Below the pieces are notes generated by a model. That model saw only the letters and a program-made list of their open reading frames with translations, ran no database searches and was not told where the DNA came from. 64,000 nucleotides of DNA, from assembly GCF_030409335.1 (NCBI RefSeq), contig NZ_JAUFPN010000147.1, positions 1-64,000 of the forward strand, written 5' to 3'. Origin of the DNA: Paeniroseomonas aquatica (GTDB lineage: Bacteria; Pseudomonadota; Alphaproteobacteria; Acetobacterales; Acetobacteraceae). Shown one piece after another: positions 1 through 64,000 of this stretch; position 1 is the stretch's first letter, and each line of letters starts with the position of its first letter. Made by a program: the position numbers and the translations under genes.

Positions 1-1
1 C

Positions 2-220
2 ACTTGCCGCCAGATCAACCTTGAGATCGTGAAGCGATCGGAGTTGCACGAGTTCGTCGTGCTGCCGAAGCACTGGATCGTCGAGCGCACCATCGCCTGG
101 CTCAATCGCTGCCGACGATTGGCCAAAGATTGGGAATGCCTAAATCGCAGCGCGCTCGCCTTCCTGCAGTGGGCCTCCGTCTGCCGCATGCTCCGAAAGC
201 TATGTCAGAAAACCACATGA
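2..220 (+). CDS. IS5-family transposase, C-terminal part (cut by window start)
   Basis: The frame is open from the window edge, so the first codons lie outside. The visible 72 residues end a DDE transposase of the IS5 group: LEIVKR, then VLPKHWIVERTIAWLNRCRRLAKDWE, whose Glu-Arg-Thr segment holds the last acid of the DDE triad, then a short basic tail. It would catalyse cut-and-paste movement of its own element. The stop is at 218-220. Whether the whole gene is intact cannot be seen. The base composition is less GC-rich than the chromosomal genes to the right, which fits a mobile element. Family assignment is from recognised residue patterns, not a search. Confidence 0.85.
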   Translation, partial: TCRQINLEIVKRSELHEFVVLPKHWIVERTIAWLNRCRRLAKDWECLNRSALAFLQWASVCRMLRKLCQKTT

Positions 221-724
221 TCCCGGATGGACTCTAAGTGTCCGTCCGAGATCATCTCGTTCGCCCAAAACTGCTTCCTTGATGCGCCGACCGCCAGCTT
301 TATCTCGGTTGGATTGAAAAATTCGTCGAAGAGTGGTGGCGCTTCGACCGGAACACATTGAAATTGTTCGTTATGTTTCGGGTCAGACACTAAGAGCTGC
401 CGGTTTCCACGGTGCCCTGACCACCGCCGTCTTGCTAGACATTCAGCATCTCCGCGACGATGCAGCCAAGGGGAGAGCGGGCCGAAAGGAATCGGCCAGA
501 CCCATCCAGTCACAGCCATATTTGAAGATTGGCACCGCCCACATTCGCTTTTGGGCCTTGTATCCCGGGGGGAAGGCGGCGCTACGCGCCGCCGGGGGGC
601 AGAGCCCCCGCCTGCTTGTGCCGCTGTCTTGAACTTGCACATAAAGGCGCACAAGTACGCGGGTTTTCTCAAGCTTATGGCTCACGCCTCTAGCCGCACA
701 CTGGAGCTGCTGTAGTTCAGATAA
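221..724. other. gene-free accessory stretch next to the IS
   Basis: I see no convincing gene here. Open frames on both strands lack a recognisable domain and a ribosome-binding site. A minus-strand frame ending near 205 contains FDEFFNPTEIKLAVGASRKQ and could be the tail of a decayed protein, but I cannot name it. The right end of the insertion sequence should lie shortly after 220; I could not define its inverted repeat. The stretch carries GC-rich palindromes near 575-609 and ends at a tRNA 3' remnant. Confidence 0.5.
575..609. repeat. pair of GC-rich palindromes, REP-like
   Basis: Two back-to-back hairpins are visible: an 8-bp stem (GGCGGCGC / GCGCCGCC, 3-nt loop) at 575-593 and a 6-bp stem (GGGGGC / GCCCCC, 3-nt loop) at 595-609. 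Such intergenic palindromes resemble repetitive extragenic elements. No second copy was noticed in this window, so calling it a repeat family is inference. No T-run follows, so a terminator is less likely. Confidence 0.4.
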
Positions 725-750
725 GGGTTCGAATCCCACCCCATCCGCCA
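725..750 (+). other. tRNA 3'-end remnant, possible attachment site
   Basis: The last 26 nt of a tRNA are present: half of a T stem, the loop TTCGAAT (728-734), the 3' T-stem strand CCCAC, an acceptor strand CCCATCC (740-746), discriminator G (747) and encoded CCA (748-750). No GGATGGG acceptor 5' strand, D arm or anticodon arm occurs upstream, and the T stem stops pairing at 723-724. A 3' tRNA end without its 5' part is the usual scar of site-specific integration. Discriminator G would suit tRNA-Ser; that is inference. Confidence 0.6.
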
Positions 751-848
751 TGGCACCTTGTGCTTGCTGGCAACGCCGCCATCGATCCGAGACCGGCCTG
801 CCGTTGTTGTCACGGGCCTGTGCGGTGCAGCATGGGTGCCGCCTAGGG

Positions 849-2018
849 TCAGTCGTCGAGGCCGCGCGGCAGCTCCCGCTCGATGACCCGGGCCAGCAAC
901 GCCGCGCCGTAGGGGATGGCCTCGTCGTTGAAATTATAGTGCTGGTTGTGGACCGAGGCGCTGTCGCCGTTGCCGACATGAAGATAGGCGCCGGGCACCT
1001 GCTGCATCATGAAGCTGAAGTCCTCGGAGCCCATGCCCGGCTGGTTCGTGCGGGTGATCTTGTCCTCCCCGACCAGCTCGGCCGCCGCCGCAGCGAAGCG
1101 CTCGGTCTGCTCCGGGGCATTGATGGTGGGGGCGAAGATCAGCCGGAAGTCGAGGCTGGCGCTGGCGCCGAAGCCGGCGGCGACACCCTCGGCCACGCGT
1201 TGCAGGCCGGTCTCGATCTGCGCCCGGGCCTTGTCGGAGAAGAAGCGGGCCGTGCCGGAAATCTTCGCGAACTGCGGGATGATGTTGTAGGCATCGCCGC
1301 CGGCGATCTTGGTGACGCTGACCACCACGGTATCCATCGGCGATACGGTGCGGGAGACGATGGACTGCAGCGCCGCGGTGATGTGGCAGGCGGCCAGCAC
1401 CGGGTCGATGCCGGCTTCCGGCCGGGCGCCATGCGAGCCCTTGCCCTCCACGGTGATGTCGAAGAAGGCGCCGCCGGCGGCGGTCGGGCCGGGGCGGATG
1501 GCATATTGCCCGACCGGCAGGCCGGGCCGGTTGTGCATGGCGAAGATCTGGTTGCAAGGGAAACGCTCGAACAGCCCGTCCTTCAGCATGGCCAGCGCCC
1601 CGCCGCAGCCCTCCTCGCCCGGCTGGAATATGAAATTCACCGTGCCGTTGAAGGCGCGGGTCTCGGCCAGGTAGCGGGCGGCGCCCAGCAGCATGGTGGT
1701 ATGGCCGTCATGGCCGCAGGCATGCATCCGGCCGTTGGCGGTGCTGCGGTAGGGCAGGTTGTTGGCCTCCTCCATCGGCAGCGCGTCCATGTCGGCGCGT
1801 AGCCCGATGGCCTGCTCGCCATTGCCCGAGCGGAGCACCCCGACCACCCCCGTGCCGCCGACGCCGCGATGCACCTCGATGCCCCATTCCTCCAACTTGC
1901 GCGCCACCAGCTCCGCGGTGCGGTGTTCCTCCATGCCGAGTTCGGGATGGGCATGGATATCCTGGCGGATGGCGACAAGCTCCGCCTGGGTGCGGGCGAT
2001 GGCATCGAAGGCGGACAT
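849..2018 (-). CDS. M20 family amidohydrolase (hippurate hydrolase / N-acyl-amino-acid type)
   Basis: A 389-aa cytoplasmic metallopeptidase-family enzyme expected to hydrolyse N-acyl amino acids or related amides. It shows the family order: HAHPELGMEE near the N-terminus, LRADMDALPM, HACGHDGHTTMLLGAA (metal-binding HxGHD), FIFQPGEEGCGGA with the catalytic Glu pair, and GSEDFSFMMQQVPGAY near the C-terminus. Length is typical. The start at 2018 is chosen because AGGAG lies about 8 nt upstream; a longer frame begins further out but has no such site. It stands alone between the tRNA remnant and the GGDEF-like gene. The true substrate is unknown. Confidence 0.9.
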   Translation of the reverse strand: MSAFDAIARTQAELVAIRQDIHAHPELGMEEHRTAELVARKLEEWGIEVHRGVGGTGVVGVLRSGNGEQAIGLRADMDALPMEEANNLPYRSTANGRMHACGHDGHTTMLLGAARYLAETRAFNGTVNFIFQPGEEGCGGALAMLKDGLFERFPCNQIFAMHNRPGLPVGQYAIRPGPTAAGGAFFDITVEGKGSHGARPEAGIDPVLAACHITAALQSIVSRTVSPMDTVVVSVTKIAGGDAYNIIPQFAKISGTARFFSDKARAQIETGLQRVAEGVAAGFGASASLDFRLIFAPTINAPEQTERFAAAAAELVGEDKITRTNQPGMGSEDFSFMMQQVPGAYLHVGNGDSASVHNQHYNFNDEAIPYGAALLARVIERELPRGLDD

Positions 2019-2206
2019 GTGGGCTCCTGGGGTGCGAAAGGCCCAGGAGACAGCCTCGGACAGCACGAGACAAGGGCGGGCCGGCGCGGTGGCCAAGGGG
2101 CACGGCTCTGATCAATCCACGGCGGGTTAATCAGCCGGCAACCGCCATGATCAAAAAATCGGCGTGAGGCGATAGTGCTGCCAGGACCCTGACCCATGTC
2201 CACCTC

Positions 2207-2749
2207 ATGTCGTTTGCCATGCCCCCGGTGATGAAAGACCCCGCCGAGGGACAGAGCTCCGAGCCGCACCGGGATCCGCTGACCGGTGCCGTGACGGAGG
2301 CGGCGCTGCTCCGCTTCCTCGAGGCCGTGCTCGGCATGGCCGAGCCCTCAGGCCCGCAGATCGGGATGCTCTGCCTCGGGATCGACGGGCTGGATGCGCT
2401 GGAAGCCTTCCACGGTCCGGCGGTGCGGGATGCGGTGCTGCTCGGCATCGGCGACCGCATGCATGAGCGGGTCCGGGTGCAGGACTTGGTAGGGCGGATC
2501 GACGACGGCTTCGGCATCTGCCTGGCCGAGATCTTCCCGGCCCAGGCGGTCGGGGCGGCGGAACGGCTGCTGCGGGCGGTGCGCCGGCAGCCGGTGCCGA
2601 CCTCGGTCGGGGCGCTGCCGCTGACCTGCAGCGTCGGACTGGTCCTCAGCCGCGGCGGCCTCGACAGCGCGTCCGCCCTGATGGCCCGGGCCCGGGGCCT
2701 GCGGGATACCGCCCGCCAGGCCGGCGGCAATGCCCTGTTGACCGCATAA
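2207..2749 (+). CDS. GGDEF-like domain protein, degenerate active site
   Basis: A 180-aa protein made almost only of a diguanylate-cyclase fold: it opens with DPLTGAVTEAALL, the usual entry into a GGDEF domain, and continues with a CLGIDGLDALEAFHG strand. The signature loop reads RIDDGF instead of GG(D/E)EF, so cyclase activity is unlikely. There is no sensory domain, membrane segment or signal peptide. It may bind GTP or c-di-GMP or act through protein contacts; this is inference. The start is uncertain because no clear ribosome-binding site is visible; in-frame ATGs also lie at 2219 and 2231. Confidence 0.7.
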   Translation: MSFAMPPVMKDPAEGQSSEPHRDPLTGAVTEAALLRFLEAVLGMAEPSGPQIGMLCLGIDGLDALEAFHGPAVRDAVLLGIGDRMHERVRVQDLVGRIDDGFGICLAEIFPAQAVGAAERLLRAVRRQPVPTSVGALPLTCSVGLVLSRGGLDSASALMARARGLRDTARQAGGNALLTA

Positions 2750-2811
2750 CCGGGTCCGCCCCGCCTCCAGGCCCATCGCGCTGCGGCTGCGCTTTGGCCT
2801 ATGATGGTGCC

Positions 2812-3471
2812 GTGAACCTGCTCTCCCCACCCCGCGCCCGGCTGCCGATCGAGGTCGTCTTCGACCTGGTCTGCCCCTGGTGCTTCCTCGGCATCCGCCG
2901 GCTGCGGCGCACCCTGCGGGCGCGTCCGGACGTGGCGGCCGACCTGGTCTGGCGCCCCTTCCTGCTGAACCCGGACCTGGCGCCGCAGGGCGTGCCGCGG
3001 CACGACTACCTCATCCGGAAATTCGGCGGCGAGGACCGGGCGCGGCGGCTGCATGGCACGATCACCGACCTCGGCCGGGTGGAGGGCATCGATTTCCGCT
3101 TCGACCGCATCCGCCGGGTGCCGCATTCCCTGGATGCGCACCGGCTGGTGCGCTGGGCCGGTCGGTTCGGCGCCGCCGACCAGATGGTGGAGGCGGTCTT
3201 CGAAGCTTACTTCACCGGCGGCGCCGATATCGGCGACCACCAGGTGTTGGCGGGCATCGCCGCTCACCAGGGGCTGGAGGGCACCCTGGCGCGGCGCTTC
3301 CTGGCCACCGTGGCCGAGGTGGAGGCGGTGCATGCCGACAACCTCCGGGCCCATCGCCTCGGCATCAACGGCGTCCCCTGCTTCGTCATCGCCGGGCGCA
3401 GCGCTATCGCCGGGGCGCAGGAGCCGGAGGTACTGGAACGGCTGCTGGACGTGGCGCTGGTCGAAGGCTGA
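2812..3471 (+). CDS. DsbA-family / FrnE-like thiol oxidoreductase
   Basis: A protein of about 219 aa with a thioredoxin fold of the DsbA-FrnE type. The redox motif CPWC sits near the N-terminus (FDLVCPWCFLGIRRL), followed by an inserted helical domain and the cis-proline strand INGVPCFVIAG near the C-terminus. It lacks a signal peptide, so it probably acts in the cytoplasm on protein thiols or small substrates; 2-hydroxychromene-2-carboxylate isomerases share this fold. I chose the GTG at 2812; a TTG at 2794 would add six residues and neither has a clear Shine-Dalgarno site. It is convergent with the aldo/keto reductase, 7 bp away. Confidence 0.8.
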   Translation: MNLLSPPRARLPIEVVFDLVCPWCFLGIRRLRRTLRARPDVAADLVWRPFLLNPDLAPQGVPRHDYLIRKFGGEDRARRLHGTITDLGRVEGIDFRFDRIRRVPHSLDAHRLVRWAGRFGAADQMVEAVFEAYFTGGADIGDHQVLAGIAAHQGLEGTLARRFLATVAEVEAVHADNLRAHRLGINGVPCFVIAGRSAIAGAQEPEVLERLLDVALVEG

Positions 3472-3478
3472 GCGAGGC

Positions 3479-4486
3479 TCAGCCGTTCGCTACCCTCCCC
3501 TCGATCACGTATTGCGGGTCGTTATAGCCGGGTGTCGAAGGGTGTCCCGGCGAGACCAGGCGGTTCACCAGCGCTTCATCCGCCGCGGTGAAGCGGTAGG
3601 CTAGCGCCGCCAGATAATCATCCAGATGCGCCTCGGTGCGCGGGCCGACGATGGTCCCGGTGACGAGCCGGTTGTGCAGCACCCAGCCGATGGCGAAGTG
3701 TGCCGCGGTCGTCCCCACCGACTCGGCATGCGCGCGGATTGTCTGGGCGATCTCGAGCGACTCGGCGCGCAGCTCAGTTTCCAACATGCGCTTGTCCTGG
3801 CGAGCAGCTCGGCTGCCGGCTTCCGGTGCCTCGCCGGGGCGATACTTCGCGGTCAGCACGCCGCGGGCCAGTGGGCTGTATGGCACCACGCCGAGGCCGT
3901 AGCGTATGGCCGCCGGGATTTGCTCGACTTCCGGTTGCCGGTTCATGGCGTTGTAATAGGGTTGCGAGACGATCGGGCGATCAATGCCAGCCTGGTCGCA
4001 GAGGTGGCAGATCTCGGCGATGCGCCAGGACCGGTAGTTGGATACGCCGAAGTGGCGGATCTTTCCGGCACGAACCAATTCGGCCAGGGCACGGACCGTG
4101 GTCTCGAGCGGCGTCGCATGATCCTCCTTGTGGAGGTAGAGGATGTCGATGAAGTCGGTGCCGAGCCGCTTGAGGCAGGCTTCGGTCGCCTGAATGACCC
4201 ACTTGCGGGATAGGCCACCCTCATTGGGTCCCTGCCCTACCCGGTTGGCAATCTTGGTGGCCAGTACCCAGGCGTGACGGTTGGCGGCAATGGCGGCTCC
4301 TGTGACTTCCTCGGAGCGACCGGCGTTGTAGGCATCGGCGGTATCGATGAAGTTCAGGCCCGACTCGGCGGCCTTGGCGATCAAGCGGGTGCTGGTCACG
4401 GGGTCGGTCGGACCGCCGAACATCATCGTGCCAAGACAAAGTCGGCTGACCTTTATTCCGCTGCGGCCAAGGGTTCGGTATTCCAT
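3479..4486 (-). CDS. aldo/keto reductase
   Basis: A 335-aa NADPH-dependent oxidoreductase with a TIM barrel. Visible family marks are LGRSGIKVSRLCLGTMMFGG at the start, the catalytic Asp and Tyr in FIDTADAYNAGRSEE, the Lys in LATKIANRVG, and the catalytic-His region in ILYLHKEDHATP. The C-terminal cofactor segment GTIVGPRTEAHLDDYL is present. The start at 4486 has a strong site, GGAGGAATTCC. It follows dadA on the same strand with an 82-bp gap that contains its own inverted repeat and a TTGACG box, so it probably has its own promoter. The substrate cannot be read from sequence. Confidence 0.92.
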   Translation of the reverse strand: MEYRTLGRSGIKVSRLCLGTMMFGGPTDPVTSTRLIAKAAESGLNFIDTADAYNAGRSEEVTGAAIAANRHAWVLATKIANRVGQGPNEGGLSRKWVIQATEACLKRLGTDFIDILYLHKEDHATPLETTVRALAELVRAGKIRHFGVSNYRSWRIAEICHLCDQAGIDRPIVSQPYYNAMNRQPEVEQIPAAIRYGLGVVPYSPLARGVLTAKYRPGEAPEAGSRAARQDKRMLETELRAESLEIAQTIRAHAESVGTTAAHFAIGWVLHNRLVTGTIVGPRTEAHLDDYLAALAYRFTAADEALVNRLVSPGHPSTPGYNDPQYVIEGRVANG

Positions 4487-4495
4487 GGAATTCCT

Positions 4496-4528
4496 CCGAG
4501 TCAGACGTCTTTGCTGATGCTGACTCGG
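4496..4528 (-). promoter_or_regulatory. inverted repeat over the aldo/keto reductase promoter and RBS
   Basis: CCGAGTCAG at 4496-4504 and CTGACTCGG at 4520-4528 form a perfect 9-bp inverted repeat with a 15-nt spacer, ending against the Shine-Dalgarno sequence of the gene that starts at 4486. On the minus strand a TTGACG box lies just upstream. The repeat could be a repressor operator or an RNA hairpin hiding the ribosome-binding site. Confidence 0.45.
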
Positions 4529-4568
4529 GGGTTCGTCAAGCTTCGTAGAAGTGTTTTTGCCGCACTAT

Positions 4569-5828
4569 TCAAGCCGTGGCGTAACGGCTCAAGGCAAGGT
4601 CGTTGCTGTCGATCTCGGGTCGTCGTCCGGTGACGAGATCGGCCAGGAGCCGACCGCTGCCGCAGGCCATGGTCCAGCCGAGGGTGCCGTGGCCGGTGTT
4701 GAGGTGCAGGTTCCGGTAGCGGGTGGGACCGACCACCGGCGTCCCATCGGGTGTCATCGGCCGCAGGCCGGTCCAGAAACTGGCCTGGGCGATATCCCCT
4801 CCCCTGGGGAAAAGATCGGCGACTGAATGAGCCAAGGTTTCCCGTCTTGGTTTCCTCAATTTTAAAGAAAAACCAGCGAGTTCGGCAGTACCCCCAACGC
4901 GGATTTTGTTACCGAGTCGGGTGACTGCTACCTTGTATGTCTCATCCATCACAGTGGATACTGGCGCGGCAGCAGCATCAGTGATGGGAAGAGTCAGCGA
5001 ATAGCCTTTCACCGGATAGACCGGAACGGCAACACCCAACGGGCGGAGCAAGGCCGTGGAATAGCTTCCCATCGCCACCACGTAACTGTCGGCCAAGACC
5101 CTCCCCTGGTCGGTGCGCACGCCGATGATCCGATCGCCCTCGGTGTCGAGACCCTCGACGGTCACGCCATGGCGGAAGATCACCCCTTCGGCCGCAGCCA
5201 AGGCTGCGAGGCGCTGGGTGAAGACATGCGCATCCCCCGTCTCGTCACCGGGCAAGCGCAGGCCACCGACATACTTGCCGGGCACCAAGCCAAGGGCCGG
5301 CTCGGCGGCGATGCAGCCGGCGGGGTCCAGCAGCTCATAGGGAACATTGAAGCTGTCCAGCACGGCGGTATCGCCGCCGACGGCATCGAGCTGCTTCTGG
5401 GTGCGAAAGAGCTGCAGCGTGCCCTGGGTGCGCTGGTCATAGGCGATGCCGGTTTCGTCCCGCAGGTCCCGCAGGCAATCGCGACTGTACTCGGCCAGCC
5501 GTACCATGCGCGCCTTGTTGGTGGCGTAGGCTTCCTCGGTGCAATTCGCCAGCATGCGGGCGAGCCAGGGGTAGAGGCCGCCGTTCGCCTGCGGCCAGAA
5601 GACCAGCGGACGATGCCGCATCATCAGCCACTTCAGCGCCTTGACCGGAATGCCCGGTCCGGCCCAGGGGGCGGAATAGCCGGGCGAAACTTGGCCGGCA
5701 TTGGCGAAGCTGGTTTCGAGGCCGGCCGCAGGCTGGCGGTCCAGCACGGTCACCTGATGGCCAGCCCGGGCCAGATACCAGGCGCTGGTCACGCCGACCA
5801 CGCCGCTGCCCAGGATCAACACCTGCAT
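4569..5828 (-). CDS. dadA: D-amino acid dehydrogenase small subunit
   Basis: A 419-aa FAD enzyme that oxidatively deaminates D-amino acids, feeding electrons to the respiratory chain at the inner membrane. The Rossmann motif [27 protein letters not shown] opens the protein, and [24 protein letters not shown] is a DadA hallmark. The C-terminal FAD region [34 protein letters not shown] is intact. Length matches the family. The start at 5828 has GGAGG upstream. A divergent Lrp/AsnC-type regulator lies 133 bp away, the usual arrangement for dad genes; no alanine racemase is adjacent. Confidence 0.93.
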
Positions 5829-5924
5829 CACCGCCTCCGCTTCACTGCCTGACGGATCAGGGTAGATGGCGGGACCTGCGAATTTCACGCCGCATCGGCG
5901 CAGGAACTACGCAATCAAGCCAAA

Positions 5925-5940
5925 ATATTGCATAATATGC
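5925..5940. promoter_or_regulatory. AT-rich palindromes between dadA and its Lrp-type regulator
   Basis: Two overlapping symmetric sites are visible: ATATT-GCAT-AATAT at 5925-5938 and GCATA-A-TATGC at 5930-5940. They sit in a locally AT-rich intergenic region between divergent dadA and the Lrp/AsnC gene. Lrp-family proteins bind AT-rich palindromes in such positions, so this is a candidate operator for autoregulation and for control of dadA. Confidence 0.5.
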
Positions 5941-5961
5941 GCCGGCTTCGCAGATAATTGC

Positions 5962-6411
5962 ATGCAGGATACTGACGACACCGACCTCGCCATGATCCGG
6001 CTGCTCCGCGCCGATGGGCGGATGAGCAATGCTGCCCTGGCCCAGGCTATCGGGCTTTCGCCTTCGGCCTGCCTCAGGCGCCTGCGGCTTCTGGAGCATC
6101 GCGGGGTGATCCGCGGCTATACCGCGCTGGTCGGGGATCCCTCCCCCCGCGACGGTGTCGTGGTGATCGTCCAGATCACGCTGGAGCGGCAGACCGACGA
6201 ACACCTGAAGCGGTTCGAGGCGGCGGTGCGGGGCTGCCCGGAAGTGCGGGAATGCTACCTCATGACGGGGATCGCCGATTACCTGGTCCGGGTGGAGGCG
6301 CGCGATGCGGCGGATTACGAGCGCATCCACAAGGAAGCGCTGTCGCGCATGCCGGGCGTTGCCCGGATCCAGTCGAGTTTCGCCATCCGCACGGTCATCC
6401 GAGGCAGTTGA
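5962..6411 (+). CDS. Lrp/AsnC family transcriptional regulator
   Basis: A 149-aa regulator. An N-terminal winged helix-turn-helix (LRADGRMSNAALAQAIGLSPSACLRRLRLLEHRGVIRGY) is followed by the effector-binding RAM domain, with MTGIADYLVRVEARDAADYE typical of that fold. Members form octamers that respond to amino acids. It is divergent from dadA, and controlling D-amino-acid or alanine catabolism is the natural reading. The chosen ATG at 5962 has no clear Shine-Dalgarno site; a later ATG at 5992 would delete part of the lead-in, while the longer frame from 5866 runs through the presumed operator and is unlikely. Confidence 0.88.
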   Translation: MQDTDDTDLAMIRLLRADGRMSNAALAQAIGLSPSACLRRLRLLEHRGVIRGYTALVGDPSPRDGVVVIVQITLERQTDEHLKRFEAAVRGCPEVRECYLMTGIADYLVRVEARDAADYERIHKEALSRMPGVARIQSSFAIRTVIRGS

Positions 6412-6507
6412 CGCCTGCGCCATCAGGGCGGCGCAGCATACGGATGGTAGGCTGCCGCCGGGTGATGGCAGCGGGACGGTCCGCTGTCCCCTGGAGCCGG
6501 TACAGGC

Positions 6508-7374
6508 ATGGCACGGGTGAGGATCGCCAGCGGAGAGCTGGCAGCGGAGGTGGATCCTGCGGGTGCGGAACTGGTCCTGCTGCAGGATCGCCAGGGCCTG
6601 GACTACCTCTGGAATGCCGGCCCCGCATGGCCGCGGCACGCGCCGGTGCTGTTCCCCATCGTCGGCAAGCTGGCGGGAGATGCCTATCGCCATGCCGGGC
6701 GGCTCTACCCCATGCGGCAACATGGCTTCGCCCGGGACCGCGCCTTCACCCTGATCAGCAGCGGGGAGGCAGGCTGCGCCTTCCGGCTGGAGGACGACGC
6801 CACCACCCGGGCGGTCTATCCCTTCCGCTTTGGGCTGGAGCTGCATTACGCCGTCGAGGGCGCCAGCCTGCGGGTGCGCTACCGGCTCGACAACCCGGGC
6901 GAGGTCGCGTTGCCCGCCTCGCTCGGGGCACATCCGGGGTTCCGCTGGCCCTTGCCGGGTACGGCGGGCCGGCCGCATGCCATTCTCTTCGAGCAGCCGG
7001 AACCCGCGCCGGTGCGGCGGCTGGCCGGCGGCCTGCTGCGGCAGACCCCGGAGCCGAGCCCGGTGGTGGGACGCCGGCTTACCCTCGATGACACGCTCTT
7101 CGCCGCGGATGCGGTGATCCTCGACCACCCGGCCAGCCGCAGCCTCGCCTACGGACCGGTCGACGGAGCAAGGATGCGCTTCGCCTTCACCGGCTTCGAC
7201 GTGCTCGGCCTGTGGAGCAAGCCGGGGGCCGGATTCCTCTGCATCGAACCCTGGCGCGGCTACCACAGCCCCGAGGGCTGGGACGGCGAGCTGGCGGCGA
7301 AGCCGGGAATGCTCTCGGTGCCGCCCGGTGGCCGCTTCGACGCCAGCTGGACGGTGACGCTGCCCGAGGGCTGA
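6508..7374 (+). CDS. aldose 1-epimerase family protein
   Basis: A 288-aa beta-sandwich protein of the galactose-mutarotase fold, close to the YeaD/LacX type. Conserved pieces include PVLFPIVGKLAGDAY, the catalytic-type His in MRQHGFARD, a second His in GAHPGFRWPL and the acidic GFLCIEPWRGYHSPEG near the C-terminus. It probably interconverts sugar anomers, but the sugar is unknown; some relatives act on phosphosugars. It has no signal peptide. It stands between the Lrp-type regulator and a cluster of tRNAs, and nothing nearby suggests a sugar operon. Confidence 0.88.
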   Translation: MARVRIASGELAAEVDPAGAELVLLQDRQGLDYLWNAGPAWPRHAPVLFPIVGKLAGDAYRHAGRLYPMRQHGFARDRAFTLISSGEAGCAFRLEDDATTRAVYPFRFGLELHYAVEGASLRVRYRLDNPGEVALPASLGAHPGFRWPLPGTAGRPHAILFEQPEPAPVRRLAGGLLRQTPEPSPVVGRRLTLDDTLFAADAVILDHPASRSLAYGPVDGARMRFAFTGFDVLGLWSKPGAGFLCIEPWRGYHSPEGWDGELAAKPGMLSVPPGGRFDASWTVTLPEG

Positions 7375-7382
7375 GGCGGCAG

Positions 7383-7459
7383 TGGCGCGCCCGGCAGGGT
7401 TCGAACCTGCGACATCGCGCTTAGAAGGCGCGTGCTCTATCCAGCTGAGCTACGGGCGC
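7383..7459 (-). tRNA. tRNA-Arg (anticodon TCT)
   Basis: Full cloverleaf on the minus strand: acceptor GCGCCCG pairing with CGGGCGC, D arm GCTC...GAGC, anticodon stem CGCGC/GCGCG with loop CTTCTAA, T arm GCAGG-TTCGAAC-CCTGC, discriminator G and an encoded CCA at 7383-7385. Confidence 0.97.
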
Positions 7460-7467
7460 GAACTGGC

Positions 7468-7779
7468 TCAATGGGTCCAGTTGTCGGTCCGGCCGAAGCG
7501 GAAGTTGTCGGCATAGACCTTGGCCTTGATGCGGACCGGCTTCGGCTCCTCGACCTCATAGGCGAGGCCCCGGGCCTCCGCATAGGCTACGGCATCCTCC
7601 CGGCTGTTGAAATGCAGGGAAACCTGGGCGTTGGTATCGCCCGAGCCGGCCCAGCCCATCAGCGGGTCGAGACGCTGGCGCTCACCCGGCTCAAAGGACA
7701 GCACCCAGCCCTGGGCCTTGCCGCGGCCGGACTGCATGGCGGAGCGCGGCGGGACGTAGATGCGGGCAAGCTGCGACAT
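7468..7779 (-). CDS. NDUFS4-like ETC complex I accessory subunit
   Basis: A 103-aa protein of the ETC complex I conserved-region family (bacterial homologue of NDUFS4 / the 18-kDa subunit). It begins ARIYVPPRSAMQSGRGKAQGW, carries the family core DPLMGWAGSGDT and NSREDAVAYAEARGL, and ends with KVYADNFRFGRTDNWTH. In alphaproteobacteria, as in mitochondria, this supernumerary subunit stabilises the NADH-binding arm of NADH:quinone oxidoreductase. It lies between tRNA-Arg and tRNA-Pro on the same strand, away from any nuo cluster in this window, which is usual for it. Confidence 0.93.
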   Translation of the reverse strand: MSQLARIYVPPRSAMQSGRGKAQGWVLSFEPGERQRLDPLMGWAGSGDTNAQVSLHFNSREDAVAYAEARGLAYEVEEPKPVRIKAKVYADNFRFGRTDNWTH

Positions 7780-7797
7780 GCGTGGTTCCCAATAAGG

Positions 7798-7873
<76 letters not shown>

Positions 7874-7941
7874 ACCGGGGCGCAAACTAGGCTTGGCGCC
7901 GCGCCACGGCAACTACCGAAGCGCGGCGCCGGCCATGCGGC

Positions 7942-8967
7942 TCAGCGCATGGGCCAGGAATACATCAGCCCGCCGTCGGTCCAGAGCCGGTTCAACCCCC
8001 GGTCCAGCCCGATCGCGGTCTTCGGGCCGAGATGCCGCTCGAACAGCTCCCCGTAGTTCCCGATTGCCTTGATGACGTTGACGGCCCAGGCCGGATCCAG
8101 CTTGAGCGCATTTCCCAGCAACGGATCCACCCCGACCAGGCGGCGGATATCCGGGTTGGGGCTGGACTTCATCGCCTCAAGGTTGGTGCTGTTCACCCCC
8201 AGCTCCTCGGCCTGAATCAGGGCGGAAACCGTCCAGCGGACCACGTCGAACCATTCCTGGTCGTCGCGGCGGACCACCGGGCCGTAGGGCTCCTTGCTGA
8301 AGCGCTCCGGCAGGATGACGTAGTTGCCGGGCTGCTGGAACTGGCTGCGCAGCGCGGCGAGCTGGGTCGCATCCGTGCCGATGGCGTCGCACCGCCCGGC
8401 CTGCAGGGAGGTCGCATTGTCCTGCATGCGCTCCTGCAGCAGCGGGGTGAAGCGCAGGTTGTTGGTGCGGAACCAGTCGGCGGTCACCAGCTCGTTCGTC
8501 GTGCCGGGCGAGAGGCAGATGGTCATCCCATCCATCCCCTTGGGATCGGTCACGTTGGCGTCCCGGCGGACCATGAAGCCATGGCCGTCGTAGAGGTTCA
8601 CCGTGACCATGCGCAGGCCGAGCGAGGTGTCGCGCGACATGGTCAGGGTGGTCTGGCGGATCAGCACGTCGATCTCGCCCGACTGCAGGGCGGTGAAGCG
8701 CTGCACGGCGGTCAGCGGGACGAAGCGGACCTTGGCCGGGTCGCCGAACATCGCCGCGGCGAGGCCCCGGCACAGATCGGCATCCATGCCGCGCCAGGTG
8801 CCCTGGCTATCCGGCAGGGAGAAGCCGGCGACCCCGACATTGACGCCGCAGATGAGGGTCCCGCGCGCCTTGATGGCATCGAAGGTCTGGCCCGCCTGGG
8901 CCGGGGCGCCGGAGACGAGGCCGAGCGCCAGGGCGGCGCCGGCCAGCAGCTGGGTGAAGGACCGCAT
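7942..8967 (-). CDS. amino-acid ABC transporter substrate-binding protein (AapJ/BztA-like)
   Basis: A 341-aa periplasmic binding protein with a cleavable signal peptide (LLAGAALALGLVSGAPAQA). The mature part follows the general L-amino-acid binding protein pattern: LICGVNVGVAGFSLPDSQGTWRGMDADLCRGLAAA, then IDVLIRQTTLTMSRDTSLGLRM and GMTICLSPGTTNELV. It should deliver polar or general L-amino acids to an ABC importer, but no permease or ATPase gene is adjacent. It starts 3 bp after the NIPSNAP gene and has no clear ribosome-binding site, suggesting translational coupling. That link to NIPSNAP and luciferase-like genes is unusual. Confidence 0.9.
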   Translation of the reverse strand: MRSFTQLLAGAALALGLVSGAPAQAGQTFDAIKARGTLICGVNVGVAGFSLPDSQGTWRGMDADLCRGLAAAMFGDPAKVRFVPLTAVQRFTALQSGEIDVLIRQTTLTMSRDTSLGLRMVTVNLYDGHGFMVRRDANVTDPKGMDGMTICLSPGTTNELVTADWFRTNNLRFTPLLQERMQDNATSLQAGRCDAIGTDATQLAALRSQFQQPGNYVILPERFSKEPYGPVVRRDDQEWFDVVRWTVSALIQAEELGVNSTNLEAMKSSPNPDIRRLVGVDPLLGNALKLDPAWAVNVIKAIGNYGELFERHLGPKTAIGLDRGLNRLWTDGGLMYSWPMR

Positions 8968-8970
8968 GGC

Positions 8971-9651
8971 CTAGCGGATCGGCGAATTGGCGGTCGGCTT
9001 CAGCAGCATGGTGGTCTGCTGCTTCAGCGCGCCCAGGGATCCGGTCGCCTTCTGGAACTCGGCCCAGCCGGGGTCGGCCATCATCGCGGTGCGGCGGCGG
9101 TCGCGGTCGGCCATGGAGCTATAGGCCCAGGCGAAGACCGCCTGGTTGATCGGCCCGCATTCGGTCACGCCGAACCACAGCAGCTGGCCCAGCAGGCGGT
9201 CCTGCACCGGCTTGCCGAGCTTCTCATAGGCATCGATCCAGGCACTCGCCTTGCCGGGATGGAAGTCGTAGGTGCGGTGGTCGACGAACATGCCGGTGCC
9301 CTCGATCTTGCGCTCGAAGGGCTGGCCGACCTTCTGCAGCGGCGAGAAGGGCACGGTCTTGATGAGCTTGGCTTCCTGCATCATCAGCGCGTTGATCGGC
9401 CGGGTCTCGCCGAGGAAGCGCTGCCACTCCGGATCGGCATCGCGGCGAGCCATGCCGGCCTCGCGCTCGTCGATGTCGTCGAAGCCGCGGACGAAGAGGA
9501 CGCGGTTGATCTGGCCGAATTCGACCGTGAACATGCCGATCAGCGGCGTCAGGGTGCGGCTCGAGGCCGGGCCGCCGATCTCGGCATAGGCCTTCAGCCA
9601 GGCCGGCAGCTTGCCGGGATGCGCGGTGTACATGCGCTGTTCGAGAAACAT
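8971..9651 (-). CDS. NIPSNAP family protein, duplicated domain
   Basis: A 226-aa protein built of two ferredoxin-like NIPSNAP domains: the first begins MFLEQRMYTAHPGKLPAWLKAYAEIG and the second MFVDHRTYDFHPGKASAWIDAYEKLG, clear internal repeats of each other (Y-x-x-HPGK-x-x-AW). Biochemical function of the family is largely unknown; some bacterial members act as small dimeric catabolic proteins. The start at 9651 has GGAGGAAA upstream. It sits between the luciferase-like gene and the amino-acid-binding protein, all on the minus strand, and is probably co-transcribed with them. Confidence 0.88.
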   Translation of the reverse strand: MFLEQRMYTAHPGKLPAWLKAYAEIGGPASSRTLTPLIGMFTVEFGQINRVLFVRGFDDIDEREAGMARRDADPEWQRFLGETRPINALMMQEAKLIKTVPFSPLQKVGQPFERKIEGTGMFVDHRTYDFHPGKASAWIDAYEKLGKPVQDRLLGQLLWFGVTECGPINQAVFAWAYSSMADRDRRRTAMMADPGWAEFQKATGSLGALKQQTTMLLKPTANSPIR

Positions 9652-9802
9652 GGAATTTCCTCCGCCGGATGGGGCCGCACGAGGGCGCGGCCGGGCCGGC
9701 CGAGTGCCGCATGTTCGTGCCGCGCGGTCAATGTCGTGCCGTGGACCGGACGGCGGCGGCCGTGGGTCCCCGGGCCGGGTCCCGGGGACGCCCATGGATG
9801 CC

Positions 9803-10639
9803 TCAGGCGGTCAGCGGCGCCAGCTCGTCGAGCCGCCGCAGGATGCCGTCGCGGTCGAGGTCGGGGACCTCCAGCAGCACCCGGGTGATGCCGGCCGCCC
9901 GATAGGGCTCGAGCTGCGCCGCATCGGCCGGGCCGCGGAAGACGGTGACATCGAAACCCGCCATGTCCCGCCCGGACCGCTCCGCCATGGCCCGCAGCCG
10001 CCCCATGGCGACTGCCGGGTCGAAACCGGCGCCGGCCCGGGGGAACCACCCGTCGCAGAATTCGACCACCCGCCTGAGGGTGTGATCCGTCTCGCCGCCG
10101 AGCAGGATGGGCGGGTGCGGCTGGCGCAGCGGCTTCGGGTAGCACCAGACCGGGTCGAAGTTGACGAACTCGCCGTTGAAGCTGGCAGCCTCCTCGGTCC
10201 AGAGCGCCTTCATCGCCAGCACGCGCTCCCGCATCAGCTTGAACCGGGTGGGGTAGCGGGCGCCGTGGTTTTCCATCTCCTCGACGTTCCAGCCGCCGCC
10301 GATGCCGAAGACGAAGCGCCCGCCGGAAAGCCGGTCGAGGCTGGCGACCGTCTTTGCCGTGATGATCGGGTCCCGCTGCGGGACCAGGCAGACGCCGGTG
10401 CCGAGCAGCAGGGTCCTGGTCGCCGCCGCAGCGAAGGACAACGCCACGAAAGGATCGTGGGTATGGACGTAGCGCTTCGGCAGCTCTCCGCCGCCCGGGA
10501 AGGGCGATCGCCGGCTGGTCGGGATATGGGTGTGTTCGCAGAGAAAGAGCGAATCGAAGCCGCGGTCTTCCAGAGCCTTGGCAAGCTCGGCCGGGTCGAT
10601 GCCGTAGTCGGTGGGGAAGTAGAAGACGCCGGTACGCAT
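9803..10639 (-). CDS. luciferase-like (LLM class) oxidoreductase
   Basis: A 278-aa TIM-barrel flavin or F420-type oxidoreductase of the bacterial luciferase superfamily. Diagnostic segments are GFDSLFLCEHTHIP near the N-terminus, ATRTLLLGTGVCLVPQRDPIITAKTVASLD, GRFVFGIGGGWNVEEMENHG and PPILLGGETDHTLRRVVEFCDGWFP, which point to the TIGR03619-type subgroup. The cofactor (FMN or F420) cannot be decided here. The start at 10639 has GGGAGGG upstream. It heads the three-gene minus-strand set with NIPSNAP and the binding protein; the 151-bp gap to the next gene leaves room for an internal promoter. Confidence 0.88.
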   Translation of the reverse strand: MRTGVFYFPTDYGIDPAELAKALEDRGFDSLFLCEHTHIPTSRRSPFPGGGELPKRYVHTHDPFVALSFAAAATRTLLLGTGVCLVPQRDPIITAKTVASLDRLSGGRFVFGIGGGWNVEEMENHGARYPTRFKLMRERVLAMKALWTEEAASFNGEFVNFDPVWCYPKPLRQPHPPILLGGETDHTLRRVVEFCDGWFPRAGAGFDPAVAMGRLRAMAERSGRDMAGFDVTVFRGPADAAQLEPYRAAGITRVLLEVPDLDRDGILRRLDELAPLTA

Positions 10640-10733
10640 GGATCCCTCCCTGGTTTCGGCGGCAGCTTGCCCCAGCGGGAGGGTCACGCCTACTGCGGCA
10701 TGGCACCGGATCCTGGGCCGAAGCGGGAAAGGA

Positions 10734-10809
10734 TGGTGAGCCGGGTGGGACTCGAACCCACGGCCGCGAGATTAAAAGTCCCGTGCTCTACCGGCTGAGC
10801 TACCGGCTC
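10734..10809 (-). tRNA. tRNA-Lys (anticodon TTT)
   Basis: Minus-strand cloverleaf: acceptor GAGCCGG pairing with CCGGCTC, D arm GCTC...GAGC, anticodon loop CTTTTAA in stem CGGGA/TCTCG (one G-T pair), T arm GTGGG-TTCGAGT-CCCAC, discriminator A and encoded CCA at 10734-10736. Confidence 0.97.
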
Positions 10810-10866
10810 ACATCCGCCTTCGGGCGGGCGCCCCAGAAGCCCGGGATGCCCTGCCCTGTCAAGGTC

Positions 10867-11466
10867 TCAGGCGGCGGCCGCGTCGGCCGCGATGGTCGCC
10901 TTGATCAGCTTGTCGGGGCCCTGGACCATGCCATTGCCGCCGCCGCCGCGCTTGATCTTGTCCACGGCTTCCATGCCCGAGGTGACCTTGCCCCAGATGG
11001 TGTACTGGCCATCCAGGCTGCTGGCCGGCGCGAACATGATGAAGAACTGGCTGTTGCCGCTGTTCGGATTGCCGGACCGCGCCATGCCGCAGGTCCCGCG
11101 CACGAAGCGGGCCTTGTTCGGCGGCGAGAATTCGGCCGGCAGGTCGGCGTGGCCGGCATCGCGGGCACCGCCCATGCCGGTGCCGGTCGGGTCGCCGCCC
11201 TGGGCCATGAAGCCTTCGATGACGCGGTGGAAGACCGTGCCGTCGTAGAAGCCGGCACGGACCAGGGTCTTGATGCGCTCGACATGCAGCGGTGCCAGCT
11301 CGGGCAGCAGCTGGATGGTGACCTTGCCGTCCTTCAGCTCGAGGATCAGCGTGTTCTCCTGGGCCGGATCGGCGGCCTTGGCTTCGTTGGCCATCGCCGC
11401 CGGGGCATCGGCGGGGGGGATCTCGGTCGGGATTTCGGTGGGCGGGGTACCGGCTTCGTCGCTCAT
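10867..11466 (-). CDS. peptidyl-prolyl cis-trans isomerase, cyclophilin type (cytoplasmic copy)
   Basis: A 199-aa cyclophilin. After a low-complexity acidic, Pro/Ala-rich N-terminal tail of about 40 residues without a signal peptide comes the isomerase domain with FYDGTVFHRVIEGFMAQGGDPTGTG, GTCGMARSGNPNSGNSQFFIMF and YTIWGKVTSGMEAVDKI; the catalytic Arg is in FHRV. It should speed proline isomerisation in the cytoplasm. The start at 11466 has AAAGGAG upstream, 25 bp behind the exported paralogue, so the two are tandem duplicates at the end of the gyrA operon. Confidence 0.93.
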   Translation of the reverse strand: MSDEAGTPPTEIPTEIPPADAPAAMANEAKAADPAQENTLILELKDGKVTIQLLPELAPLHVERIKTLVRAGFYDGTVFHRVIEGFMAQGGDPTGTGMGGARDAGHADLPAEFSPPNKARFVRGTCGMARSGNPNSGNSQFFIMFAPASSLDGQYTIWGKVTSGMEAVDKIKRGGGGNGMVQGPDKLIKATIAADAAAA

Positions 11467-11491
11467 GGCGAACTCCTTTGGATCGATTGGT

Positions 11492-12043
11492 TCAGGCGTT
11501 GACGATGCGGGCACGGACCAGCTTGTCCGGGCCGCTGACCACGCCGCTGCCCGGGGCGCCGCGCTTGATCTTGTCCACGGCGTCCATGCCGGCGATCACC
11601 TTGCCCCAGATGGTGTACTGGTTGTCGAGGCTGGGCGCCGGCGCGAACATGATGAAGAACTGGCTATTGGCGCTGTTCGGGTTCTGGCTGCGCGCCATGC
11701 CGCAGGTACCGCGGATGAAGCGGTACTTGTTGGTAAACTCAGAGGGCAGGTCGGGGAGGTCCCGAGCGCCGCCGGTGCCGGTGCCGGTCGGGTCGCCGCC
11801 CTGGGCCATGAAGCCCTCGATCACCCGGTGGAAGGGCGTGCCGTCGTAGAAGCCGCGGCGGACCAGCAGCTTGATCCGCTCCACATGCTTCGGCGCCACA
11901 TCCGGCAGGAACTGGATCGTGACGGTCCCGTCCTTGAGGTCGAGCAGCAGGCGCTCCTCGGCCCCTTGGGCCAGGGCGGGCGCGGCAAGGCTGCTGGTCG
12001 CCGCCATGGCGGCGAGCCCGGTCAGGTCGCGTCGGCGCATCAT
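11492..12043 (-). CDS. peptidyl-prolyl cis-trans isomerase, cyclophilin type (exported copy)
   Basis: A 183-aa cyclophilin with an N-terminal signal peptide (RRRDLTGLAAMAATSSLAAPALAQ, with a Tat-like RRR start), so it probably acts in the periplasm. The domain carries FYDGTPFHRVIEGFMAQGGDPTGTG and GTCGMARSQNPNSANSQFFIMF, very close to the cytoplasmic neighbour. GGGAGAG precedes the start at 12043. It follows coaD by 34 bp and the pair closes the gyrA-coaD operon, a known alphaproteobacterial order. Confidence 0.93.
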   Translation of the reverse strand: MMRRRDLTGLAAMAATSSLAAPALAQGAEERLLLDLKDGTVTIQFLPDVAPKHVERIKLLVRRGFYDGTPFHRVIEGFMAQGGDPTGTGTGGARDLPDLPSEFTNKYRFIRGTCGMARSQNPNSANSQFFIMFAPAPSLDNQYTIWGKVIAGMDAVDKIKRGAPGSGVVSGPDKLVRARIVNA

Positions 12044-12077
12044 GTCTCTCCCGAGGTCTCGGTGGTGTTGGCGTGGC

Positions 12078-12586
12078 TCAACCCGCGGCCGGGTTGCGCA
12101 CCCGGGCCAGGGTCCGCTCCAGGGTCAGTTTCGGTACGAAGGTGCTGACGTCCCCCCCCAGCCGGGCGATCTCCTTCACAAACCGCGAGGAGATGAATTG
12201 GTTCGTCTCGCTGGCCATGAGGAAGACGGTTTCAATCGACTGGTCCAGCCGGCGGTTCATGCCCGCCATCTGAAACTCATAGTCGAAGTCGGAGACCGCC
12301 CGCAGGCCGCGGACGATCATGCCGGCACCGACCTGCTGGGCGAAGCCGATCAGCAGACCTTCGAAGGGCACCACCTCGATGACCGCCCCGGTCCGCTCGG
12401 CGATGGGGCCGCATTCGGCCCGCACCAACTCGACCCGTTCCTCCAGCGGAAACAGCGGGCCCTTGCCGGTATTGATGGCGACGCCGATGACCAGCCGGTC
12501 CAGCAGCCGGGCAGCCCGGCCGATGACATCCATGTGGCCGTTGGTCACCGGGTCGAAGGTGCCGGGATAGAGGCCGACGCGCTCGG

Positions 12587-12590
<4 letters not shown>
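12078..12590 (-). CDS. coaD: phosphopantetheine adenylyltransferase
   Basis: A 170-aa nucleotidyltransferase that transfers AMP from ATP to 4'-phosphopantetheine, giving dephospho-CoA, the penultimate step of coenzyme A synthesis. It starts [25 protein letters not shown], with the TxGH (here TNGH) motif of the superfamily, and contains [24 protein letters not shown], the substrate-binding segment. Length is standard. It overlaps the stop of gyrA by 4 bp (ATGA), indicating translational coupling. Confidence 0.97.
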
Positions 12591-15328
<2,738 letters not shown>

Positions 15329-15540
15329 GCCTATCGGCTTCCTTCGATGGGGCACCCTGCCCAGCAATTCACCCAGGCCCGGAGCGAGGCCATGGGGGAT
15401 GGCCCCGGCGCGCCGGCGGCCGTGGAGTCAGGCTGCTTATATAGGCGTTCGGCGGCCATCCGCCAAATCGCCGGCGGCGATTGACACCCCCCTTCCCGGG
15501 CGAAAGACTTTTGCCTCCCGGTCGAGAGGACCCCCGTCGC

Positions 15541-17739
15541 ATGCTCCCTATCACCGGCTATGCCGATCGCTGGAGCGCCAAGCCCGGCGAGACCATCCGT
15601 TTCATGGTCAGCGTCGAGGGCGGGGCGGACTACACGGCCCGGATCGCCCGCATCCATTGCGGCGACCCGAACCCGGCCGGCCCTGGCTACCGGGAACAGC
15701 CGATGCCCTCCGCGGTCGATGGCCGCCACGCCGGGCAGGACCAGCCGATCCGGCGGGGGAGCCGGGTGGATGTCCCGGCGGTGGCGCTGGAGGCGGGCGG
15801 GCGGCCGCTCGGCCTGGTGGCTACCGTCTGGCCGACCCTGGCCGGGACGCCGGGCGTGGTGCTGGCCTGGCAGGGGAACGGCGTCGAGGTGGCGCTGGGG
15901 GTGGGGCCGCAGGGGGCCTTCTGCCGGGTCGGCGGCGAGGTCCTCGCCACCGGGGTGCCGCTGACCGAACGCTGCTGGCACGACATCGCCCTGGTCCTCG
16001 ACCCGGTGGCCGGGACCACGACCCTGGTGCAGCAGCCGCGTCGGGCCAGGCTGGACCTGGTGGAGTCGGCAACGGCAACCAGGCCGCTCGGCGCCGTGCC
16101 GGCAGGGATGGGCGCGGCGAGCATCGCCGCCGACCGGGCCGCGGCGGGCCATTTCAACGGCAAGATCGAGCGGCCGCGAATCGCCCGGGGGCTCGGCGCG
16201 GCGGCGCTGCTCGCGGCCCAGGCGGGCGGTGCGCCGCTGCCGCAGGGCTGCACCCTGGCGGACTGGGACTTCGCGCTCGGCACCACCGGCGACCGGGTGG
16301 TCGATACCGGCCCGGGCGGGTGGCATGGCCGCTGCGTCAACCTGCCGACCCGGGCCATGACCGGGTCTCGCTGGACCGGCGCGGTGCAGCGCTGGACCGA
16401 GGCACCGGCGCAATACGGCGCCATCCATTTCCACGACGACGACATGGGCGATGCCGGCTGGCAGCCCTCGCTCAGCCTCACCATCCCGGCGGACTGGCCC
16501 AGCGGCGTCTATGCGCTGCACCTCGAGGGGGCCGGCTGGAAGGACAACATCCCCTTCTACGTCCGCGCCGCGGTGCCGGGGGCGCGGGCCCGGGTGGCCT
16601 TCCTGGCGCCGACCTTCACCTACACGATCTACGGCAATTTCGCCCGGCCTGGGCGGCAGGCGGTGCTGGCTGACCGAGCGCGGGCCTGGGGCGCCCTGCG
16701 GCAATCCCCGGATGGACACCCCGAATATGGGCAGTCGACCTACAACTGGCACAGCGACGGCAGCGGCGTGGGCTATGCCTCGATGCGGCGGCCGATGATC
16801 GACAAGCGGCTGAACCACATCCAGATGATCGACCCCTCGCCCGAGGGCTCCGGCACCTATTGGCTCACCGCCGACAGCTACGTCACCGACATGCTGGAAC
16901 GCGCCGGCATCGACTATGAGGTGGTGACCGACCACGACCTCCATGCCGAGGGGGCGGCGGCGCTGGCACCCTACAGCGTCGTCCTGACCGGCCAGCACCC
17001 CGAATACCATTCGGTGCAGTCCCTGGACGGGGTGGCGCAGTACATCGAGGGCGGCGGTCGCTTCATCTACCTTGGCGGCAACGGCTTTTACTGGAAGGTC
17101 GTGCCGCACGAAGACGGCCCCTGGGCCCTCGAGGTTCGCCGCGCCGAGGGCGGCATCCGGCTCTGGGCGGCGGAGCCCGGCGAATCCTACCACGCCTTCG
17201 ACGGCAGCTATGGCGGGCTCTGGCGCCGGCTGGGGCGGCCGCCGCAGGGCATCGTCGGCATCGGCTTCAGCACCCAGGGAGACTATACCGGCCACCCCTA
17301 CCGCTTCGCTCCCGGCATCCTGGACCCGCGCGTCGCCTTCCTGCGGGAGGGAATCGACGCCCGGCCGGGCACCGAGTTCGGCGACCGCGGCTTCATGGGC
17401 GGCGGCGCGGCGGGGCATGAGCTCGACCGGGCCGATGTGCGGCTCGGCACGCCGCGGCACGCGCTGATCGTGGCGACGGCCATCGTCACCGAACCGAGCT
17501 ATGCGCCGGTGAACGAGGAACGCTACGACCACACCCTCTGGCCGCGCCGGCATGACGAGGTGATGCGCTCCGACATCACCTTCTTCGAGGCGCCGCACGG
17601 CGGGGCGGTGCTGTCCTTCGGCTCGATGAACTACATCGGCGCCCTGCCGGTGGATGGCTACACGACGGCGGCGGCGAGGCTGGTGCTGAATGCCATCCGC
17701 CGCTTCGCCGATCCGGCGCCCTTTCCTGGCCTGACCTAG
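15541..17739 (+). CDS. N,N-dimethylformamidase-like large subunit
   Basis: A 732-aa protein resembling the large (beta) subunit of N,N-dimethylformamidase, an iron enzyme that splits dimethylformamide to dimethylamine and formate. It starts ITGYADRWSAKPGETIRFMVS, has a lectin-like middle part (GHFNGKIERPRIARG; ADWDFALG), and then the long catalytic part with GAIHFHDDDMGDAGW, VAFLAPTFTYTIYGNF, YEVVTDHDLHAEG, LTGQHPEYHS and GGRFIYLGGNGFYWKV. No small subunit gene is nearby, so the natural substrate may be another amide. A GAGAGGA site precedes the start at 15541. It is divergent from gyrA across 212 bp. Confidence 0.83.
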   Translation: MLPITGYADRWSAKPGETIRFMVSVEGGADYTARIARIHCGDPNPAGPGYREQPMPSAVDGRHAGQDQPIRRGSRVDVPAVALEAGGRPLGLVATVWPTLAGTPGVVLAWQGNGVEVALGVGPQGAFCRVGGEVLATGVPLTERCWHDIALVLDPVAGTTTLVQQPRRARLDLVESATATRPLGAVPAGMGAASIAADRAAAGHFNGKIERPRIARGLGAAALLAAQAGGAPLPQGCTLADWDFALGTTGDRVVDTGPGGWHGRCVNLPTRAMTGSRWTGAVQRWTEAPAQYGAIHFHDDDMGDAGWQPSLSLTIPADWPSGVYALHLEGAGWKDNIPFYVRAAVPGARARVAFLAPTFTYTIYGNFARPGRQAVLADRARAWGALRQSPDGHPEYGQSTYNWHSDGSGVGYASMRRPMIDKRLNHIQMIDPSPEGSGTYWLTADSYVTDMLERAGIDYEVVTDHDLHAEGAAALAPYSVVLTGQHPEYHSVQSLDGVAQYIEGGGRFIYLGGNGFYWKVVPHEDGPWALEVRRAEGGIRLWAAEPGESYHAFDGSYGGLWRRLGRPPQGIVGIGFSTQGDYTGHPYRFAPGILDPRVAFLREGIDARPGTEFGDRGFMGGGAAGHELDRADVRLGTPRHALIVATAIVTEPSYAPVNEERYDHTLWPRRHDEVMRSDITFFEAPHGGAVLSFGSMNYIGALPVDGYTTAAARLVLNAIRRFADPAPFPGLT

Positions 17740-18060
17740 CCGATGAGCCCCGTAGCCGCGGCACCCCGGCGGATTGCGGGAAGCTTCGGCTGCCGAGGAC
17801 CCGGTCCTCCAGCCCCAGGTGCTCGGCCAGCACGCCCTTCATCATCGCTCGCAGGTCGGTGGTGGGCGCCAGAGCCCGCCCCTCCCGCAGCTGGTGCTCC
17901 GCTAGCCCCGGCCAAACCGCGAGCACCCGTCCGCCCTTCACCGCGTCACCGAGCAGGAAGGCGACCGTCGCGGTGCCATGGTCGGTGCCGCAGCTGCCGT
18001 TCAGCCGCACCGTGCGGCCGAATTCGGTGAGCACCACCACCACCGTATCCGCGCCAGGGT
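17737..18060 (-). pseudogene. DUF1501 family protein, C-terminal remnant
   Basis: Only the last 100 or so residues of a DUF1501 protein remain: VVVVLTEFGRTVRLNGSCGTDHG, the family's sulfatase-like signature, then GRVLAVWPGLAEHQLREGRAL and TDLRAMMKGVLAEHLGL. The expected C-terminal ending can be recovered only with a one-base frame change near 17745, where LIG-stop appears in another frame. The N-terminal three quarters are missing, replaced at the junction near 18060 by DUF1800 sequence. Clearly a broken gene. Confidence 0.75.
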
Positions 18061-18740
18061 ATCGTTCAGGACAACATCGACCGACCAGCCCGTCAGGACG
18101 CGGGCCAAGCCGATGACATCATCCCAGATTCTCGTTCAGCCCGGCCCTGCGGCGAATCCCGCGAGGCAAGTTCAGACCGGTGGAGGTCCGGTTGTCGAGG
18201 TAGCAGAGCATGGCCGGATGGGTCGCGGTGGCCAACAGCATATCCTCGAACTGCCCGAGGATATAGGGCCGCACGGCCTCCTGCTCGAAGGCGGAGCCGA
18301 AATAGCCGACATAGAACGGCACGGCGGTGGCCGAGACGGTGAAATGGTTCAGCCAGTGCAGCGCCAGCCGCTCCAGCAGCGGCGAGCGCGTGCCGATGGG
18401 GCTATCCATGCGATGATCGAGATCCGCCTGCAGGATCTGGGCCGGCTTGGGAAAATCGGCGACCTCGGGGGTCGACGCCGGTACCTCGGCCAAGCCCCCG
18501 GCCGTGTCCTCGGGCCAGGAGGCAACGCCCCGTGTCCTAGCGTTGCCGGATCACCAGATCCATCGCCGCGACCGTGTCCGGCAGGCCGGTCCCACGCGCA
18601 GGTGCTGCCGTTTTCGTCAACTGACGAAGCAGCCCGGCAACGGGATCCCGGCCCAGGCCAGCCACCTCACCGCTGGCGGCGCCGAGGCCAAACGCTAGAC
18701 CGCAGCAAGGGGCTGCATGCCCGCATCTTACACCCAACCC
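18061..18740 (-). pseudogene. DUF1800 family protein, frameshifted and truncated
   Basis: Pieces of a DUF1800 protein lie in order but in different frames: LAFGLGAASGEVAGLGRDPVAGLLRQL (18537-18737 frame), then LALHWLNHFTVSATAV with the family NHFTVS motif and TGLNLPRGIRRRAGLNENLG (ending at 18119), then DDVIGLARVLTGWSVDVV after a lost stretch where ARELLELHTLGV-like sequence would normally stand. The frame then runs into DUF1501 sequence. Intact DUF1800-DUF1501 pairs are usually neighbours, so a deletion spanning both explains the mosaic. Confidence 0.72.
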
Positions 18741-18785
18741 AAGGGGTCAGGTGAGAGTCAAACCATCTCTCGCCTCAGGCAAGGA

Positions 18786-19310
18786 TCAGAAAGGGATGTC
18801 GTCGTCGAGGTCGCTGCCGCCACCGCCCTTGGGCTTGTCCCAGCCACCCCCACCGCCGCGGCCGGCCGGCGCACGGTCCCCGCCTCCGTAGCCGCTGGAG
18901 CGCTCACCGCCCGAGGCCCGGCCACCGCCGTAGCCACCGCCCTCGCCGGCCTCGCCACCACCGCGGCTGTCAAGCAAGGTCAGTTCGCCCTTGAAGCGGC
19001 CCAGCACGATTTCCGTCGTCTCGCGCTCCTGGCCGTCCTTGTCGGTGTACTTCCGGGTCTCGATCGAGCCCTCCAGATACACCTTGCTGCCCTTCTTCAG
19101 ATACTTCTCGGCAATCTCGCCGAGCTTCTCGTTGAAGATGGCGATGCGGTGCCACTGGGTCTTCTCCTTCCGCTCGCCGGACGCCTTGTCGTTCCAAGTG
19201 TCCGACGTGGCGATGGAGAAGGAAACCACCTTGCCACCGTTCTGCATGTTGCGGGCTTCCGGGTCGCGACCCAGATTGCCTACGAGGATTACCTTATTCA
19301 CGCCGGCCAT
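18786..19310 (-). CDS. ssb: single-stranded DNA-binding protein
   Basis: A 174-aa SSB. The OB-fold ([35 protein letters not shown] ... [28 protein letters not shown]) spans about the first 110 residues, followed by a flexible Gly-rich, Arg-dotted linker and the acidic tip DLDDDIPF, which recruits repair and replication partners. It coats ssDNA as a tetramer. It is divergent from uvrA with a LexA box in the shared 177-bp region, so SOS induction is expected. No strong Shine-Dalgarno site, only AGGGG at some distance. Confidence 0.98.
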
Positions 19311-19404
19311 GCCGCCAAAACCCCTGGAACCGAGTTGGATGACCTAGCGCGGCCCGGTCCCAAGGACCAGCGCCGTGTCACGAAGACCCTATCCGTGGTT
19401 CCGA

Positions 19405-19438
19405 TATAATGGCATCACCCTTAGAACACAAGGCGAAC
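19405..19438. promoter_or_regulatory. LexA box and -10 element shared by ssb and uvrA
   Basis: GAAC-ACAAGGC-GAAC at 19424-19438 is a perfect alphaproteobacterial SOS box (GTTC-N7-GTTC on the other strand). A TATAAT stands at 19405-19410 just before it in the uvrA direction, and its complement reads ATTATA in the ssb direction. Binding here would block both divergent genes. An equal box lies before lexA at 56595. Confidence 0.85.
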
Positions 19439-19487
19439 GCGGGCCCTGCGCCCCCCCTTGTTGCGCCGCCCTGGAGCACGACCCCTT

Positions 19488-22382
<2,895 letters not shown>

Positions 22383-22396
22383 ACTAGGAAAGATAG

Positions 22397-22437
22397 AAGG
22401 TAAGGCCAGGGAGGGGATACCTCCCTGGCCTTACCTT
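22397..22437. terminator. bidirectional hairpin between uvrA and the aldolase-family gene
   Basis: A perfect 18-bp stem (22397-22414 with 22420-22437) and a 5-nt loop GGATA. It lies between the convergent uvrA and the gene on the other strand, whose stop codon it overlaps. There is no long T-run, but AAGG/CCTT ends make it work as a terminator in both directions. Confidence 0.85.
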
Positions 22438-23395
22438 ACTCCGCCGCCAACCGCTTCGCGGGCATCAGTCCCGCCGCCGCCAATGCCTCCCCGATCCGCC
22501 CGATCTCCGCGGCGCTGATCTTCTTCAGCGGCGGCCGCACCACCGCCCGCGGCAGCCTGCCCAGCAGCACCAGCGCCTCCTTCATGCGGTTGTGCATGTC
22601 GAAGAAGGGCTCGGCGTAGAAGACCTCCGTGGTCGGCCGGATGCGGACGTTCAGCGCCTGGGCCTCCGCCATGTCCCCACGCTGCACCGCCTCGAAGAGT
22701 GCGACCTGCAAACCCGCGATGACGCTGCCGGAGCCCGAGAGCAGCCCCTGGCACCCCGTTACCAGGGAGGGGAAGAGCCAGGCGCTATGGGTGCTCAACA
22801 CGTTGACCGGCCGGCGCAGGGCCGAGAGCGCCACCACATGGCGTTCCGCCACGGTCGGGTCGCCGCTCCAGTCCTTGATGGCGCGGATGGTCGGCACCTC
22901 TTCCGCCAGTTCCTGCAGGGTCGCCAGCGGGTAGGTGAGGCCTGAGGCCAGCGGGTACTGGAACAGGATCAGCGGCAGGTCGGTCGCCGCGGCGATGGCG
23001 CGCACGTGGTCCGCCAGGCACTCGGGCCGCGCCTGGGTCCCCCGCGCCAGCACCGTCGGCGGGAATACCAGCAGCGCCGAGGCTCCGCCCGCCGCGGCCG
23101 CCTTGGCGAGGCGCATCGCCTGCAGCGTCCCGTCGGAATAGACGCCGGCCACTACCGGGATGCGGTCGCCCACCTCCTCCATGGACAGGGCCAGCACCGC
23201 CTCCTGCTCGGCCGGGTCGCAGGAGGCGACCTCGGAGGCATGCGCATTGGTGGTGATGGCACTGATGCCGCGCACGCCGCCGAGGTCGCGCAGATGCGCC
23301 CGGTAGCTGGCGGCATCGATGGAGAGGTCCGCGTGGAAGGGCAGCAGCGCCGCCGGGATGACCCCGGCGCAGTCGAAGGCGGGGAAGTGGGGCAT
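22436..23395 (-). CDS. dihydrodipicolinate synthase / N-acetylneuraminate lyase family protein
   Basis: A 319-aa TIM-barrel class I aldolase-family protein. The segment GISAITTNAHASEVASC replaces the usual GTTGE-like loop, IPVVAGVYSDGTLQAMRLAKAA and LPLILFQYP (Tyr of the catalytic triad) follow, and the Schiff-base Lys is in TIRAIKDWSGD. It probably makes or breaks a bond in a 2-oxo acid, but divergence from DapA means it is not assigned to lysine synthesis. Start 23395 is supported by GAGGAG. It is the last gene of a six-gene minus-strand cluster. Confidence 0.85.
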   Translation of the reverse strand: MPHFPAFDCAGVIPAALLPFHADLSIDAASYRAHLRDLGGVRGISAITTNAHASEVASCDPAEQEAVLALSMEEVGDRIPVVAGVYSDGTLQAMRLAKAAAAGGASALLVFPPTVLARGTQARPECLADHVRAIAAATDLPLILFQYPLASGLTYPLATLQELAEEVPTIRAIKDWSGDPTVAERHVVALSALRRPVNVLSTHSAWLFPSLVTGCQGLLSGSGSVIAGLQVALFEAVQRGDMAEAQALNVRIRPTTEVFYAEPFFDMHNRMKEALVLLGRLPRAVVRPPLKKISAAEIGRIGEALAAAGLMPAKRLAAE

Positions 23396-23405
23396 CTTGG
23401 GCTCC

Positions 23406-24356
23406 TCAATCCATGAACAGGTTGAACTCGGTGGCGATCTGCCTGTAGCGGGCATATTCGCCGGCGATGAAGGCGCCGAAGCGCCCGGTGCCGCCGCCCT
23501 GCGGCTCGAGCCCGGCCTGGGCCAGCCGCGCCCGCACCGCGCCATCGTGGATGGCAAGGTTGGCCGCGACATTCAGCGCGCCGATGATCCCGGCCGGCGT
23601 CCCGCGCGGCGCCACCAGCCCGTTCCAGCCGACCAGATCCATGCCGCGGAAGCCGAGCTCGACCAGCGTCGGCGCCTCGGGGAAGACCGACCAGCGCGCC
23701 GACCCGGTCGTCGCCACCGGGAACAGCGCCCCGGCCTCCACCTGCGGCCGGGTCGCGGCGGCGTAATGCATGTCCAGCCGCCCGGCGAGGACTTCCTGGA
23801 TCGCCGGGGCATCGCCGGCGAAGTGGATCGGCTCGAAGGTCACGCCGGTCTGCTGCGTCAGCATCAGCGCCAGGATATGCCCGGTGCCGCCCGGCCCGGT
23901 GGTGCCGAAGGTGACGCGCCCCTCCCGCCGGGCCAGCGCGATCAGGTCGTCCATGCTCCGCAGCGGCCGGTCCGCCCGCACCATCAGGGCGAAGGGGGAG
24001 ATCACCCCGAGCATGACCGGGGCGAAATCCTCCACCGGATTGTAGCCGACGTTGCGCCGCAGCGCCGGCGCCTGGGCATTGCTCGCGGCATTGGCGGCCA
24101 GCAGCGTATAGCCATCCGGCGGCGCCACCCGCACCAGCGCCGCGCCGATGGTGCCGGCGGCGCCCGGCCGGTTCTCCACCACCACGCCCTGGCCAAGGGT
24201 GCGGGTCATATGGGCGGCGACCAGCCGGGCCGGGATATCGGTCAGCCCGCCCGGGGCGAAGGGCACCACCAGGCGGATCGGCCGGTTCGGAAAATCCTGC
24301 GCCAGCGCCGGTGCGGCGATAAGGGGGGCCAGCAGCAAGCCTCGGCGTCGCAGCAC
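23406..24356 (-). CDS. Bug-family (tripartite tricarboxylate transporter) substrate-binding protein
   Basis: A 316-aa periplasmic receptor with an N-terminal signal peptide (RRRGLLLAPLIAAPALA). The Bug core is clear: FPNRPIRLVVPFAPGGLTDIPARLVA, VVVENRPGAAGTIGAALV, PDGYTLL, and FGTTGPGGTGHILALML. These receptors capture carboxylates and similar small compounds for TctAB-type permeases; no TctA or TctB gene is in this window. It lies between the TPP enzyme (18-bp gap) and the aldolase-family gene (10-bp gap), so its ligand may be the substrate of that pathway. Confidence 0.92.
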   Translation of the reverse strand: MLRRRGLLLAPLIAAPALAQDFPNRPIRLVVPFAPGGLTDIPARLVAAHMTRTLGQGVVVENRPGAAGTIGAALVRVAPPDGYTLLAANAASNAQAPALRRNVGYNPVEDFAPVMLGVISPFALMVRADRPLRSMDDLIALARREGRVTFGTTGPGGTGHILALMLTQQTGVTFEPIHFAGDAPAIQEVLAGRLDMHYAAATRPQVEAGALFPVATTGSARWSVFPEAPTLVELGFRGMDLVGWNGLVAPRGTPAGIIGALNVAANLAIHDGAVRARLAQAGLEPQGGGTGRFGAFIAGEYARYRQIATEFNLFMD

Positions 24357-24374
24357 GGCCCCACCCTCCCTTCG

Positions 24375-24995
24375 CTATCCCGGCAGTTTGCTCTTCTTCG
24401 CGCCCATGCCGCGCATGAAGCGGTCGCGGATCTGCACCGGGTCGCGCTCGGTCTGGGTTACCGGCCCCTGGTCATCCAGCTTGAGGCCGATGAAATGCGG
24501 CCCGTCGGTCTCGAGGCACTGCTGCACCAGCCGCTCGAAATCCGCCTCATCCGCGGCCCAGCCGGCATTGGGCAGGCCGCAGCCGCGGGCGATGGCGGCA
24601 TAGTCGGCGCCCCCCGCGGCCGGCGTCCCCTGCCCGCCGGTGATCTGGTAGACCCCGTTGTCCATCACCAGGATCGTCAGGTTCTTCGGCGCCAGGGTAG
24701 CCACGGTGGCGAGGCACCCAAGCTGCATCAGCAGCGAGCCATCGCCCTCCAGCGCGAACACCTTCCGGTCCGGCTGCGCCAGCGCCACGCCGAGGGCGAT
24801 CGGGATGGCGAGCCCCATGCTGCCCAGCATGTAGAAGTTCTGCGCCCGGTGCCCGGCCGACCAGAGATCGAAATTGGTATGGCCGATGCCACCCACCACC
24901 GCCTCGTTCTTCGTCAGTCTGGCGACCAGACGCTGGGTCAGGTCGAAGCGGTACATGCGCTTGGCGTTGTGCGCCGTGGTCAGGATCTCAGCCAT
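24375..24995 (-). CDS. TPP-dependent decarboxylase, beta (cofactor-binding) subunit
   Basis: A 206-aa protein holding the thiamine-diphosphate pyrophosphate-binding half of a split 2-oxo-acid decarboxylase. The ThDP motif is EGDGSLLMQLGCLATVATL followed by ILVMDNGVY; GSMGLAIPIALGVALA is typical of sulfopyruvate and phosphonopyruvate decarboxylase beta parts. It would pair with the next gene upstream to give an active enzyme. Its ATG overlaps the alpha stop by 1 bp (TGATG), ensuring equal synthesis. The substrate is unproven; sulfopyruvate, phosphonopyruvate or another 3-substituted pyruvate is likely. Confidence 0.85.
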   Translation of the reverse strand: MAEILTTAHNAKRMYRFDLTQRLVARLTKNEAVVGGIGHTNFDLWSAGHRAQNFYMLGSMGLAIPIALGVALAQPDRKVFALEGDGSLLMQLGCLATVATLAPKNLTILVMDNGVYQITGGQGTPAAGGADYAAIARGCGLPNAGWAADEADFERLVQQCLETDGPHFIGLKLDDQGPVTQTERDPVQIRDRFMRGMGAKKSKLPG

Positions 24996-25537
24996 CACTG
25001 CGCCACCACTTTCGGGGTCACGGACTTGCCGCCGGTCAGCAGCGGCGAGAGGATCAGCGCCGCCGGCTGCTGCGTCAGATGCGCCTGGCGGATCGTCCGA
25101 TCCACGACGAACTCGCATTCATCCAACCGGGTGACGACGTGATAGGGCATCGCCAGGGATTCGAGCGTCGGCCGCATGGTCCGCCAGACCGCCGCCTGGC
25201 CGATGTTGAACTCGCCGAGCGTCCCGCGCTCGCTCACCATCATCAGCACCGGGATCTGATAGGCACAGGGCAGGCTGGCCAGCACATTGGCCAGGGTGGC
25301 GAAGCCGCTGGTCTGCATCAGCACCATGCCGCGCCGCCCCGCCATGACGGCGCCGGCGACAATGCCCACGGCCTCCTCCTCCCGCGCTACGGTGAAAGCC
25401 TCGAAGAAGGGGTCGGCATGGATGCCGGCAATCAGCGGTTTCAGCACGTTGTCCGGCACATAGGGGATGAGGCGAACCTCATTCGCCTTCAGCACGTCGA
25501 TGACGATCTGGTGCCAGGCGCGGCCTGCGGATTCCAT
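24995..25537 (-). CDS. TPP-dependent decarboxylase, alpha (pyrimidine-binding) subunit
   Basis: A 180-aa partner of the gene that follows it. It holds the pyrimidine-binding domain with the cofactor-activating Glu in FTVAREEEAVGIVAGAVMAGRRG, then TSGFATLANVLASL and IPVLMMVSERG, the pattern of ComD-like and Ppd-like proteins. GGGAGAG stands before the start at 25537. One-base overlap with the beta gene indicates coupling. The two together equal a full decarboxylase cut between domains, as in archaeal sulfopyruvate decarboxylase. Confidence 0.85.
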   Translation of the reverse strand: MESAGRAWHQIVIDVLKANEVRLIPYVPDNVLKPLIAGIHADPFFEAFTVAREEEAVGIVAGAVMAGRRGMVLMQTSGFATLANVLASLPCAYQIPVLMMVSERGTLGEFNIGQAAVWRTMRPTLESLAMPYHVVTRLDECEFVVDRTIRQAHLTQQPAALILSPLLTGGKSVTPKVVAQ

Positions 25538-25548
25538 GCGGTCTCTCC

Positions 25549-26553
25549 CTATTCAGCCGCGATCCTGGCCTGCCGGATGACCTCGCGCCAGAGGGGCACC
25601 TCCCGCGCCACCCGCGCCTTCAGCCCCGCGGCCCCCTCCGGCAGGGCGATGACCCCGCCGGCGCGGTAGCGATGCTGCACCTCCGGCCGGTGCAGCACGG
25701 CCAGCACCGCCTCGTCCAGCCGGCGGATCACCGCCGAAGGCGTTGCGGCCGGGGCGTACAAGGCGTTGAAGGTTTCCGAGACCGCATCCTTCAGCCCCAG
25801 CTCCGTCAAGGTCGGCACATCGGGAATATCCGGGGCGCGTTCCGCCCCAGTCTGCGCCAGTGCCTTGATCTGGCCGCTGCGCACCGCGATCTCCACCTGG
25901 CCACCCTGGCTGGCGATCAGAACCTCCGTCGTGCCGGCGAGGATGGCCTGCACCGCCGGCCCCGCCCCGAGGAAGGGCACATGGGTCAGGTTCACCCCGG
26001 TGCGGAGCTTCAGCACCTCGCCCGCCAGATGCGGCGTCGTGCCAATACCCGGGCTGGCGTAGTTGAAGCGCTCCGGATTGGTCCTGGCCGCGGCGATCAG
26101 CGCCGCGAAGCTGGTGATGCCACTGTCAGAGCGCACGCAGATCAGGTTGGGCGAGGCGCCCAGCGTGCCCACCGGCGCGAAGTCGCGGAACGGGTCGTAG
26201 GGCGCGGTGCGGTAGAGGCTGGCATTCACCACGAAGACGGAGGAGGCGACCAGCAGGGTATGGCCATCCGGCTGGGCCCGGGCGACCACGCCGATGCCGA
26301 TATTGCCCCCCGCCCCAGGCCGGTTCTCAATCACTACCGGCTTGCCCAGCAGCTCGGACAGGCCGGGCGCCACCATGCGGGCGGAGAAATCGGTCGAGCC
26401 TCCCGGGGGGAAGCAGACGACGATGGTGACGGGGCGTTCCGGCCAGGCGGAGGACGCCCCGGTTTGCGCCCGAGTGTCGGCACCGACCAAGCCGGTGGCG
26501 GCCGCGATCAGGCCCCGGCGGCCAAGCTGGCCGGTTCCTTGCTGTTCTGCCAC
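25549..26553 (-). CDS. Bug-family (tripartite tricarboxylate transporter) substrate-binding protein
   Basis: A 334-aa exported receptor, second of its kind in this cluster. The signal region GRRGLIAAATGLVGADTRAQ precedes the core WPERPVTIVVCFPPGGSTDFSARMVAP, VVIENRPGAGGNIGIGVVARA, PDGHTLL and ASPGIGTTPHLAGEVL. It is clearly not a recent copy of the other receptor, so the cluster may take up two related ligands. It lies 11 bp before the alpha decarboxylase subunit. Confidence 0.92.
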   Translation of the reverse strand: MAEQQGTGQLGRRGLIAAATGLVGADTRAQTGASSAWPERPVTIVVCFPPGGSTDFSARMVAPGLSELLGKPVVIENRPGAGGNIGIGVVARAQPDGHTLLVASSVFVVNASLYRTAPYDPFRDFAPVGTLGASPNLICVRSDSGITSFAALIAAARTNPERFNYASPGIGTTPHLAGEVLKLRTGVNLTHVPFLGAGPAVQAILAGTTEVLIASQGGQVEIAVRSGQIKALAQTGAERAPDIPDVPTLTELGLKDAVSETFNALYAPAATPSAVIRRLDEAVLAVLHRPEVQHRYRAGGVIALPEGAAGLKARVAREVPLWREVIRQARIAAE

Positions 26554-26597
26554 CGCTTCCTCCCCGCCCTTCCGTTGCCCGGCCGGGCTTCAGCGCA

Positions 26598-26999
26598 TCA
26601 GACGGCCGCGGTCTCGTCGGATGGGTAGTTCAACTCGACCGCCACCCCGTCCGGGTCAACCAAGAACAGCTGGGTCTGCCGGTCGCGCGGAATCACCCGC
26701 TCCTCATGCTCGATCCCGCGTTCGGCCAGATTGGCCTTCATCGCGGCGAGGCCGGTGCAGGAGAAGGCGATATGGTCGAGCAGCCCGGTCGGGCCGACGT
26801 TCCGCGGGATATGCGCATCCCGCTCCCGCGGGCCGATGAGGTGCACCGTCGGCTGCCCGCCGCAATAGAGCCAGTAGCCGTCGAAGCCGAGCGGCGGCCG
26901 GTAGCCGATCTCGAGCCCCAGGATCTGCGTGTAGAAATCCTTGGTCCGTTCCAGATCCGCCGGGCGGATCGTGTAGTGGTTCAGCCCATTAAGAGCCAT
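26598..26999 (-). CDS. VOC-superfamily (glyoxalase/dioxygenase-like) protein
   Basis: A 133-aa protein with two beta-alpha-beta-beta-beta modules of the vicinal-oxygen-chelate fold. It begins LNHYTIRPADLERTKDFYTQILGLEIGYRPP, and metal ligands are probably His in LNHYTI and LLDHIAFSC and Glu in DGVAVELNYP. Such proteins are isomerases, lyases or dioxygenases acting on small hydroxy or oxo compounds. GGAGAGG supports the start at 26999. It heads the six-gene cluster and is divergent from the TetR gene. Confidence 0.88.
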   Translation of the reverse strand: MALNGLNHYTIRPADLERTKDFYTQILGLEIGYRPPLGFDGYWLYCGGQPTVHLIGPRERDAHIPRNVGPTGLLDHIAFSCTGLAAMKANLAERGIEHEERVIPRDRQTQLFLVDPDGVAVELNYPSDETAAV

Positions 27000-27168
27000 G
27001 TTCGCCTCTCCCCTGCATCGGTTGTCGTGCCCTGGATGAATCGCGCCTGGGGCTGCAGACCCAGGAATACCGTGCCTGACGGGCGACAGGATCATTCCGC
27101 TGGCACGGTGTCGCAGGGCCGGTCGCTTCGCATGCCGCGCACATGCTATGCCTTCCATGAAAGCAGTC

Positions 27169-27180
27169 GGTCGATCGACC
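27169..27180. promoter_or_regulatory. candidate TetR operator palindrome
   Basis: GGTCGATCGACC is a perfect 12-bp palindrome between the divergent VOC-operon start (26999) and the TetR gene (27265). TetR-family proteins normally bind such symmetric sites in the region they share with their target operon. No experimental support; position and symmetry only. Confidence 0.45.
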
Positions 27181-27264
27181 ATATCTCGGCGTCCGGGCGA
27201 CCCCGTGTCAAGCCGAATGGGCCGCGGTATAGGGCGACAGCATCATGGGAAGATTGGCCAGCGT

Positions 27265-27924
27265 ATGGCGGTAGGCGAGAAGACGAAGCTGGTGCCCGAG
27301 GCGGGGCCCAGCGTGCGGGACCGAATCCTCGACATGGCGCAGTCCCTGTTTGCGGAACATGGCTACTCCGCCGCATCGACCCGGGCGATCGCCCAGGGCG
27401 CCGGGGTCAATCTCGCCCAGCTGCACTATCATTTCGGAGCCAAGCGGGACCTCTTCAAGGCCGCCTACATGCGCGGCGCGGTGCAGGTGACCGAAGCCCG
27501 CAGCCGGGCGCTGGCCGATGCGCGGGCGCAGCACGGCGAGGGCCCGATCCCGCTGGAGGCGCTGGTCCGCAGCTTCGTCACCCCCTTCATGCTGAACGGC
27601 CAGACGCCGGAGGGGCGGGCCACCATGCGCATGCATGCCCGGCTGCACACCGAGCCGGACGACATCTCGAAGGACGTGCTCAGCACCGTCTACGACGACA
27701 CGACCCTGGCCTATACCGCCGAGTTCCAGCGGGTACTGCCACAGCTGGCGCACGAGACGATCTGCTGGCGGCTGTATTTCATGATGGGCGCCTACCGCTA
27801 CACCCTGCTGCGCACCGGGCGGCTGGAGGCCATGTCCGGCGGAGCCTGCGACAGCGGCGATTTCGAGCGGGCGGTGGCGGAGATCGTGCCCTTCCTCTGC
27901 GCCGGGCTGTCCGCACCGGCCTGA
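27265..27924 (+). CDS. TetR/AcrR family transcriptional regulator (CerR-like)
   Basis: A 219-aa repressor-type protein. The N-terminal helix-turn-helix reads RILDMAQSLFAEHGYSAASTRAIAQGAGVNLAQLHYHFGAKRDLFKAAY, and the all-helical C-terminal ligand pocket resembles the CerR (DUF1956) type. The ATG at 27265 avoids an N-terminal extension that would run through the presumed operator; no strong ribosome-binding site is seen. Divergence from the VOC/Bug/TPP cluster suggests that it controls that cluster; its inducer is unknown. Confidence 0.88.
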   Translation: MAVGEKTKLVPEAGPSVRDRILDMAQSLFAEHGYSAASTRAIAQGAGVNLAQLHYHFGAKRDLFKAAYMRGAVQVTEARSRALADARAQHGEGPIPLEALVRSFVTPFMLNGQTPEGRATMRMHARLHTEPDDISKDVLSTVYDDTTLAYTAEFQRVLPQLAHETICWRLYFMMGAYRYTLLRTGRLEAMSGGACDSGDFERAVAEIVPFLCAGLSAPA

Positions 27925-27969
27925 CCGCCGCCTGGGGTGGGCGGCCGAAGCCCCCCCGAGCGAGGCCGG

Positions 27970-30900
27970 TCAGGCGGCCTTGGCCTGGGACACCACCTTC
28001 ACCAGCGCGCCCAGAAGCTCCTTCGCCACCCGGATGCGCTGCGGCAGCTCCATCTCCCGCAGCAGCGCCAGCTTGTGGTCGGGCCTCAGCTTCACCAGCC
28101 CCTTCTGGGCGGTGACCCAGCTGATCAGCCCGCCGGGGTTGCGGAACTGGTTGCGGTGGAAGCCGAGCACCACGCCCTTCGGCCCGGCATCCAGCTTCTC
28201 CACCCCGGCAGCCCGGCAGAGCGCCTTGATGGCGACGACCTGCAGCAGGTTCTCGACCTCGGGCGGCAGGGTGCCGAAGCGGTCCGCCAGCTCGGCGGCC
28301 ATCGCCTCCACCTCCGCCTCGCTGGCCAGGGTGCCGATGCGGCGATAGAGGCCGAGGCGGACCGGCAGGTCGCGAACGTACTCCTCCGGGATCAGCACGG
28401 GCAGGCCGAGGTTGATGTTGGGCGTCCAGTCGCGGGCATAGTCGGCCTCCGACTTCTTCCGGCCCTGGCCGGACTTGATCTCGGAGACGGCATCCTCGAG
28501 CATCTGCTGGTACAGCTCGATGCCGACCTCGCGGATATGGCCGGATTGCTCGTCGCCCAGCAGGTTGCCGGCCCCGCGCAGGTCGAGGTCGTGGCTGGCG
28601 AGGGTGAAGCCGGCGCCGAGGTTGTCCAGCGTCTGCATCACCTCCAGCCGCTTCTGCGCCGCGGCCGAGAGCCGGTGGCTCTGCGGCCAGGTCAGGTAGG
28701 CATAGCCACGCTGCTTGCCCCGCCCGACCCGGCCACGGAGCTGGTAGAGCTGCCCCAGGCCGAACATGTCGGCGCGGTGGATGATCAGCGTATTGACCGC
28801 CGGCATGTCGAGACCGGATTCGACGATGTTGGTCGAGAGCAGGATATCGTGCTTGCCGTCACCGAACTCGGTCATCACCTGCTCGAGCCGGGTCGGGGCG
28901 AGCTGGCCATGCGCCTCGATGATCCGGGCCTCCGGCACGATCTCCCGCATCCGGTCGGCGACCTTGGCCATGTCCTCAAGGCGGGGGACCACGCAGAAGA
29001 TCTGGCCGCCACGGAAGCGCTCGCGCTGGATCGCCTCCCGCAGAACCACCCCGTCCCAGGGCATAATGAAGGTCCGCACCGCGAGCCTATCGACCGGCGG
29101 CGTGGCGATGATGCTCATCTCCCTGACGCCGGTCAGCGCCAGCTGCAGGGTGCGCGGGATCGGCGTCGCGGTCAGCGTCAGCACGTGGACGTCGGTCTTC
29201 AGCGACTTCAGCTTCTCCTTGTGGGCGACGCCGAAATGCTGCTCTTCGTCGACGATCACCAGCCCCAGTTCGGCGAACTCGACCGATTTCGCCAGCAGCG
29301 CATGGGTGCCGACGATGATGTTGATGGAGCCGTCCTTCACCCCCTCCCGCACCGCCGCCGCATCCTTGGCCGTCACCATCCGGGAGAGCTGAGCGACCTT
29401 GATCGGCAGCCCCTCGAAGCGGGCGGTGAAGGTGCGGTGGTGCTGGCGGGCCAGCAGGGTGGTCGGCACCACGACGGCCACCTGCACCCCGGCCATGGCG
29501 ACGACGAAGGCGGCGCGCAGCGCCACCTCGGTCTTGCCGAAGCCGACGTCGCCGCAGATCAGCCGGTCCATCGGCCGGCCGGAGGCCAGATCCTCGATGA
29601 TATCGGCGATGGCGCGCTGCTGGTCTTCGGTCTCGGCGAAGGGGAAGCGGGCGCAGAACTCGTCCCAGGCCCCCTCCGGCGGCGTCGCCAGCATCCCCTC
29701 CTTCACCTGCCGCTCGGCGGCGATGCGGATGAGCTGGCCCGCCATGTCCTGGATGCGCTGCTTGGCGCGGGCCTTGCGCGACTGCCAGGAGGTGCCGCCG
29801 AGCTTGTCGAGGGCGATGCCCGCCGTCTCGGTGCCGAAGCGCGACAGCACCTCGATGTTCTCGACCGGGACGAACAGCTTGTCGCCGCCGTCGTACAGCA
29901 GCCGGAGGCAGTCGTGCGGCGCGCCGTTCACCTCGATGGTCGAGAGCCCATCGTAGCGGCCGATGCCATGGTCCTGGTGCACCACCAGGTCGCCCTGCTC
30001 GATGCCGGTCGCATCGGCGATGAACTGGTCGGCGCGCTTGCGCCGGCGTGGTGGCCGGGCGATCCGCTCGCCCAGCAGATCCTGCTCGCCGACCACGGAC
30101 AGGCCGAACTTCGCCCCGGTGGCGCTGGCCGGGGCGAGGAAGCCGCGTTCCAGCCCAAGGATCGCCAGCGCGACCACCCCGGGCTTCAGCCCGGCGATCT
30201 GGCCGATGTCGTCGACCGGCTCGGCGGCGAGCCGGTTCTCCCGCAGCAGGTTGCCCAGCCGCTCGCGCGAGCCCCGGGTCCAGGCGGCGACCACCGGGCG
30301 GCGGCCGGCCTTGACCATGGCCTCGGCATGCTCGGCATAGGCGGCGAAGACGTTCTGCCCGGCGGTGCGGGCCTCGGTGAAGAGCCGGCCGGGACGGCCG
30401 CCGGCATCGATGCCCTCGGCCTCCTCGACCCTGGCGAAGGGCGAGAGCCGGAACAGCGGGCCGCCCGAGAGCATCGCGTCCCAGCCACCCTGGGTCAGGT
30501 ACAGGGCGCCGGGCGGGGACGGGCGATAGGGCACCTCGCCCTCATGGGTGCGGACCGGGGCGCGGCGCGCCTCGTAGTGGTCGGCGATCATCTCCAGCCG
30601 GGCGGCCAGCACGTCCCCGGCCTGGTGGTCCAGGCTGACGGAGGCGCCCGGCAGATAGTCCAGCAGGGTCTCCAAGCTCTCATGGAACAGCCCGGCCCAG
30701 TGCTCCATCCCCGGGTGCTTGCGCCCGGCACTGATGGAGGCATAGAGCGGATCGGAGGCGGCGGCGGCGCCGAAGAGGTCACGGTAGCCGGCGCGGAAGC
30801 GGGCGATCGATGCCTCGTCGAGGAAGACCTCGCCCACCGGCCGCAGCCACAGCTGGCCGAGGGCCTCGCCGCTGCGCTGGCTGCCGGTATCGAAGCGGCG

Positions 30901-31467
30901 GATGCTCTCGATCTCGTCGCCGAACATGTCGAGCCGGATCGGGTCCGGCTCGCCCGAGGGGAACAGGTCGATGATGCCGCCGCGGACGGCGTATTCACCC
31001 GGTTCCATGACGGTGCCGGAACGTCCATAGCCATTGGCCTCGAGGAAGGCGGTCAATACCTCGGGCTTCACCCGGCCGCCCTTCTTGAGCAGCAGGGTGG
31101 CACCCTGGAAGACCGCGCGCGGCGGCACCTTCTGGACCAGGGCATTGACCGTGGTGACCACGATCCGTGGCCGTGGCCCGGCCTCCAGCAGCCGGGTGAG
31201 GGTCGAGACCCGCTCGGCCACGATCTCGGGGTTGGGCGAGACCCGGTCATAGGGCAGGCAATCCCAGGCCGGGAAGCGCAGCACCTCCACGTCGGGCGCG
31301 AAGAAGCCCAGTGCCTCGATCATCCGGGCGGTACGGGCATCGTCGCGGCAGACATGGATGATCGGCGCGTCGGTCTCCGCCCGCCGGCGCGCCAGCAGCA
31401 GGGCATCGAAGCCCTCCGGCGCGCCATGGATGGTCAGGCCGCGGCTGGGTGCCTGCACCTCACTCAT
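27970..31467 (-). CDS. mfd: transcription-repair coupling factor
   Basis: A 1165-aa translocase that removes stalled RNA polymerase and brings in UvrA. UvrB-like N-terminal domains, the RNA-polymerase-interaction region with VVHQDHGIGRYDGLSTI, and the RecG-like motor with GDVGFGKTEVALRAAF (Walker A), VDEEQHFGVAHKEKLK (DEEQ box) and LSTNIVESGLDMPAVNTLIIHRADMFGLGQLYQLRGRVGR are all present; the C-terminal TRCF domain follows. Length is normal. The start at 31467 overlaps the sdhE stop by 4 bp (ATGA). Confidence 0.98.
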   Translation of the reverse strand: MSEVQAPSRGLTIHGAPEGFDALLLARRRAETDAPIIHVCRDDARTARMIEALGFFAPDVEVLRFPAWDCLPYDRVSPNPEIVAERVSTLTRLLEAGPRPRIVVTTVNALVQKVPPRAVFQGATLLLKKGGRVKPEVLTAFLEANGYGRSGTVMEPGEYAVRGGIIDLFPSGEPDPIRLDMFGDEIESIRRFDTGSQRSGEALGQLWLRPVGEVFLDEASIARFRAGYRDLFGAAAASDPLYASISAGRKHPGMEHWAGLFHESLETLLDYLPGASVSLDHQAGDVLAARLEMIADHYEARRAPVRTHEGEVPYRPSPPGALYLTQGGWDAMLSGGPLFRLSPFARVEEAEGIDAGGRPGRLFTEARTAGQNVFAAYAEHAEAMVKAGRRPVVAAWTRGSRERLGNLLRENRLAAEPVDDIGQIAGLKPGVVALAILGLERGFLAPASATGAKFGLSVVGEQDLLGERIARPPRRRKRADQFIADATGIEQGDLVVHQDHGIGRYDGLSTIEVNGAPHDCLRLLYDGGDKLFVPVENIEVLSRFGTETAGIALDKLGGTSWQSRKARAKQRIQDMAGQLIRIAAERQVKEGMLATPPEGAWDEFCARFPFAETEDQQRAIADIIEDLASGRPMDRLICGDVGFGKTEVALRAAFVVAMAGVQVAVVVPTTLLARQHHRTFTARFEGLPIKVAQLSRMVTAKDAAAVREGVKDGSINIIVGTHALLAKSVEFAELGLVIVDEEQHFGVAHKEKLKSLKTDVHVLTLTATPIPRTLQLALTGVREMSIIATPPVDRLAVRTFIMPWDGVVLREAIQRERFRGGQIFCVVPRLEDMAKVADRMREIVPEARIIEAHGQLAPTRLEQVMTEFGDGKHDILLSTNIVESGLDMPAVNTLIIHRADMFGLGQLYQLRGRVGRGKQRGYAYLTWPQSHRLSAAAQKRLEVMQTLDNLGAGFTLASHDLDLRGAGNLLGDEQSGHIREVGIELYQQMLEDAVSEIKSGQGRKKSEADYARDWTPNINLGLPVLIPEEYVRDLPVRLGLYRRIGTLASEAEVEAMAAELADRFGTLPPEVENLLQVVAIKALCRAAGVEKLDAGPKGVVLGFHRNQFRNPGGLISWVTAQKGLVKLRPDHKLALLREMELPQRIRVAKELLGALVKVVSQAKAA

Positions 31468-31850
31468 GGGCGGCGTAGTTCCGGTGGCAGGCCGGCGCCG
31501 AGGCCGGCGCATTCGACCAGCATCCGCTCCAGCATGGGGCTGCGGCAGTCCTCCGGGACCGGGCGGCGCCCGGTGAGCCAGTCCGAAAGCTCGACATCCG
31601 GGAAATCCAAGGTGGCCTCGAGGTCGTCAAGCTCGGCCTCGGTCAGCTCGGCCGCCCACCGCCTGACGAAGGCGCCGATCATCAGATCCGCCTCCTTGGT
31701 CCCGCGATGATGCGCGCGGAACAGCAGCCGCCGGCGCCGCGCGTCAAGGACGGGCGGGTCGGGGTCGGTTGGATCGGAAGCGGATGGACTGGCGTCTGGA
31801 TCTTGGGGCATGTCGTCGATGCGTCTGGGGGCTGGCATATAGAGGCGCAT
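31464..31850 (-). CDS. sdhE: succinate dehydrogenase assembly factor 2
   Basis: A 115-128-aa protein of the SdhE (DUF339) family, which helps attach FAD covalently to SdhA. The family signature is intact in RRRLLFRAHHRGTKEADLMIGAF (RGxxE motif), followed by DLEATLDFPDVELSDWLTGRRPVP. I use the ATG at 31850 because AGGA lies 6-7 nt upstream; an ATG at 31811 would give the shorter protein. It is coupled to mfd by a 4-bp overlap, a common alphaproteobacterial pair, and is divergent from recG (45 bp). Confidence 0.92.
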   Translation of the reverse strand: MRLYMPAPRRIDDMPQDPDASPSASDPTDPDPPVLDARRRRLLFRAHHRGTKEADLMIGAFVRRWAAELTEAELDDLEATLDFPDVELSDWLTGRRPVPEDCRSPMLERMLVECAGLGAGLPPELRRP

Positions 31851-31895
31851 GGGAATCCTGTCAGCCCGACGCAGCAGCCTCAGTGATGGTTCCGC

Positions 31896-34031
31896 ATGAC
31901 GAATGTGGAAGAAATGCCCCTGTCCCTCCCCGGGGCCGGCATCGGCGGGGCTGACCTGGCTCCGCTGCTGACGCCGCTCGCCAGCCTGACCGGGGTCGGA
32001 CCGCAGATCGCCAAGCGGCTGGCCGAGGCGGTGGGGGGAGACCGGGTGCTGGACCTGCTCTTCCATATGCCCGAGCGCTATGCCCGGCGGCTGCGGATCG
32101 AGCACCCGGAGGAGGCGCTGCCGGATACCGAGGTGATTCTGCCCGCCCTGGTGCTGGGCCTGCGCGCGGCTCGGTCGAAGACCGGCCGGCCCTTCGTCGA
32201 GTTGCGCGCCGAGGCGGCCGGCGGCAAGCGGCTGATGGTGCGCTTCATCAACGGCCGGCTGGACTGGCTGAGCCGGCTGCTGCCGGAAGGCACCGACCGG
32301 CTCTTCGCCGGCAAGCTGCAGGCCGAGGGCGGCGGCTTCTCCATGATGAACCCGCTGACCGCGACCGGCCCCGAGGGCCTGCCCGAGGTGGAGCCTGTCT
32401 GGCCCCTGGTGCAGGGGCTGCGGCTGGCGACCGTGGTCCGGGCCATGGCCGCGGCGCTGGAGCGGCTGCCGAATTTCCCCGAATGGCATGACGCCGCCCT
32501 GCTGCGGCGGGAGGCTTGGCCCGGCTTTGACGCGGCGCTGCGGCTGGTCCAGGCGCCGGATGGGGCACCGCCGCCTGCCGCCCGGACCCGCCTCGCCTAT
32601 GACGAGGCGCTGGCCGGGCAGCTGGCCCTGGCACTGGTCCGCCGCCGGGTCCGGCTGCGGCCCGGTCGGGCCCTGGCCGGCGATGGGCGGCTGCGGGCTG
32701 CGGCGCTGACGGCCTTCGGCCATCCGCTGACCGGGTCGCAGGCGCATGCGCTGGCCGAGATCGATGCCGATCTCACCGCGCCATACCAGATGCTGCGGCT
32801 GCTGCAGGGCGATGTCGGCTCCGGCAAGACGCTGGTCGCCCTGTTGGCCATGCTGCGGGCGGTCGAGTCGGGCGCCCAGGCGGCGCTGATGGCACCGACC
32901 GAGTTGCTGGCACGCCAGCACATCCGGACCCTAGACCGGCTCTGCACCCCGGCCGGGGTCAGGGTCGAACTGCTTGCCGGCAGCGTGAAGGGCGCCCAGC
33001 GCAGGCGGGTGCTCGGTGGCCTGGCCAGCGGCGCCGTGCAGATCATCGTCGGCACCCATGCGCTGTTCCAGGAGGGCGTGGTCTTCCGCGACCTCGCCCT
33101 GGCGGTGGTGGACGAGCAGCACCGGTTCGGCGTCGCCCAGCGCCTGCTCCTGGCGGGCAAGGGGTCCGGTGGGGAGAATCCGGCAGATCTCCTGGTCATG
33201 ACCGCGACCCCCATCCCCCGCACCCTGCTGCTGACCCAGTGGGGGGAGATGGCGGTCTCCCGCCTCACCGAGAAGCCCGCGGGCCGCAAGCCCATCGCCA
33301 CCACCCTGCATGGGCTGCGCAGCCTGCCCGAGGTCGTCGCCGGTATCGGCCGGGCCATGGAACGCGGTGCCCGGGTCTACTGGGTCTGCCCGCATGTCGC
33401 CGAATCCGAGCTGGTGGATATGGCGGCGGCCGAGGTCCGGTACGCCGAACTGTCCGAACGCTTCCCAGGACGGGTCGGCCTGGCGCATGGCCGGCTGGAT
33501 CCGGAGGTGCGGGAGGCCGCCATCCGCGCCTTCGCCGAGGGCCGCACCCAACTGCTGGTGGCGACCACGGTCATTGAGGTCGGGGTCGACGTGCCGGAGG
33601 CAACGGTCATGGTGGTGGAGCATGCCGACCGCTTCGGCCTGGCCCAGCTGCACCAGCTGCGCGGCCGGGTCGGCCGGGGCTCGGCCGCCAGCTACTGCAT
33701 GCTGCTGTACGACGAGGGCCTGGGCCTGGCCTCGCGCGAGCGGCTGTTGACGCTGCGCGACACCGAGGATGGCTTCGTCATCGCCGATGCCGACTTCCGC
33801 CTGCGCGGCGGCGGCGAGGCGCTCGGGACTCGGCAGTCCGGCGCTCCGGTCTTCCGCCTTGGCCTGCCGGAGGCCGAGGCGCAGGACGGGCTCATCACCA
33901 TGGCCAACCGCGACGCGGCTTTGCTGCTGGAGAAGGACCCCACCCTGGCCAGCCCCCGGGGACAGGCCGCGCGCGTGCTCCTGAGGCTGTTCGGCCGGGA
34001 GGCGGCAATGGAAACCCTGCGGGCGGGCTAG
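31896..34031 (+). CDS. recG: ATP-dependent DNA helicase RecG
   Basis: A 711-aa branched-DNA helicase that regresses stalled replication forks and processes R-loops and Holliday junctions. The N-terminal wedge domain (LTGVGPQIAKRLAEAVGGDRVLDLLFHMPERYA) precedes the motor with GDVGSGKTLVALLAML (Walker A), VVDEQHRFGVAQR (DExH), MTATPIPRTLLLTQWGEM and TTVIEVGVDVPEATVMVVEHADRFGLAQLHQLRGRVGR. Length is normal. It is divergent from sdhE-mfd, placing two repair motors side by side. Confidence 0.98.
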   Translation: MTNVEEMPLSLPGAGIGGADLAPLLTPLASLTGVGPQIAKRLAEAVGGDRVLDLLFHMPERYARRLRIEHPEEALPDTEVILPALVLGLRAARSKTGRPFVELRAEAAGGKRLMVRFINGRLDWLSRLLPEGTDRLFAGKLQAEGGGFSMMNPLTATGPEGLPEVEPVWPLVQGLRLATVVRAMAAALERLPNFPEWHDAALLRREAWPGFDAALRLVQAPDGAPPPAARTRLAYDEALAGQLALALVRRRVRLRPGRALAGDGRLRAAALTAFGHPLTGSQAHALAEIDADLTAPYQMLRLLQGDVGSGKTLVALLAMLRAVESGAQAALMAPTELLARQHIRTLDRLCTPAGVRVELLAGSVKGAQRRRVLGGLASGAVQIIVGTHALFQEGVVFRDLALAVVDEQHRFGVAQRLLLAGKGSGGENPADLLVMTATPIPRTLLLTQWGEMAVSRLTEKPAGRKPIATTLHGLRSLPEVVAGIGRAMERGARVYWVCPHVAESELVDMAAAEVRYAELSERFPGRVGLAHGRLDPEVREAAIRAFAEGRTQLLVATTVIEVGVDVPEATVMVVEHADRFGLAQLHQLRGRVGRGSAASYCMLLYDEGLGLASRERLLTLRDTEDGFVIADADFRLRGGGEALGTRQSGAPVFRLGLPEAEAQDGLITMANRDAALLLEKDPTLASPRGQAARVLLRLFGREAAMETLRAG

Positions 34032-34104
34032 CGGGAGGGGGGTTTTGCAACCCGGCCGTTGCGAGTAAGTGCGGCGGCCTTAGGGATTTCTCAGGGGGTA
34101 TGCC

Positions 34105-34839
34105 TTGGCCGCACTGATCGAGATCGAGCGCCTCACCAAGCGCTTCTCCGGCTTCACCGCGGTCGACGACGTGTCCTTCACCGTGGCGCGGGGCGAGGTG
34201 CTTGGCTTCCTTGGCCCCAATGGCGCCGGCAAGTCGACCACCATGCGGATGCTGGCCGGCTTCATGCCGCCCAGCGCCGGCACCGCCCGCATCTGCGGCG
34301 CCGACGTGGTGGACCAGCCGGTGGCGGCGAAGCGGAACCTCGGCTTCCTGCCCGAGGGCGCGCCGACCTATCCGGAGATGAGCGTCACCGGCTTCCTCGC
34401 CTTCACCGGCCGCATCCGCGGCTTCCGCGGCTCGGAGCTCGACGACCGGGTGGCGCATGCCATGCTGCTGACCCAGCTCGAAGGGGTCCGGCTGCAGCCC
34501 ATCGAGACCCTGTCCAAGGGCTTCAAGCGCCGCGTCGGCCTGGCCCAGGCGCTGCTGCACGACCCGCCGGTGCTGGTGCTGGACGAGCCGACCGACGGGC
34601 TCGACCCCAACCAGAAGCATGAGGTGCGCGAGCTGATCCGCCGCATGGCACCGGAGAAGGCCATCGTCATCAGCACCCATATCCTGGAGGAGGTCGGCGC
34701 GGTCTGCAGCCGCGCCATCATAATCGCCCGCGGCCGCATCGTCGTGGATGCGGCGCCGACGGTGCTGGAAGAATCCGGCCGCAGCCTGGAGGAGGTCTTC
34801 CGCAGCCTCACCCTCGGCAATCATGAGGAGGCCGCCTGA
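34105..34839 (+). CDS. GldA-like ABC transporter ATP-binding protein
   Basis: A 244-aa ATPase. It has Walker A GPNGAGKSTTMRMLAG, Q-loop region GFLPEGAPTYPEM, signature LSKGFKRRVGLAQALLHDPPVLVLDEPTDGLDPNQ and an H-loop ISTHILEEV. This pattern is that of the CcmA/GldA/NatA group with drug- and lipid-type exporters. The start is a TTG with AGGGGG about 8 nt before it; no ATG in frame would keep the N-terminus. It overlaps the permease start by 1 bp and begins a five-gene operon with the next genes. Confidence 0.92.
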   Translation: MAALIEIERLTKRFSGFTAVDDVSFTVARGEVLGFLGPNGAGKSTTMRMLAGFMPPSAGTARICGADVVDQPVAAKRNLGFLPEGAPTYPEMSVTGFLAFTGRIRGFRGSELDDRVAHAMLLTQLEGVRLQPIETLSKGFKRRVGLAQALLHDPPVLVLDEPTDGLDPNQKHEVRELIRRMAPEKAIVISTHILEEVGAVCSRAIIIARGRIVVDAAPTVLEESGRSLEEVFRSLTLGNHEEAA

Positions 34840-35570
34840 TGGCGCCCGCGCTGATCGTCGCCCGGCGGGAGCTGTCCGGCTACTTCGCCACGCCCGTCGC
34901 CTATGTATTCATCGTCATCTTCCTGGTCCTGGCAGGCGCCCTGACCTTCACGCTGGGAAACTTCTTCGGCCGCGGCCAGGCCGACCTGATCCCCTTCTTC
35001 TCCTTCATCCCCTGGCTGTTTCTCTTCCTCGTGCCGGCGCTGACCATGCGGCTCTGGGCGGAGGAGCGCCGGCTCGGCACGATCGAGCTGCTGCTGACCC
35101 TGCCGCTGCCGCAGTGGCAGGCGGTGCTCGGCAAATTCCTCGCCGCCTGGGCCTTCTGCGGCATCGCCCTGGCGCTGACCTTCCCGCTCTGGATCACCGT
35201 CAACGTCCTGGGCACGCCCGACAACGGCGTCATCCTCTCGGGCTATGTCGGCTGCCTGATGGTTGCCGGCGCTTATCTCGCACTCGGCGCGGCGATCTCG
35301 GCCGGCACCAAGAACCAGGTCGTCGCCTTCGTCCTCGCCGTCGCGCTCTGCTTCGTCTTCGCGGCGGCCGGCAGCCCGGTCGTCACCGAATTCCTCGATA
35401 CCCGCATTCCGCAGCTGGCCGAGCTCGCCCGGGCGCTTTCGGTCGCCGACCGCTTCGGCGGCTTCACCCGGGGCGTGATCTCGGCGCGCGACATCCTGTT
35501 CTTCGCCAGCTTCATCGGCTTCTTCCTGTTCGTGAATGCCGTCGTGCTCGACCATCGGAAGGCGGATTAG
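34839..35570 (+). CDS. GldF-like ABC transporter permease
   Basis: A 243-aa inner-membrane protein with about six hydrophobic segments. It starts LIVARRELSGYFATPVAYVFIVIFLVLAGALTFTLGNFF and carries MRLWAEERRLGTIELLLTLPLPQWQAVLGKFLAAW, the ABC-2 type cytoplasmic coupling region seen in gliding-motility GldF. It should form the channel with the ATPase gene that it overlaps by 1 bp (TGATG). What is exported is unknown. Confidence 0.92.
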   Translation: MAPALIVARRELSGYFATPVAYVFIVIFLVLAGALTFTLGNFFGRGQADLIPFFSFIPWLFLFLVPALTMRLWAEERRLGTIELLLTLPLPQWQAVLGKFLAAWAFCGIALALTFPLWITVNVLGTPDNGVILSGYVGCLMVAGAYLALGAAISAGTKNQVVAFVLAVALCFVFAAAGSPVVTEFLDTRIPQLAELARALSVADRFGGFTRGVISARDILFFASFIGFFLFVNAVVLDHRKAD

Positions 35571-35574
35571 GCGC

Positions 35575-37548
35575 ATGAGCGACACCGCACCCCTGTTCCA
35601 ACCGGCCCCGCCGCCGCCGCGCGCGCGCAGCCGCCGCCTCGGCACCTCGGCGCTCGGCCTGCTCGCCGCTGCCGTGCTGGCCATCGGTATCAACATGGTC
35701 GCCGACCGGGTGCTGACCCGCGCCCGGATCGACCTCACCAGCCAGCGGCTCTACACCCTCTCGGACGGCACGCGGCAGGTCCTCGGCGGCCTGACCGACC
35801 CGGTCACCCTGCGGCTGTTCTACTCGAAGCGCCTCGGCGCCGAGATCCCGATGTATGGCGCCTATGCCGACCGGGTGCGGGAGATGCTGGCGGAATACGT
35901 CTCGCTCTCGAACGGCAAGGTGAAGCTCGAGGTCTTCGACCCCGAGCCCTTCTCGGAGACCGAGGATCGCGCCATGGCCTACGGGCTGCAGGGCGTCCCG
36001 GTCGACCAGTCCGGCGAGCAGGTCTATTTCGGCCTCGCCGGCACCAACCTGGTGGACGACGAGAAGACCGTCGCCTTCTTCCAGCCCGACCGCGAGCGCT
36101 TTCTCGAATACGATCTGACGCGGCTGGTCTACGACCTCTCGAACCCGCGCCGCCCGACCATCGGGGTGATGACCGCCCTGCCGCTGAACGGCGACCCGCG
36201 GGCGATGATGATGCGCCAGCCACAGCTCGGCCAGCCGGCGGTGGTGATGAACCAACTCCGCCAGTTCTTCACCGTGAAGGACGTCCCGCTCGATGCCCAG
36301 GTGATCGAGGCCGACGTCCAGGTCCTGGTCGTCGCCCACCCGCAGGGCCTCAGCGAGGCCGCGCAATACGCCATCGACCAATTCGTCATGCGCGGCGGCA
36401 AGCTGATGGTCCTGACCGATCCCCATTCCGAGAGCCAGGCCAGCCGCCCCGGCCCCACTGGCCAGCCGCCGGCCGAGACCGCCTCCTCGCTGGAGCGCCT
36501 GCTGAACGCCTGGGGCGTCGAGGCGCCCTCCGACAAGGTGGTGCTCGACCTCCGCGGCGCCTGGCGGGTCCGGGCCGGGCCGCAGGACCGGGTCCAGGCG
36601 GTGGACTACGTCGCCTGGTACAACCTGCAGGCCGATAGCCTGAACCGCGCCGACGTGGCGCTCGCCCAGCTCGAGCAGATAACCGTCGCCTCGGCCGGCG
36701 AACTGCGGAAGAAGGAGGGGAGCACGGTGGAGTTCACCCCGCTGCTGACCACCTCGCCGCAGTCGATGGTGGTGGATGCCGCCCGGGTCCGGCAGGACCC
36801 GAGCCCGACCCGGCTGCTGGCGGATTTCCACGCCGACAACACCCGCCACGTCATCGCCGCCCGGCTGCGCGGCCAGCTGCCGACCGCCTTCCCCGATGGC
36901 CCACCCGCCGTGTCGGAGGGCCAGGAACGCCCGGCCGACTTCCCCGCCCACCTCGCCCGGACCGAGGGTGCGGCGAACATCGTCCTCGTCAACGACACCG
37001 ATATCCTCGAGGACCGCTTCTGGGTGCGGGTGCAGGACTTCTTCGGCCAGCAGGTGGCGACGCCGATCAGCGGCAATGGGGCGCTGGTGACGAATTTGGT
37101 CGATACCCTCGGCGGTTCGGATGCGCTGATCTCGCTGCGGTCGCGCGGCGAGAGCCTCAGGCCCTTCGATCTGGTCGAGGACATCCGCCGCAACGCCGAT
37201 GCCCAGTATCGCCAGACCGAGCGGCAGCTGACGCAGAAGCTCGAGGAGACCGAGCGCCGCCTGCGCGACCTTCGCCAGGGCACGCCCACGGGCCCCACCG
37301 GCGAACGCAACCAGAACCAGTCGGTGATAACGCCCGAGCAGCGCGCGGAAATCGACGCGGCCCGGGAGGAGATCATCCGGACCCGCCGTCAGCTGCGCGC
37401 CGTGCAACTCGAACTGCGACAGGAAATCGAGCGACTGGAGACGGTGCTGCGGGTGTTCAACATCGCCCTGGTCCCGGCGCTGTTGACCGCCTTCGCCGTG
37501 GGCCTCGCCGTGGTCCGCACCCGCCGCCGCGCCGCGGCGCGGGCCTGA
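35575..37548 (+). CDS. GldG-like ABC system auxiliary protein
   Basis: A 657-aa protein anchored by an N-terminal helix (LGLLAAAVLAIGINMVADRVL) and a C-terminal helix near residues 625-645. The large periplasmic part begins with RIDLTSQRLYTLSDGTRQVLGGLTDPVTLRLFYS, the hallmark of the GldG ABC_transp_aux domain, and ends in a coiled coil rich in Arg, Glu and Gln (around 540-620). It starts 4 bp after the permease. In Bacteroidetes GldG works with GldA and GldF; here the partner set is complete, but no gliding genes are near. Confidence 0.88.
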   Translation: MSDTAPLFQPAPPPPRARSRRLGTSALGLLAAAVLAIGINMVADRVLTRARIDLTSQRLYTLSDGTRQVLGGLTDPVTLRLFYSKRLGAEIPMYGAYADRVREMLAEYVSLSNGKVKLEVFDPEPFSETEDRAMAYGLQGVPVDQSGEQVYFGLAGTNLVDDEKTVAFFQPDRERFLEYDLTRLVYDLSNPRRPTIGVMTALPLNGDPRAMMMRQPQLGQPAVVMNQLRQFFTVKDVPLDAQVIEADVQVLVVAHPQGLSEAAQYAIDQFVMRGGKLMVLTDPHSESQASRPGPTGQPPAETASSLERLLNAWGVEAPSDKVVLDLRGAWRVRAGPQDRVQAVDYVAWYNLQADSLNRADVALAQLEQITVASAGELRKKEGSTVEFTPLLTTSPQSMVVDAARVRQDPSPTRLLADFHADNTRHVIAARLRGQLPTAFPDGPPAVSEGQERPADFPAHLARTEGAANIVLVNDTDILEDRFWVRVQDFFGQQVATPISGNGALVTNLVDTLGGSDALISLRSRGESLRPFDLVEDIRRNADAQYRQTERQLTQKLEETERRLRDLRQGTPTGPTGERNQNQSVITPEQRAEIDAAREEIIRTRRQLRAVQLELRQEIERLETVLRVFNIALVPALLTAFAVGLAVVRTRRRAAARA

Positions 37549-37561
37549 GGGGGGCCGCCGC

Positions 37562-38587
37562 ATGGAACGCCGGACCCTGCTGCTGCTGGGCACCGCGGCC
37601 GTCGTCTCGGTCGGTGCCGCCCTGGTGCTCACGCCCGATGGCCTGCGCCAGCGGGACACCTCCCCCGGGACCCTCGCCTTCGAGGGCCTGGCCCCGAAGC
37701 TGCGGGACGCGACCAGGATCGAGGTCCGCAAGTCCGATGCGACCCTGGTGCTGCTGCGCCAGGGCGAGGCCTGGGTGCTGCCGGACCGCGGCAATTATCC
37801 GGTCCGCCCCGAGAAGCTGCGCGAGATGCTGGTGGGCCTGACCGAGCTGCGGCTGGTCGAAGCCCGCACCGCTGACCGCGCCCAGCTCGACCGCCTTGGC
37901 GTCGACGACCCGGCGCGGCCGGGCAGCACCGCGGTGCTGCTGCGCATCCTTGGCCCGCAGGATCAGCCGATCGCCGAGCTGGTGGTCGGCCGCCGCCGCG
38001 TCCGCACGCAGGGCAATGTGCCCGAGACCATCTACGTGCGCCGGCCGGCGGAGGCCCAGGCCTGGCTGGCCGAGGGGCGGCTGGCGGTGGATGCCGACCC
38101 GCAGCTCTGGGTCGACCGGGATATCGCAAACTTCCCCCAGGACCGGATCCGCCGCGTGGTGGTCAGGCGCCTGGGGGAGCCGGAGCTGGTGCTGGGCCGC
38201 GGCGAAGGGCCGGAGGACAAGCTGCGTGTAACAATCCCGGCCGACCCGCCCCCCTTGGACGAGGTGGCGCTGGACGAGGTGGCCCGCAGCTTCGAGTACC
38301 TGACCTTCCTCGATGTGAAGCCCGAAGGCGCGGTACAGGGCACCGCCCTTGGCGAGGCTCGCTTCGAGCTGACCGAGGGCATGGCGGTGACGGTCTGGCC
38401 GAGCCGCGAGGCGGAGACATTGTGGATCCGGCTGCGCGCCGAGGATGGCCCTGATGCCGCCGCGTTGAACGCCCGCTGGACTGGCTGGGCTTATCAACTC
38501 GGGGTTTGGAAGGAGAAAGCTTTCACCCCGCGGCTGCAGGAATTGCTGGAACGTGAGGCCGCTCCCGAGACGGCCCCGGCACGGTGA
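37562..38587 (+). CDS. DUF4340 domain-containing protein
   Basis: A 341-aa protein with an N-terminal signal-anchor (RRTLLLLGTAAVVSVGAALVL) and a periplasmic DUF4340 region with repeated beta-rich units (IEVRKSDATLVLLRQGEAWVLPDRGNYPVRPEKLREML and DLD-like WVDRDIANFPQDRIRRVVV). DUF4340 proteins commonly follow GldG-type genes and are thought to be extra components of that transporter. It lies 13 bp after the GldG-like gene. Exact job unknown. Confidence 0.88.
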   Translation: MERRTLLLLGTAAVVSVGAALVLTPDGLRQRDTSPGTLAFEGLAPKLRDATRIEVRKSDATLVLLRQGEAWVLPDRGNYPVRPEKLREMLVGLTELRLVEARTADRAQLDRLGVDDPARPGSTAVLLRILGPQDQPIAELVVGRRRVRTQGNVPETIYVRRPAEAQAWLAEGRLAVDADPQLWVDRDIANFPQDRIRRVVVRRLGEPELVLGRGEGPEDKLRVTIPADPPPLDEVALDEVARSFEYLTFLDVKPEGAVQGTALGEARFELTEGMAVTVWPSREAETLWIRLRAEDGPDAAALNARWTGWAYQLGVWKEKAFTPRLQELLEREAAPETAPAR

Positions 38588-39012
38588 CCGGACGGGAGTT
38601 TCCGGACCGGCCCTGGGTCGGCATCGGCATGATCGTCTTCGACGGCGAACGGGTGCTGCTGGCCCGTCGCGGCAAGGCGCCGCGTATCGGCAGCTGGTCC
38701 CTGCCCGGCGGCGCCCAGCACCTGGGCGAGCGGGCCGAGGCCGCCGCTCGGCGCGAGCTGCTGGAGGAGACCGGCATCGAGGTCGGCCCGCTGGAGCTGG
38801 CGGCCGTTGTCGATGCCATCACCACCGATGTGGCCGGTGGTGTCCTCTACCATTATACCATCGTCGATTACTGCGCCCGCTGGGCGAGCGGCGAGGCCCG
38901 CCCCGGCGACGACGTCGCCGCCGTCGCCTGGGTGCTGCCCGAGGAGCTGCCCAGCTACGACCTGACGCCAGACGTGCTGCGGGTCATCGCCGAAGCGCGC
39001 CGCCGGCTGTAG
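38584..39012 (+). CDS. Nudix hydrolase
   Basis: A 142-aa hydrolase of nucleoside-diphosphate-linked compounds. The complete Nudix box runs from GAQHLGERAEAAARRELLEE to ETGI (Gx5Ex7REUxEExGU). The protein begins VGIGMIVFDGERVLLARRGKAP, suggesting an ADP-ribose or NTP clean-up type. It starts with a GTG overlapping the DUF4340 stop by 4 bp (GTGA), so it belongs to the same operon. Confidence 0.92.
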   Translation: MTGREFPDRPWVGIGMIVFDGERVLLARRGKAPRIGSWSLPGGAQHLGERAEAAARRELLEETGIEVGPLELAAVVDAITTDVAGGVLYHYTIVDYCARWASGEARPGDDVAAVAWVLPEELPSYDLTPDVLRVIAEARRRL

Positions 39013-39037
39013 GCTTTCCGGAAAAGGAGACCAACCC

Positions 39038-40036
39038 ATGCCGGGACGTCGTGATTTCCTGCTCGCTGGGGCCGCGTCGCTGATCGTTCCGCTGCGCGTG
39101 TCGGCGCAGCCAATCGCCGGCGGCCGGGCGCTGCGGCTGATCGTCCCGTTCCCGCCTGGCGGCGCCGTCGACATCCTGGGGCGGTTGCTGGCCGAGCGGC
39201 TTGGCCCGGCGCTCGGGCAGACGGTCATCGTCGAGAACCGGGGCGGCGCCGGCGGCAACATCGGTGCCGATGCGCTGGCCAAGGCGGCCCCGGATGGCAG
39301 CAGCATCGGGCTGATCAGCGCCACCACGCTCTGCGCCGCGACCGCGCTCTACCGATCCATGGCCTATGACCCGCAGCGGGACCTGGCCCCCGTCTCGATG
39401 ATCACCACCGGCGCGGTGCTCTGCGTGGTCAATGCCGAGACGGCGGCGAAGCGCGGCTGGAGCGATTTCGCCAGCCTCATCGCCTGGGCCAGGGCGCATC
39501 CGGAGGAGGTGCGGATGGGCTCCTCCGGCACCGGCACCACCAGCCACCTGACCATCGCCGCGGTGAACCAGGCGACCGGCGCGCGAATCACCCATGTGCC
39601 CTATCGCGGCGGCGGCCCGGCCATCAACGACCTGCTGGCGGGGACGATCGACATGATGTTCGACGTGATGCCAGCGCTGATGCCGCATGTGGAAAGCGGC
39701 AAGGTCAGGCCCCTGGCGGTGAGCAGCGCCCGGCGGCTGGCGGTTCTGCCGGAGGTCCCCGGCATGGCCGACCTGGCCCCGCTCGGCCTCGGCGACCTCG
39801 ATATCCAGAGCTGGAATGCGGTGATGACCACTACCGGCACGCCTGCGCCGGTCATCGCCCGCCTGGCCGAGGCGGTGCGGGCGGTGGCGGCCGAGCCCGC
39901 CTTCGTCGAGCGGCTGCGGCCGCTGGGCTACCAGGTCATCACCAGCGAGACGCCGGCGGCGCTGACGGCGCGTATCCAGGCCGAGACGCCGCGTTGGCAG
40001 CGGCTGGTGGAAATCTCCGGCGCCCGGCTCGACTGA
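39038..40036 (+). CDS. Bug-family (tripartite tricarboxylate transporter) substrate-binding protein
   Basis: A 332-aa periplasmic receptor. The signal peptide (GRRDFLLAGAASLIVPLRVSA) carries a Tat-like RRDFL. The core has LRLIVPFPPGGAVDILGRLLAERL, TVIVENRGGAGGNIGADALAKAAPDG, MGSSGTGTTSHLTIAAVN and HVPYRGGGPAINDLLAGTIDMMFD. AAGGAG precedes the ATG. No permease genes are nearby; it is a stand-alone receptor 25 bp after the Nudix gene, and could share its transcript. Confidence 0.92.
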   Translation: MPGRRDFLLAGAASLIVPLRVSAQPIAGGRALRLIVPFPPGGAVDILGRLLAERLGPALGQTVIVENRGGAGGNIGADALAKAAPDGSSIGLISATTLCAATALYRSMAYDPQRDLAPVSMITTGAVLCVVNAETAAKRGWSDFASLIAWARAHPEEVRMGSSGTGTTSHLTIAAVNQATGARITHVPYRGGGPAINDLLAGTIDMMFDVMPALMPHVESGKVRPLAVSSARRLAVLPEVPGMADLAPLGLGDLDIQSWNAVMTTTGTPAPVIARLAEAVRAVAAEPAFVERLRPLGYQVITSETPAALTARIQAETPRWQRLVEISGARLD

Positions 40037-40048
40037 GTCCCGGGCCGG

Positions 40049-40076
40049 CCCCTGGCCTGCGTGGTCCAGCCAGGGG
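40049..40076 (+). terminator. hairpin after the Bug receptor gene
   Basis: CCCCTGGC (40049-40056) and GCCAGGGG (40069-40076) form an 8-bp stem with a 12-nt loop just after the stop at 40036, between convergent genes. There is no T-run, so function as an intrinsic terminator is only likely by position. Confidence 0.35.
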
Positions 40077-40142
40077 AATGCCGCCAGGAAGGGCCGCGGC
40101 GCTGCCCCCTGGCCGGACACCAAGGGGATCAGCGGCTCAGCT

Positions 40143-41105
40143 TTAGGCCCACAGCCTTTCGCTCTGCAGGCCGGTATAGAGGTCGCTGACGAACTCGCCG
40201 TAGCCGTTGAACAGCTTGGTCGGCACCCTTTCCCCGGTTCCGAGGATCCGCTCGCTCGCCTGGCTCCAGCGGGGATGCGGGACCTCAGGGTTGATGTTGC
40301 CCCAGAAGCCGTATTCCTGTGCTTGGATCGCCTCCCAGAAGGTCTTCGGCCGTTCGGCAACGAGGCTGATCCTGACCAGCGACTTGCCGGCCTTGAAGCC
40401 GTATTTCCAAGGCTGGTGGAAGCGGATCGGCGCGCCATTCTGCGGCAGCAACGGCTTGCCATAGGCACCAAGCACCACGAAGGAAAGGTCGTTGCCTGCC
40501 TCCGCCACGGTGCAACCCTCGATATAAGGCCAAGGGTACCAGCTCTGCCGGAGCCCCGGCATGACCGCCGGCATTGCCGCGGTCTCGAAACGGACGTATT
40601 TCGCACCGGACTTCACCCCGACCTGGGCGAGCAGCGCCGACAGCGGGAACCCGGTCCAGGGCACCACCATCGACCATGCCTCGACGCAGCGCAGGCGATA
40701 GGCGCGCTCCTCCATCGGCATGCTGCGGATCAGTTCGTCCACCGAGAACTCTCGGGGGGTATCGACCAGCCCATCCACCTTCACCGTCCAGGGCCGCAGC
40801 GGCAGCTTCTGGGCAGCCCGGTAGATCCCCTTGTCGGTGCCGAACTCGTAGAAGTTGTTGTAGGTGGTCGCCTCCCGCTCGGCGGTGAGGCCACGCTCGG
40901 GTTGGTACCGTGGGTTGCGAGCCGGGGTCGGAAACTCCGGCGTGGCGGCCGTCTGGGCCTGTCCGTGGCTGGGCAAAGCAAGACCCGACAGCGCGATGCC
41001 GGCTGCACCGCCCGCTTGCAGCAAGGCACGGCGGTTGAACACCAGCGCCTCTGGGGTGACCTCGCGGTCCGGGATTTCCCAGCCGCGGCGAATACGGATC
41101 AGCAT
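40143..41105 (-). CDS. msrP: protein-methionine-sulfoxide reductase, molybdenum catalytic subunit
   Basis: A 320-aa molybdoenzyme (formerly YedY) that repairs oxidised methionines in periplasmic proteins. A Tat signal (NRRALLQAGGAAGIALSGLAL) exports the folded protein. Moco is bound through the Cys in YRLRCVEAWSMVVPW; NNFYEFGTDKG and RFHQPWKYGFKAGKSLVRI are also family marks. GAAGGAGG supports the start. The usual membrane haem partner MsrQ is not next to it; it may be elsewhere or absent. Confidence 0.95.
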   Translation of the reverse strand: MLIRIRRGWEIPDREVTPEALVFNRRALLQAGGAAGIALSGLALPSHGQAQTAATPEFPTPARNPRYQPERGLTAEREATTYNNFYEFGTDKGIYRAAQKLPLRPWTVKVDGLVDTPREFSVDELIRSMPMEERAYRLRCVEAWSMVVPWTGFPLSALLAQVGVKSGAKYVRFETAAMPAVMPGLRQSWYPWPYIEGCTVAEAGNDLSFVVLGAYGKPLLPQNGAPIRFHQPWKYGFKAGKSLVRISLVAERPKTFWEAIQAQEYGFWGNINPEVPHPRWSQASERILGTGERVPTKLFNGYGEFVSDLYTGLQSERLWA

Positions 41106-41248
41106 GTCTGGCCTCCTTCGAACCTAGAAGGGCTGGCCCAGGCCTGCGTCAAGCGCTCCTTGCCCCGCCGCCTCCAGGGCGCCTCTGTCTTGGGTGTTTC
41201 GCCGGGGCCACAGCGCTGGTTACGTATGCACCCATAACGCGAATTAGA

Positions 41249-41276
41249 TTGTATTCTTTATCCTTAACACTATCCT
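41249..41276 (+). promoter_or_regulatory. candidate sigma-70-type promoter of the CtrA-like gene
   Basis: TTGTAT (41249-41254), 16-bp spacer and TATCCT (41271-41276) lie in a short AT-rich island 55-80 bp before the ATG at 41331. No other gene in this direction could use it. No perfect CtrA half-site pair (TTAA-N7-TTAA) was found. Confidence 0.45.
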
Positions 41277-41330
41277 GTGAGGACAGGTGGTTCCCCTCCT
41301 CGTGATCATAGCCCATCGGCGGAGCAGCGC

Positions 41331-42110
41331 ATGCATATCCTCCTCGCCTCCCTCTCGACCAGCACCACGACGCTCGTGGCCGGGCTTGCCGATCTCGGCA
41401 TCCGTTGCGACGAAATCGATCAGCTGGACGATCTGGCTTCGGTCCTTGCGCTTAGCGGCCCCTACGACGCGCTGCTGCTCCGGCTCGATGGTCCGACGGG
41501 GGAGGCGCAGGCCGCAGTCTGCGATCTGCGGCGCCGTGGCCTTGCCGTGCCGGTTGCGATCCTTTGCGGTCGCAGCCCGCTGCCGGCGGAGGAAGAGGCC
41601 CTGCTGCACGCCGGCGCCGACGACGTGCTGCACAATCCCATCCACCTGCGCGTCCTGCTGGCCCGGCTGCAGGCCTTGGCCCGGCGCGCCCGCGGTCATT
41701 CCTGTGCGCGGCTGCTCTGCGGCAATGTCGTGCTCGATCAGGCCCAGCATGCCGCCTCGGTCGACGGCCGCCGCGTCCCCCTGACCGCCCGGGAATTCGA
41801 TTTCCTCGAGACCCTGATGCTGCACAAGGGCGTCCTTCTCACGAAGGAGCGCTTCATGACCAACCTCTACGCCGACGGGACTGCGCCGGATTCCAAGATC
41901 GTCGACGTCTTCGTCTGCAAGCTGCGGCGCAAGCTGGCCGAATGCGGCGCGGCCGAGATGATCCGCACGGTCTGGGGCCGGGGCTATGTCGCCTTCGAGC
42001 CGAGCCCGGCGACCATCGAATCCGCCCGGCGCGACCGACGGCCCGAAGCGGCCATCGACCCGGTGCCGCGCGGCTGGACCCGGCGCAGCGAGGTGCTGGC
42101 CACCGCCTGA
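41331..42110 (+). CDS. CtrA-like response regulator with degenerate receiver
   Basis: A 259-aa OmpR-type regulator. The C-terminal winged helix is very close to CtrA: LTAREFDFLETLMLHKGVLLTKERF, then KIVDVFVCKLRRKL and TVWGRGYV. The N-terminal receiver keeps the fold (YDALLLRLDG; AGADDVLHNPI) but loses every phosphotransfer residue: the acidic pocket after strand 1 reads LLASLSTS, the phospho-acceptor Asp is Arg51, and the conserved Lys is Asn102. It therefore cannot be switched by phosphorylation in the normal way. A Pro/Arg-rich tail extends about 30 residues past the DNA-binding domain. GGAG lies before the start at 41331. No kinase is nearby; a lytic transglycosylase follows after 79 bp. 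Confidence 0.85.
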   Translation: MHILLASLSTSTTTLVAGLADLGIRCDEIDQLDDLASVLALSGPYDALLLRLDGPTGEAQAAVCDLRRRGLAVPVAILCGRSPLPAEEEALLHAGADDVLHNPIHLRVLLARLQALARRARGHSCARLLCGNVVLDQAQHAASVDGRRVPLTAREFDFLETLMLHKGVLLTKERFMTNLYADGTAPDSKIVDVFVCKLRRKLAECGAAEMIRTVWGRGYVAFEPSPATIESARRDRRPEAAIDPVPRGWTRRSEVLATA

Positions 42111-42189
42111 ACCATGGCCAGCGCTGCCCGGGCGCTGGCATGCCGGTTGCTGCAGCACCGGCGCCCGCATCCGGCGGGTGCTGGATCCC

Positions 42190-42999
42190 ATGATGCCCCG
42201 CTGTCCCACCCCGCGGCCACTGCCGCCCCGTGCCGGCGCCCGTCTTCCCATCCGGGCCGTGTTCCTTGCCGCAGGCCTCGCCTCGCCAGCCTTGGCCGAT
42301 CCACCGCCAGGCGCCGACGCCGGGCGCCTGTGCCAGGCCGCACTGGCGACGGCGGAGCGCGAGGCCGGCCTGCCGCCCCGTCTCCTCGCTGCCATCGCCC
42401 GGGTCGAGTCCGGCCGGCGGGACCCTGTCAGCGGCGCCGTGCAGCCCTGGCCCTGGACCATCAATGCCGAGGGTCGCGGCAGCTTCTACCCGGACAAGCC
42501 GGCAGCAATTGCCGCGGTGCGGGCGCTGCAGGCCCAGGGGGTTCGCTCGATCGACATCGGCTGCCTGCAGGTGAACCTACGGCATCACCCACAGGCCTTC
42601 GCCAGCCTGGAAGAGGCCTTCGATCCATTGGCCAATGCCCGCTACGCCGCCCGCTTCCTCAATGAGTTGCAGCTCGGCCGCAACGACTGGATGGGCGCGG
42701 CCGGCGCCTATCACTCCCAGACGCCCGCATACGCCTCCCCCTACCGTGCCCGGGTCGCCGCCGCCTGGGCGCTGGAGCGGGATTTGCCGGCAACGCCGCC
42801 AATCGCCAGCCTGCCTGGCCCGGCCCGGCCCAGCCTGGCCGCGCCGAGCCAGGCAGGGGGCGGCTTCATGCTCTCGAACGGGGCCGAACGCGTCACCGTG
42901 CTGGCCAATGCCAACCCCGGCAGCGGCCGTGGCCTGGAGGCCTATCGGGCCATGCCGATCCCGCTCGCCGGCCGTGTCCTGCCGCCGCGGCGGCTGTAG
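42190..42999 (+). CDS. lytic transglycosylase (SLT domain), exported
   Basis: A 269-aa wall-active enzyme expected to cleave peptidoglycan glycan strands. After a signal peptide (RLPIRAVFLAAGLASPALA) comes the lysozyme-like domain with the catalytic Glu in LLAAIARVESGRRDP, then SIDIGCLQVNLRHHPQAF and GAAGAYHSQTPAYASPYRARV, the family's GxxQ and AYNxG-like motifs in variant form. Tandem ATGs occur at 42190 and 42193. It follows the CtrA-like regulator and may be its target, since CtrA-type regulators often control envelope remodelling; that is inference. Confidence 0.87.
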   Translation: MMPRCPTPRPLPPRAGARLPIRAVFLAAGLASPALADPPPGADAGRLCQAALATAEREAGLPPRLLAAIARVESGRRDPVSGAVQPWPWTINAEGRGSFYPDKPAAIAAVRALQAQGVRSIDIGCLQVNLRHHPQAFASLEEAFDPLANARYAARFLNELQLGRNDWMGAAGAYHSQTPAYASPYRARVAAAWALERDLPATPPIASLPGPARPSLAAPSQAGGGFMLSNGAERVTVLANANPGSGRGLEAYRAMPIPLAGRVLPPRRL

Positions 43000-43015
43000 C
43001 GATCGACCTGGACCG

Positions 43016-43501
43016 TCAGGGCGCGGTGCCGAAGATCCGCTGGATCACCCGGTCGCCGACCCTGAGGCCGAGCCGCTCCGCCGTGCCTGCCGCCAGTTCC
43101 AGGGTCGCCCGCACCGGGCCGCGGCTGTCGATGGCCGCCAGGGAATAGGGCACGGTGCGCTCGGCGATGCGGTGGATGTGGCCATCCGCGGTGATGAAGA
43201 TCATGTCGAGCGAGGTGATGGTGTTGCGCATCCACATGCTGGATTCGCGGGGCACGCCCCAGTCGAAGAGCATGCCCTCGGCGGCGCCGACGCTCGGGCG
43301 GAACATCAGCCCGACCATCTGCTGCTCCGGCGCGAGGGCCATCTCGACCTTGAACTCGTGCCGGCGGCCATCCCGGGTGATGAAGGCCAGCGGCTCCTCC
43401 GGCAGGCGGGGCTGGGGTTCGGTCTGCGCCATCGCCCGATCGGCGAGCGGTGGCGCGGCGAGGAGCAGCCCGGCGAGGCCGAGCACTGAGCGGCGGAGCA
43501 T
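43016..43501 (-). CDS. DUF192 family protein, exported
   Basis: A 161-aa protein with an N-terminal signal peptide (RRSVLGLAGLLLAAPPLADRAMA) and a DUF192 domain: MALAPEQQMVGLMFRPSVGAAEGMLFDWGVPRESSMWMRNTITSLDMIFI then GHIHRIAERTVP. The family's function is unknown; it is a small beta-barrel periplasmic protein. It is divergent from the alpha/beta hydrolase with a 45-bp gap and convergent with the transglycosylase. Confidence 0.9.
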   Translation of the reverse strand: MLRRSVLGLAGLLLAAPPLADRAMAQTEPQPRLPEEPLAFITRDGRRHEFKVEMALAPEQQMVGLMFRPSVGAAEGMLFDWGVPRESSMWMRNTITSLDMIFITADGHIHRIAERTVPYSLAAIDSRGPVRATLELAAGTAERLGLRVGDRVIQRIFGTAP

Positions 43502-43546
43502 GAAGCCAGCATGGCACCGCCTGCCCCGCCCGGCCATACTCGGCGG

Positions 43547-44434
43547 ATGATCCACAGCGTCCAGACCCCAGTCCTTGACATCGCCTATACGCAGCACGGC
43601 CCCGAGGATGGCCCGGCGGTGGTGCTGCTGCACGGCTTCCCCTATGGCCCCCAGGGGTATGATGCGGTGGTGCCGCCGCTGGTCGATGCCGGCCGGCGCT
43701 GCATCATCCCTTGGCTGCGCGGCCATGGCCCGACCCGCTACCGCGACCCCGCCACCCTGCGCTCCGGCCAGCAGGCCGCCCTGGGCAAGGACCTGCTGGA
43801 CCTGCTGGATGCGCTCGCCATCCCCCGCGCCGTGGTCGCCGGCTATGATTGGGGCGGCCGCGCCGCCTGCATCCTGGCCGCGCTGTGGCCCGAGCGCGCG
43901 GCCGGCCTGGTCACCTGCACCGGGTACAACATCCAGGACATCGCCGCTGCCGCCCGCCCCGCCCCGCCCGAGCAGGAGCACCGCTGGTGGTACCAGTACT
44001 ATTTCCACACCGAGCGCGGGCGGGCCGGGCTGGAAGCCGACCGCCAGGGCATTGCCCGGCTGCTCTGGCGCCTCTGGTCGCCCAACTGGGCCTTTGACGA
44101 AGCGACGTTCCAGGCCAGCGCCGGCGCCTTCGACAACCCCGATTACGTCGCAACCGTCATCCAGTCCTACCGCCACCGCTTCGGCTACGCCTCCGGCGAC
44201 CCGGCGCTGGAGCCCATCGAGGCGGCGCTGGCGGCGAAGCCCGCCATCCCGGTCCCGACCATCTGCCTGCATGGCGCCGGCGACGGCGTCGGCCCCGTGC
44301 AATCCTCCGCCGGCCACGCCCGCCACTTCACCGGCTCCTATGAGCGCCGGGTGATTCCGCTTGTCGGTCACAACATTCCGCAGGAGGCCCCGGCGGAATT
44401 CGCCAAGGCCATCCTCGACCTTCCGCTGCTTTGA
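43547..44434 (+). CDS. alpha/beta hydrolase, Asp-nucleophile type
   Basis: A 295-aa hydrolase. The oxyanion motif is VVLLHGFPYGPQGYDAVV and the nucleophile elbow AGYDWGGRAACILA carries Asp instead of Ser, as in epoxide hydrolases and haloalkane dehalogenases. The catalytic His is probably in VIPLVGHNIPQEAP. The cap region is Trp- and Tyr-rich (HRWWYQYYFH). Substrate unknown. No strong ribosome-binding site before the ATG at 43547. Confidence 0.88.
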   Translation: MIHSVQTPVLDIAYTQHGPEDGPAVVLLHGFPYGPQGYDAVVPPLVDAGRRCIIPWLRGHGPTRYRDPATLRSGQQAALGKDLLDLLDALAIPRAVVAGYDWGGRAACILAALWPERAAGLVTCTGYNIQDIAAAARPAPPEQEHRWWYQYYFHTERGRAGLEADRQGIARLLWRLWSPNWAFDEATFQASAGAFDNPDYVATVIQSYRHRFGYASGDPALEPIEAALAAKPAIPVPTICLHGAGDGVGPVQSSAGHARHFTGSYERRVIPLVGHNIPQEAPAEFAKAILDLPLL

Positions 44435-44443
44435 GCGGCGATC

Positions 44444-44469
44444 CGCCTTGCCGGCCTTAGCGCAAGGCG
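44444..44469. terminator. hairpin between convergent hydrolase and deacetylase-family genes
   Basis: CGCCTTG (44444-44450) pairs with CAAGGCG (44463-44469), loop 12 nt, just after the hydrolase stop at 44434. The rest of the 244-bp convergent gap to 44679 shows no gene. There is no T-run, so this is a weak call. Confidence 0.3.
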
Positions 44470-44678
44470 AACGCCGGTCCCGTCAACAGGGGCACCGCAC
44501 GTCCGAAGCCTCCCGCCGCGCCCTTCCCGGCGCGATGGCCGCCCTGGTACGCCCCGCGGTCGCCTTCAGCCTGCGGACCATGTCGTCGGCTCTGCGCCGG
44601 CGGGCTCAATGCCATCGTCAGCCGCGCCATGGCCCAGGCCTCGACACCGGGTGACCGTCGCGATGCCGGACTGATCCT

Positions 44679-45779
44679 TCAGCCCCTCACCGCCGCTGCA
44701 ACCACCCGCTGCACCGCGGCCCGCACCACCCCGGGCCGCGGTGCATCGCGCATGGTGGTGAACCAATGCTCGGGCGGCGCCCGCCCGGCGGCGCGATGGA
44801 AGCTCAAGCCCCGCAACACCGCCTCCGCCGCCGGCGTCGTCCGCTCCGGCACTGCGATGCCGTTGAGGGTGGCCCAGACCCCGGCCCAGCAGCGGCCGAC
44901 CGACCAGGGGTTGTAGCCACCGCCTCCCAGCACGACGAGGCGCGGCGCCAGCCCCATCAGCGCCCGCACCACCCCCCAGTGCGCGTTGTTGGACAGCGCC
45001 AAGCGGGAGAGCGGATCCTCCTCCAGCGCATCGGCGCCGCATTGCAGCATGATCGCCTGCGGCCGCAGCGCCCGGGCGATCGGCAGGATGGCCTGGTGCA
45101 GCACCCAGAGCATCTCGCTGTCGTTGAAGCCGGCCGGCATCGGCAGGTTGCGCGCCTGACCGCCTGCCCGGTCGTCGCTGCCCCCGGTGAAGGGCCATCG
45201 CCCGGCCTCGTGCACCGAGACGGTGTAGACCCGCCGGTCGTAGTGGAAGGCATCCTGCACGCCGTCGCCGTGATGGGCATCGATGTCGACGTACAGGATG
45301 TTGCCCAGCCCCTGGTCCAGCCAGGTCAGCAGGCCGAGCACCGGGTCGTTCAGATAGCAGAAGCCGCTGGCCCGATCCGGCCTGCCGTGATGGGTGCCGC
45401 CGCCGGGGCAGAAGACCACGCCGCCGTCCGCCGTCAGCCGCGCCGCCAGCATGCAGCCGCCGGCGCTGGTCGCGGGGCGGGAGAACACCTCGCGGTACAC
45501 CGGGTTGCCATGGGCGCCGATGTGGAAGCGGGCGCGGTCCTCGGGGTCGGCCTGCTGCGCCGCCTCGGCCCGCTGCAGCGCGGCGACGTATTCTGGCGCA
45601 TGGAAACGGGCGAGCGCCTCCGGACTGGCCCTGGGCGCCTCGATCCAGCCCCCGGGCGGCAGCCAGCCCATCGCCTCGATCAGGTCCAGCGCGGTCGAAA
45701 CCCGCGGGATGGCCAGCGGGTGCTTCGGCCCGTAGCTGGACCGCCGGTAAATCTCGGAGCCGATGAGCAGCGGGCTCAC
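44679..45779 (-). CDS. histone deacetylase family protein (AcuC-like)
   Basis: A 366-aa zinc-dependent deacetylase-fold enzyme. Motifs are [33 protein letters not shown] with the active-site His pair, [19 protein letters not shown] with the Asp and His metal ligands, and [24 protein letters not shown]. Bacterial relatives deacetylate acetyl-CoA synthetase (AcuC) or small acetylated amines. The start is a GTG at 45779 that overlaps the tpiA stop (GTGA), so it is translated behind tpiA; the longer frame is a tpiA shadow. Confidence 0.9.
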
Positions 45780-46540
45780 GCGCCGGCGGCAGCCCCCGCG
45801 GCGATGGCCAGGAAATCCGCCGCGACGAGGCTCGCGCCGCCGACCAGCCCGCCGTCGACATTGGCCAGCGCCAGGATGGCGGCGGCGTTCGAGGGCTTCA
45901 TCGACCCGCCGTAGAGAATGCGCAGCCCACCCCCGGCCGCACCGAAGCGGGCCAGGAGCTTGCCGCGGATCGCCTGGTGGATGGCGGCGATCTCCGCCTC
46001 GGTCGGGGTTCGCCCGGTGCCGATCGCCCAGACGGGCTCGTAAGCCACCACGCCGCCGGCGGCGGCGAAGCCCTCCGGCAGGCTGCCGTCGAGCTGGCCG
46101 GTCACCACCGGCTCCGCCTCGCCCGCCAGCCGCTGCGCCTCGCTCTCGCCGACGCAGACCACCGGGGTGAGCCCCGCCGCCAGCGCCGCCTCGGCCTTGG
46201 CCCGCACCACGGCGTCGGTCTCGCCATGGTTTGCCCGGCGCTCGGAATGACCGAGGATCACATGCGTCGCGCCGATGTCGCGCAGCATCGCCGCCGCCAC
46301 GTCCCCGGTATGGGCGCCCTTGGCCGCCGCATGGCAGTCCTGGCCGCCGACCGCGATGGCGGCCCCGGCCAGGGCGGCGATCACCGGCTGAACATAGGGA
46401 AACGGAGGGCAGACCAGCAGCTCGGCCGCACCGGCCTCGGCCAAACCGGCCTTGATGGCGCCAGCGAGCGCCGCGGCCTCGCTGAGGCTTCCGTGCATCT
46501 TCCAGTTGCCGGCGATCAGCGGGCGCACTCCGGGGGTCAT
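45776..46540 (-). CDS. tpiA: triose-phosphate isomerase
   Basis: A 254-aa glycolytic enzyme that interconverts dihydroxyacetone phosphate and glyceraldehyde 3-phosphate. It has [10 protein letters not shown] (Lys), the catalytic His in VILGHSERR, the catalytic Glu in [17 protein letters not shown], and [12 protein letters not shown]. The start at 46540 has AGGAAGGA upstream. It overlaps the deacetylase-family gene and is divergent from ppiD (116 bp), the classic alphaproteobacterial position. Confidence 0.98.
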
Positions 46541-46656
46541 GGCAAAATCCTTCCTGGCTGGCTGCATGGGCCGGCAGTCCGGTATCCGGCGCAGCCTCGT
46601 TTGGCAACGGGGCCCGGCTCGGCTATGGACCGGGCACAAACGCCGCACGGATCAAG

Positions 46657-48549
46657 ATGCTCACCGCACTCCGCCGTCTCGCCTCGACCTGGGTCGCCAA
46701 GCTGCTCTTCATCGTGCTGATCGCCTCCTTCGCGTTCTGGGGCATCGGCGACACCGTGCGCAACTTCGGCCGGGACAACGCCGTCGCCCGGGTCGGCGGC
46801 GATCCGATCGAGCTGGAGGAAGCCCAGGCGGCCATCCGCCGCGAAATGCAGCGCCTGGCCCGCCAGGTCGGCGCCGCCTTCGAGAACGACCCCCGCATCC
46901 GCCGCGCCGTCGCCAACCAGGCGATGGAACAGCTGGTCCTGGACCGGGTGCTGCGCGCCGAGGCGAACCGCCTCGGGATCGCGGTGCCGGATGCCTCGGT
47001 GCGCGATTTCATCTTTTCGATTCAGGGCTTCCGCGGCATGGACGGGCAGTTCTCCCGCGCGGTCTTCGAGAATTTCCTCCGCTCCAACGATCTGACCGAG
47101 CCGGCATTCCTGGCCCTGGTGCGGTCCGACCTGGCGCGGCAGCAGGTCTCGCTCGCGGTCCGTTCCGGTGCCGCCGCGCCGGCGGCCTTGGCCCGGCCGC
47201 TGCTGCAGTGGCAGCTTGAGCAGCGCAGCGCCACGCTGGTCGCCCTGCCGCTGGCCGCGGCGGCGGAACCGCCAGCGCCGGAGGAGGCGCAGCTCCGCCG
47301 CTACCACGAGAACAACCCGGAACGCTTCTCCAGTCCGGAGTACCGCGACGCCGCCGTGGCGGTCCTGACCGCCCAGCTGATCAGCCGCGAGGTCGAGATC
47401 TCCGATGCCGAGCTTGCCGCCGCCTATGAGGCCCGGCACAGCCAGTTCGAGACGCCGGAGAAGCGCACCCTGGCGCAGGTGCTGGTCCAGGACGAGGGGA
47501 AGGCCAAGGCCATCGCTGCCGCCTGGGCCGCGGGCGCCGATTTCGCCGCGATCAATGCCCAGGCCGAGGCCGCCGGTGGCCAGGCCATCGAGCTCGGCAG
47601 CCTCGACCGCGGTGGCCTGCCTGTGCCGGACCTGGCGGAGGCCGCCTTTGCCCAGCCCGAGGGCGGCATCACGGCCCCCGTCCGAAGCGACTTCGGCTGG
47701 CATGTCGTGAAGATCGAGAAGATCGAGGCCGGCTCGACCCGCAGCCTCGCCGAGGTGCGCGACCAGCTGCTGGAGGACCTCAAGCAGGAGAAAGCCGCCG
47801 ATCTTGCATTCGAGCGGGCCAACCGGGTCGAGGATGCGCTGGCCGGAGGCGCCACGCTGGCCGAAGTGGCCCAGCGCTTCAACCTCGGCTTCGCCAGCGT
47901 CAAGGTCGATGCCACCGGCCGCGGCGAGGATGGCCAGCCGGTGACCCTGCCGGTGATCGAGGCCGCCCGCCCGCCTCTGCTGCAGGCGATCTTCCGTGCC
48001 GAGCGCGGCACCGCGCCGCGGCTCGCCGAGACCGAGGCCGGCTTCGTGGCGGTCGAGATCAAGGAGATCGTCCCGCCAGCGCTGCGCCCCTACGAAAGCG
48101 TCCAGGCCGAGGTGCTGGCCGCATTCCAGGCCGAGGCTCGCCGCCGGGCGCAGGAGGAGAAGGCCGCCGGCCTGCTCGCCGCCGTCAAGGGCGGCAAGGC
48201 CCTGGCCGATGCAGCCCGTGAGGCCGGGCTCGGCTTCCGCGAGGTCGGCGCCATCACCCGCGACCAGCAGCGCGACCCGACCGTGCCGCCCGAGCTGCTG
48301 GCGCCGCTCTTCGAGTTGAAGGCGAAGGAGCCGACCATGGTCCAGACCCGTGACGGCTATGCGGTCGCGCAGTTGCTAGAGGTCACCGCCGCCAACCCGG
48401 ATGCCGACCCGGCGGGCCTGACCCGGCTGAGCGGGGAGGTCAGCCAGGCCATGGCGCAGGACCTCGAGACGCAGTTCATGCTGGCCTTGCGGGCCCGGGC
48501 CGATGTCCGGATCAATGCAAGGCTCGTCGATACCCTCGCCCAACCCTGA
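46657..48549 (+). CDS. ppiD: periplasmic peptidyl-prolyl isomerase / chaperone PpiD
   Basis: A 630-aa inner-membrane-anchored folding factor. A single helix (WVAKLLFIVLIASFAFWGIG) is followed by a SurA-N-like domain, a parvulin domain around residues 265-365 (KRTLAQVLVQDEG ... GGLPVPDLAEAAF ... SDFGWHVVKIE), and a second SurA-like domain that ends QAMAQDLETQFMLALRARADVRIN. It helps outer-membrane and secreted proteins fold. trpE starts 23 bp after its stop, so the two are probably co-transcribed. Confidence 0.95.
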   Translation: MLTALRRLASTWVAKLLFIVLIASFAFWGIGDTVRNFGRDNAVARVGGDPIELEEAQAAIRREMQRLARQVGAAFENDPRIRRAVANQAMEQLVLDRVLRAEANRLGIAVPDASVRDFIFSIQGFRGMDGQFSRAVFENFLRSNDLTEPAFLALVRSDLARQQVSLAVRSGAAAPAALARPLLQWQLEQRSATLVALPLAAAAEPPAPEEAQLRRYHENNPERFSSPEYRDAAVAVLTAQLISREVEISDAELAAAYEARHSQFETPEKRTLAQVLVQDEGKAKAIAAAWAAGADFAAINAQAEAAGGQAIELGSLDRGGLPVPDLAEAAFAQPEGGITAPVRSDFGWHVVKIEKIEAGSTRSLAEVRDQLLEDLKQEKAADLAFERANRVEDALAGGATLAEVAQRFNLGFASVKVDATGRGEDGQPVTLPVIEAARPPLLQAIFRAERGTAPRLAETEAGFVAVEIKEIVPPALRPYESVQAEVLAAFQAEARRRAQEEKAAGLLAAVKGGKALADAAREAGLGFREVGAITRDQQRDPTVPPELLAPLFELKAKEPTMVQTRDGYAVAQLLEVTAANPDADPAGLTRLSGEVSQAMAQDLETQFMLALRARADVRINARLVDTLAQP

Positions 48550-48572
48550 CCTCGACCGAAGGAACCACCCCC

Positions 48573-50075
48573 ATGCCGCTTCCCGACTTCGCCGCCTTCA
48601 GCGCTGGTCTTGCCGCCGGGCAGGGTCAGGTGCTGTGGCGGGAGCGGGTGGCGGACCTGGACACGCCGGTCGGGGTCTTCCTCAAGCTGGCCGCAGGCAA
48701 GCCCAACAGCTTCCTGCTCGAGAGCGTCGAGGGCGGCGCCGCCCGTGGGCGGTATTCCGCAGTGGGCATGGAGCCGGACCTGATCTGGCGCTGCCGCGAT
48801 GGCCGCGCCGAGGTCAACCGCCACGCCCAGGCCGCGCCGCATGCCTTCGAGCCAGCGGCGGAGGATGCGCTGGCGAGCCTGCGCGCCGCGCTCGATGCAA
48901 TGCGCATGACGCTGCCGGCCGGGCTGCCGCCGATCGCCGTCGGGCTGTTCGGCTACCTCGGCTACGACATGGTCCGGCTGATGGAGACGCTGCCGGCGCT
49001 GAAGCCGGACGTGCTGGGCGTGCCCGACGCGGTGCTGATGCGGCCGACCCTGATCGCGGTATTCGACCATGTGCGCGACGCGCTGAGCCTGTTCACGACG
49101 GTCTGGCCGCAACCGGGCCTCGACGCGCAGGCCGCCTGGGATGCGGCGCAGGCCCGGCTGGACGAGGCGGAGGCGGCGCTCGACCGGCCGCTGCCACGGC
49201 CCGCCGCGCCGGTGAGCCTGCCGAAGCCACCTGAGCCTGCCAGCAATTTCACCCGCGAAGGCTTCCTCGCCGCGGTGGAGACGGCGAAGGAGTACATCCG
49301 CGCCGGCGACTGCTTCCAGATCGTCCCCAGCCAGCGCTTCTCGGCGCCCTTCGCCCTGCCGCCCTTCGCGCTGTATCGGGCGCTGCGGCGGATCAACCCG
49401 GCGCCCTTCCTGTTCTTCTTCGATTTCGCCGGCTTCGCCGCGGTGGGCGCCTCGCCCGAGATCCTGGTCCGGCTGCGCGACGGCGAGGTGACCATCCGGC
49501 CGCTCGCCGGCACCCGCCGCCGCGGCGCGACGCCCGAGGAGGACAAGGAGCTCGAGGCCGAGCTGCTGGCCGACCCGAAGGAGCGGGCCGAGCACCTGAT
49601 GCTGCTCGACCTCGGCCGCAACGACGTCGGCCGGGTCTCGGCGATCGGCAGCGTCAAGGTCACCAGCCAGTTTCAGGTCGAGCGCTATTCCCAGGTCATG
49701 CACATCGGCTCCGAGGTCCGGGGCCGGCTGCGGCCCGGGCTCTCGGCGCTGGAGGCGCTGGCCGGCGGCTTCCCCGCCGGCACCCTGACCGGGGCGCCCA
49801 AGGTACGCGCCATGGCGATCATCGAGGAGCTGGAGCCCTCCCGCCGGGGGATCTATGCCGGCGGCTTCGGCTATTTCGGCGCCGATGGCGGCATGGATAC
49901 CTGCATCGGCCTCCGCACCGCCCTGGTGAAGGATGGGGTGATGTACGTCCAGGCCGGCGCCGGCGTGGTGGCCGACAGCGACCCGGTGGCCGAGTACGAG
50001 GAAACCCACCAGAAGGCCCGCGCCCTCTTCCGCGCTGCCGAGGAAGCCGTGCGCTTCGCCGCCGGACGTCGCTAG
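48573..50075 (+). CDS. trpE: anthranilate synthase component I
   Basis: A 500-aa enzyme that, with TrpG, turns chorismate and glutamine into anthranilate, the first step of tryptophan synthesis. The Trp feedback site is in NSFLLESVEGG, and the chorismate-binding domain has IVPSQRFS, FLFFFDFAGFAAVGASPEILVR, PLAGTRRRGATPEEDKELE and GTLTGAPKVRAMAIIEELEPSRRGIYAGGFGYFG. AAGGA precedes the ATG. It sits behind ppiD, while trpGDC lie 2.3 kb away under a separate attenuator, so the pathway is split. Confidence 0.98.
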   Translation: MPLPDFAAFSAGLAAGQGQVLWRERVADLDTPVGVFLKLAAGKPNSFLLESVEGGAARGRYSAVGMEPDLIWRCRDGRAEVNRHAQAAPHAFEPAAEDALASLRAALDAMRMTLPAGLPPIAVGLFGYLGYDMVRLMETLPALKPDVLGVPDAVLMRPTLIAVFDHVRDALSLFTTVWPQPGLDAQAAWDAAQARLDEAEAALDRPLPRPAAPVSLPKPPEPASNFTREGFLAAVETAKEYIRAGDCFQIVPSQRFSAPFALPPFALYRALRRINPAPFLFFFDFAGFAAVGASPEILVRLRDGEVTIRPLAGTRRRGATPEEDKELEAELLADPKERAEHLMLLDLGRNDVGRVSAIGSVKVTSQFQVERYSQVMHIGSEVRGRLRPGLSALEALAGGFPAGTLTGAPKVRAMAIIEELEPSRRGIYAGGFGYFGADGGMDTCIGLRTALVKDGVMYVQAGAGVVADSDPVAEYEETHQKARALFRAAEEAVRFAAGRR

Positions 50076-50163
50076 GGCCGCTTCGACGGAATGCTGCGGC
50101 GGCGGATTGACGTCCGGCCACGGTCGGCTCCAGGCTCCGGTGCCGCCCGGAGCTCCTTGCCGC

Positions 50164-51141
50164 ATGACCCCCATCGCCGCCCTCAGCTCCGCCCTCGCAG
50201 ATCCCGAGACCGGCTGGGGCATCGGCGTGCTCGGTGCCATCGGCGAGTTCTGCCGCGACGCGGGCGAAGCCTGCGAGGACGCCGACACCGCCGCCGGCTT
50301 CCGCCGCGTCACGCCACGCGGCGGCATCGCCATCCGGCCCGACCACCCGGCGTTCCGGCTGATCGCCTGGGAAGAGCCCTCCCCGGCTGCCGGGCTCTGG
50401 CGCCAGGGGGCCGGGATGTGCCTTCCGGAGGCTGAGGCGGCCATCGGCGGCGCCGCGGTGGTGACCGAGCTGGGGCCCGACACCATGGCGCTGCGTCCAG
50501 AGGACCGGGGCGATATCCTGTTCGACATGGGAGTTGGTTTCGCCCATCTGCGCGCCTGCGTCCGCACCGCGGATCCGGTGCTGCTGGCGGCACTGCGGGC
50601 GGGCGCCGGGACGCCGCTGTTCGACCCCGAGAACCCGGGCGGCGCGGCCATCCTGGTCGCCTCGCCGCACCGGGTCTTCCTGTCGCGGCTGGCGCGGATC
50701 GAGGTGTACCAGCCTATTCCGCCACCGGATGGGAAGTCCCCGGTCGGGCCGCATACGCATCTGCTGCCCGGGCTGCTGCGGGCCCACCGGGCGCATGGCG
50801 CGACCCGGCCGCTGCCCGAGGGCTGGGTCTCCTGCCTCGACCTCTACCCCGCCCATCCGCTGCGCGACGCGGTGGAGGCGCCGCGCCCCTTCGATCCTGC
50901 CCGGCATGCTGCCTTCCAGGCCCTGCTGGCCGACTTCGGCCTGCCCGAGCTGCGAGCCGAGAAGGCCCGGCTGGCCGCGGCGGTGCGGGCCAACATGGCG
51001 CCGGCCGAATTCATCCCCGCCGGTGACCGGCACGGCCGCGCTGCCGCGCGCATCACCCTCCGCCAGCTCGGCTGGACCGAGCCGACACTGCCTGCCCTGC
51101 CGGCTTGGCAGGTGGCGCTGGAGCCGGCTGCCGCAGGTTGA
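50164..51141 (+). CDS. conserved-looking protein of unknown function
   Basis: A 325-aa soluble protein that I do not recognise. It has no signal peptide or membrane segment. It begins LSSALADPETGWGIGVLGAIGEFCRDAGEACED, with two Cys, and includes PHTHLLPGLLRAHRAHGATRPLPEGWVSCLDLYPAHPLRD, which looks like a conserved motif, possibly with metal-binding His. Codon use matches the neighbours. It lies between trpE (88 bp) and the amidohydrolase gene (47 bp) on the same strand. Confidence 0.75.
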   Translation: MTPIAALSSALADPETGWGIGVLGAIGEFCRDAGEACEDADTAAGFRRVTPRGGIAIRPDHPAFRLIAWEEPSPAAGLWRQGAGMCLPEAEAAIGGAAVVTELGPDTMALRPEDRGDILFDMGVGFAHLRACVRTADPVLLAALRAGAGTPLFDPENPGGAAILVASPHRVFLSRLARIEVYQPIPPPDGKSPVGPHTHLLPGLLRAHRAHGATRPLPEGWVSCLDLYPAHPLRDAVEAPRPFDPARHAAFQALLADFGLPELRAEKARLAAAVRANMAPAEFIPAGDRHGRAAARITLRQLGWTEPTLPALPAWQVALEPAAAG

Positions 51142-51188
51142 CTCCGAGGACCCGGCATTGCCCGATGCCGCAAACGGAGGACCGATCC

Positions 51189-52052
51189 ATGACCCGCCCC
51201 TGCCCCGGCGCCCGCGCCGTGACCAGCACCCCGAACTGGCAACCACCGGCGAACAGCACCGATTGCCACATGCATATCTTCGGCCCCTACGACCGCTATC
51301 CGCTCTCGCCGGGCCGCGGCTATACCCCGCCCGAGGCCTCCATCCAGGCCTACCAGGCGATGTGCACGGCCATCGGGCTCCGCCGCACCATCGTGGTCCA
51401 GCCCAGCATCTACGGCACCGACAATGCGGTGACGCTGGATGCCGTCGCGGCCCTGGGCCACGACCGGGCCAGGGCGGTGGTGGTGGTGGATGACAGCTTC
51501 GACCTCGAGGCACTCAGGGCGATGGGCGCGCAGGGCGCCTGCGGCGTCCGCTTCAACGCCGTCAGCGGCAACGGCACGCCGCTTGAGCAGCTCGAGGCGC
51601 TCGGCGAGCGGCTGGCGAGCCTCGGGTGGCATCTGCAGCTCTATGCCCACGCGGCCGAAATGGTGGCCCTCGAGCCGGTGCTGGCGAGGCTGCCCTGCCC
51701 CCTGGTGATCGACCACATGGGCGGCGTGAAGACCGCCGAGGGCGGGCTTGGGAACCCAGGTTTCAAGGCATTGCTCCGCCTGCTCGACGGCGGCGCCTGG
51801 GCCAAGCTCTGCGGCTACCGGTCGTCCACCGGCCACCCCTATGCCGACGTGCGCAGCATGGCCGAGGCCATGATCGCCGCCGCGCCGGACCGCTGCCTCT
51901 GGGGCACCGACTGGCCGCATCCTTCGCTGCTGACCCCGGAGGAAGTCCCCGACGACGGCCATCTGATGGATCTGCTGGGCGAATGGGCGCCGGCGGAGGC
52001 GCAGCGGCAGGCGATCCTGGTCGACAATCCCGCCCGCCTCTACGGCTTCTGA
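51189..52052 (+). CDS. TIM-barrel amidohydrolase, 2-pyrone-4,6-dicarboxylate lactonase-like
   Basis: A 287-aa metal-dependent hydrolase of the COG3618 (LigI-like) type. The metal-site start is STDCHMHIFGPYDRYPL, followed by VVQPSIYGTDN, ACGVRFNAV, HLQLYAHAAEM, PLVIDHMGGVK, and LWGTDWPHPSL, which carries the conserved Asp. LigI relatives open lactones of aromatic-acid catabolism. GGAGG precedes the ATG at 51189. It is the last gene before the tryptophan leader; a role in tryptophan metabolism is not indicated. Confidence 0.87.
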   Translation: MTRPCPGARAVTSTPNWQPPANSTDCHMHIFGPYDRYPLSPGRGYTPPEASIQAYQAMCTAIGLRRTIVVQPSIYGTDNAVTLDAVAALGHDRARAVVVVDDSFDLEALRAMGAQGACGVRFNAVSGNGTPLEQLEALGERLASLGWHLQLYAHAAEMVALEPVLARLPCPLVIDHMGGVKTAEGGLGNPGFKALLRLLDGGAWAKLCGYRSSTGHPYADVRSMAEAMIAAAPDRCLWGTDWPHPSLLTPEEVPDDGHLMDLLGEWAPAEAQRQAILVDNPARLYGF

Positions 52053-52058
52053 TGCGCC

Positions 52059-52088
52059 TTGCCTTGCGGCGCCGGTCGTGGCTAGTCT
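52059..52088 (+). promoter_or_regulatory. candidate promoter of the trp leader
   Basis: TTGCCT (52059-52064), an 18-bp spacer and TAGTCT (52083-52088) stand before the leader peptide. Transcription would start only a few bases before the leader ATG at 52095, giving a very short or absent 5' leader. Low-confidence call from spacing alone. Confidence 0.35.
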
Positions 52089-52094
52089 GACCGC

Positions 52095-52157
52095 ATGGTC
52101 AGGAACACCATCCCCGCGGCGCGATTTTGGTATAGCTGGTACACACCGGCGGCCTAG
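52095..52157 (+). CDS. trpL: tryptophan leader peptide
   Basis: A 20-codon frame with no match to a globular protein but with two Trp codons in the run FWYSWY (Trp at codons 12 and 15, 52128-52130 and 52137-52139). It stands before trpG-trpD-trpC and just before the mutually exclusive RNA hairpins at 52148-52207. Ribosome stalling at these codons when charged tRNA-Trp is scarce should favour read-through. The stop TAG falls next to hairpin strand 2. Tyr and Phe codons mixed with Trp could make it respond to several aromatic amino acids. Confidence 0.82.
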   Translation: MVRNTIPAARFWYSWYTPAA

Positions 52158-52207
52158 GATCAGCGCATTCATCGCAGACCCCCGAAGCCGCCACCTGCTG
52201 GCGGCTT
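52148..52207 (+). promoter_or_regulatory. tryptophan attenuator (antiterminator and terminator hairpins)
   Basis: Strand 2 GGCGGC (52148-52153) can pair with strand 3 GCCGCC (52187-52192). The same strand 3, within AAGCCGCCA (52185-52193), can instead pair with TGGCGGCTT (52199-52207), a 9-bp terminator stem with a 5-nt loop followed by T and TCGTGTT. The two structures exclude each other, as attenuation requires. The U-tract is short, which is common in high-GC genomes. Confidence 0.75.
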
Positions 52208-52275
52208 TCGTGTTCCTGGACCAGTCCCACGACCCCCGCCTGCCTGGTGACGGCCCCCAAGCCCAGGAGGCCCTC

Positions 52276-52428
52276 ATGCAACGCAGCGACTTCGACTTCG
52301 ACGTGATCAGCGGACCATCCAGCCCGCCGCCGCGGCCCTCGGCCGGACCCGCCGCGCCTGCGCCAGTCCTTGCGCAGCCGGTCGCGCTTGACCCGGCTGC
52401 GCCACGGGACGAGATTCAGAAACCATGA
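52276..52428 (+). CDS. small 50-aa Pro/Ala-rich protein before trpG
   Basis: A short frame with a strong AGGAGG site 5 nt before its ATG and a 4-bp overlap (ATGA) with the trpG start, so it is very likely translated. The first residues ([12 protein letters not shown]) are acidic and aromatic; the rest is a proline- and alanine-rich tail. I recognise no family. It lies after the attenuator, so its translation may feed ribosomes into trpG. It could be a real small protein or only a coupling leader. Confidence 0.6.
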
Positions 52429-53027
52429 TCCTTCTGATCGACAACTACGACAGCTTCACCTTCAATCTCTATCACTTCCTGGGTGACCTTGGAGTGGAGG
52501 TCGAAGTCCGGCGCAATGACCAGCTGACAAGCCAGGAAGCCCTGGCCCTGCAGCCTGAGGCGATCCTGCTGTCCCCCGGTCCCTGCACGCCGAACGAGGC
52601 CGGCATCTGCCTGCCGCTGATCGGTGCGGCCGCCTCCGCCGGGGTGCCGTTGCTCGGCGTCTGCCTTGGGCATCAGGCCATCGGCCAGGCCTTCGGCGGC
52701 ACCGTCGTCCGGGCACCGGACCCGGTGCACGGCAAGGTCTGGGAGATCCACCACCGCGGGACCGATGTCTTCGCCGGCCTACCGAGCCCCTTCCGCGCCA
52801 CCCGCTACCACTCGCTGGTGGTGCGCCGCGCGGACCTGCCGGCCGAACTGGTGGCGACGGCCTGGACCGAGGATGGGCTGGTCATGGGCCTCGCTCATCG
52901 CGACCTGCCGATCTGGGGCGTGCAGTTCCACCCGGAAAGCATCGCCAGCCAGCACGGCCATGATATCCTGCGAAACTTCCTGACCCTGGCCAAGGCACGG
53001 CTGCCCGCAGCCGTGAGGGCTGCGTGA
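52425..53027 (+). CDS. trpG: anthranilate synthase component II (glutamine amidotransferase)
   Basis: A 200-aa class I amidotransferase supplying ammonia to TrpE; relatives also serve p-aminobenzoate synthase. It starts [21 protein letters not shown]; the nucleophile Cys is in [15 protein letters not shown] and the His-Glu pair in [12 protein letters not shown]. It is coupled to the 50-aa ORF in front and to trpD behind by 4-bp overlaps. Confidence 0.98.
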
Positions 53028-54034
53028 ACAGCCTGAAGCCGATCCTGGCCCGCCTCGCTGCCGGCGAAACCATGGCGGAAAGCGAGGCCGAAGCGGCCTT
53101 CGGGATCATCATGGCCGGGGAGGCCACCCCGGCGCAGATCGCCGCCTTGCTGATGGCGATGCGGGTCCGCGGCGAGACGGTGCCCGAACTCACCGGCGCC
53201 GTCCGCGCCATGCGGGCGCGCATGCTGGCGATCGAGGCGCCGGTCGGCGCCATCGACATCGTCGGCACCGGCGGCGATTCGTCGGGCAGCCTCAATATCT
53301 CCACCGCGACGGCCCTGGTGGTCGCCGGCTGCGGCGTTCCGGTGGCCAAGCACGGCAATCGGGCGCTATCCTCCAAGTCCGGCGCCGCGGATGCGCTGGC
53401 GGCGCTCGGCATCAACCTCGATGTGCCGCTCGACCGGCTGGAGGCCGTGCTGGCCAAGGCCGGCATGGTCTTCCTGATGGCGCCCCGGCATCATGCGAGC
53501 ATGCGCCACGCCGCCGGCCCGCGGGTCGAGCTGGGGACAAGGACGATCTTCAACCTTCTGGGACCCTTGGCAAACCCGGCCCGGGTCAAGCGCCAGCTGA
53601 CTGGCGCCTATGCCACCGCCTGGCTGCGGCCGATGGCCGAGTCCTTGCTGCGGCTCGGCACCGAGGCGGCCTGGGTGGTGCACGGCCAGGGGCTGGATGA
53701 GATCGCGCTCTCCGGCGAAACCCAGGTCGTGGCGCTGGAAGCCGGCCGGCTGCGCGAGTTCACCATCGCCCCCGAGGATGCCGGGCTGCAGCGCGCGCCG
53801 CCGGAAGCCATTCGCGGTGGTGAGCCAGCGGAGAACGCCCTGGCCCTGACCGCGTTGCTGGCGGGTGCCTCCGGCCCCTACCGCGACATCGTGCTGCTCA
53901 ATGCGGCGGCTGGTCTGGTTGTCGCCGGCCGCACGCGGGACCTCCGCGACGGGGCTGCGCAAGCCGCGCGTGCCATCGACAGCGGTGCCGCTTCTGCCGT
54001 ACTGGGCCGCCTCAAGGACGCGACAGCAGCATGA
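53024..54034 (+). CDS. trpD: anthranilate phosphoribosyltransferase
   Basis: A 336-aa enzyme joining anthranilate to PRPP, second step of tryptophan synthesis. Key motifs are [16 protein letters not shown] (PRPP binding), [21 protein letters not shown] and [11 protein letters not shown]. The start is a GTG inside the trpG stop (GTGA). Length is normal. Confidence 0.98.
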
Positions 54035-54044
54035 TTGCCCCCCA

Positions 54045-54875
54045 ATGAACGCCCCGATCATCGTCACCCCCAGCCACGCCGTGCCGGACACCCTCGCCCG
54101 GATCCTGGCCGATAAGTACGAGGAGGTCCGCGCCCGTTCCGCCGCCACCCCCATGGCCGAGATCGAGCGCCAGGCCCATGCCGCGACGCCGCCGCGCGAC
54201 TTCGTCGCGGCGCTCTGTGAGGTCGTGGCGGATGGCCGCGTCGGCCTCATCGCCGAAATCAAGCGCGCCTCGCCCTCCGGCGGCCTGATTCGAGACCCCT
54301 TCGAGCCGGCGGCCCTGGCGCAGGATTATGCCCGCGGCGGCGCCACCTGCCTCTCGGTGCTGACCGACGCGCCCTATTTCCAGGGCACCACCGAGCATCT
54401 GAAGACCGCCCGCGCCGCCTGTACCCTGCCGGTGCTGCGCAAGGACTTCATGGTGCACCCCTGGCAGGTCTTCGAGGCCCGGGCGATGGGAGCCGATTGC
54501 ATCCTGCTCATCATGGCAGCGCTCGCCGACCGCCAGGCCGAGGAGCTGGAGGAGATCGCCCGCAGCCTCGACATGGCGGTGCTGGTCGAAGTGCATGACC
54601 GCGCCGAGCTGGACCGGGCGCTTGGCCTGCAGACCCGCTTGGTGGGCATCAACAACCGCAACCTCAGGACCTTGCAGACCGATATCGCGACGTCCGAGGC
54701 GCTTTGCCCCTTGGTGCCGGCAGACCGCATCCCGGTCGCCGAGAGCGGCATCCGCACCCCGGACGACGTGCGGCGCATGGCCGCGGTCGGCGCCCGCTGC
54801 ATCCTGGTCGGCGAAAGCCTGATGCGGCAGCCGGATGTGGCCGCCGCGGCGGGCGAACTCGTGCACGCCCTCTAG
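54045..54875 (+). CDS. trpC: indole-3-glycerol-phosphate synthase
   Basis: A 276-aa TIM-barrel enzyme closing the indole ring. It shows [60 protein letters not shown] and [12 protein letters not shown]. TrpF is not fused, unlike in some enteric bacteria. It lies 10 bp after trpD; moaC begins 1 bp after its stop. Confidence 0.98.
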
Positions 54876-54876
54876 C

Positions 54877-55352
<476 letters not shown>

Positions 55353-55353
<1 letters not shown>

Positions 55354-56558
55354 TGCTGACGGTCGAGGAAGCCCGGGCCCGCATCCTCGGCGCCCTCACC
55401 GCCACCCCGGCCGAAACCGTCCCCCTGCCGGCGGGCTGGGGGCGGGTGCTGGCCCGCCCGGTGCTCTCCCGCGTGACCCAGCCTCCCGCCGATGTGTCGG
55501 CCATGGACGGCTACGCGGTGCGGGCCGCCGATGCGGAACTGGGCGCCAGCCTTGCCGTCACCGGCACCGCCCCGGCCGGCCACCCCTACGCGGGCTCGGT
55601 CGGGCGGGGCGAAGCGGTGCGCATCTTCACCGGTGGCATCATCCCGGACGGCGCCGATGCGATCCTGCTGCAGGAGGATGCCGAGCCCGCCGCAGGCCGT
55701 GTTCAGGTCAAGGAAGCGGTGCGCCCCGGCCGCTGGGTCCGCCGCCGTGGGCTCGACTTTGCCGAAGGCGAGGAATTGCTGCCGGCCGGCCGGCGTCTCA
55801 CCGCCCGGGACATCGGCCTGGCCGCCGCCGCCAATACCCCCTGGCTCGCGGTGCACCGGGCGCCGCGGATCGGCATCCTGGCGACCGGCGACGAGATCGC
55901 CCTGCCCGGCGACCCGATCCCCGCCGGCGGCATCGTCAGCAGCAATGCCCATGCCCTCGCCGCCCTGGTGCGGGCGGCCGGCGGCGAACCTCTGGTCCTG
56001 CCCATCGCCCCGGACGACAGCCGGGCGATCGCCGAGGCCGCCGTCGCCGCCCGGGCCTGCGACCTGCTGGTGACCACCGGCGGCGCCAGCGTCGGCGATC
56101 ATGACCTGGTCCAGAGCGCCCTCGGCCCGCAGGGCTTCGCGCTGGACTTCTGGAAGATCGCGATGCGGCCGGGCAAGCCGCTGATCTGGGGCAGGCTTGG
56201 TCCGACGCCGGTGCTGGGCCTGCCGGGCAATCCCGTCTCGGCCCTGGTCTGCAGCGTGCTGTTCCTGTTGCCGGCGCTCGACCGGCTTTCCGGCCTGCCG
56301 GGTGCGGCGCCACGGACCGTCCGCGCCCTGGCCGGAGCGCCCCTGCCCGCCAATGACGGCCGCTTCGACCACCTCCGGGCAATCCTGCAGCCGGGGCCGG
56401 ATGGCGTGCCGGTCGCCACCCCCTTTCCGGTTCAGGACAGTTCGATGATGAAGACCTTGGCGCGGGCCGAGGCACTGATCCTGCGGGCGCCGGGTGCCCC
56501 GGCCGTGCCGGCGGGGGCGCCGGTTGCGGTCATCCCATTGGGCGAACTCGGGATCTGA
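55353..56558 (+). CDS. moeA: molybdopterin molybdotransferase
   Basis: A 401-aa enzyme inserting molybdate into adenylated molybdopterin. Signature regions are QPPADVSAMDGYAV, VRIFTGGIIPDGADAILLQED, ILATGDEIALPGDP, VTTGGASVGDHDLVQSAL, and VLGLPGNPVSALVC. The ATG at 55353 overlaps the moaC stop. MsrP elsewhere in the window is one likely user of the cofactor. It ends 130 bp before lexA. Confidence 0.98.
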
Positions 56559-56580
56559 AAAAGCCATATCGCGTCTGTGC

Positions 56581-56609
56581 TTGACCCGATTTTGGAACTT
56601 CCGTAGAAC
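56581..56609 (+). promoter_or_regulatory. lexA promoter with overlapping SOS box
   Basis: TTGACC (56581-56586), 17-bp spacer and TAGAAC (56604-56609) form a promoter; the LexA box GAAC-TTCCGTA-GAAC at 56595-56609 overlaps spacer and -10 element. Bound LexA would exclude RNA polymerase, giving autoregulation. Confidence 0.88.
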
Positions 56610-56688
56610 ATCCACACGATTCGTGGTTTGTTCGCCGAACCATGCCGAGGTTTAGCCGCGGCTCCTGGGCCGCAGACGGAGGGGACGT

Positions 56689-57423
56689 ATGCTCACCCGC
56701 AAGCAGCATGAGCTGCTGATCTTCATCGACAAGCATCTGCGCGCGACCGGCTTCTCTCCCTCCTTCGAGGAGATGAAGGACGCGTTGAAGCTGAAATCGA
56801 AATCCGGCATCCACCGGTTGATCACCGCCCTCGAGGAGCGCGGCTTCCTGCGGCGGCGGGCGCATCGTGCCCGGGCGCTGGAGGTTATCCGGCTGCCGGA
56901 GAACGTGGCGCCGCGCCGCGCAGCCGAGGCAGCCGCCCCACCGGCCCCGGCGGGGCGGGAGGCCTCCTTCGCGCCCAATGTCATCCATGGCCGCTTCGCC
57001 CCCAACCTGCCGGGCGTGGCCCGGACGGGCCATGAGGGCATGGCGGTCCAGCTGCCGCTCTATGGCCGCATCGCCGCCGGCCTTGCCATCGAGGCGCTGC
57101 GCGACAGCGGCACCAGTGTCGAGGTGCCCGCGGGGCTGTTGGCGAGCGGCGAGCACTACGCGCTGGAAGTCGCCGGCGATTCGATGATCGAGGCCGGCAT
57201 CATGGACGGCGACACCGTGATCATCCGGCGCGGTGAGACGGCGGACAACGGTGCCATCGTCGTCGCCCTGGTCGATGAGAACGAGGTGACGCTGAAGCGG
57301 CTGCGCCGGCGCGGCAATTCCATCGCGCTCGAGGCAGCGAACCCGCGCTACGAGACCCGGATCTTTGGGCCGGACCGGGTGAAGGTGCAGGGCCGGCTGG
57401 TGGGGCTGCTCCGCAAGTACTGA
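56689..57423 (+). CDS. lexA: LexA repressor
   Basis: A 244-aa SOS repressor with self-cleavage activity. The N-terminal winged helix is [44 protein letters not shown], followed by a Pro/Ala-rich linker and the peptidase domain: Ala-Gly cleavage site in [12 protein letters not shown], catalytic Ser in [15 protein letters not shown], and Lys in VTLKRLRR. The promoter region holds an SOS box. It meets comEC end to end (stops at 57421-57426). Confidence 0.98.
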
Positions 57424-59568
57424 CTATTCGACCGCGGCCGGCGGTGCGGCCGAGGCCATGCCGCGCGGCAGCGGCACCGGTGGCACCCAGGGGCGGTCGC
57501 CGCGGAAGGCCCGGTCGCTGACCACCCGCACGCCATCCGGGCGCAGCCAGATGGCATGCGGGCCATCCCGCCATACGGCAAAGCGGTCCACCACCTGGGC
57601 CAGGCAGGGGCCCCTGATCGGCTCCGCGGAGACCACCACGGCAGCGCTGGCGCAGCCCTCCCGCGGGGAATCCCCCCGCAGCACCACGGCGGCGGGTATC
57701 GTGTCGCCGAGGCTGATGCGGCAGGCACCGGCCGTGCATTGCACGCTGCCCTGCGCCAGGGCCCCTTCGCGTGGCAGGGCTTCGGTCTCGGTGACTGCGT
57801 AGAGCCGCTGCCAGTTCTCCCGCGTCATGGCCGAAGCGCCGGACAGCCTTTGGGTGAACAGCGTCGCCCCGGCATGGACGCCGATCAGCCGGCCATCACC
57901 GGAAACCAGGAGGTCCGGTCGCCGGTCCAGGGAAGCGCTGGCAAGGCCCACCAGCAGGAACGGCAGGCCGAACAGGCGCCAGCCGGTGCGCCACAGGCAT
58001 AGCCAGATCAGTCCGAAGGTGCAGAGGCCGAGCCCCCAGCCCGGGATCGGCACGGCCGACATTGCCGCGCCGGGCCAGCCGGCGACCCAATGGGCGATGG
58101 CGAGGATCGCCTCCACCCCCCAGCCCATCGGCACCAGCGCCAGCCGTTCAAGGCCAAGCGGCATGAGCAGGGCCGCGACCATGCCGGCCGGCATGACCAG
58201 CATCGTGGTGACCGGCACCGCGATCGCATTGGCCAGGACCCCATAGACCTGCAGGCGGCCGAAGTGATGCAGCCCGAAGGGCGTGGTGGCGGCGCCTGCG
58301 AGGATGGAGGTCATCACCAGGCCGAAGCCGGCGAGGAGCAGCCGGCGCCGCCAATCGGCCCCGGTGCCGGCGACCGGTACGTGCGGCCGCAGCCATTCCC
58401 AGCCGGCGATCAGCGCCAGCACCGCCGCGAAGCTCATCTGGAAGCTGGCGCCGAGGATCGCCGCCGGCTGCAACAGCAGCACCGCCGCCGCGGCCATCGC
58501 CAGCCCGCGCAGGGTCAGCGCCCGCCGCCCCGCCAGCAGCGCCGCGGTGGTCAGCACCGCCATGGCGACGCTGCGCTGCATCGGCACCTGGGAGCCGCTG
58601 AGCAGCAGGTAGAAGCCGCCGGCGCCAAGGGCCAGCAGCGCCGCGAGCGCCTTCACCGGCAGGCGCAGCGCGGCCCAGGGCAACAGAGCCAGCATCCAGC
58701 GCAGTCCGGTGAAGGTGATGCCCATGACGATGGCGATATGCAGGCCGGATACGCTCAGCAGATGCGCCAGGCCCGAATCCCGCATGGCGGCGAGGTCGTC
58801 CGGGGCGATGGCGGTCTGTCCCCCGGTAAGCAGGGCGCTGGCCACCGCACCCGCGGCCCCCGGCACCGCTGCCGCGACCCTGGCCTCGATGTCGGCGCGC
58901 AGGGCGGCGAAGGCCGGTGGGGGAGCCAGGCCGGGAGAGACCTCGGCCGGCCCCAGGGCATAGCCGCTGGCGCCGAGACCGGAGAACCAGGACGCCCGCT
59001 GGAAGTCGAAGCCGCCGGGGACGGACGGCCCGACCGGTGCCCGCAGCAGGGCACGGACCCGCAGCCTGTCGCCTGGCGCCGGTGCGGCGGCATCCTGCCG
59101 CTTCAGCCGGATGCGGATGGTTCGCTCCTCCATCGCACCACCGTCGAACCGTGCCTCGGCCAGGGTGACGCGGCGGCCTTCCGCCAGCAGCTCCACGGTC
59201 AGCACACGGCCGGTGACGATCGTGGCGGTGCGCGGCACATCCAGCGCCGGAGCCTGTCGCCCGGCATGCCACGTGGCGCTGGCGAAGCCTGCCAGGCCGG
59301 CCGCGGCCAGGCCAAGCGCCCAGCCAGCCATTGGCCGGCGCAGGCCCAGCCAGACGGCGAGCAGCACCATGGGCGGGGCGACCCAGATCACCGCCGCCGG
59401 CGGTTCGCCCGGCAGAGCAAAATAGGCCAGCACACCCGCACCAAGGGCGACAGCGAGCCAGGGCGCGAGACGCGACCGCTCGTTCACCAAATGGGTGGTC
59501 CATTTGGCGGCCTGTGGAACGGGCCTGCTGGGCCACCGGACGGTCGGCCAAGCAAGCGAGATGCTCAT
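57424..59568 (-). CDS. comEC: ComEC/Rec2-like DNA-uptake channel protein
   Basis: A polytopic inner-membrane protein of about 714 aa. The N-terminal DUF4131 region (PRTATIVTGRVLTVELLAEGRR) and the Competence domain with LAHLLSVSGLHIAIVMGITFTGLRW are clear, with ten or so hydrophobic helices. The C-terminal part does not show the HxHxDH metal motif of the metallo-beta-lactamase domain found in full ComEC. It may pull single-stranded DNA into the cell. The start used is the ATG at 59568; a TTG at 59610 would add 14 residues. Confidence 0.92.
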   Translation of the reverse strand: MSISLAWPTVRWPSRPVPQAAKWTTHLVNERSRLAPWLAVALGAGVLAYFALPGEPPAAVIWVAPPMVLLAVWLGLRRPMAGWALGLAAAGLAGFASATWHAGRQAPALDVPRTATIVTGRVLTVELLAEGRRVTLAEARFDGGAMEERTIRIRLKRQDAAAPAPGDRLRVRALLRAPVGPSVPGGFDFQRASWFSGLGASGYALGPAEVSPGLAPPPAFAALRADIEARVAAAVPGAAGAVASALLTGGQTAIAPDDLAAMRDSGLAHLLSVSGLHIAIVMGITFTGLRWMLALLPWAALRLPVKALAALLALGAGGFYLLLSGSQVPMQRSVAMAVLTTAALLAGRRALTLRGLAMAAAAVLLLQPAAILGASFQMSFAAVLALIAGWEWLRPHVPVAGTGADWRRRLLLAGFGLVMTSILAGAATTPFGLHHFGRLQVYGVLANAIAVPVTTMLVMPAGMVAALLMPLGLERLALVPMGWGVEAILAIAHWVAGWPGAAMSAVPIPGWGLGLCTFGLIWLCLWRTGWRLFGLPFLLVGLASASLDRRPDLLVSGDGRLIGVHAGATLFTQRLSGASAMTRENWQRLYAVTETEALPREGALAQGSVQCTAGACRISLGDTIPAAVVLRGDSPREGCASAAVVVSAEPIRGPCLAQVVDRFAVWRDGPHAIWLRPDGVRVVSDRAFRGDRPWVPPVPLPRGMASAAPPAAVE

Positions 59569-59666
59569 TCGACTCGACGAATAAGGCTGCGAATCGGGAA
59601 TTGCAACCAAAAGGCGAGCAAGAATTTAATCCGAGTCGATGAACCGGCTCGGCCACATGACAAAAC

Positions 59667-59695
59667 TTTCAGAAAATACTTCACAAATTTATAGG
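59667..59695 (+). promoter_or_regulatory. candidate gltX promoter
   Basis: TTTCAG (59667-59672), 17-bp spacer and TATAGG (59690-59695) lie in a sharply AT-rich island between divergent comEC and gltX, about 100 bp before the gltX ATG. Confidence 0.5.
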
Positions 59696-59796
59696 ACTAA
59701 GTTCCACCAAGTTAAGAATGCCTTGTCCTTCCGGACGTCGCATTTCCCCGCAAGCCGGGTTCCGGTAAGCTTGGCCTCCTCCGGCCAAGGTTTCCC

Positions 59797-61191
59797 ATGA
59801 GCGTCCGTACCCGCTTCGCACCTTCTCCCACCGGCTTCCTGCACATCGGGGGGGCCCGCACGGCGCTGTTCAACATGCTGTTTGCCCGCCACCACGGTGG
59901 CCAGTACCTCCTGCGCGTGGAGGACACCGACCGGGCCCGCAGCACCGAGGATGCGGTGCAGCAGATCCTGCACAGCCTCGACTGGCTCGGCCTCAGCCCG
60001 GACGAGGCGCCGGTCTTCCAGAGCAGCCGCGCCGCCCGCCACGCGGAGGTGGCGCGCGAGATGCTGGCCGCGGGGCGGGCCTATCACTGCTGGTGTACAA
60101 GTGAGGAACTCGTGGCGATGCGGGAACAGGCCGTGAAAGAAGGCCGCCCGCCCCGCTACGACGGTCGCTGGCGTGACCGCGACCCGGCCGAGGCCCCCGC
60201 CGGCGTCCAGCCCTCCATCCGGCTGAAGGCCCCTCGGGAGGGATCGACCGTGGTCGAGGACCTGGTCCAGGGCCGGGTCGAGGTGCAGAACGCCGAGCTG
60301 GACGACATGATCATCCTCCGCTCGGACGGCACGCCGACCTACCTGCATGCGGTGGTGGTGGACGACCACGACATGGGCATCACCCATGTCATCCGCGGCG
60401 ACGACCACCTGACCAACACCTTCCGCCAGGTTCAGGTCTATGACGCCATGGGCTGGTACCGCCCCCACTTCGCCCATATCCCGCTGATTCACGGCGCCGA
60501 CGGCGCCAAGCTCAGCAAGCGCCACGGCGCCGTGGGCGTGATGGAATTCGACGCCCAGGGCTTCCTGCCGGAGGCCGTCTGCAACTACCTGCTCCGCCTG
60601 GGCTGGGGCCATGGCGACGAGGAGATCCTCGACCGCGACCGTGCCATCGCGCTCTTCGACCTGAAGGATGTCGGCCGCGCCGCCTCCCGCATGGATTATG
60701 CCAAGCTGACGCACCTCAACGGCGTCTATCTCCGGCAGGCCGATGACGACCGGCTGGCCAAGGAAGTGCTGAAGCGCCTTGCCGCCCGCGGCGTCCTGTT
60801 CGGCACCCTCGGCGGGGACCGGGTGAAGGCGCTGATGCCGGCGCTGAAGGAGCGGGCCAAGACCCTGGAGGAGCTGACCGGCGCCGCCGTCTTCGCCGCC
60901 CAGGAAGGCCCGCCGAAGCTGGAGGCCAAGGCCGCCGCCATGCTGACGCCGGAGGTCAAGGCGCTGCTCGCCGATCTCGCCCAGTTCCTGAACACCGCAC
61001 CCTGGGAGCGGGAGGATCTGATGAACTGGCTGCGCGACTACGCCGACGTGAAGGGCGTCAAGCTCGGCCAGGTCGCCCAGCCGCTGCGCATCGCCCTCGC
61101 CGGCAGCACCCAGAGCCCGCCGATCGACGCCGTGCTCTGGGCCCTCGGGCGGACCGAGGCGATGGACCGGATCCTGGCGGCCGCGGAGTAG
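59797..61191 (+). CDS. gltX: glutamate-tRNA ligase
   Basis: A 464-aa class I aminoacyl-tRNA synthetase. The HIGH-type motif is in PSPTGFLHIGGARTALFN and the KMSKS-type motif is AKLSKRHGA; YHCWCTSEELVAMREQA and DDHLTNTFRQVQVYDAMGW complete the catalytic core. Alphaproteobacteria often carry two copies, one charging tRNA-Gln; which this is cannot be told here. It is divergent from comEC. Confidence 0.97.
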   Translation: MSVRTRFAPSPTGFLHIGGARTALFNMLFARHHGGQYLLRVEDTDRARSTEDAVQQILHSLDWLGLSPDEAPVFQSSRAARHAEVAREMLAAGRAYHCWCTSEELVAMREQAVKEGRPPRYDGRWRDRDPAEAPAGVQPSIRLKAPREGSTVVEDLVQGRVEVQNAELDDMIILRSDGTPTYLHAVVVDDHDMGITHVIRGDDHLTNTFRQVQVYDAMGWYRPHFAHIPLIHGADGAKLSKRHGAVGVMEFDAQGFLPEAVCNYLLRLGWGHGDEEILDRDRAIALFDLKDVGRAASRMDYAKLTHLNGVYLRQADDDRLAKEVLKRLAARGVLFGTLGGDRVKALMPALKERAKTLEELTGAAVFAAQEGPPKLEAKAAAMLTPEVKALLADLAQFLNTAPWEREDLMNWLRDYADVKGVKLGQVAQPLRIALAGSTQSPPIDAVLWALGRTEAMDRILAAAE

Positions 61192-61203
61192 CGCGCGGCC
61201 GCG

Positions 61204-62106
61204 TCAGGCGGCCGCCAGCAGCCGCTCCCCGAGCCCCGTTCCCAGCACCACCCGCAGCGGGGCCGCGGCTGTCGCGACCTCCACCGGCAGGCGGCCGGCC
61301 GGGTCGCCATCGGCCTGCACCGCCACCCCGTCGCCCTCGATCCGTACCCAATCCGCCCGCCGCAGCACCACCCCGGGCATATGCGGCAGCAGGTTCAGCG
61401 GCAGGGCCGCGCCGTAGGCCGCGGTCGCCAGCGGCCCGGCCCCGGGGAACAGCGCCACCTGGAAGCTTGGCCGCGCCATCGCCGCGGCCGGAGCCAGCAG
61501 ATGCCGACCGGCATAGAAGCGCCCCTTGGTGACGATGACGGACCGCGCCGCCACCGCCCCATCGGCGAAGACCACGCGCAGCGGCGGGAAGCCGTAGCGG
61601 CGCAGCTGCCGCATCGCTCCCCAGACATAGGCACCGCGTCCGAAGCGACGCTTCAGCCCGAGGTCCAGCGCCTCGACCACCGCCGCGTCGAAGCCCGCCC
61701 CCAGCATCTGCACGAAGAGCCGGACCGAGCCATCGCCGAAGCGGGCGACGCCCGGATGCACGCAGGCGGTTCGCCCCGTCGCCAGCAAGGCCGCCGCCGC
61801 CTCCGGCCGGATCGGAATGCCGAGCTCCCACGCAAAGACATTGGCGGTGCCGAGCGGCAGCACCCCCATCGCCGCGCCGCTGCCATCGAGCCCCGCGGCA
61901 ACCTCGGCAATGGTCCCGTCGCCGCCCGCGGCAACCACCAGCGTCGCCCCGGCGGCGGCGGCCGTCCGGGCGAGCGCTGCGGCATGGCCAGGATGCGTCG
62001 TCTCGGCTACGGCATGCGTGCAGCCATGCCGGTCGAGCCAGGCCAGGGCCCGGTTCAGCCGCTGCCGGCGCCGCTGCCCCGCGGCGGGATTGTAGATGAT
62101 CAACAT
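61204..62106 (-). CDS. diacylglycerol kinase family lipid kinase
   Basis: A protein of about 300 aa with the lipid-kinase catalytic domain: LIIYNPAAGQRRRQRLNRAL, the nucleotide-binding AAGGDGTIAEVAAGL, and PLGTANVFAWELGIP. It probably phosphorylates a lipid with ATP. The ATG at 62106 begins just before the conserved core; another ATG at 62130 would add eight residues, and neither has a clear Shine-Dalgarno site. It is convergent with gltX and divergent from the phosphoesterase. Confidence 0.9.
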   Translation of the reverse strand: MLIIYNPAAGQRRRQRLNRALAWLDRHGCTHAVAETTHPGHAAALARTAAAAGATLVVAAGGDGTIAEVAAGLDGSGAAMGVLPLGTANVFAWELGIPIRPEAAAALLATGRTACVHPGVARFGDGSVRLFVQMLGAGFDAAVVEALDLGLKRRFGRGAYVWGAMRQLRRYGFPPLRVVFADGAVAARSVIVTKGRFYAGRHLLAPAAAMARPSFQVALFPGAGPLATAAYGAALPLNLLPHMPGVVLRRADWVRIEGDGVAVQADGDPAGRLPVEVATAAAPLRVVLGTGLGERLLAAA

Positions 62107-62354
62107 GCCGATCTTATCGCAATCACCCATGACGTTTTTCTGTCAATCCTCGGTCACGCCGCGGTCAAGCCAGTGTATTCGCGGAAACGACCCGTATCCA
62201 GACTGACGTGCGGGTGACCCACAGGGCCCGTTACTGCACGGTTTCATGAAGGGTTCACGGCACGCCCGCAGCTTCCGCGTTACGGCCCCGTTGAGACCGT
62301 GACCGGGATTCGGCCCACCATCGGCCGGGCCCGGCGGACAGCGAGGGCAACGCG

Positions 62355-63167
62355 ATGCAAGCCGCTCATCCCAAACGCCGGTACCGGGGCGTCTTCCTCT
62401 CCGACACCCACCTCGGCATGCGCGGCTGCCGTGCCGACTTCCTGGCCGACTTTCTCCGCCACACCGAATGCGAGCAGCTCTACCTCGTCGGCGACATCAT
62501 CGACGGCTGGCGACTGCGCAAGTCCTGGTACTGGGATCCCGACCATGACGAGGCGATCCGCCTGATCCTGAAGCTGGCGCGATCGGGCACCGAGGTCACC
62601 TACATCCCGGGCAACCACGACGAGCTCTTCCGCAACTGGATGGCCCAGGGCCTCGAGGTCGCCGGCGTCCGGCTGTTGCGGGAGGCGGTCCACCACTCGG
62701 CCGACGGCCGGCGCTTCCTGGTCATCCACGGCGACGAATTCGACGGTGTCATCCGCTATGCCAAGCTGCTCGCCCACCTGGGCGACTGGGCCTATGACGC
62801 CGCCCTGGTCCTGAACCGCTGGTTCAACGCCGTCCGCCGCCGCCTCGGCTACCCCTACTGGTCGCTGTCGCAGTGGCTGAAGCGCCAGGTCAAGGAAGCG
62901 GTGAAGGCGATCGACCGCTTCGAGGAGGCTCTGGCGAACGAGGCGCGGCGCCGCGGCCTCGACGGCGTCATCTGCGGCCACATCCACCATGCCGAGATGC
63001 GCGAGGTCCACGGCATCACCTACATGAACGACGGCGACTGGGTGGAGAGCTGCACCGCGCTCGTCGAGCACGCCGATGGCCGCTTCGAGCTGATCGACTG
63101 GGCGCGCGAGATGCGCCTTGCCGCCGCCGCGGCGGACGACCAGCGGATGGCCATCGCCCGTGCCTGA
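62355..63167 (+). CDS. LpxH-like UDP-2,3-diacylglucosamine diphosphatase / metallophosphoesterase
   Basis: A 270-aa calcineurin-type phosphoesterase of COG2908. All metal motifs are present: VFLSDTHLGMRG (DxH), YLVGDIIDGW (GDxxD), YIPGNHDELFR (GNHD), FLVIHGDEFDG and VICGHIHHAEM (GHxH). Related LpxH enzymes remove UMP in lipid A synthesis; this long branch often stands beside glycosyltransferases and may act on other envelope precursors. GAGGG lies before the ATG. The following glycosyltransferase overlaps it by 8 bp. Confidence 0.87.
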   Translation: MQAAHPKRRYRGVFLSDTHLGMRGCRADFLADFLRHTECEQLYLVGDIIDGWRLRKSWYWDPDHDEAIRLILKLARSGTEVTYIPGNHDELFRNWMAQGLEVAGVRLLREAVHHSADGRRFLVIHGDEFDGVIRYAKLLAHLGDWAYDAALVLNRWFNAVRRRLGYPYWSLSQWLKRQVKEAVKAIDRFEEALANEARRRGLDGVICGHIHHAEMREVHGITYMNDGDWVESCTALVEHADGRFELIDWAREMRLAAAAADDQRMAIARA

Positions 63168-64000
63168 CCTTGCCCTGCCGGTCGCGGAAGGCGGCGCCGC
63201 TGCCGCGGCCGGGCCGCTTCGCCTGCTGATCGTCACCGATGCCTGGACCCCCCAGGTCAACGGCGTGGTCCGTACCCTCGGGATCATGGCCAGCATGCTG
63301 CGGGCGGCGGGGGATACCGTCGAGGTCATCGGCCCCGATCGCTTCTTCAACCTCCCCATGCCCGGCTACCGGGAGATCCGCCTGGCCGTCGTCCCGCCGC
63401 GCAAGCTGGCGCGGCTGGTCGACGCCGCCATGCCCTGCGCCGTGCATATCGCCACCGAGGGACCATTGGGCTGGGCGATGCGGGCACTCTGCCGCCGCCG
63501 TGGCTGGCCCTTCACCACTGCCTTCCACACGAAATTCGCTGAGTACCTGCAAACCCGCATCGGCGTGCCCGCCGCCTGGTCCTGGCGGGTGCTGCGGCAC
63601 TTCCACCAGCCGGCCGAGGCGACCATGGCCGCCACCCCCAGCCTGCGGGCCGAGCTCGCCGCGCGCGGCTTCACCAAGGTGCGGGCCTGGACCCGCGGCG
63701 TTGACCTCGAGCGGTTCCGGCCGGCGCCGCGCGACCCGTTCGAGGGCCTGGCGCGGCCGATCTTCCTCCATGCCGGGCGGATCGCGGTGGAGAAGAACAT
63801 CGCCGCCTTCCTGGCGCTCGACCTGCCCGGCAGCAAGGTCGTGGTGGGCGACGGGCCGCAGCGCGCGGCGCTGATGCAGCGCTTTCCCGCCGCCCACTTC
63901 CTCGGCTGGCGGGACAATGGGGTGCTGGCACGGGCCTATGCCGGGGCCGATGTCTTCGTCTTCCCCTCCCGCACGGATACCTTCGGGCTGGTGCTGCTGG
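63160..64000 (+). CDS. glycosyltransferase family 1/4 (GT-B), N-terminal part, cut by window end
   Basis: The frame starts with a GTG inside the end of the phosphoesterase gene and runs off the window. Visible residues include LLIVTDAWTPQVNGVVRTLGIMASML, ATEGPLGWAMRALCRRRG, FTTAFHTKFAEYLQTRIG, ARPIFLHAGRIAVEKNIAAFL and ADVFVFPSRTDTFGLVLL, the last being the donor-site E/S-rich region of GT4 enzymes such as mannosyl- or sulfoquinovosyl-transferases. It probably builds a glycolipid, together with the overlapping phosphoesterase. Confidence 0.88.
   Translation, partial: MPDLALPVAEGGAAAAAGPLRLLIVTDAWTPQVNGVVRTLGIMASMLRAAGDTVEVIGPDRFFNLPMPGYREIRLAVVPPRKLARLVDAAMPCAVHIATEGPLGWAMRALCRRRGWPFTTAFHTKFAEYLQTRIGVPAAWSWRVLRHFHQPAEATMAATPSLRAELAARGFTKVRAWTRGVDLERFRPAPRDPFEGLARPIFLHAGRIAVEKNIAAFLALDLPGSKVVVGDGPQRAALMQRFPAAHFLGWRDNGVLARAYAGADVFVFPSRTDTFGLVLL

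Follow-up and report, generated by a model that had tools for sequence, protein, structure and literature searches.

What could a regulator do that carries a CtrA-like DNA-binding domain but whose receiver has lost the phospho-accepting residue? This question is raised by one gene, here called REG, in a stretch of 64,000 nucleotides from Paeniroseomonas aquatica (Acetobacteraceae; contig NZ_JAUFPN010000147.1), the whole of which is referred to as the window. CtrA is the textbook example of a master regulator controlled by phosphorylation. A preliminary description of the locus had proposed a CtrA paralogue with a dead receiver that could bind CtrA sites without phosphorylation, competing with or replacing CtrA in cell-cycle or envelope control. 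The features of the locus are listed in Table 1.

Table 1. Positions of REG, its parts and its neighbours in the window.
Feature	Position	Strand	Remark
REG, CtrA-derived (putative) OmpR/PhoB-type regulator with pseudo-receiver	41331..42110	+	259 aa, stop included in coordinates
Pseudo-receiver, REG residues 1-121	41331..41693	+	predicted (beta-alpha)5 fold, block pLDDT 87-97
Winged-helix DNA-binding domain, REG residues 122-224	41694..42002	+	CtrA-like recognition helix and wing
Basic C-terminal tail of REG	42003..42107	+	low model confidence at the end
Arg51 codon, column of the CtrA phospho-accepting Asp51	41481..41483	+	alignment to own CtrA
Asn102 codon, column of the conserved CtrA Lys101	41634..41636	+	alignment to own CtrA
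Glu88 codon; Lys/Arg in CtrA (PhoB Lys91, dimer interface)	41592..41594	+	
Val108 codon; Glu in CtrA (PhoB Glu111, dimer interface)	41652..41654	+	
Cys130 codon, start of the DNA-binding domain	41718..41720	+	Cys in 27/27 REG, 0/27 CtrA-labelled rows
Promoter-like element TTGTAT-N16-TATCCT / CACTATCCTGTGA upstream of REG	41249..41280	+	conserved in the Belnapia group
Lytic transglycosylase, SLT domain	42190..42999	+	start codon inferred
msrP, divergent neighbour of REG	40143..41105	-	present in 17/17 Belnapia-group loci

Homology begins at the ATG at 41,331, which was taken as the start of REG; a longer alternative would start with GTG at 41,277. A Pfam search found Trans_reg_C in the protein (69.9 bits; cut-off 26.2), while Response_reg, at 15.1 bits, remained below its cut-off of 30.2. 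Modeling with AlphaFold2, based on 18 family members, gave a receiver fold followed by a winged helix with a mean pLDDT of 85.7, which is the architecture of OmpR/PhoB-type regulators. The best structural match to the model by E-value was 1kgs, and the highest TMq values among the 50 matches listed (0.67–0.69) belonged to DNA-bound PmrA (4s04) and CosR (8uvx/8uvk), the latter of which we take to be a phosphorylation-independent atypical regulator. The motif RGWxRR in the C-terminal tail was kept in nine aligned sequences.

In order to outline the family, 147 genomes, the own genome included, were searched with the window protein. Orthologues with 82–84% identity were found in six of the seven same-genus genomes (the one without a match, G007, is 75% complete) and orthologues with 64% and 61% identity in two other genera; the matches listed after these did not exceed 46% and were CtrA wherever examined. 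A second scan with two sequence patterns, one of them CGNV, yielded 34 loci, of which 26 are REG orthologues (L074–L099) and eight, with 25–40% identity and from other phyla, were dropped. A profile search of 397 Acetobacteraceae genomes revealed 30 with a match of at least 248.8 bits, and these REG calls rest on the gap to the next best score of 223.8 bits. In the searches made, REG was found only in Roseomonas-like Acetobacteraceae, namely Belnapia, Paracraurococcus, Dankookia, Roseicella, Siccirubricoccus, Pseudoroseomonas, Roseomonas and an uncultured Craurococcus, and its frame is open in 27 loci. No paper on this family was among the literature matches listed, most subscription journals lying outside the coverage of that search. 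In two genomes (L172, G433:C197; L176, G437:C58) REG stands divergent to an even more diverged paralogue (L172b and L176b).

The best NCBIfam model for REG was CtrA (NF045991), for which it scored 149.9 bits where 350 is the cut-off. Two phylogenetic trees of the DNA-binding domain were built from short alignments, in which 99 and 102 columns were kept and the root was not fixed. In the tree of REG and CtrA, REG (31 rows) was separated from 41 CtrA rows by a branch with support 100/100, and the CtrA rows from other families, 18 in number, formed a clade of their own (99/98), apart from both REG and the CtrA of Acetobacteraceae. In the tree with OmpR outgroups and the Rem protein of Sinorhizobium, REG (37 rows) was supported with 99/94 and CtrA as one group with 36/63; the bootstrap of this tree was unsettled (0.980), and the long branches of the OmpR rows and of REG meet in it. 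REG was nearest to CtrA in both trees, which bears out the proposed paralogy, and a duplication of CtrA within Acetobacteraceae would fit this topology. REG was rejected as a CtrA orthologue: its score is below the curated cut-off, the phosphotransfer residues are lost, it lies outside the CtrA clade and the genome contains a separate true CtrA.

Alignment with the CtrA of the same genome showed that the acidic residues E7/D8 are replaced by Ser/Leu, Asp51 by Arg, Ser79 by Cys and Lys101 by Asn, at a receiver identity of 33%; all three changes named in the preliminary description (loss of Asp51 to Arg, of the acidic pocket and of the Lys, which is now Asn) were thus found again. None of the 26 further orthologues keeps the pocket Glu or the Lys, and 21 of them have lost Asp51; because the losses recur in this way they are not due to chance. 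Counted over the window and L074–L099 together (ten extra REG copies from other genomes are given apart), the first acidic residue and the Lys are kept in 0/27 REG, the second is Asp in 11/27 and the complete acidic pair occurs in none; Asp51 is kept in 5/27 and replaced by Arg in 13/27. The corresponding residues are retained in 27 (first acidic), 25 (second acidic), 25 (Asp51) and 26 (Lys) of 27 CtrA rows, which were labelled by hand and include the odd rows L035 and L056. As judged from these alignments, the REG receiver is without the residues for normal phosphotransfer while keeping the predicted receiver fold, the structural mark of a pseudo-receiver.

Within the genus of the window (seven REG and six CtrA sequences; the CtrA of G006 was left out, its frame being broken) the median dN/dS of REG was 0.152 for the receiver and 0.066 for the DNA-binding domain (21 pairs), whereas CtrA showed 0.069 and 0.068 (15 pairs). 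In five cross-genus pairs the receiver identity was 49–54% for REG versus 83–90% for CtrA. These values indicate purifying selection on REG, with a receiver that is relaxed or changing, yet under constraint. Two of the CtrA-labelled rows deserve separate mention. L056 (G023:C9:23040-23705), from an Acetobacteraceae genome without an FlhA match, is a second CtrA paralogue whose receiver is dead, the Asp51 column being Gly and the Lys column Ala; it joins the CtrA clade of other families at 94/85, and its receiver loss is apparently independent of that of REG. In L035 (G015:C1:642923-643600), a CtrA from a 2.9 Mb genome also without an FlhA match, the Asp51 column holds Glu and the second acidic column Ser.

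The DNA-binding half had been described as nearly CtrA. This holds for the recognition helix and wing, in which 24 of 36 residues are identical to the own CtrA, but not for the whole domain, which is only 48% identical. The same comparison with eight other OmpR-type regulators, six of the own genome and two of relatives, gave 12–16 identical residues of 32–36. The dimer interface is given here in PhoB numbering, in which Lys91 pairs with Glu111. In these terms D100, R115, R121 and R122 are kept in 27/27 REG and D101 in 26/27 (REG residues D97, D98, R112, R118 and R119). The K91 column is Glu in 26/27 REG and the E111 column Val, Leu or Ile in 26/27, whereas all 26 CtrA rows compared (L056 left out) keep Lys/Arg and Glu there. 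We infer that REG would form homodimers and mix less readily with CtrA.

A true CtrA coexists with REG in the own genome (G000:C95:172621-173289; 385.9 bits against the cut-off of 350). When 16 genomes were searched with the CtrA model, 13 were over the cut-off, including eight of the nine REG genomes among them; the ninth, G006, had a match of 280.3 bits in a broken frame. With CtrA matches in all nine, the idea that REG replaces CtrA is not supported. The own CtrA gene is located between fliI and chemotaxis (che) genes, with a match to a ChpT-type phosphotransferase domain nearby (C95:179189-179554; 33.8 bits against 22.9), and ctrA was also found with fliI in L130, L133, L168, L182, L184 and L187. 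The Azospirillum brasilense regulator L130, beside FliI, and L055 of G065 were considered as flagellar REG and rejected, since they score higher with the CtrA model. In a 1.9 Mb genome (L136, G039:C12:335000-350000) the CtrA match is split over two frames, and ctrA may be broken there. The CtrA-type site TTAA-N7-TTAA occurs at two places in the 6.5 Mb own genome, where its reversed control occurs at 11, and both places of the site are on contigs other than those of REG, flhA and ctrA.

Gene neighbourhoods were then compared. In the Belnapia group, to which the window belongs (17 loci, L074–L090), the lytic transglycosylase stands next to REG in 15 loci, and the divergent msrP (identified with 401.6 bits against a cut-off of 207) remains in place in L085 and L086, which lack the transglycosylase. 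Neither in the flanks of these loci (at most 10 kb, several shorter) nor in the window was a flagellar gene detected with the query set used, which is insensitive in Belnapia: it found part of the genes on flagellar contigs, and small or diverged ones could be missed. The neighbours that were identified give no expectation of a flagellar gene either, and the FlhA gene of the own genome is on another contig, C80. Upstream of REG (18 regions, window included; counted by eye) TTGTA is present in 16 and CACTAT in 14. The promoter-like element, with a single match in the genome at up to three mismatches, therefore resembles a core promoter more than a motif shared across a regulon. GTTAC, found by eye in 16 of the 18 regions, and GTTACG, which precedes REG by about 50 bases in L092, L096 and L098, were discarded as a regulon motif, no tie to flagellar promoters having been found; a motif common to REG and flagellar promoters was looked for and not found. 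In L080 and L081, repeated GCGTTACG units lie upstream of REG and could possibly be regulator sites.

The Roseomonas group presents another arrangement. Among its nine loci (L091–L099), motB and motA follow REG in five, and flbT adjoins it in two more (L093 and L097). Four loci (L091, L092, L096 and L098) have further flagellar genes around REG, among flgK, a flagellin-like gene, flgE, flgD, fliF and fliG; in L099 motB and motA are the only flagellar genes detected, and L094 and L095 have no flagellar gene near REG. The same transglycosylase is divergent to REG at a distance of 476–732 bases in L091, L092 and L098. In seven further distinct genomes of this group, motA, motB and the transglycosylase are beside REG in three (G256, G349 and G449), and no flagellar gene was found in the stretch read in four (G224, G345, G433 and G437; G433 and G345 being short contigs). 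In total, 6 of 16 distinct genomes had no flagellar gene near REG in the stretches read, some of them short. No msrP was found beside REG in this group. In G256 and G449 REG is present twice within a single flagellar neighbourhood, the copies lying about 9 kb from each other (L169, G256:C66; L170, G449:C10), and one of the two copies in each genome is without Cys130. Of the 30 REG genomes, 29 (all but G345) had an FlhA match, versus 318 of the 397 overall; the hypergeometric value of 0.0089 for this mild co-occurrence ignores kinship.

With motB and motA beside REG in five of the nine loci and flbT in two more, the suggested role in cell-cycle control is not supported. The suggested role in envelope control found no support in the flagellar neighbours of the Roseomonas group either, and the msrP neighbour would allow it in the group of the window. 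The gene next to REG is, as had been stated, a lytic transglycosylase, its SLT domain being recognized by Pfam with 30.3 bits. It is linked to REG in 18 of the 26 loci, in two arrangements, and its relatives in Azospirillum lipoferum and Paroceanicella are flanked by fliQ and flhA (in Azospirillum a transporter and an IS separate the transglycosylase from flhA). According to the cited passages of PMC12363192, SltF of Phaeobacter adjoins flhA. This neighbour is not proof of a flagellar role, because the own genome contains three other relatives with 47–54% identity, a weak SLT match (62 bits) is located on its flagellar contig about 16 kb from flhA, and distant relatives are found on conjugative plasmids.

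A further character of REG is its cysteines. Cys130, in the first strand of the modelled DNA-binding domain, occurs in 7/10 extra REG copies in addition to the 27/27 of Table 1, a count biased by the use of CGNV in finding the loci; Cys26 is present in 22/27. By pattern, Cys130 was found in 28 of the 30 best profile matches; the 30th has Leu, and the 29th, L160, seems to duplicate the record of L088, where the sequence is CGNV. Cys130 corresponds to the RitR-type feature of a cysteine in or near the linker between receiver and effector. The passages of PMC5965902 and PMC12632262 cited here describe a linker cysteine in RitR and a cysteine in the alpha1-beta2 loop of Hp1021/Cj1608. In section 18 of PMC5965902, 28% of receiver-effector linkers are given as containing a cysteine, with a CG consensus, and as linker cysteines are common, a redox reading was weighed low.

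The reading we prefer is that REG is a CtrA-derived regulator dedicated to flagellar genes that works independently of phosphorylation, and on the sequence evidence this appears, on balance, probable. CtrA would have been duplicated and the copy would have become a flagellar regulator without phosphorylation. Its pseudo-receiver would serve as a dimerization module through alpha4-beta5-alpha5, where the Asp and Arg residues are kept, and the change of the Lys–Glu pair to Glu–Val would disfavour mixed REG–CtrA dimers. Whenever present, the REG dimer would bind at flagellar promoters, to sites of the CtrA type or derived from them; control would therefore be exerted on its synthesis, on its turnover or through a binding partner, in the manner of Rem and MirA. 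REG and the transglycosylase may have left a flagellar cluster together in the Belnapia group, or the move may have been the reverse. The flagellar part of this reading is based on the position of REG within flagellar clusters in some of the sister genera, on its link with the transglycosylase and on the co-occurrence with FlhA; against it stand the 17 Belnapia-group loci without a detected flagellar gene, whose tightest neighbour is msrP, the six Roseomonas-group genomes in which none was seen in the stretches read, and the fruitless search for a motif common to REG and flagellar promoters. The other occurrences of transglycosylase relatives lowered the weight of this reading slightly. Against independence of phosphorylation stands the Asp51 that persists in five of the 27 REG.

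REG could instead tune the CtrA regulon, the cell cycle included, by occupying CtrA sites or by forming inactive heterodimers. The conserved recognition helix and wing, the CtrA matches in every REG genome of the 16-genome search and the location of the CtrA gene itself with fliI and che genes, which would allow the regulons to overlap, agree with such a role; we nevertheless regard it as unlikely, considering that the changed interface should weaken mixed dimers, that TTAA-N7-TTAA is so rare in the genome and that the gene neighbourhoods of REG point elsewhere. Rather unlikely, too, is that REG regulates the divergent msrP of the Belnapia group in a redox or envelope role, with Cys130 and Cys26 as a switch like that of RitR or Hp1021/Cj1608. 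The constant msrP neighbour, retained even without the transglycosylase, and the contrast in Cys130 between REG and CtrA, together with the frequent Cys26, argue for it, but the frequency of linker cysteines with a CG consensus (PMC5965902, cited passage), the equal conservation of Cys130 in the Roseomonas group without a neighbouring msrP, the three of ten extra copies without this residue and the bias of the main count argue against it.

The shared transglycosylase neighbour was the first lead to the rhizobial flagellar master regulators Rem/FtcR, of which REG might be a diverged member. In Sinorhizobium meliloti an OmpR-type regulator, identified from its position as Rem, has a lytic transglycosylase immediately ahead of it and flgE and flgK behind it, and like the window protein and most REG it has no Asp in the phospho-acceptor column; REG of the Roseomonas group is, moreover, beside mot genes. 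However, the DNA-binding domains of Rem and REG are 21% identical, only 9 of 36 residues agree in the recognition helix and wing, and Rem retains the acidic pair and the Lys and occupies a separate, very long branch. Clustering with a known atypical family, which had been regarded as an outcome against the CtrA-paralogue proposal, was tested on Sinorhizobium Rem, and REG does not cluster with it; we consider membership very improbable and the candidate was rejected. It is hardly credible that REG is a decaying paralogue without function: the lost phosphotransfer residues and the low cross-genus identity of the receiver would suit decay, but the dN/dS medians of both domains, the frame open in 27 loci, the conserved promoter element and the fold predicted to be intact do not.

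A more far-reaching form of the preferred flagellar reading would be that CtrA has split in two in one branch of Acetobacteraceae, the original remaining on the phosphorelay and a pseudo-receiver copy, insulated by the Lys–Glu to Glu–Val change of its dimer interface and bearing a conserved cysteine, running the flagellar genes by abundance or redox state; we hold this only as a tentative possibility. In the cited passages of PMC8116508, motility is proposed as the first task of CtrA. If the split did occur, this ancestral task would have passed to a paralogue blind to phosphate, and the flagellar clusters of Azospirillum and Komagataeibacter, with their decayed CtrA-like regulators, would be repeats of the same step. 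REG would also open up flagellar control in Acetobacteraceae, and it offers a natural test of how a phospho-switch can be removed with DNA recognition kept and how cross-talk between paralogues is avoided.

Among known regulators, REG is most like CtrA (NF045991), with which it shares the order of domains, the recognition helix and wing and the nearest position in both trees; it differs from CtrA in lacking the acidic pair, Asp51 and Lys101 in the window protein, in the changed Lys–Glu interface and in its other locus. Two plasmid-borne regulators with truncated or degenerate receivers were also observed in flagellar clusters, namely L128:30442-31167 of Azospirillum lipoferum 4B AZO_p5 and L129:35156-35860 of Komagataeibacter saccharivorans p92689. 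They resemble REG in the CtrA-like motif and in the flagellar cluster, but their DNA-binding domains are 33% and 38% identical, respectively, they are on long branches outside the REG clade, and the Azospirillum regulator keeps the Lys.

Rem shares with REG the OmpR type, the flagellar cluster and the adjoining lytic transglycosylase, and it has Phe in the phospho-acceptor column; it differs in the residues and domain identity given above, and a location in a flagellar cluster, as in Rem/FtcR, was found for part of the Roseomonas-group REG loci and not for the group of the window. In the cited passages of PMC12632262, Rem is counted as an atypical regulator and is inhibited by MirA, and REG would at most work like it by analogy. 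FtcR of Brucella and ActR of Azorhizobium, described as flagellar regulators in the passages of PMC9456535 and PMC8639532, were likened to REG by description only. HP1043, ChxR, GlnR and RitR are named as pseudo-receiver (atypical) OmpR-family regulators in the cited part of PMC12632262. Atypical OmpR-family regulators resemble REG in keeping the receiver fold and losing phosphotransfer residues, and CosR, bound to DNA, is one of the best structural matches listed. HP1043, ChxR, GlnR, RitR and CosR belong to other lineages and regulons, and descent from CtrA is not reported for them in the passages cited. Pseudo-receiver regulators are a known class, and REG can be regarded as a probable variant of it that descended from CtrA.
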